Shown piece by piece: positions 1-21,315 of a stretch of 21,315 nt of DNA; the first letter of the stretch is position 1, and the number at the start of each line of letters is the position of its first letter. This stretch comes from a virus. The translations under genes and the position numbers were made by a program. The notes beneath the pieces were generated by a model that was not told the origin of the DNA, made no database searches, and saw only the letters and a list, made by a program, of their open reading frames with translations. The stretch is taken from the IMG/VR virus record IMGVR_UViG_3300000318_000013, positions 1 to 21,315 of that record. One strand, 5' to 3'.

Positions 1-1452
1 CTTGCGTCCAAGCCTATCCGGTATGTCATCGGCGACGAGCGGGACCGCTGGGCAGTATCGGCTGGCAAGGAAGGCGATCCGTGGAAACTTGCGATGGCCC
101 GGCAGATCACTTTCTATAACGCTAAGGCGGTGGAGGTTAGTACCCCAACCATCAAAGGTGCAAGTGCTATTGAGGATTCCTATTCTGAAGGTACAATGGA
201 GCGATGGTGCATACAATGTCCGCATTGCGGCGACTTTCACGATATTCGCTTTTCAGATATACGCTATGAGAAAGAGGAAAAAGTTGTTCACAACAAAAAG
301 CAGTATAAGGTAACAAAAATCTGTTATGCCTGTAAAAGTTGTGGCTGTATCTCGGACGAAAGGATAATGAAGAAGCAGCCTGCAAAATGGATTGCAGAAA
401 ATCCAGATGCCTACGAACGGGGCGTCCGTTCCTTCTGGCTCAACTCCTTTGTGAGTCCCTGGGCCTCGTGGGAATCGACAATCTTGGAATACCTCTATGC
501 TATTGGTAGTACAGCAAAAATGCAAGTCGTTTACAACACTCGTTTCGGAGAATTATGGGAGGATCGTGGCGACCTGGAGGACGAGGGTAGCCTGCTTGCC
601 CGACGTGAAGATTATCCGGAAGATGCAGATCTGCCGGAAGGAGTTATGGTGCTAACCTGTGGAGTTGATACGCAGGATGATCGCCTCGAATATGAGGTAG
701 TCGGGTTCGGACACTTCGGTGAAAACTGGGGTATCAAGAAAGGAATTATCATGGGCCGTCCTGACGAGGCAGAAGTTTGGAACCGGCTGGATGATGTACT
801 GGAACATATCTATCGGTTTGAAGATGGATCCGGACTGAGAGTGTCCATGACGTTCTGTGACGAGGGCGGACATTTCACGCAGGATGTGAGATTACAATGC
901 CGGGCACGGCTCGGCAAAAAGGTGTTCGCTATAAAAGGGCGCTCCGGTGATGGAGTGCCTTTTACTGCTCCACCGAAAAAACAAAAGATTGTTGTCAAAG
1001 GAAAGTTTGTCGGTACCTGCTGGCAGTATGCCATCGGTGTCGACTCCGGCAAGCAGATTATCATGGACAATCTGAGGGTGCAGAGCGAGGGCAGCAAATA
1101 CAGCCACTTCCCCAGGAGGGATGATTACGGGTCCTCTTATTTCACTGGTCTGCTCTCCGAGAGGCTTGTATATAAACCAGAAAGAAAGCAGCCCTGGCAG
1201 TGGGAGAAGATACCCGGCCATGAACGGAACGAACCGCTTGACTGTAGGAACTATGCACTGGCAGCGTTCAAGGCTTTATCTCCTGACATGGACGCAATCG
1301 ACTCGCGGCTCAAAGCTGCAAAAAGAGAAATACGCGGTAATGCCGCTGCAGCTTTGCTCGGTGCTGTGTCAGGCAAGGCTAACCCGGCACAAAAACCGGT
1401 ACGTAAAAAAACCGCAGGCAGCGCACTTAAAAAATATTACGATGAATGGTAG
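1..1452 (+). CDS. Phage terminase large subunit, GpA family (5' partial)
   Basis: ATP-driven DNA-packaging motor and nuclease that docks on the portal and cuts phage DNA. Reading frame 1 is open from the first base, so the gene begins upstream; 483 residues are present. GpA-type terminases have roughly 600-650, so the N-terminal part with Walker A is missing. Visible landmarks: IGDERDRW near residues 10-17 matches the Walker B region (usually DEVD), followed by EGDPWKLA and STPTIKGAS, both typical of the family. A zinc-ribbon-like set of cysteines follows (CIQCPHC, later CYACKSCGC). The RNase H-like nuclease domain starts with GVDTQDDRLEYEVVGFG near residue 221, with further acidic sites at FCDEGGH and DCRNYALAA. 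The ATG at 94 is internal, not the true start. The stop at 1450-1452 lies 8 bases before the next start. Family call is firm; lambda gpA is the reference. Confidence 0.95.
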   Translation, partial: LASKPIRYVIGDERDRWAVSAGKEGDPWKLAMARQITFYNAKAVEVSTPTIKGASAIEDSYSEGTMERWCIQCPHCGDFHDIRFSDIRYEKEEKVVHNKKQYKVTKICYACKSCGCISDERIMKKQPAKWIAENPDAYERGVRSFWLNSFVSPWASWESTILEYLYAIGSTAKMQVVYNTRFGELWEDRGDLEDEGSLLARREDYPEDADLPEGVMVLTCGVDTQDDRLEYEVVGFGHFGENWGIKKGIIMGRPDEAEVWNRLDDVLEHIYRFEDGSGLRVSMTFCDEGGHFTQDVRLQCRARLGKKVFAIKGRSGDGVPFTAPPKKQKIVVKGKFVGTCWQYAIGVDSGKQIIMDNLRVQSEGSKYSHFPRRDDYGSSYFTGLLSERLVYKPERKQPWQWEKIPGHERNEPLDCRNYALAAFKALSPDMDAIDSRLKAAKREIRGNAAAALLGAVSGKANPAQKPVRKKTAGSALKKYYDEW

Positions 1453-1460
1453 GTGATAGC

Positions 1461-1718
1461 ATGGCAGATAAGATTGAGATACAGGCCAGGCTTGATTTTT
1501 GGAAAAGCGCACTCCTGAAAAAGAGAGCCGCTTACCTTGCGCTGCTGGACGGCGGCGTGAAAAGCTACACCATTGATGACCGCGCCCTCACCCGTTTCGA
1601 CTTGGACACTTTATCCAAAGAGATAACGGAAGCAGAGCGAAAGGTTGACGAGCTCACAGCAATGCTGCAGGGCAGGAAACCGAGAAAAGCTTTCGGCATT
1701 ATACCGAGAGACTGGTAA
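1461..1718 (+). CDS. Small gpW-position head-tail joining protein (DUF6148-like)
   Basis: 85-residue protein between terminase and portal, the place of lambda gpW, which closes the portal channel after packaging. It begins with a helical stretch (ARLDFWKSALLKKRAAYLALL), then a short hairpin-like SYTIDDRALTRFDLDTL, then a second charged helix (EITEAERKVDELTAML). This helix-hairpin-helix layout and the 'SYTI..R.LTR.DL' wording resemble small phage proteins of the DUF6148 type. I chose ATG 1461 over the upstream GTG at 1446 because AGGTG sits about 7 bases before it. Function is inferred from position and shape; direct sequence similarity to gpW is not evident. Confidence 0.75.
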   Translation: MADKIEIQARLDFWKSALLKKRAAYLALLDGGVKSYTIDDRALTRFDLDTLSKEITEAERKVDELTAMLQGRKPRKAFGIIPRDW

Positions 1719-1824
1719 AGGGTATACGTCCGAAAGGACTTTTGCCCCGGGACACCTGACGGAGTTTTGCTCCTTTCGTCATCAGGTGTCCCGGTTATAT
1801 TACAAAGATTGGAGGCGAAAAACA
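1719..1824 (+). other. Intergenic leader with two hairpins before the portal gene
   Basis: This 106-base gap holds a small GAAA-capped hairpin (GTCC 1728-1731 with GGAC 1736-1739, then TTTT 1740-1743) and a strong one: arm 1747-1759 (CCGGGACACCTGA) pairs perfectly over 13 bp with 1782-1794 (TCAGGTGTCCCGG). An inner stem GGAG 1761-1764 / CTCC 1770-1773 closes a TTTTG loop. The large hairpin is not followed by a T-run, so it does not look like a standard intrinsic terminator. It lies 16 bases before the portal Shine-Dalgarno (GGAGG 1811-1815). RNA processing, mRNA protection or attenuation are all possible. The structure is directly visible; the role is not. Confidence 0.8.
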
Positions 1825-3420
1825 TTGAGTGAAAAAAACCACAGGCGTGGAGGTTCGCCGAATGTCAAAGGATACAGCGAGGCTGGCGCCAGCGAAGTGC
1901 GGCGGGCACTCAAGGGGTTCATAGCACGCAGCGGCTCGCCGACTGAGGATATAGATTGGAACAATTACACACTCCGGCAGCGCGGCAGAATGTTGTATAT
2001 GGCCTCGCCGATTGCGACGTCCGCTATCAACACGAACCGGACAAAGGTTGTCGGTACTGGGCTCACCCTGAAAAGCGCTATCGACCGTGTGCTGTTGGGG
2101 TTATCTCCGGAAGCAGCAAAGGTATGGCAGCGGTTGACGGAATCGGAATTTGCGATGTGGTCCGGTAAAAAAGGTAATTGTGACGCCACCGGCGTTAATA
2201 ACTTCGAAGGGCTACAGCAGCTGGCATTAAAGGCGTGGCTCATGAGCGGTGATGTGTTCCCGTTGTTTAAGCGATATAATCCATCACTGATAAATCCCTA
2301 CTCCCTGCGCATACACCTTATTGAAGCAGACCGGGTGAGCACGCCTTCAGACTATGGCAGCGCAGCTGTTCCTTCCCCACGGTTCACTGACGGAATAAAT
2401 CCGGACACAGAAAACAATGTTCATGATGGCGTGGAAGTCGATAGCAACGGCATGATTGTGGCTTATCACATCCGCAATACATATCCGAATCAGATTACAG
2501 CCGAAACAACAAAGTGGACTCGTGTCGAAGCATACGGAGCTAAGACCGGATTGCCGAATATGCTACACGTTATGGACAGTGAGCGCCCTGACCAGTACAG
2601 AGGTGTTACCTACCTCGCCCAGGTTATTGAGCCGTTGTTGCAACTGCGAAGATATACCGAGAGCGAGCTTATGGCAGCGCTGGTACAGAGTTTCTTCACC
2701 GCATGGATAACGACAAAGACAGATCCAACCGAGATACCCATGAACGAAACCGGGTCCGGTGATGTTGTCGGTGTACCTGGTGAACAGCCGAATGATGTAT
2801 CAGCGAGTCCGAATGAATATGAAATGGCGCCGGGCACGGTCAACCATCTTGAAGACGGAGAGGAAATAACATTCGGCAATCCGAACATTCCGACTTCTGG
2901 CTTTGATAGCTTTGTAAAAGCTATATGCCGCCTCGTAGGCGCAGCCTTGGAACTGCCTTACGATGTGCTTATCAAGGAATATAACGCCTCATATTCAGCA
3001 AGCCGCGCGGCACTGCTGGAAGCATGGGAAGCTTTTAAAATGCGCCGGAAATGGTTTGTTGATGATTTCTGTCAGCCTATCTATGAAGTATGGCTTGCAG
3101 AGGCAGTGGCCAGAGGCCGGATAAAGGCTCCTGGCTTTTTTGATGATCCGAGAATCCGGGCTGCATGGTGCAGCGCTCGTTGGATAGGACCTGTTCAGGG
3201 ACAGCTCGACCCGAGCAAAGAGGCCAAGGCAGCAATAATGACAGTAGATAGAGGATTCAAAACCCACGAACAAATCACCCGAGAGCTGGGTGGCGGTGAC
3301 TGGGAGGCTAACGTCGAGCAGCTGAAGCTCGAAAACGAAAAACTACTTGAAGCCGGTGGTGGCAAATACATGGCTACACTCGGCGAAAATGAATCGGAAG
3401 GAAGTGAATCTGGTGCCTAA
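1825..3420 (+). CDS. Portal protein, lambda gpB family
   Basis: Forms the dodecameric ring at one capsid vertex through which DNA enters and to which the tail connects. 531 residues, close to lambda gpB (533). Family-typical stretches: ARSGSPTEDIDWNNYTLRQR, then SPIATSAINTNRTKVVGTGL, LIEADRVSTP, HVMDSERPDQYRGV and LELPYDVLIKEYNASYSASR, the last being a hallmark of lambda-type portals. The start is TTG 1825: GGAGG at 1811-1815 precedes it by 9 bases and no in-frame ATG exists until MLYMASP, about 55 residues in. The frame is open further upstream to 1645, but that part crosses the hairpin leader and overlaps the preceding gene, so it is not counted. The 3' end overlaps the protease start (GTG 3413) by 8 bases. 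Confidence 0.93.
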   Translation: MSEKNHRRGGSPNVKGYSEAGASEVRRALKGFIARSGSPTEDIDWNNYTLRQRGRMLYMASPIATSAINTNRTKVVGTGLTLKSAIDRVLLGLSPEAAKVWQRLTESEFAMWSGKKGNCDATGVNNFEGLQQLALKAWLMSGDVFPLFKRYNPSLINPYSLRIHLIEADRVSTPSDYGSAAVPSPRFTDGINPDTENNVHDGVEVDSNGMIVAYHIRNTYPNQITAETTKWTRVEAYGAKTGLPNMLHVMDSERPDQYRGVTYLAQVIEPLLQLRRYTESELMAALVQSFFTAWITTKTDPTEIPMNETGSGDVVGVPGEQPNDVSASPNEYEMAPGTVNHLEDGEEITFGNPNIPTSGFDSFVKAICRLVGAALELPYDVLIKEYNASYSASRAALLEAWEAFKMRRKWFVDDFCQPIYEVWLAEAVARGRIKAPGFFDDPRIRAAWCSARWIGPVQGQLDPSKEAKAAIMTVDRGFKTHEQITRELGGGDWEANVEQLKLENEKLLEAGGGKYMATLGENESEGSESGA

Positions 3421-4651
3421 ATATTTCAAAAATCCTTTTGCAAGGAATACGGCCAATGTAAATATCCAGCGTGATTTTTATACTATGGCCACGGTGAACG
3501 GTGACGAGGCAGAGATTGTCATGTATGGCGAGATTGTGGAGCAGCAGCCGATAGACTGGTGGTCCGGTGAACCAATTGAGGGACAGTACATCATTGAAAG
3601 CGAGTTTCTCAAAGATCTAAAAGCCGTGGAGGGCGCGAAGACCATTAACATCCGCATGAACAGTCTCGGCGGTGATGCAGGCGTGTCCATTCTCATACAC
3701 AACCGGCTCAGAGAACTTGCTGCGAAAGGTACATCCTTAGTTTGCATCGTAGACGGTATAGCGATGTCAGGAGGATCGCTTATTATGTGTGCCTGCGATA
3801 CGGTGCGCGTCAATCCGTCCAGTCTTGTGATGATCCATAAGTGTTGGACGTTATTATTCGGCGGCTATAACGCAGATGAGTTGCGGCAGGTCGCTGATAA
3901 AAACGAAGCCTGGGATAAAGCCCAGATAGCCATATACACACGCAAGTGCAAACTCTCCGAAACGATTGTTACACATATGATGGCCGACACGACTTACATG
4001 ACGGGCAAAGAAGCGGTCGAAAAGGGCTTTGCAGACGAACTGCTGGATGATGCAGAGCCACTTGATATTGCGGCTAGCGCGGATGGCAGACACCTATTCG
4101 TCAGAGGACGAGAGTTACACCTTACGTCTGGTATGTTTTTACCGGACAACATCCCAACGGTTGATCCCGCGAAAGCGGATGAAACAAATATAACTCAGCC
4201 GGCTACAACCGGCGGTCAAGAAGGAGGAAAACTCATGGCAAAAAATCTTGAAGAGCTCCGCACAGAAAACCCGGAGCTTGCAGACACGCTGATGACTGAG
4301 GCCAAGGCCGCTGTGTCCACACAAGCCGGAACCGCAGTTGAGGCAGAACGTAAGCGTATCGAGGAGATTGATTCTATATCTGCCTTGTACGATGACGAAA
4401 CCGTAAAAGAGGCCAAGTATGGTAAAACAGCCTGCACAGCTCAGGAACTTGCTTTCCGTGCAGCTCAAACCGCTGCAAAGAAAGGCAAGGAAACCCTCGG
4501 CAATATGGATGAGGATTTCAAAGCCTCAGGTGCAGGTGATGTTAAGGCGGCTCCTGCTGCTGGTGAAGACGACAAACCGCTTACACCTGAACAGCGAATG
4601 GCGGCAGGACGTGCAGACGCCAAGAAAATTCAGAACAAGGAGGATAAGTGA
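3413..4651 (+). CDS. ClpP/S49-type prohead protease with C-terminal scaffold region (lambda C-like)
   Basis: Serine protease that processes head proteins during capsid maturation. 412 residues. The N-terminal 230 or so form the ClpP-like fold: RMNSLGGDAG, then GIAMSGGS with the presumed nucleophile Ser119, then MIHK with His142; MTGKEAVEKGFADEL closes the domain. From about residue 275 the sequence becomes acidic, charged and Ala/Gln-rich, as in assembly scaffolds, and this part can also be made alone (see nested CDS at 4235). Start choice: GTG 3413 has GGAAGGAAG at 3396-3404, about 8 bases upstream, and overlaps the portal stop. ATG 3389 in the same frame, giving 8 more residues, is the alternative. 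The catalytic Asp could not be assigned by eye. Confidence 0.9.
   Translation: MPKYFKNPFARNTANVNIQRDFYTMATVNGDEAEIVMYGEIVEQQPIDWWSGEPIEGQYIIESEFLKDLKAVEGAKTINIRMNSLGGDAGVSILIHNRLRELAAKGTSLVCIVDGIAMSGGSLIMCACDTVRVNPSSLVMIHKCWTLLFGGYNADELRQVADKNEAWDKAQIAIYTRKCKLSETIVTHMMADTTYMTGKEAVEKGFADELLDDAEPLDIAASADGRHLFVRGRELHLTSGMFLPDNIPTVDPAKADETNITQPATTGGQEGGKLMAKNLEELRTENPELADTLMTEAKAAVSTQAGTAVEAERKRIEEIDSISALYDDETVKEAKYGKTACTAQELAFRAAQTAAKKGKETLGNMDEDFKASGAGDVKAAPAAGEDDKPLTPEQRMAAGRADAKKIQNKEDK
4221..4227 (+). promoter_or_regulatory. Internal Shine-Dalgarno for the nested scaffold
   Basis: AAGGAGG inside the protease coding region, 7 bases before ATG 4235. It encodes part of the GGQEGGK linker between the protease and scaffold parts, so the linker doubles as a ribosome-binding site. 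Confidence 0.85.
4235..4651 (+). CDS. Nested in-frame scaffold protein (lambda Nu3-like)
   Basis: 138-residue product starting at Met275 of the protease, in the same frame. A perfect AAGGAGG at 4221-4227 lies 7 bases before ATG 4235, among the strongest ribosome sites in the window and without purpose unless translation starts here. The product opens MAKNLEELRTENPEL, is rich in Ala, Glu and Lys, predicted helical, and ends with a polar PLTPEQRMAAGRADAKK tail. In lambda, scaffold Nu3 is likewise the separately initiated C-terminal part of protease gene C. The scaffold would template capsid assembly and then be removed. Evidence for the start is direct; the Nu3 role is inferred from gene order and composition. 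Confidence 0.82.
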   Translation: MAKNLEELRTENPELADTLMTEAKAAVSTQAGTAVEAERKRIEEIDSISALYDDETVKEAKYGKTACTAQELAFRAAQTAAKKGKETLGNMDEDFKASGAGDVKAAPAAGEDDKPLTPEQRMAAGRADAKKIQNKEDK

Positions 4652-4653
4652 AA

Positions 4654-5052
4654 ATGTCACATTTGAACAGAAAAGTCGGTGAAGTGGAGTATGACAAGCT
4701 GATTGCTGGCGTAACGCCTGCGATTCATGTCAACTCCGGCGTCATCAGAAAGCTTGCTGCAGCCGCGGCCCTTGTACGCGGTACTGTGCTTGCAAAGTCC
4801 TCCGGCTCTGCCGGGGACGGAAAACTTGTTATCCTCGGCACAACTGCCGTAGAGAACGAGACCCTCACCCCCGATTGCATCCTTTGTGATGATATGGATG
4901 TCGGGACAGCTGCTGATGTAAATGCAGCGGTATTCACCGCAGGCTGCTTCAATGCAGACGCACTTACCGTTAAAACCGCATACACCATGATCGAGGCAGA
5001 TAAGGACAAGCTGCGTGAGCGCGGCATCTATCTCGGCACGGTGTTGGCGTAA
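4654..5052 (+). CDS. Head decoration protein, lambda gpD family
   Basis: Small trimeric protein that clamps the outside of the expanded capsid. 132 residues (lambda gpD has 110). Family features: VTPAIHVNSGVIRKLAAAAALVRGTVL (here split at VNSG / VIRK for reading), then PDCILCDDMDVG, VFTAGCFNADAL and a C-terminal LRERGIYL. ATG 4654 was taken as start because AAGGAGG at 4637-4643 is 10 bases away. A GTG at 4648 in the same frame would be only 4 bases from that site, although it overlaps the protease stop as GTGA. It lies directly before the major capsid gene, as D lies before E in lambda. Confidence 0.9.
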   Translation: MSHLNRKVGEVEYDKLIAGVTPAIHVNSGVIRKLAAAAALVRGTVLAKSSGSAGDGKLVILGTTAVENETLTPDCILCDDMDVGTAADVNAAVFTAGCFNADALTVKTAYTMIEADKDKLRERGIYLGTVLA

Positions 5053-5072
5053 CTTAAGGAGGTATATGAAAA

Positions 5073-6146
5073 ATGCCACAAAACATTGATTTATTCGACA
5101 GCTACTACATGGCGGGTATGGTGCAGTCAATTGTTCCGCAGATGACCTTTTTCCGCGACCGTTACTTTCCTACCGGAGCCGCCGACATCTTTGCCGCCGA
5201 CAAGGTATTGGTTGAGTATCAGGATGGAGACCGCAGGCTCGCTCCGTTTGTAGTGCCCCGTGCCGGTGATATCCCTATCGCTCGCGGCGGATATGAAGTG
5301 CACGAATTCGAGACGCCCAGCATCCTGCCTTCTCGTATGCTGACACTGGATGATTTGCAGAGGCGCGGATTTGGCGAGGCTCTGTTCTCTGGTTCAACCC
5401 AGGCAGAACGTGCAAGGGCTTTGCACCTTCGCGACCTGTCCGACCTCGACAGGCGTATCACACGACGTGAGGAATGGATGGCAGTCCAGACTATGATCAA
5501 CAACGGCTGCACCATGACAGCCTACATCGACAACGCAACCGTTGGCAAGACATATGATGTGTTCTTCTACGACACATCCGGAAGCAACCCTGCTATCTAC
5601 ACCGCAGGTGACCAGTGGGACGACACCAATGGCGACTTCTGGGGTGACATAGAGGCTATGTGCGGATCATTAGCCGACAGAGGATTGGCTGCTGCTGATC
5701 TCATACTCGGATCCACTGCAGCAAATTTTGTCTTGTCGGATGAAACCATCGCCAAGAAGCTTGACAACAGGAGAATGGAATTCGGGCAGATTGCACCGAA
5801 AATCACAACTCCCGGCGTTTCATGGCTGGGAAGGTTGAACTTCTCCGGCTTCGAGTTGGATATATTCTCTGTCCGCGAGACCTATGTGGACACTGCCGGC
5901 ACAACTCAGAAATTCTTCCCTGCAAAGAGTGCAATGGTTACTGCTCCTAATTGCGGACACATGATGTACGCTCAGATCAGCCAGATTGAACCGGACGAAC
6001 AGTTCCACACTTTCGCCATGAAGCGTGTCCCGAAATTCGTGGTTGACCGTGATAAGGACACCCGTAAGCTGAGACTTGGTTCCCGACCGCTCGCTGCGCC
6101 CCTGCAGAAATCCCCATGGATTTATGCGGCTGACGTAGTATTATAA
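5073..6146 (+). CDS. Major capsid protein, lambda gpE family
   Basis: Main shell protein of the icosahedral head (HK97-like fold in this family). 357 residues, near the lambda gpE length (341). Recognisable stretches include IVPQMTFFRDRYFPTG, VLVEYQDGDRRLAPFVVPR, the segment FETPSILPSRMLTLDDLQRR, and a C-terminal HTFAMKRVPKFVVDRDKDTR. TAAGGAGG at 5055-5062 lies 10 bases before ATG 5073. A nearer ATG at 5066 is out of frame and stops after seven codons. The strong ribosome site fits a highly expressed shell protein. Confidence 0.94.
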   Translation: MPQNIDLFDSYYMAGMVQSIVPQMTFFRDRYFPTGAADIFAADKVLVEYQDGDRRLAPFVVPRAGDIPIARGGYEVHEFETPSILPSRMLTLDDLQRRGFGEALFSGSTQAERARALHLRDLSDLDRRITRREEWMAVQTMINNGCTMTAYIDNATVGKTYDVFFYDTSGSNPAIYTAGDQWDDTNGDFWGDIEAMCGSLADRGLAAADLILGSTAANFVLSDETIAKKLDNRRMEFGQIAPKITTPGVSWLGRLNFSGFELDIFSVRETYVDTAGTTQKFFPAKSAMVTAPNCGHMMYAQISQIEPDEQFHTFAMKRVPKFVVDRDKDTRKLRLGSRPLAAPLQKSPWIYAADVVL

Positions 6147-6173
6147 GGTCACTAACCGGAAAGGAGTAAATTC

Positions 6174-6680
6174 ATGAAGCTTATCAAGATAGTGAACGGC
6201 ACCTATGGCCACAAGGCTCCTGGAGCGAGAAGTGTCTATCCGAAGTCTGCCGGCGACCCTCCATTTGAGGTAGATGACGCCAAAGCCGACCGCCTTGTTA
6301 CTCTCGGAGTCGCTGCTTATGTCACCACCGATGAAAACCCCGGCAAGGCTGTTTCAACTCCCGATAGTGGAGAGAACAAAACCGAGACGGGTAAAGCCGC
6401 ACCGGAAGGAAATGAGGGCGGGAAACCGTCCTACAATTCCAAGATGAGAGCCGATGAACTGAAAGAACTTTTGAAAAAGTATGGGCTAAGCTACAGGGTC
6501 GGCATGTCGAAAGACGTAATGGTAGCTGCTCTGGACGAGTATTTCAGCAAGAAGGATGAGGACGCCGGTGACGATTCTAACGAGGAGGTTACCGATGACA
6601 AGAAGTCCAGTGATACCGAGGATGAGATCGATGATGGCGAGACTCCTCCCGCTCTTTCCGCTGAGGATCCCGTTATATGA
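6174..6680 (+). CDS. Head accessory protein in the lambda FI position, with SAP/HeH-like motif
   Basis: 168 residues in three parts. Residues 1-55 are a compact N-terminal region (MKLIKIVNGTYGHK; FEVDDAKADRLVTLGVAAYV), a common start in Firmicutes phage proteins placed right after the capsid gene. Residues 56-85 are a Gly/Glu/Lys linker. Residues about 90-125 (MRADELKELLKKYGLSYRV, then SKDVMVAALDEYF) look like a SAP or HeH/LEM helix-extension-helix nucleic-acid-binding motif. The C-terminal 40 or so are strongly acidic. Lambda gpFI, also after E, helps terminase dock on the prohead; a similar aid to packaging is inferred from position. AAGGAG 6161-6166 sits 7 bases before the start. Confidence 0.75.
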   Translation: MKLIKIVNGTYGHKAPGARSVYPKSAGDPPFEVDDAKADRLVTLGVAAYVTTDENPGKAVSTPDSGENKTETGKAAPEGNEGGKPSYNSKMRADELKELLKKYGLSYRVGMSKDVMVAALDEYFSKKDEDAGDDSNEEVTDDKKSSDTEDEIDDGETPPALSAEDPVI

Positions 6681-7051
6681 GCGGCTTCAAGGATATGGTC
6701 GAGGCAGACAACAAGAATGTGTTTCTGAACGCAGGTGAGTTTGCAGAGTTGAACAAGGTTATCTATGACGGCGTGACATATGATGGAGAAAACCATAACG
6801 GCATACCAATCACATTGACAAGCCTGAAAGAGAAGGACCGGAGGCAACTCGTATCTGACCATGCACAAGGATTATTCCTTGTTTCCGGCATTTTGCATTG
6901 TGCCGCCTCCGACCTTGGCGGCGTTGTACCGGAAAAAGGAATGAAGATAAAAATAAGCGACGGCCCAGCTTTTTTTCGAAACTTTACCGTAGCAGCCTCA
7001 TCCTGTTCCGGTGGCATGATCCGTTTGGAATTGGAGGCGATTGACGAATGA
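6677..7051 (+). CDS. Head-tail connector candidate in the lambda FII position
   Basis: 124 residues, start overlapping the previous stop as ATGA. The sequence is mostly beta-type: VFLNAGEFAELNKVIYDG, then IPITLTSLKEKDRRQLVSD, then MKIKISDGPAFFRNFTVAAS and GGMIRLELEAIDE. Lambda gpFII (117 residues) is the connector that makes heads competent for tails, and gene order E-FI-FII-Z is kept here. I cannot claim sequence-level recognition; the call rests on size, fold impression and place. Confidence 0.65.
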   Translation: MSGFKDMVEADNKNVFLNAGEFAELNKVIYDGVTYDGENHNGIPITLTSLKEKDRRQLVSDHAQGLFLVSGILHCAASDLGGVVPEKGMKIKISDGPAFFRNFTVAASSCSGGMIRLELEAIDE

Positions 7052-7626
7052 GTGGAGCTATTTACTTCGACTTTGACGACAAAAAACTCGACCGTGCTCA
7101 GAAGCTGCTCGCAGGAATTCCGGACGGTATATACCGGGCTGTGGGCAGCGCTATCAAGAGAGCCGCACAGCACGGACTCACCGTAGGCATGCGGATTGTG
7201 TCCGAGGAATACGCTATCGGACAGGACCAGCTCAAAAGCAACACAAGGCATATTAACACCATTGTAAAAGATGGTAAAGGCTCTTTTGAGGTTACTTTCG
7301 GATATCGTGGTAATGTTATCCCGCTGATCCGGTTTGACACCCAGGTCGGCAAGGATGGCAATGTATCAGCAAGGGTACTCCGAAGCAATGCAAAGAAAGC
7401 TCTTGAACATGCCTTTATTGCAAATGTCGGAGGCCATCGCGGAATCTTTGAAAGGGAATCCGAATCGAGGCTGCCTATTAAAGAGATTTATGGTCCTTCA
7501 GCAGTCCAGGCGTTCTATGCCAGAGAAGAAACCGTCGACAAGATGGACGAGGAAATCCGAAAGACCTACGAAGACCGTATCGAACACGAGATCACCAGAG
7601 TAATGAATGGATGGGGTGGTAGATAG
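7048..7626 (+). CDS. Minor tail / joining protein, lambda gpZ family
   Basis: 192 residues, about the length of lambda gpZ. The family core is visible: ALEHAFIANVGGHRGIFERE followed by SRLPIKEIYGPSAVQAF, matching the 'F.A....H.G.F.R...RLPI...GPS' pattern of prophage tail-Z proteins. In lambda, Z acts late in tail assembly at the end that joins the head and affects DNA positioning in the tail. It is less expected beside a contractile tail. The start overlaps the previous stop (ATGA) and has GGAGG at 7033-7037. Confidence 0.85.
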   Translation: MSGAIYFDFDDKKLDRAQKLLAGIPDGIYRAVGSAIKRAAQHGLTVGMRIVSEEYAIGQDQLKSNTRHINTIVKDGKGSFEVTFGYRGNVIPLIRFDTQVGKDGNVSARVLRSNAKKALEHAFIANVGGHRGIFERESESRLPIKEIYGPSAVQAFYAREETVDKMDEEIRKTYEDRIEHEITRVMNGWGGR

Positions 7627-8117
7627 TGAACCGGATTACTTTACTTGAACAATTAAAGATTGTCACAAAAGAAGTCACCGGAGACATCATCATGCCTGTG
7701 CGACTCCAAAAAGGCGATACTGAACAAGGATATCGTGCAGCGGAGGTCTACCTAATGCGCCTCAAGGATAGCAGTTCGGCGCAAAAGAAAGCCCCGTACA
7801 TTATCCATCAACTGATTACCGGGCGGGACATTCAGCCCTCTGGTGAAAATGTCTCTGCCTCGGCAGTCGTGCGGTCCATCTTCTGCGTTTACAACGATGA
7901 CGAGGAAGAGGGCTCGCTCATGCTGGTCAACCTAATGGAGCGACTGCGCATCCACCTGTTAGAACAGGTGGTCATCGGGCGTCAATTTGAACTTGACTTA
8001 ACTGTCGGGCTTGAAACATTGATATATCCCGATGACATCGCTCCCTACTACGCCGGGGAAATGGTGAGCACATGGAAGCTCCCGGCAGTTACAAGGGAGG
8101 TATCACAATGGCTGTAA
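7626..8117 (+). CDS. Tail terminator candidate (lambda U position)
   Basis: 163 residues, GTG start overlapping the gpZ stop by one base (TAGTG). Contents: an N-terminal helix (RITLLEQLKIVTKEV), a beta-rich middle (PYIIHQLITGRDIQP, SIFCVYNDDEEEG), a helix (LMLVNLMERLRIHLLEQ) and a C-terminal beta part (GEMVSTWKLPAV). A helix-plus-sheet protein of this size between Z and the sheath fits a tail terminator ring protein, as gpU in lambda or gp37 in Mu. No residue motif proves it. Its stop lies inside the next gene (10-base overlap). Confidence 0.55.
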   Translation: MNRITLLEQLKIVTKEVTGDIIMPVRLQKGDTEQGYRAAEVYLMRLKDSSSAQKKAPYIIHQLITGRDIQPSGENVSASAVVRSIFCVYNDDEEEGSLMLVNLMERLRIHLLEQVVIGRQFELDLTVGLETLIYPDDIAPYYAGEMVSTWKLPAVTREVSQWL

Positions 8118-8473
8118 AAGATAAACCAGCTCCTGCTGCTGATGAAGTCGCAGAGGTTGTGCCGGTCGCAGAACCTGTGACCGATGAAACGAATACGAGT
8201 CCGAAGGAAAAAGAAGCTGCCGGCGATGCTGGCAGTTTTTGCGTTTATCTTGGGCCGAACATACGCGGTGTTATTCAGTCGGGCACTGTTTACAGCGGAA
8301 CGAAGGAAAAGGCTCTTGCCTCTCTTTCTACTGCCGTTGAGAAGTACCCGCTGATAGCAAAGCTGATCGTCACGAGGGAAACACTTGCGGAGGACCGTGT
8401 AAAAGTCAAACAGGCCGGAAACCTGCTTAATGTAAATTACAATAAACTGGCGACCAGCCTGAAATCAAAATAA
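8108..8473 (+). CDS. Phage tail-region protein of unknown function
   Basis: 121 residues. The first 45 are low-complexity, Ala/Glu/Pro-rich and probably disordered (DKPAPAADEVAEVVPVAEPV). The rest is compact: FCVYLGPNIRGVIQSGTVY, then KALASLSTAVEKYPLIAKLI, ending in a basic NLLNVNYNKLATSLKSK. I know this C-terminal type only as an uncharacterised protein found next to sheath genes in Firmicutes contractile phages. Mu keeps a small protein (gp38) at the same spot between terminator and sheath. The start at ATG 8108 follows AGGGAGG 8094-8100 by 7 bases; the ATG at 8072 has no such site. Confidence 0.7.
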   Translation: MAVKDKPAPAADEVAEVVPVAEPVTDETNTSPKEKEAAGDAGSFCVYLGPNIRGVIQSGTVYSGTKEKALASLSTAVEKYPLIAKLIVTRETLAEDRVKVKQAGNLLNVNYNKLATSLKSK

Positions 8474-8487
8474 GGAGGAAATAAAAA

Positions 8488-9915
8488 ATGCCAAATCATG
8501 GAGTATATGTATCCGAGCAGGCAACAAGCGCGGGCACTCCCATAGCTGCCAAGGTCAGCATACCGTTTGTTATCGGTGCTGCTCCTGTTCAGAATGCGGA
8601 ATCCCCTGCAACTGTAAGCGAACCTATGCTTTGTACAAGCTTTGAGGAAGCCGTTGAGAAACTCGGATATTCCGACGACTGGACAAAGTACAACCTTTGC
8701 GAATTCATGTATTCGCATTTTAAGTTGTACGGCTGCCAGCCGGTCATTTTTTTGAACCTACTCGATCCTGCGACAATGAAATCCACTGTGGCGGCAGCAG
8801 ACAAAGCAGTGAGTGACCACAAGGTAAAACTACCCATTGAGGCTATCAATGACGCTTCGCTGGTGGTAAAGGTGGCAGGTGGTACGGGTACGGCTTACGT
8901 CAAGGATACAGTTTACGACACCTATTACGATGGCGAATACCTGGTCATCGAATTGCTGTCTGATGGAGGACATTATACTGAAACATCAATCAGTGTTGCC
9001 TATAACGCTGTGACACCTGCATCTGTTGACAATTCGGCTGTCGCAACGGGATTGGAGAATATCGAAAAATGTTTGACATCGGTGGGCATTGTGCCCGACC
9101 TCATTTGTGCGCCGGGACATTCCGACAATAGCGGTGTTGCTGCCGTAATGGCTACCAAAGCAGCAGGTATCAACGGGATGTTCAAAGCGAAGGCTCTGAT
9201 TGACATCAGTACTGCTGCGTCCGGAGGTGCCGATCAATACAGCGAGGTGACCGCTCTCAAAGCCAGCAACAATTTCACAGACGAGGATGAGATTGTATGC
9301 TGGCCAATGCTTAAGCTCGGTGCTCGTGCGTTTCACTATTCTACCCAGCTCGCGGGGCTGATGGCTCAGGTCGACACCGGCAACGGCGGTACACCGAATG
9401 AAAGCCCTTCAAACAAAGGATTGCAGTGCGATTCTCTTGTGGTTGCTGCTGGAACAGAAGTCAAGTTGACACTGGCGCAGGCGAACATCCTTAATGCAGC
9501 CGGCATTGTGACCGCACTCAACTTCATGGGCGGTTTTGTAGCATGGGGTAACTACACTGCTTGCTATCCGGCCAGCACTGATGTGAAGGACTACATCATT
9601 CCCGTGTCCAGAATGTTTGACTGGGTAGGCAACACCCTGATAATCACATTTTGGAGTAAACTTGATTTGCCGATGAACCGCAGGCTCATTGATTCCATCA
9701 TGGACACTGCAAACATTTGGCTCAATGGCTTGGTTGGCGGCGAGTATCTGCTTGGTGCTCGCGCTGAGTTCAGGGAGGACGAAAATTCTCTCACCAACCT
9801 TATGGCCGGTCAAATCAAAATTCACATTTACATAACCCCGCCCAGCCCGGCACAGGAAATTGACTTCGTACTTGAGTACGATGCAAGCTATGTAACCACT
9901 GCGCTGCAGGGTTAA
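8488..9915 (+). CDS. Contractile tail sheath protein
   Basis: Forms the contractile outer tube that drives the inner tube into the host. 475 residues. The N-terminus HGVYVSEQATSAGTPIAAKV with SIPFVIGAAP is the usual opening of sheath proteins, and the C-terminal region carries the conserved fold: FVAWGNYTAC, YIIPVSRMFDWVGNTLI, then GQIKIHIYITPPSPAQEIDF. Residues about 110-200 probably form the surface-exposed inserted domain, the variable part of sheaths. TAAGGAGG 8471-8478 lies 9 bases before the start. P2 gpFI and Mu gpL are the reference proteins. Presence of sheath plus tube defines myovirus morphology. Confidence 0.93.
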   Translation: MPNHGVYVSEQATSAGTPIAAKVSIPFVIGAAPVQNAESPATVSEPMLCTSFEEAVEKLGYSDDWTKYNLCEFMYSHFKLYGCQPVIFLNLLDPATMKSTVAAADKAVSDHKVKLPIEAINDASLVVKVAGGTGTAYVKDTVYDTYYDGEYLVIELLSDGGHYTETSISVAYNAVTPASVDNSAVATGLENIEKCLTSVGIVPDLICAPGHSDNSGVAAVMATKAAGINGMFKAKALIDISTAASGGADQYSEVTALKASNNFTDEDEIVCWPMLKLGARAFHYSTQLAGLMAQVDTGNGGTPNESPSNKGLQCDSLVVAAGTEVKLTLAQANILNAAGIVTALNFMGGFVAWGNYTACYPASTDVKDYIIPVSRMFDWVGNTLIITFWSKLDLPMNRRLIDSIMDTANIWLNGLVGGEYLLGARAEFREDENSLTNLMAGQIKIHIYITPPSPAQEIDFVLEYDASYVTTALQG

Positions 9916-9932
9916 GGAAGGAGGAATAACAA

Positions 9933-10451
9933 ATGCCAACCTTTGACGAAAGTGTAATAAATTTCGCGGTATATGAAAATGGTTCAGAGTATGCTGGTAT
10001 CGCAACGGCAACACTTCCTGATTTGACCTCGCTCGTGCAGTCAATCTCAGGTGCCGGCATAGCCGGTAATGTGGAGGCTGTCCTTCCCGGACACTATGAA
10101 GCCATGACATTGACGCTCAACTTCCGGACGCTCACGACACACACAATAAGGCTTTCCGAACCTCGCAGACATACCATTGACCTGCGTATCGCTCAGCAGA
10201 ATGAGGACACCGTTGCAGGCGCTGTCAACATGCAGGGGGTAAAGCACATCTTTGTGGTTGTGCCGAAGGTAGACGCCGGTGGATCCGTCGCTCCTGCCTC
10301 TCCATCAAATGGCTCCGGCCAGTATGCAGTTCGCTACTGGGCGACCTACATTGACGGCGTGAAGGTCAGGGAGATAGACCAGCTCAATTTCATATGCTAT
10401 ATCAACGGAGTAGACTACCTTGCAGACGTGAGGCGTGTACTCGGTAAATAA
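9933..10451 (+). CDS. Major tail tube protein, P2 FII family
   Basis: Forms the inner tube through which DNA passes. 172 residues, same size as P2 FII (172). Typical features: the N-terminal FDESVINFAVYENGSEYAG, the segment LPDLTSLVQSISGAGIAGN, the central HYEAMTLTLNFRTLT, and a C-terminal ATYIDGVKVREIDQLNFICY. AAGGAGG 9918-9924 precedes the ATG by 8 bases. The short loop GGSVAPASPSNGSG (about residues 116-129) is low-complexity and likely a flexible surface loop. Confidence 0.93.
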   Translation: MPTFDESVINFAVYENGSEYAGIATATLPDLTSLVQSISGAGIAGNVEAVLPGHYEAMTLTLNFRTLTTHTIRLSEPRRHTIDLRIAQQNEDTVAGAVNMQGVKHIFVVVPKVDAGGSVAPASPSNGSGQYAVRYWATYIDGVKVREIDQLNFICYINGVDYLADVRRVLGK

Positions 10452-10458
10452 CAAATGT

Positions 10459-10486
10459 GCCCAGGACGGAGAAATCCATCCTGGGC
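10459..10486 (+). other. GAAA-capped hairpin between tube and chaperone genes
   Basis: GCCCAGGA (10459-10466) pairs with TCCTGGGC (10479-10486); after one C/A mismatch, GGA pairs with TCC and closes a GAAA tetraloop (10471-10474). There is no T-run behind it, so a classic terminator is unlikely. It follows the tube stop by 7 bases and precedes the chaperone ribosome site by about 19. It could lower read-through or set an mRNA end between a highly expressed and a weakly expressed gene. Confidence 0.8.
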
Positions 10487-10519
10487 GAATCTGTGTATAA
10501 AATAAAAGGAGATTATTTC

Positions 10520-10897
10520 ATGAGCGATGCTACAAAAAGCAATATTGCCATCGACCCCGAGGAATTATCTGTAGCAAACAAAGAGGCTGCTAATAGTGGG
10601 GATTCATTCACCTATAAATTCCGCAAGACGTATGAATATGACGGCAAAAACTTTAACGAAGTAACTTTCAACTGGGATAGGCTCACAGGTAACGATGCCC
10701 TTGCAATCGAAAACGAATTACAGCAGCTCGGTAAGGCGATCATCGTTCCCGCTTTCTCAGGTGAGTACCTAGTACGTATGTGTGCCAGAGCTTGCACTGA
10801 GGGTATTGGAGCTGACTTTTTCGGCAAAATGCCAATCGCTGACTATAACCGTATAAGGAGCGCGGCACGCTCTTTTTTGCTGAAATCGGAGTCGTAA
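10520..10897 (+). CDS. Tail assembly chaperone, short form (P2 gpE / Mu gp41 type)
   Basis: 125-residue chaperone that keeps the tape measure protein soluble during tail assembly; it is not part of the virion in related phages. Features: YKFRKTYEYDGKNFNEVTFN, then LTGNDALAIENELQQLGKAI, then an Arg/Cys/Ala helix and IADYNRIRSAARSFLL, matching the TAC family that includes P2 gpE and Mu gp41. ATG 10520 follows AAAAGGAG (about 10504-10511); the frame is open back to 10457 but that part covers the hairpin. Close to its end is the slippery sequence T TTT TTG (10873-10879), so a fraction of ribosomes should enter the -1 frame and make a longer protein. Confidence 0.9.
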   Translation: MSDATKSNIAIDPEELSVANKEAANSGDSFTYKFRKTYEYDGKNFNEVTFNWDRLTGNDALAIENELQQLGKAIIVPAFSGEYLVRMCARACTEGIGADFFGKMPIADYNRIRSAARSFLLKSES

Positions 10898-10922
10898 TCG
10901 GTGATAGAGGCAAATGGCTCCG
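10873..10922 (+). promoter_or_regulatory. Programmed -1 ribosomal frameshift site
   Basis: The heptamer T TTT TTG at 10873-10879 is in the correct phase of the chaperone frame (TCT TTT TTG) and is the same slippery sequence used in phage P2 gene E. A 7-base spacer (10880-10886) leads to a possible stem of 7 bp with one G-U pair: CGGAGTC 10887-10893 with GGCTCCG 10916-10922, loop of 22. The spacing is that of known stimulatory stem-loops. The -1 frame is open from 10849 to 11064. The stem is my own folding by eye. Confidence 0.88.
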
Positions 10923-11064
10923 GAAACAAAGCCTTATAATGGCACAGACGAATAATACGCCTGTGCCATTTTGGTTATCTCTCCCCCTCTCGGAATTTAC
11001 GAAATGGATAGGAACCAGCAACCAGATCGTAGCCGAGCAGGAGAAACGCCGTAAGAAAAAATGA
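10879..11064 (+). CDS. -1-frame extension of the tail assembly chaperone (E' / T type)
   Basis: After slipping, translation adds 61 residues to residue 120 of the chaperone, giving a fusion of 181 (P2 gpE+E' has 142). The extension begins AEIGVVIGDRGKWLRKQ and carries the motif VPFWLSLPLSEFTKWIG, of the kind seen in second-frame TAC domains that contact the tape measure protein, and ends in a basic EKRRKK. There is an in-frame ATG at 10939 but no ribosome-binding site near it, and it lies in a 10-bp hairpin, so independent translation is unlikely. The tape measure gene starts 17 bases after the stop. Confidence 0.85.
   Translation, partial: AEIGVVIGDRGKWLRKQSLIMAQTNNTPVPFWLSLPLSEFTKWIGTSNQIVAEQEKRRKKK
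10938..10970 (+). repeat. Perfect 10-bp inverted repeat in the -1-frame extension
   Basis: AATGGCACAG 10938-10947 pairs perfectly with CTGTGCCATT 10961-10970 around a 13-base A/T-rich loop. The left arm covers the ATG at 10939. It starts about 59 bases after the slippery site, too far to act as the classic stimulator. Confidence 0.7.
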
Positions 11065-11081
11065 TTTGAAGGAGGACAATT

Positions 11082-14000
11082 ATGGCAAGTAGAAAAGAAT
11101 ATGAACTGCTATTTGCTTTGAACGCCCAGCTTGGCGGCAGTTATAATAGCACCTTCAAATCGGCACAAAATTCTCTCATTCAAATGCAGAAAGAGATTGA
11201 CGCACTCGGTAAACTACAGTCGAATATAACTGCATACGAGAAGCAGCAAGGCGCGATAGAGGCTACCCGTAAAAAGCTTGAAGTCCTACGGCAGCAGTAT
11301 GAAAATGTTCAAAAAGAAATATCCGAAACCGGTACATATTCCTCCGACCTTGAGAACAAGCTCCTGCAAAAGCAGCAGCAGATTGACAAGACTAATATTT
11401 CTATTGATGCTCAGACAGATAAACTCAACCGTATGGGGAATGCTCTCCATGTGGCAGGAATAAATACTGAAGCACTCGGAACTGAGGAATCAAAGCTCGG
11501 TAGTCAGATGGATGTGCTGAAACAGAAACAGGAGGCAGCAGCGGAAAAGGCAAATAGTTTTGGATCCTCCGCTTCCATTGCTTTTGATGCTGTCGGACAG
11601 GCGATTGTGTCAGCCGGTATAGTCAGGACACTTGAAGAAATATATAACAAATTCATGGCCTGCGCCGACGCCTCTGTCGAATTCGAATCCGGATTAACCG
11701 GTGTCGAAAAGACTACGGACATGAATGATCGACAGCTGGCTGCTCTCGGTGAGGATATCAAGGAGCTTTCAACCGATATCCCTGTAACGACCTCAGAACT
11801 GAATGAAATCGCAGAGGCTGCGGGACAACTGGGGATCCAACAGGACAGTCTGCTTGACTTCACCGAGGTTATGGCAAACCTCGGTGTTGCAACAAATCTA
11901 TCCTCAATGGATGCCTCTACGGCACTTGCGAAATTCGCTAATGTTGTAAGGATGTCCGCAGACGATTATGGACGCCTCGGCTCGGTCATTGTTGACCTTG
12001 GAAATAAAGGAGCATCCACGGAATCCGAAATTGTGGAAATGGCCACAAGGCTTGCCTCGGCTGGTTCGCTTATCGGATTATCAGAGCCGGATATTATGGC
12101 TGTGGCTTCTGCCCTCTCGTCACTTGGTATTGAAGCCGAGGCAGGCGGCAGTGCCATATCCAAATTAATGAAGGAATTTGAGGTCATGGTCCAGACCGGA
12201 GCACCGGCGCTTGAAAAATTTGCGAAGGTAGCAGGCATGAGCGCGGATGATTTCTCTATTGCATGGGGGAAAAATCCCGTTGAAGCTCTCGGAGCGTTTA
12301 TTGATGGACTCGGGCGCATTGACGCGACCGGAGGATCAGCCGTCGCAACATTGGAAGGCCTCGGCGTTACGGAAATAAGGATGTCGAATGCCGTCCTGTC
12401 CCTCGCATCTTCTGGTGGAATTCTCAATGATTCTCTCGCTGTTGCAAATAAGGCATGGAAAGAAAATACTGCCCTGACCATAGAGGCTGAAAAACGGTAT
12501 GCAACAACCGAGAGCCAATTCAAGATGATGCAGGATGGATACAACAACCTGAAGATAGCAATAGGTGATAATTATACCCCTACTCTGAAGGAATTGTACG
12601 AAGCAGGCAATCAGGTACTCGGAGGTATGACCGAATTTGTGCAGCAGCATCCAACTCTTGTAAAAGCCGTTACGGCATTTGTAGGTGTTCTCGGAATTGC
12701 TATTGCTGGTCTCGCGGCGTATGCGGCAGCCGCAAAAATAGCCACTTTGTTTACAGCCGCATTTACAACCGCTGCCGGAGTATCACTGCTTGGACCAATA
12801 CTTCTTGTTGTTGCTGGTGTTGCGGCGCTTACCGCTGGAATTGTTGCACTTTCGGGAGCTATGAAAGGCCAGTTAGACGAAACATGGGAACTGACCGCGG
12901 CGTCTCGTGATCAGTACAAAGAGCTGCAGGAACTGAATGACGAATACAAAAACGCCAAAGAAGTATACGGAGAAACCTCTTATGAAGCGCAGCAGCTTAA
13001 ATGGCAGATTGATGACCTGACAAAAGAATATGAGGGCAGCAAGCAAACGCTGGAGGAATATACGACTGCCCATGAAAACCTCATGAAAAACTATCAGGAA
13101 ATGTCAGGATCTCATGAGGAGTCGGCGGCAAAGATAGATACCGAACAAAAGAGCGTTCTGGCTTTGATTCAAAAGCTGGATGAACTGATTTCCACGACGG
13201 ACGGAGCTACCAAAAACCAGCAGGCTATCCTGGCTATCATTGACGCCCTGAATAAGTCGGTGCCGGAACTCGCTTTATCATTCGATGATGTGGCTAATGC
13301 TTCCGATGGGTTCATTGATTCTCTATACGATATAGCGAAAGCCCAGGCGGCACAGCTCGCACTTGAAGATAAGTGGGGCGAATACATTGACCGTGTTGGT
13401 CAGCAGGACGCGCTCAAACAGGCTAAAGAAGCAGCCGAGGCAAATGCAAAAATCGCCCAGGAAGAATATACCGTCGCCAAAAAAGCATGGGAGGACAAAG
13501 TTGACCTCTATAAATACAGCAGCGGCTTTGACGGTGGCTGGGGAATGATTATCGGCACGAAAGAAGAAGGCGCAGCCATGGACGCAGCCAAAAAGCAGAT
13601 GGACGAATACAATACTGCTCTAGCTGAAACTTCTAAAGCCTATAACGAAAACGCTGCCGATATTGAAGATCTGGAAGGCGCTTTCAAAGACTTCCAGGCA
13701 GCACAGGACGAGGCCGCTGTCAGCGGAGAGAATATCAGTGTTGTAATAAAAGACATCACTGACAAGGTTGCTGACCTGGCGGTTAAATATAATGAGGCGT
13801 ATACTGCTGCGCTTGACAGTATAGAAGGACAATATTCTTTATGGGATAAAGCCGCTAAGGTTGTTGCAACAAACGCAGGTGCGATGAACGATGCACTTGA
13901 GAGTCAGATATCTTATTGGAAGAAATACAACGATAACTTAGCTGGATTGACCGACAGGAGCGCCGATATTGAAGGACTTTCTGAAATGCTCTCCAGTTTT

Positions 14001-14687
14001 GCAGACGGCAGCAAGGAAAGTGTAAACGCTGTCGCCGGCATGGCGAAAGCCAGCGATTCCGACCTCAAGGAAATGGTGAAGAATTGGCAGACTCTCCGGA
14101 CAGAACAGGAAACCGTTGCAGATAAACTGGCTAACCTCGAAACTGACTTCAAGGATACGATGGACACTCTGCAGAAAGAACTCGAAACCACCGTTGGCAA
14201 AATGAGGCTTGACGATAAAGCGGCTCAGAGCGGAAAGAGTACCATTCAGGGGTTCATCGACGGCGCCGAGAATATGATTCCGGAAGTACAGGCAGCATAC
14301 AAGAAGATTGCTGACGCTGCGATCGCTGCTATTGACGCCCAACTCCAGATCCACAGTCCTTCAAAGGTGTTATGGGAAAAAGGTAAATACTCCATGAGCG
14401 GATTTATCGGTGGTGTGGAAGCTATGGAGCCGGATGTCGCAGAGGCGATGAGGAGTGCTGCAAATACAGGTGCAGATGCATTTACTGCCAATGCGATAAA
14501 TGCAGAGGGTGGCGGCAGTGGCGTGAGCATATCGCTTGACTATTCCCCGCAGTATGATTTAGGCGATGGTAACAGCACAAGCGATATTGAAGCCATACTG
14601 CGCACTCACGACAATAACCTCCGTGACATACTCCTGGATTTGTTGGAGAGCGTGGGGATTGACGCGAAAAGGAGGGCATATGTATGA
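11082..14687 (+). CDS. Tail tape measure protein
   Basis: 1201 residues; sets tail length and is ejected ahead of the DNA. Residues 1-150 are Gln/Glu/Lys-rich coiled coil (MQKEIDALGKLQSNI, KLEVLRQQYENVQKE). Residues about 200-400 match the tape-measure core: TTSELNEIAEAAGQLGI, then LGNKGASTESEIVEMA, and LSEPDIMAVASALSSLGIEA. Two hydrophobic segments near 526-556 and 566-594 are probably membrane-active during DNA entry. Then comes a second long coiled-coil region. The C-terminus has two related blocks, GFIDGAENMIPEV (about 1056) and GFIGGVEAMEPDV (about 1106), around the family motif IHSPSKVLWEKG. AAGGAGG 11069-11075 lies 6 bases before the start. No peptidase or lysozyme domain is evident. 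Confidence 0.95.
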   Translation: MASRKEYELLFALNAQLGGSYNSTFKSAQNSLIQMQKEIDALGKLQSNITAYEKQQGAIEATRKKLEVLRQQYENVQKEISETGTYSSDLENKLLQKQQQIDKTNISIDAQTDKLNRMGNALHVAGINTEALGTEESKLGSQMDVLKQKQEAAAEKANSFGSSASIAFDAVGQAIVSAGIVRTLEEIYNKFMACADASVEFESGLTGVEKTTDMNDRQLAALGEDIKELSTDIPVTTSELNEIAEAAGQLGIQQDSLLDFTEVMANLGVATNLSSMDASTALAKFANVVRMSADDYGRLGSVIVDLGNKGASTESEIVEMATRLASAGSLIGLSEPDIMAVASALSSLGIEAEAGGSAISKLMKEFEVMVQTGAPALEKFAKVAGMSADDFSIAWGKNPVEALGAFIDGLGRIDATGGSAVATLEGLGVTEIRMSNAVLSLASSGGILNDSLAVANKAWKENTALTIEAEKRYATTESQFKMMQDGYNNLKIAIGDNYTPTLKELYEAGNQVLGGMTEFVQQHPTLVKAVTAFVGVLGIAIAGLAAYAAAAKIATLFTAAFTTAAGVSLLGPILLVVAGVAALTAGIVALSGAMKGQLDETWELTAASRDQYKELQELNDEYKNAKEVYGETSYEAQQLKWQIDDLTKEYEGSKQTLEEYTTAHENLMKNYQEMSGSHEESAAKIDTEQKSVLALIQKLDELISTTDGATKNQQAILAIIDALNKSVPELALSFDDVANASDGFIDSLYDIAKAQAAQLALEDKWGEYIDRVGQQDALKQAKEAAEANAKIAQEEYTVAKKAWEDKVDLYKYSSGFDGGWGMIIGTKEEGAAMDAAKKQMDEYNTALAETSKAYNENAADIEDLEGAFKDFQAAQDEAAVSGENISVVIKDITDKVADLAVKYNEAYTAALDSIEGQYSLWDKAAKVVATNAGAMNDALESQISYWKKYNDNLAGLTDRSADIEGLSEMLSSFADGSKESVNAVAGMAKASDSDLKEMVKNWQTLRTEQETVADKLANLETDFKDTMDTLQKELETTVGKMRLDDKAAQSGKSTIQGFIDGAENMIPEVQAAYKKIADAAIAAIDAQLQIHSPSKVLWEKGKYSMSGFIGGVEAMEPDVAEAMRSAANTGADAFTANAINAEGGGSGVSISLDYSPQYDLGDGNSTSDIEAILRTHDNNLRDILLDLLESVGIDAKRRAYV

Positions 14688-14896
14688 GTAAAACCTATAC
14701 AACGGTTCAGGGAGATAAGTGGGATAGCATAGCATTTACCCAACTCGGGGACATGGCTTACACTGACAAGCTTATTAACCTGAACCGTCAATATATCAAC
14801 TATTACATATTTCCTGCAGGAATTACGCTTGTGCTACCGGATGTCACGTCTGCACCTACTAACACACTTCCTCCCTGGAAGCAGGTGAGCGGATGA
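14684..14896 (+). CDS. LysM-like tail protein, P2 gpX family
   Basis: 70 residues with one LysM-type fold: YTTVQGDKWDSIAFTQLGD, then YTDKLINLNRQYINYYIFPAG, ending ITLVLPDV. P2 gpX, also next to the hub gene, is thought to sit at the hub and may touch peptidoglycan. The start overlaps the tape measure stop (ATGA); GGAGGG 14671-14676 lies 7 bases upstream. The nearer ATG at 14680 is out of frame and stops at once. Confidence 0.88.
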   Translation: MSKTYTTVQGDKWDSIAFTQLGDMAYTDKLINLNRQYINYYIFPAGITLVLPDVTSAPTNTLPPWKQVSG

Positions 14897-16200
14897 GCGA
14901 TAAGGATCTGGCAAGGAGAACGTCAGCCGAGGTATTCTTTGGAGGCGTTGATATAACAAATTCAATCCAGCCATATCTTTTATCATTATCCTATACGGAC
15001 AATGAGGAGGATGCAGCTGACGACCTTCAAATATCTCTACAGGACCGAGAAAATATCTGGCTTGAAAAATGGCTGGATGTTGCTATTCAAGCGGCGGCTG
15101 CCTCCCCATCTGTTACTGGAACACCATATAAGGTCACGGCACAGAGCGGTCTGAACGTCCGAAGCGGCCCTGGAACAAATCATGGCAAGGTAGGCTCGCT
15201 GGCATATGGCACTCAGGTAAACGTGTTATCTGTATCAAACGGATGGGCACGCATTAAGTACAACAGCAAGGACGCCTATATCAGTGAGAAGTATGTCGCC
15301 AAGGGAAGCGGGACGGACGTCGCTGCAACCAGCGCAACGACCGTCAAGGGCCTCCGCATCCAGTCAGTAATTGTCCGTGAGAATTGGAACAGTGACGGAA
15401 AAGACAAGGTGCTGGACTGCGGGCAGTTTGAACTAGACAATGTGGATGCCTCCGGACCTCCTGCCACCATTACAATTAAGGGTACGTCGCTGCCATATGT
15501 CGCACAGATCCGCCAGGTAAAAAAGAATCATGCGTGGGAATCGATATCTTTGTCTGGTATAGCGAAGCAGTTAGCAGCCAACAATGGCATGGCATGTCTT
15601 TATGAATCTGCTTATGACCCGAAGTATACCCGTGTGGAGCAGGTCACCATGAGCGACATTGCCTTTTTATCTATCTTGTGCCATGACGGTGGCATTTCGC
15701 TGAAGATCACGAATAACATCATTGTGCTTTTCGACCAGGCAGCGTATGAAGCTAAGGCTCCTGTGCTGACAATCGAACGCGGTGATGGCACTTACAGCAA
15801 ATATAAGCTCCAGACCGGAAAAGCGGACACTCAATATGCGAGCTGCCGGGTACGTTATACTGACCCATCCACCGGTAAGACGATTAAGGGCATTGCTTAT
15901 ACCGAGGACTATAAAGCTGATGACGAGGACAACCAACAACTCGAAATATGGGCAAAGGTAAATAGTATCGGCGAGGCAAAAACCTTGGCATACAAACGCC
16001 TGCGGCTCCAAAACAAATATGAGAAATCTGCGACCTTTACCATTCCTGGGAATCCCGACATTATGGCCGGGGTTACGGTTATGCTTGAAGGTTGGGGCGC
16101 ATGGAGCGGAAAGTACATCGTCAGTCAGTCGAAACATTCTATCGGTGACTCAGGCTATACGACACAAATCCAACTGAGGAAAGTATTGGAGGGGTACTGA
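14893..16200 (+). CDS. Baseplate hub protein, P2 gpD family, with inserted SH3b domain
   Basis: 435 residues. The hub (P2 gpD, Mu gp44, T4 gp27 type) forms the ring that links tube and spike. The N-terminal beta part (AEVFFGGVDITNSIQPYLLS, then DNEEDAADDLQISLQD) and the long C-terminal part (ESISLSGIAKQLAANNGM; DIAFLSILCHDGGISLKI; PDIMAGVTVMLEGWGAW) are typical. Between them, residues about 79-136 (bases 15127-15300) are a bacterial SH3 domain: YKVTAQSGLNVRSGPGTNHG, then VGSLAYGTQVNVLSVSNGWA, then KDAYISEKYV. The LNVRSGPGT and GWA wording is diagnostic of SH3_3. Ala/Ser/Thr/Gly linkers flank it on both sides. Such domains bind peptidoglycan. The start overlaps the gpX-like stop (ATGA). Confidence 0.9.
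   Translation: MSDKDLARRTSAEVFFGGVDITNSIQPYLLSLSYTDNEEDAADDLQISLQDRENIWLEKWLDVAIQAAAASPSVTGTPYKVTAQSGLNVRSGPGTNHGKVGSLAYGTQVNVLSVSNGWARIKYNSKDAYISEKYVAKGSGTDVAATSATTVKGLRIQSVIVRENWNSDGKDKVLDCGQFELDNVDASGPPATITIKGTSLPYVAQIRQVKKNHAWESISLSGIAKQLAANNGMACLYESAYDPKYTRVEQVTMSDIAFLSILCHDGGISLKITNNIIVLFDQAAYEAKAPVLTIERGDGTYSKYKLQTGKADTQYASCRVRYTDPSTGKTIKGIAYTEDYKADDEDNQQLEIWAKVNSIGEAKTLAYKRLRLQNKYEKSATFTIPGNPDIMAGVTVMLEGWGAWSGKYIVSQSKHSIGDSGYTTQIQLRKVLEGY
15127..15300 (+). other. SH3b domain-coding insert within the hub gene
   Basis: Codes for hub residues about 79-136. The flanking linkers (AIQAAAASPSVTGTP before, AKGSGTDVAATSATT after) mark it as an independent domain looped out of the hub barrel. 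The remainder of the protein can be aligned mentally to gpD without it. Confidence 0.85.
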
Positions 16201-16523
16201 TGGAAGAAAACATTTTGAAAAATCTTGTGAGGATAGGAACCGTCAGCACTATTGACAATACAGGCAAGAAAGCCAGGGTAATATTTCAGGATAAGGACAT
16301 GACCTCAGGCTGGCTTTTCGTGTTACAACACCCAGGAGCAGTAAATATCGAGGAAAACGGCGAGCACACGCACAGCCTATCCGGTGGAGGTTCAACTGAT
16401 CAGAATGGCGATCACGGTCATGATGCAGCAGCCGCTCCATGGATGCCTGCGGTCAACGATACGGTTCTTGTCCTCTACATCCCCATTTTCAACGGGGATG
16501 GATTCATACTGGGGGTGATTTAA
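16200..16523 (+). CDS. Short baseplate spike protein, gpV-like, with two HxH motifs
   Basis: 107 residues. The OB-fold of baseplate assembly V proteins is seen in NLVRIGTVSTIDNTGKKARV, SGWLFVLQHPG, and the C-terminal PWMPAVNDTVLVLYIPIF with NGDGFILGVI. Between strands there is a polar loop with NGEHTH (His56, His58) and NGDHGH (His72, His74). P2 gpV and related spikes bind iron through HxH at the tip. P2 gpV has 211 residues, so this version has only the OB domain and no long helical needle. GGAGGGG 16188-16194 is 5 bases before ATG 16200, which overlaps the hub stop by one base. Confidence 0.82.
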   Translation: MEENILKNLVRIGTVSTIDNTGKKARVIFQDKDMTSGWLFVLQHPGAVNIEENGEHTHSLSGGGSTDQNGDHGHDAAAAPWMPAVNDTVLVLYIPIFNGDGFILGVI

Positions 16524-16921
16524 TGCAGATAGGAGCGCTTGGCGATATTGTGTTTCAGGTGTCGGCGGAAACGGTCGAGACGTTGGACAAGGTCACATGG
16601 TCCGGGGCGGCAAGATACGCCAAACAAGACCGCCATTTGAAAGACTCGCTCACTGAATTTACGGGCTTGGAGCCAGATGAAATATCTTTTGAAATGCTGC
16701 TTTCGGCATACCTCGGCGTGGATCCGTACCCGGAGCTCGTTAAGATTTGGCAGTATGAACGGAACGGAAAGGCTCTCACCCTCGTCATTGGCGAGAGAAC
16801 CTATGGTAAATGGCGATGGGTAATAGAAAAGCATTCAATAAAAATGCAGAATTTCGGGAAAGGCGGCGCGTTGATGTCAGCTACCGTGTCCGTGAATTTG
16901 CTTGAATATCTGAAATCGTGA
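16523..16921 (+). CDS. Tail protein, P2 gpU family
   Basis: 132 residues. Family features: an opening IGALGDIVFQVS, the segment GAARYAKQDRHLKDSLTEF, then SAYLGVDPYPELVKIWQYER, and YGKWRWVIEKHSIKMQNFGK near the end, all as in P2 gpU, a tail protein needed for complete tails. ATG 16523 overlaps the previous stop (TAATG); the open frame back to 16439 lies inside the spike gene and is ignored. Here U lies between V and W, whereas in P2 it lies beside X and D. Confidence 0.85.
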   Translation: MQIGALGDIVFQVSAETVETLDKVTWSGAARYAKQDRHLKDSLTEFTGLEPDEISFEMLLSAYLGVDPYPELVKIWQYERNGKALTLVIGERTYGKWRWVIEKHSIKMQNFGKGGALMSATVSVNLLEYLKS

Positions 16922-16930
16922 GGTAACGCT

Positions 16931-17251
16931 ATGAGTTATAAGGTAAGCACAAGAGATATCAGCAAAATATCGTTGAACGAGAGCGATACCGTGACCTCGG
17001 TCATGCAGAACATAGCAATCATCTTGTCGACCAGGCAGGGAACCGTGCCTCTGTACCGGGGATTTGGTTTGCCTATGAATTTCATTGATAAGCCTATACC
17101 CGTTGCAAAAACTTTGATGATTGCGGAAATAACAGAAGCAATCGCTGAATATGAACCACGGGCGAATTTGATAAGTGTATCCTTTGAAATTGACGAAAGC
17201 GCTCCGGAGAGATTAATACCGACTGTGGAGGTGGAAATAATCGATGAGTAG
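16931..17251 (+). CDS. Baseplate wedge protein, P2 gpW / T4 gp25 family
   Basis: 106 residues. The family pattern is clear: SVMQNIAIILSTRQGTVPLY, then RGFGLPMNFIDKPI, then IAEITEAIAEYEPRANLISV and EVEIIDE. The wedge initiates sheath polymerisation in related phages and contractile machines; the conserved Arg/Glu core around GTVPLYRGFG carries the fold. AGGT 16921-16924 lies shortly before the ATG. It overlaps gpJ by 8 bases. Confidence 0.93.
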   Translation: MSYKVSTRDISKISLNESDTVTSVMQNIAIILSTRQGTVPLYRGFGLPMNFIDKPIPVAKTLMIAEITEAIAEYEPRANLISVSFEIDESAPERLIPTVEVEIIDE

Positions 17252-18380
17252 AAATCCGGAATACCAATTCATAAGCACGGACACAACCACCCTGATAGCA
17301 AAGCTTATTTCTGCCTATGAGCTGATCACCGGCAGCGTGGTCCGGCCTGCCAGTCCGGAAAAGCTGTTCATTAATTGGATAGCTGATGTTCTGGTGCAGG
17401 AACGCATACTGAATAATTATACAGGTAATCAGAATTTACCCAGTAGAGCCGAAGGCGAAAACCTCGACTCCCTGGGCGAATTGTTTTATATAAAAAACAG
17501 ACCTGCGGCGCAGCCGGCAGTATGTACTATGCGGTTCCATATCTCAGCAGTTCAGGTATCAGCTGTACTGATACCATCAGGAACACAGGTTACAGATACC
17601 GGAAAGGAACTTGTATGGGAAACGACAGCAGACGCTTATGTCGCAATCGGTAACACATATGCCGATGTTATGGTACAGTGCCAGACTGCCGGTATTATTG
17701 GGAATGAATATGCAGCCGGGCAGATTAACGTAATAATCGAGCCTTATGCCTATTATGATCACTGCGAAAACATTACAACGAGCGACGGTGGATCTGATGC
17801 CAGCACGGACGATGAATACTATGAACTTATGAGAGCCAGCCAGGATGCATACAGCGACGCAGGGGCAAAAGGCGGATATATCTATTTTGCAAAGAAGGTG
17901 TCTACGGAGATTGTGGACGTTGTTGCGAATACCCCTTCCCCCGGGCAGGTGAACCTATACATACTCATGAACGACGGTGCTGGCGCGAGTACCGAAATAA
18001 AGAACGCTGTTCTTGCAGCTTGCAATGATGATTTTGTCAGGCCGCTTACAGATTATGTTGTTGCAGATGATCCGGAGCCTGCGAGCTACAACATACAGTT
18101 TACTTACTACATCCCCAATAGCTTATCACTGAGCGCAGCAGAGGTACAGACGGCAGTAAATGCTGCAGTCGACAATTATGTAAAATGGCAGTATGCGAAG
18201 CTTGGCCGGGATATTAACCCATCTTACCTAATAGGGTTGCTCATGCAAACCGGCATAAAGAGGCTCATATTGACACAACCCGCATTCACTGTCCTGAGTG
18301 ACGGCAGCGACAACACGGTGCCACAGATTGCTACTGTCGGTACAACAACAATCACGAACGGAGGATATGAGAATGAGTAA
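17244..18380 (+). CDS. Baseplate protein, P2 gpJ family
   Basis: 378 residues. Baseplate J proteins form the wedge arms linking hub and fibres. Seen here: an N-terminal helical part (ELITGSVVRPASPEKLFINW), then SRAEGENLDSLGELFYIKNR, the typical beta-domain FHISAVQVSAVLIPSGTQVT, then TAGIIGNEYAAGQINVIIE, the DGGSDASTDDEYYELMR motif, and GAKGGYIYFAKKVSTEIVDV. All are regular members of the baseplate J family. The 3' end overlaps gpI by 8 bases. Confidence 0.93.
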   Translation: MSRNPEYQFISTDTTTLIAKLISAYELITGSVVRPASPEKLFINWIADVLVQERILNNYTGNQNLPSRAEGENLDSLGELFYIKNRPAAQPAVCTMRFHISAVQVSAVLIPSGTQVTDTGKELVWETTADAYVAIGNTYADVMVQCQTAGIIGNEYAAGQINVIIEPYAYYDHCENITTSDGGSDASTDDEYYELMRASQDAYSDAGAKGGYIYFAKKVSTEIVDVVANTPSPGQVNLYILMNDGAGASTEIKNAVLAACNDDFVRPLTDYVVADDPEPASYNIQFTYYIPNSLSLSAAEVQTAVNAAVDNYVKWQYAKLGRDINPSYLIGLLMQTGIKRLILTQPAFTVLSDGSDNTVPQIATVGTTTITNGGYENE

Positions 18381-18969
18381 CTATGGAATCACAGCAGAAA
18401 ATCTTCTCCTTACTCTTCCAGAAGCTTTAGCAAAAGATGAAAACATGCTTGCCCTCGCATCCGCTATCGCGGACGAGTTGGCGTTGCGTCCATCCGAAAT
18501 AGCAAGTCTGTTGATTTACTCTCGGATCAATGAGCTTCCAGAGGATATGCTGGATATTTTGGCATATGATTTCAAGGTCGACTGGTGGGATTACAATTAT
18601 AGTCTGGCCGAGAAGCGCAAGACCTTGAAGGATAGCTGGAATGTCCATAGTACGCTCGGTACAAAGAGAGCTGTGGAGAAGGCAATTTCGGCGATATACC
18701 CGGATACGAAGGTCGATGAGTGGTTTAATTATGGAGGTGACCCATATCACTTTAAGTTGTTGATTGACGCGACCTACGAGAACATTGACCCTGCCAAACA
18801 CCAGAGAGTGCTTGACAGGGTCGAATATTATAAAAACCTCCGTTCGCACCTTGACGGCATAGAATACACGGCTGTCCCAGCCGGATATTGCAGAAGCTAC
18901 GGTGCCGTCGCTGTTGCGGGCATGAGGTTAGAAATCACAGTGGAGGTGGCTGTATATGGCGTGGAATAA
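18373..18969 (+). CDS. Tail protein, P2 gpI family
   Basis: 198 residues, the last baseplate protein before the fibre in P2 order (J, I, H). Typical: LALASAIADELALRPSEIAS, then INELPEDMLDILAYDFKVDW, then LKDSWNVHSTLGTKRAVEKA and DEWFNYGGDPYHFKL. ATG 18373 was chosen because GGAGG 18360-18364 is 8 bases upstream; ATG 18367 is only 2 bases away from it. The last 14 bases overlap the fibre gene. Confidence 0.92.
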   Translation: MSNYGITAENLLLTLPEALAKDENMLALASAIADELALRPSEIASLLIYSRINELPEDMLDILAYDFKVDWWDYNYSLAEKRKTLKDSWNVHSTLGTKRAVEKAISAIYPDTKVDEWFNYGGDPYHFKLLIDATYENIDPAKHQRVLDRVEYYKNLRSHLDGIEYTAVPAGYCRSYGAVAVAGMRLEITVEVAVYGVE

Positions 18970-21315
18970 TGCAGTAGTAACAAATACAGGAATTGCTATG
19001 CTTCAACAGGTGCTTGGCGGTGCAACGCTCACCCTTGACGGCGCAGTCGGTGGCACAGGCACTGTCTCAGCAGCATCGCTCATGGCGCAAACTGCTTTGA
19101 AAACTCAAAAGCAAACCTTTGATATCGTTGGCGTAACCAACGAAACGAACGGCAAAAAGGTTAACATTCTCATTGTAAGCGATGGATTGGCCACAGGTTA
19201 TACAATGAATCAGGTCGGAATATGGGCACATGTTGGCAGTAACCCTTCTGCTCTTTTTGCTATCATTCAGGATGAACCTGGTATAATAATTCCATCTGAG
19301 ACGGACATACCTGATTTCTCGCTGAACTTCTATGTGGTTATAGACTTTTCAAACGAAAGCGAATTTACCCTGTCGGTTGACACGTCGGCATTGGTGAGTG
19401 TCGGTATGATGAATACTGCGCTGTCCACTAAACTGGATGTCAATGGTAGTGGTTCTGATTTGACCGCTGTCTTTACTCAAGCCGAGACGAGGACGAGCAT
19501 TGCCACTGGCGAGAAATTGTCAGTCCTGTTCGGTAAAATAATGAAGTGGTTCACAGACTTGGGTGAAGCAGCCTTTAAGTCGGTTGGTACCGGAGCAAAT
19601 GATGTCGCTGCGGGTAATCATGGGCACAGCGCAGCCACCACATCTGCTAACGGCTTCATGTCATCGACCGACAAAACAAAGCTAAACGGCATAGAGACAG
19701 GAGCTCAGGTCAACACCATAACGAGCGTGGCGGGTAAGACCGGAGCTGTTACACTTGTTAAAGCTGATGTAGGTCTGGGTAATGTGGATAATACTGTGGA
19801 TTCTGTAAAAGTTGTACTTTCCGCGACCAAGCTGTCAACCGCCCGGAACATTGCCCTTACTGGTGACGCTTCAGGTTCCGCCAGTTTCGATGGAAGCGCA
19901 AATGCTTCCATCGCGGTGGTTTTGTCAAATAGCGGAGCAACAGAAGGAACATACACAAAGCTAACTATTGATACGAAGGGTCGGGTAACGTCGGCAACCA
20001 CTTTAACAGCGGCAGATATTCCGGCATTAACCCTCTCGAAGATTAGTGATGCCGGAACTGCAGCCAGTAAAACTACCGGGAACGCTGTGGGTAATGTACC
20101 TGTGATAGGGGCGAATGGCAAGCTTGATACATCCATTATGCCGGCTCTTGCCATATCGGATACTTTTGTGGTAGCAAATCAAACTGACATGCTCGCTGTC
20201 ACTGCACAGATTGGAGATATAGCAGTCAGAACAGACCTGAATAAAAGTTTTATCCTTAAAACCGAACCTGCCAGTACATTGGCGAACTGGCAGGAACTCT
20301 TGACTCCAACCGATGTGGTACAATCAGTCGCTGGGAAAACAGGAGCCGTTACACTTGTTAAAGCCGATGTAGGTCTGGGTAATGTAGATAATACATCAGA
20401 TGCGAATAAGCCGGTATCTACAGCACAGCAGACAGCGCTCAATGCAAAGGAAGTACTGCTAAGTGGGGCCTCGACAAAAACAGCCCCGATTGATGCTGAT
20501 GCTATAATTATTACTGATAGTGCAGCCAGCAACGGGACAAAGAGGACTCTCTGGTCGAATATAAAATCATCGCTGAAAACTTACTTTGATACCTTGTATA
20601 ACGGCATTGCAGACTATGTGAGACAGCCCGGATATGGCACGACAGGCGGCAGTGCCAATGCATACACACTTACGCCATCTCCTGCCATTAGTGCCTATGC
20701 AGCAGGGCAGTGCTTTGCTGTGCAAATCCACGCCGCCAATACAGGAGCATCAACTCTTAACATCAATGCCCTGGGCACTAAGAACATCCTTGACAGTAAA
20801 GGTAATGCAATGACATCAGGAAAACTCAGGCTGAATGGAGTATATACGCTGAGGTATGACGGCACAAATTTTATATTACAGGGTGAAGGTGGTTCTGGAA
20901 ATGCCTTAGCGTCTGACCTTCTCTCTGGCAAAACAGCAAGTACAGACGCAGGTGATATTACAGGAACGATGATAAATAATGGTAGTATAGGAACTCAGAA
21001 TCTTACAACAGAAGGTGCTGAGTATACAATACCTGCTGGATATCATAATGGACTTGGTAAAGTAAAAGCTGTGATTACAAATATTGCTGCGGCTGTAATT
21101 AAAGCTGGTACTACGGTAGGCGGTATCGCCGGTACTTTTACAGCAGATGCAACGGCTGCAGCAGCACAAATTTTAAGCGGATATACAGCATATGTGAATG
21201 GATCGAAAATTACCGGTAACATAAGCAGTAAGGCAGCGGCGACGATTACACCTAACACAGCAGACCAAACAATAGTAGCAGGGCAATATTTATCTGGTGC
21301 GCAGACAATAAGTGG
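18956..21315 (+). CDS. Tail fibre / receptor-binding protein (3' partial)
   Basis: At least 786 residues, frame 2 open to the window edge. GGAGG 18942-18946 lies 9 bases before ATG 18956, inside the gpI end. Residues 1-150 are the baseplate-attaching part (MAWNNAVVTNTGIAMLQQVL; MNQVGIWAHVG; DFSLNFYVVIDFSN). Then GNHGHSAATTSANGFMSSTD and KTKLNGIETGAQVN near 220-255, the phage tail repeat VAGKTGAVTLVKADVGLGN at 258 and again at 458, between them ALTGDASGSASFDGSANASI and VPVIGANGKLDTSIMPALAI, all standard modules of trimeric fibres. From about 652 on, ASDLLSGKTAS-type modules begin. Host recognition is expected at the missing C-terminus. Confidence 0.92.
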   Translation, partial: MAWNNAVVTNTGIAMLQQVLGGATLTLDGAVGGTGTVSAASLMAQTALKTQKQTFDIVGVTNETNGKKVNILIVSDGLATGYTMNQVGIWAHVGSNPSALFAIIQDEPGIIIPSETDIPDFSLNFYVVIDFSNESEFTLSVDTSALVSVGMMNTALSTKLDVNGSGSDLTAVFTQAETRTSIATGEKLSVLFGKIMKWFTDLGEAAFKSVGTGANDVAAGNHGHSAATTSANGFMSSTDKTKLNGIETGAQVNTITSVAGKTGAVTLVKADVGLGNVDNTVDSVKVVLSATKLSTARNIALTGDASGSASFDGSANASIAVVLSNSGATEGTYTKLTIDTKGRVTSATTLTAADIPALTLSKISDAGTAASKTTGNAVGNVPVIGANGKLDTSIMPALAISDTFVVANQTDMLAVTAQIGDIAVRTDLNKSFILKTEPASTLANWQELLTPTDVVQSVAGKTGAVTLVKADVGLGNVDNTSDANKPVSTAQQTALNAKEVLLSGASTKTAPIDADAIIITDSAASNGTKRTLWSNIKSSLKTYFDTLYNGIADYVRQPGYGTTGGSANAYTLTPSPAISAYAAGQCFAVQIHAANTGASTLNINALGTKNILDSKGNAMTSGKLRLNGVYTLRYDGTNFILQGEGGSGNALASDLLSGKTASTDAGDITGTMINNGSIGTQNLTTEGAEYTIPAGYHNGLGKVKAVITNIAAAVIKAGTTVGGIAGTFTADATAAAAQILSGYTAYVNGSKITGNISSKAAATITPNTADQTIVAGQYLSGAQTIS
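19727..19795 (+). repeat. Phage tail repeat, copy 1
   Basis: Codes for 23 residues beginning VAGKTGAV and ending GNVDNT. It is identical at protein level to copy 2, exactly 600 bases downstream; 60 of 69 bases agree and all nine differences are silent. Confidence 0.85.
20327..20395 (+). repeat. Phage tail repeat, copy 2
   Basis: Second copy of the 23-residue VAGKTGAV...GNVDNT unit, followed by SDANKPVSTAQQTAL, the usual continuation of this module, which copy 1 lacks. Confidence 0.85.
20909..21315 (+). repeat. C-terminal fibre modules (ASDLLSGKTA type)
   Basis: Two diverged units 252 bases apart: ASDLLSGKTASTDAGDITG from 20909 and AAQILSGYTAYVNGSKITG from 21161. Each continues to a 'TI.AG' turn (YTIPAGYHNG; QTIVAGQYLSG). 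The second runs out of the window, so more copies may follow. Confidence 0.7.

Follow-up and report, generated by a model that had tools for sequence, protein, structure and literature searches.

A predicted programmed -1 frameshift signal in the tail assembly chaperone gene of a contractile-tailed gut prophage and its relatives

One tail assembly chaperone gene of a gut prophage is very likely to yield two products by programmed -1 ribosomal frameshifting, a reading to which a probability of about 0.94 was assigned from the sequence. Most ribosomes would stop at 10895 and release a chaperone of 125 aa. A minority would slip back by one base, with the tRNA-Phe and tRNA-Leu on UUU UUG re-pairing as UUU UUU; the next codon would then be GCU, and reading on to 11062 would give a fusion of 181 aa. 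A hairpin starting 7 nt downstream probably favors this slippage, and in this portion of the family an AAGGAG motif 12 nt upstream probably does so too. By analogy with gpG/gpGT of phage lambda, the abundant short form would attach to the tape measure protein, and recruitment of the tube protein would fall to the few fused copies. Slippage and its efficiency, the action of the hairpin and of the Shine-Dalgarno (SD)-like motif on it, and the assembly roles are what we infer here; the signal itself, judged by its conservation, is almost certainly functional.

The window, i.e., the whole stretch of 21,315 nt that was analyzed (IMGVR_UViG_3300000318_000013), comprises the head and tail block of a gut-bacterium prophage with a contractile tail. 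Lambda-type head genes were found at 94-7626 (gpA terminase, ClpP-like protease, capsid gpE and gpZ), and their junction with a P2-type contractile tail makes the block a mosaic. Past the head genes, the order is P2-type sheath and tube, chaperone, tape measure and baseplate genes. The chaperone gene is flanked directly by two tail genes: on its 5' side by that of the P2 FII-type tail tube (9933-10451; PF04985, E 1.2e-37), and on its 3' side by that of the tape measure (11082-14687), which matched PF10145 (2.2e-26) as well as many tape measure PHROGs. Both flanking genes, like the chaperone gene, its -1 extension and the parts of its frameshift signal, are on the plus strand. Farther downstream, the protein in the gpD position (tail hub/late control, 14893-16200) contains an inserted bacterial SH3_3 domain (PF08239, E 1.1e-15) at residues 85-135 (about 15145-15297).

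The chaperone gene, whose ribosome-binding site, AAAAGGAG, was read in the sequence at 10504-10511, starts with the ATG at 10520 and ends at 10897. Its 0-frame product of 125 aa would have the role of P2 gpE or lambda gpG. It matched PHROG 3140 (tail assembly chaperone) with an E of 1.3e-25 and PF10109, the P2 E/Mu 41/14 family, with an E of 5.6e-4 (20.3 bits, below the gathering cut-off of 25). The same model was matched by 38 of the 46 relatives at E up to 0.1, the best value being 1.1e-6, and a direct hhalign comparison with the P2 E set gave an E of 0.0066 and a probability of 6. The AlphaFold model of the chaperone (pLDDT 92.9) resembles predicted tail assembly or tape measure chaperones and has a weak likeness to Mu FS-gp41; the PDB fold search with this model gave no match. 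Sequence and predicted fold thus place the protein, marginally, as a distant member of the E/41/14 family.

The slippery heptamer T_TTT_TTG is located at 10873-10879, near the end of the chaperone gene, where the 0-frame codons are TCT TTT TTG and the phase is T|TTT|TTG, as the first-pass annotation had stated. Relatives were collected by protein-pattern scans of viral contigs and one genome-contig scan, together with phage records and the relatives' genomes. This gave 47 distinct versions, window included, and the heptamer was never used to find any of them. The Faecalibacterium phages FP_Taranis and Pioen and metagenome-assembled genomes (MAGs) of Oscillospiraceae and other Bacillota are among the named relatives. 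All 47 versions carry six Ts at the same place together with an open -1 frame (46 as TTTTTTR and one as TTTTTTT), and a TTT TTR pair is expected from codon usage in about 7% per sequence. After thinning to below 70% identity, TTT TTR was kept in 28 of 29 rows (codon null, p 7e-31). On the tree, the Ts remained unchanged through at least 14 switches of the heptamer's last base. By its conservation, the heptamer is more than chance. Homologues that had lost the heptamer and kept both frames intact were sought and none was found, since T6 is present in 47/47. Two P2 E homologues without T6G, those of Escherichia phage 520873 (L074) and Mannheimia phage 535AP1 (L075), have other in-phase candidate heptamers instead (A_AAT_TTT; G_GGA_AAG), and in both the -1 frame is open and has a GpE-like extension.

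A homopolymer of six Ts in every version would also fit slippage of the RNA polymerase, with the fusion read from mixed mRNAs and the ribosome keeping its frame. Six Ts are a short run for transcriptional slippage. Such slippage at single-base runs is known (reviewed in PMC5009743), but the run keeps a length of six (seven in one version), its phase fits X_XXY_YYZ, and a structure, which transcriptional slippage does not need, sits at the distance expected for a ribosomal event. This explanation was considered highly improbable, and ribosomal frameshifting is the preferred reading.

The -1 frame is open from the GCT at 10879 to the stop codon at 11062-11064 (coding part 10879-11061), that is, until just before the ATG of the tape measure gene at 11082. 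The predicted extension has 61 residues plus the stop (10879-11064) and would consist of a flexible linker followed by a three-helix unit. Together with the ORF at 10520-10897, this bears out the two products of 125 and 181 residues proposed in the first-pass annotation, as well as its claim about the reach of the open frame. In the structure model of the extension (pLDDT 87), the block means of residues 11-60 are above 90 except in the tail, and no viral match below an E of 0.001 was obtained with it. PHROG 30074 was matched in 45 of the 46 members; this family is annotated as "unknown function" and handled as a separate protein.

Selection on the extension was analyzed in 16 pairs of relatives. 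The dN/dS of the -1 frame was 0.115 over the 14 codons that separate the ATG site at 10939 from the 0-frame stop, and 0.147 past the ATG site, compared with 0.132 for the chaperone, and the two other frames over the extension gave values above 1.7 and contain stops. It is thus in the -1 frame only that the extension evolves as a protein. No possible start precedes the conserved GDGGxW in 38 of the 47 versions, and ATG, GTG and TTG are all absent from the first 31 codons in eight. Because versions without a start exist and the -1 frame is under selection upstream of the ATG site, translation must enter from the chaperone frame.

These results bear directly on the possibility that the extension has a small gene of its own, with ATG 10939 as its start or with ribosomes reinitiating past the 0-frame stop. 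In FP_Taranis, Glimmer predicted a gene of this kind, an ATG occupies the 10939 codon in 25 of the 47 versions, and a few versions have an SD-like stretch before it. However, the site is a Leu codon in 22/47, in 15 of them one other than ATG, GTG or TTG, and no SD-like stretch lies ahead of ATG 10939 in the window. Moreover, the strong purifying selection of the -1 frame 5' of the ATG and the eight versions without any start argue against it, and the invariance of the heptamer would stay unexplained. A separate gene is thus very unlikely. Regarding annotation, it had been anticipated that gene calling would miss the extension or report an orphan of 42 residues; FP_Taranis has the orphan call and in Pioen the stretch is unannotated, but the ORF from ATG 10939 in the window is of 41 residues (42 codons with the stop).

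Downstream of the heptamer, a stem of nine to ten bp including G-U begins after 7 nt. Its 5' arm, UCGGAGUCGU, covers 10886-10895, the last base being the first base of the 0-frame stop, and pairs with the 3' arm, AUGGCUCCGG, at 10914-10923. The stem-loop described in the first-pass annotation does fold there and at that distance, but the 7 bp starting at 10887 are only the core of the full stem. At the window's own stem, the fold reached -12.9 kcal/mol with a z of -2.2, and 4 of 200 shuffles were as good. RNAalifold on the full alignment (all rows) gave no consensus structure, and for this reason counts of the named structure, a positional fold scan and a tree-aware null, in which the columns evolved independently along the tree, were used. 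The helix 10886-10895/10914-10923 had the top pairing share among 11,662 candidate 10-bp helices in the surrounding alignment, with 82% of the cells paired in the stem register vs. 31-49% when it was slid. Across relatives, the mean MFE of 50-nt windows was -17.5 at the stem position and -5 to -13 elsewhere; the fold z was -1.7 there vs. -0.8 or weaker elsewhere, with no other peak.

The covariation in relatives that the earlier description called for was detected at the outer pair 10886-10923, whose value was reached in 0/400 tree-aware simulations. For the whole helix it was modest (34/1000 simulations, p about 0.03). In the W-L-R stretch, the third base of the Leu codon is one of the paired bases; this codon is CTC in 24 of 32 cases against a background of 25%, and in 16 of 19 after thinning (p 1e-7). 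The hairpin is therefore supported, at the sequence level, as a conserved element. The stem is broken in some lineages, e.g., in Taranis, and four versions without the common stem (L022, L025, L028 and L060) form different small hairpins about as far from the heptamer. A second hairpin at 10938-10970, a perfect 10-bp one around ATG 10939, was rejected as part of the signal since it is not conserved: across the 47 versions, a mean of 5 of its 10 pairs is kept, and all ten in two versions.

Additionally, an internal SD-like element, AAGGAG, was located at 10855-10860, ending 12 nt 5' of the heptamer. It had been missed in the first-pass annotation, whose description of the signal was to this extent incomplete. 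SD-like 4-mers pile up at positions -18 to -16 (21/47 versions at -16), compared with an average of 0.7 per position farther 5'. The Ser codon at this site is AGY in 23 of 29 cases vs. a background of 39%, and in 17 of 20 when the set was thinned at 70% identity (p 4e-5). About half of the family, Taranis included, lacks the motif. Folding is on average weaker where GGAG is present (-15.3 vs. -19.1 kcal/mol, p 0.06), which is suggestive of a trade-off between the motif and the fold energy.

The hairpin and the SD-like motif could instead be by-products of coding constraint that do not stimulate an otherwise real frameshift. Overlapping codons do hold most of the stem positions, the helix reaches a p of only about 0.03 under the tree-aware null, and the SD-like motif overlaps a conserved Arg-Ser pair. 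By contrast, the synonymous codons are biased toward pairing (CTC) and toward GGAG (AGY), also after thinning, the fold peak is limited to the stem position, and in the four versions without the common stem, different small hairpins occupy its place. A by-product origin is unlikely on this evidence, and a programmed -1 frameshift with a downstream stem-loop is supported, from sequence comparison, as the best reading of the locus.

The device is already known from lambda G/GT and P2 E/E', and the window appears to have the same device at the same place with a chaperone that is probably related. The lambda system has another slippery site and other protein sequences, and its tail is non-contractile. 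As in lambda, the gene precedes the tape measure gene and a -1 frameshift would give two products (PMC5009743). Lambda gpG and gpGT bind the tape measure and tube proteins, and frameshifted chaperones are conserved among tailed phages (PMC5009743). The same device is found in P2-like phages, with an efficiency two to three times higher (PMC5009743; PMC3931495). The window resembles P2 E/E+E' in its T_TTT_TTG in the same phase, in the position between FII-type tube and tape measure genes, in the small C-terminal -1 extension, and, marginally, in a chaperone with a distant likeness to PF10109.

The sequence of the extension, however, is not recognizably related to P2 E'. No model match to the P2 GpE' family was obtained among the 46 extension members at E up to 0.1, and hhalign against the P2 GpE profile gave an E of 8e-4 over 20 columns only, with a probability of 24. 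The extension belongs to PHROG 30074 and is either different from P2 E' or far diverged. No hairpin at the corresponding place was shared among the 12 P2-like phages folded. The label "P2-type" given to the frameshift hence holds for the gene position, the heptamer, the tail module and, marginally, the chaperone (PF10109), but not for the extension, which has no P2 GpE match.

In dnaX-type signals, the heptamer is preceded by the SD at about 10-14 nt and followed by the hairpin at about 5-9 nt, and the spacings in the window, 12 nt and 7 nt, are both within these allowed distances. The E. coli dnaX signal likewise combines an upstream SD-like element, a heptamer and a downstream hairpin (PMC5600365). 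It differs in belonging to an unrelated gene and in its A-rich heptamer, that of the window family being U-rich, and the SD-like element is present only in part of the window family. A more specific model, in which a dnaX-like three-part signal sets the chaperone ratio in a large lineage of contractile-tailed phages of gut Clostridia, the SD being traded against hairpin strength and the hairpin replaced in place, is tentative and rather doubtful.

Among the papers searched, no earlier report of a frameshift signal for these gut phages was retrieved. The window chaperone and its extension fall into PHROG 3140 and PHROG 30074, and the orphan family PHROG 30074 would thereby gain an explanation as the -1 extension of a tail chaperone. 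In Faecalibacterium phages and related phages of the gut, the long form of the chaperone would accordingly be missed by standard annotation. Moreover, the heptamer, the hairpin and the SD-like motif are all visible in a large family, and its 47 natural variants of one signal may be useful as a means for measuring the weights of these three elements separately.
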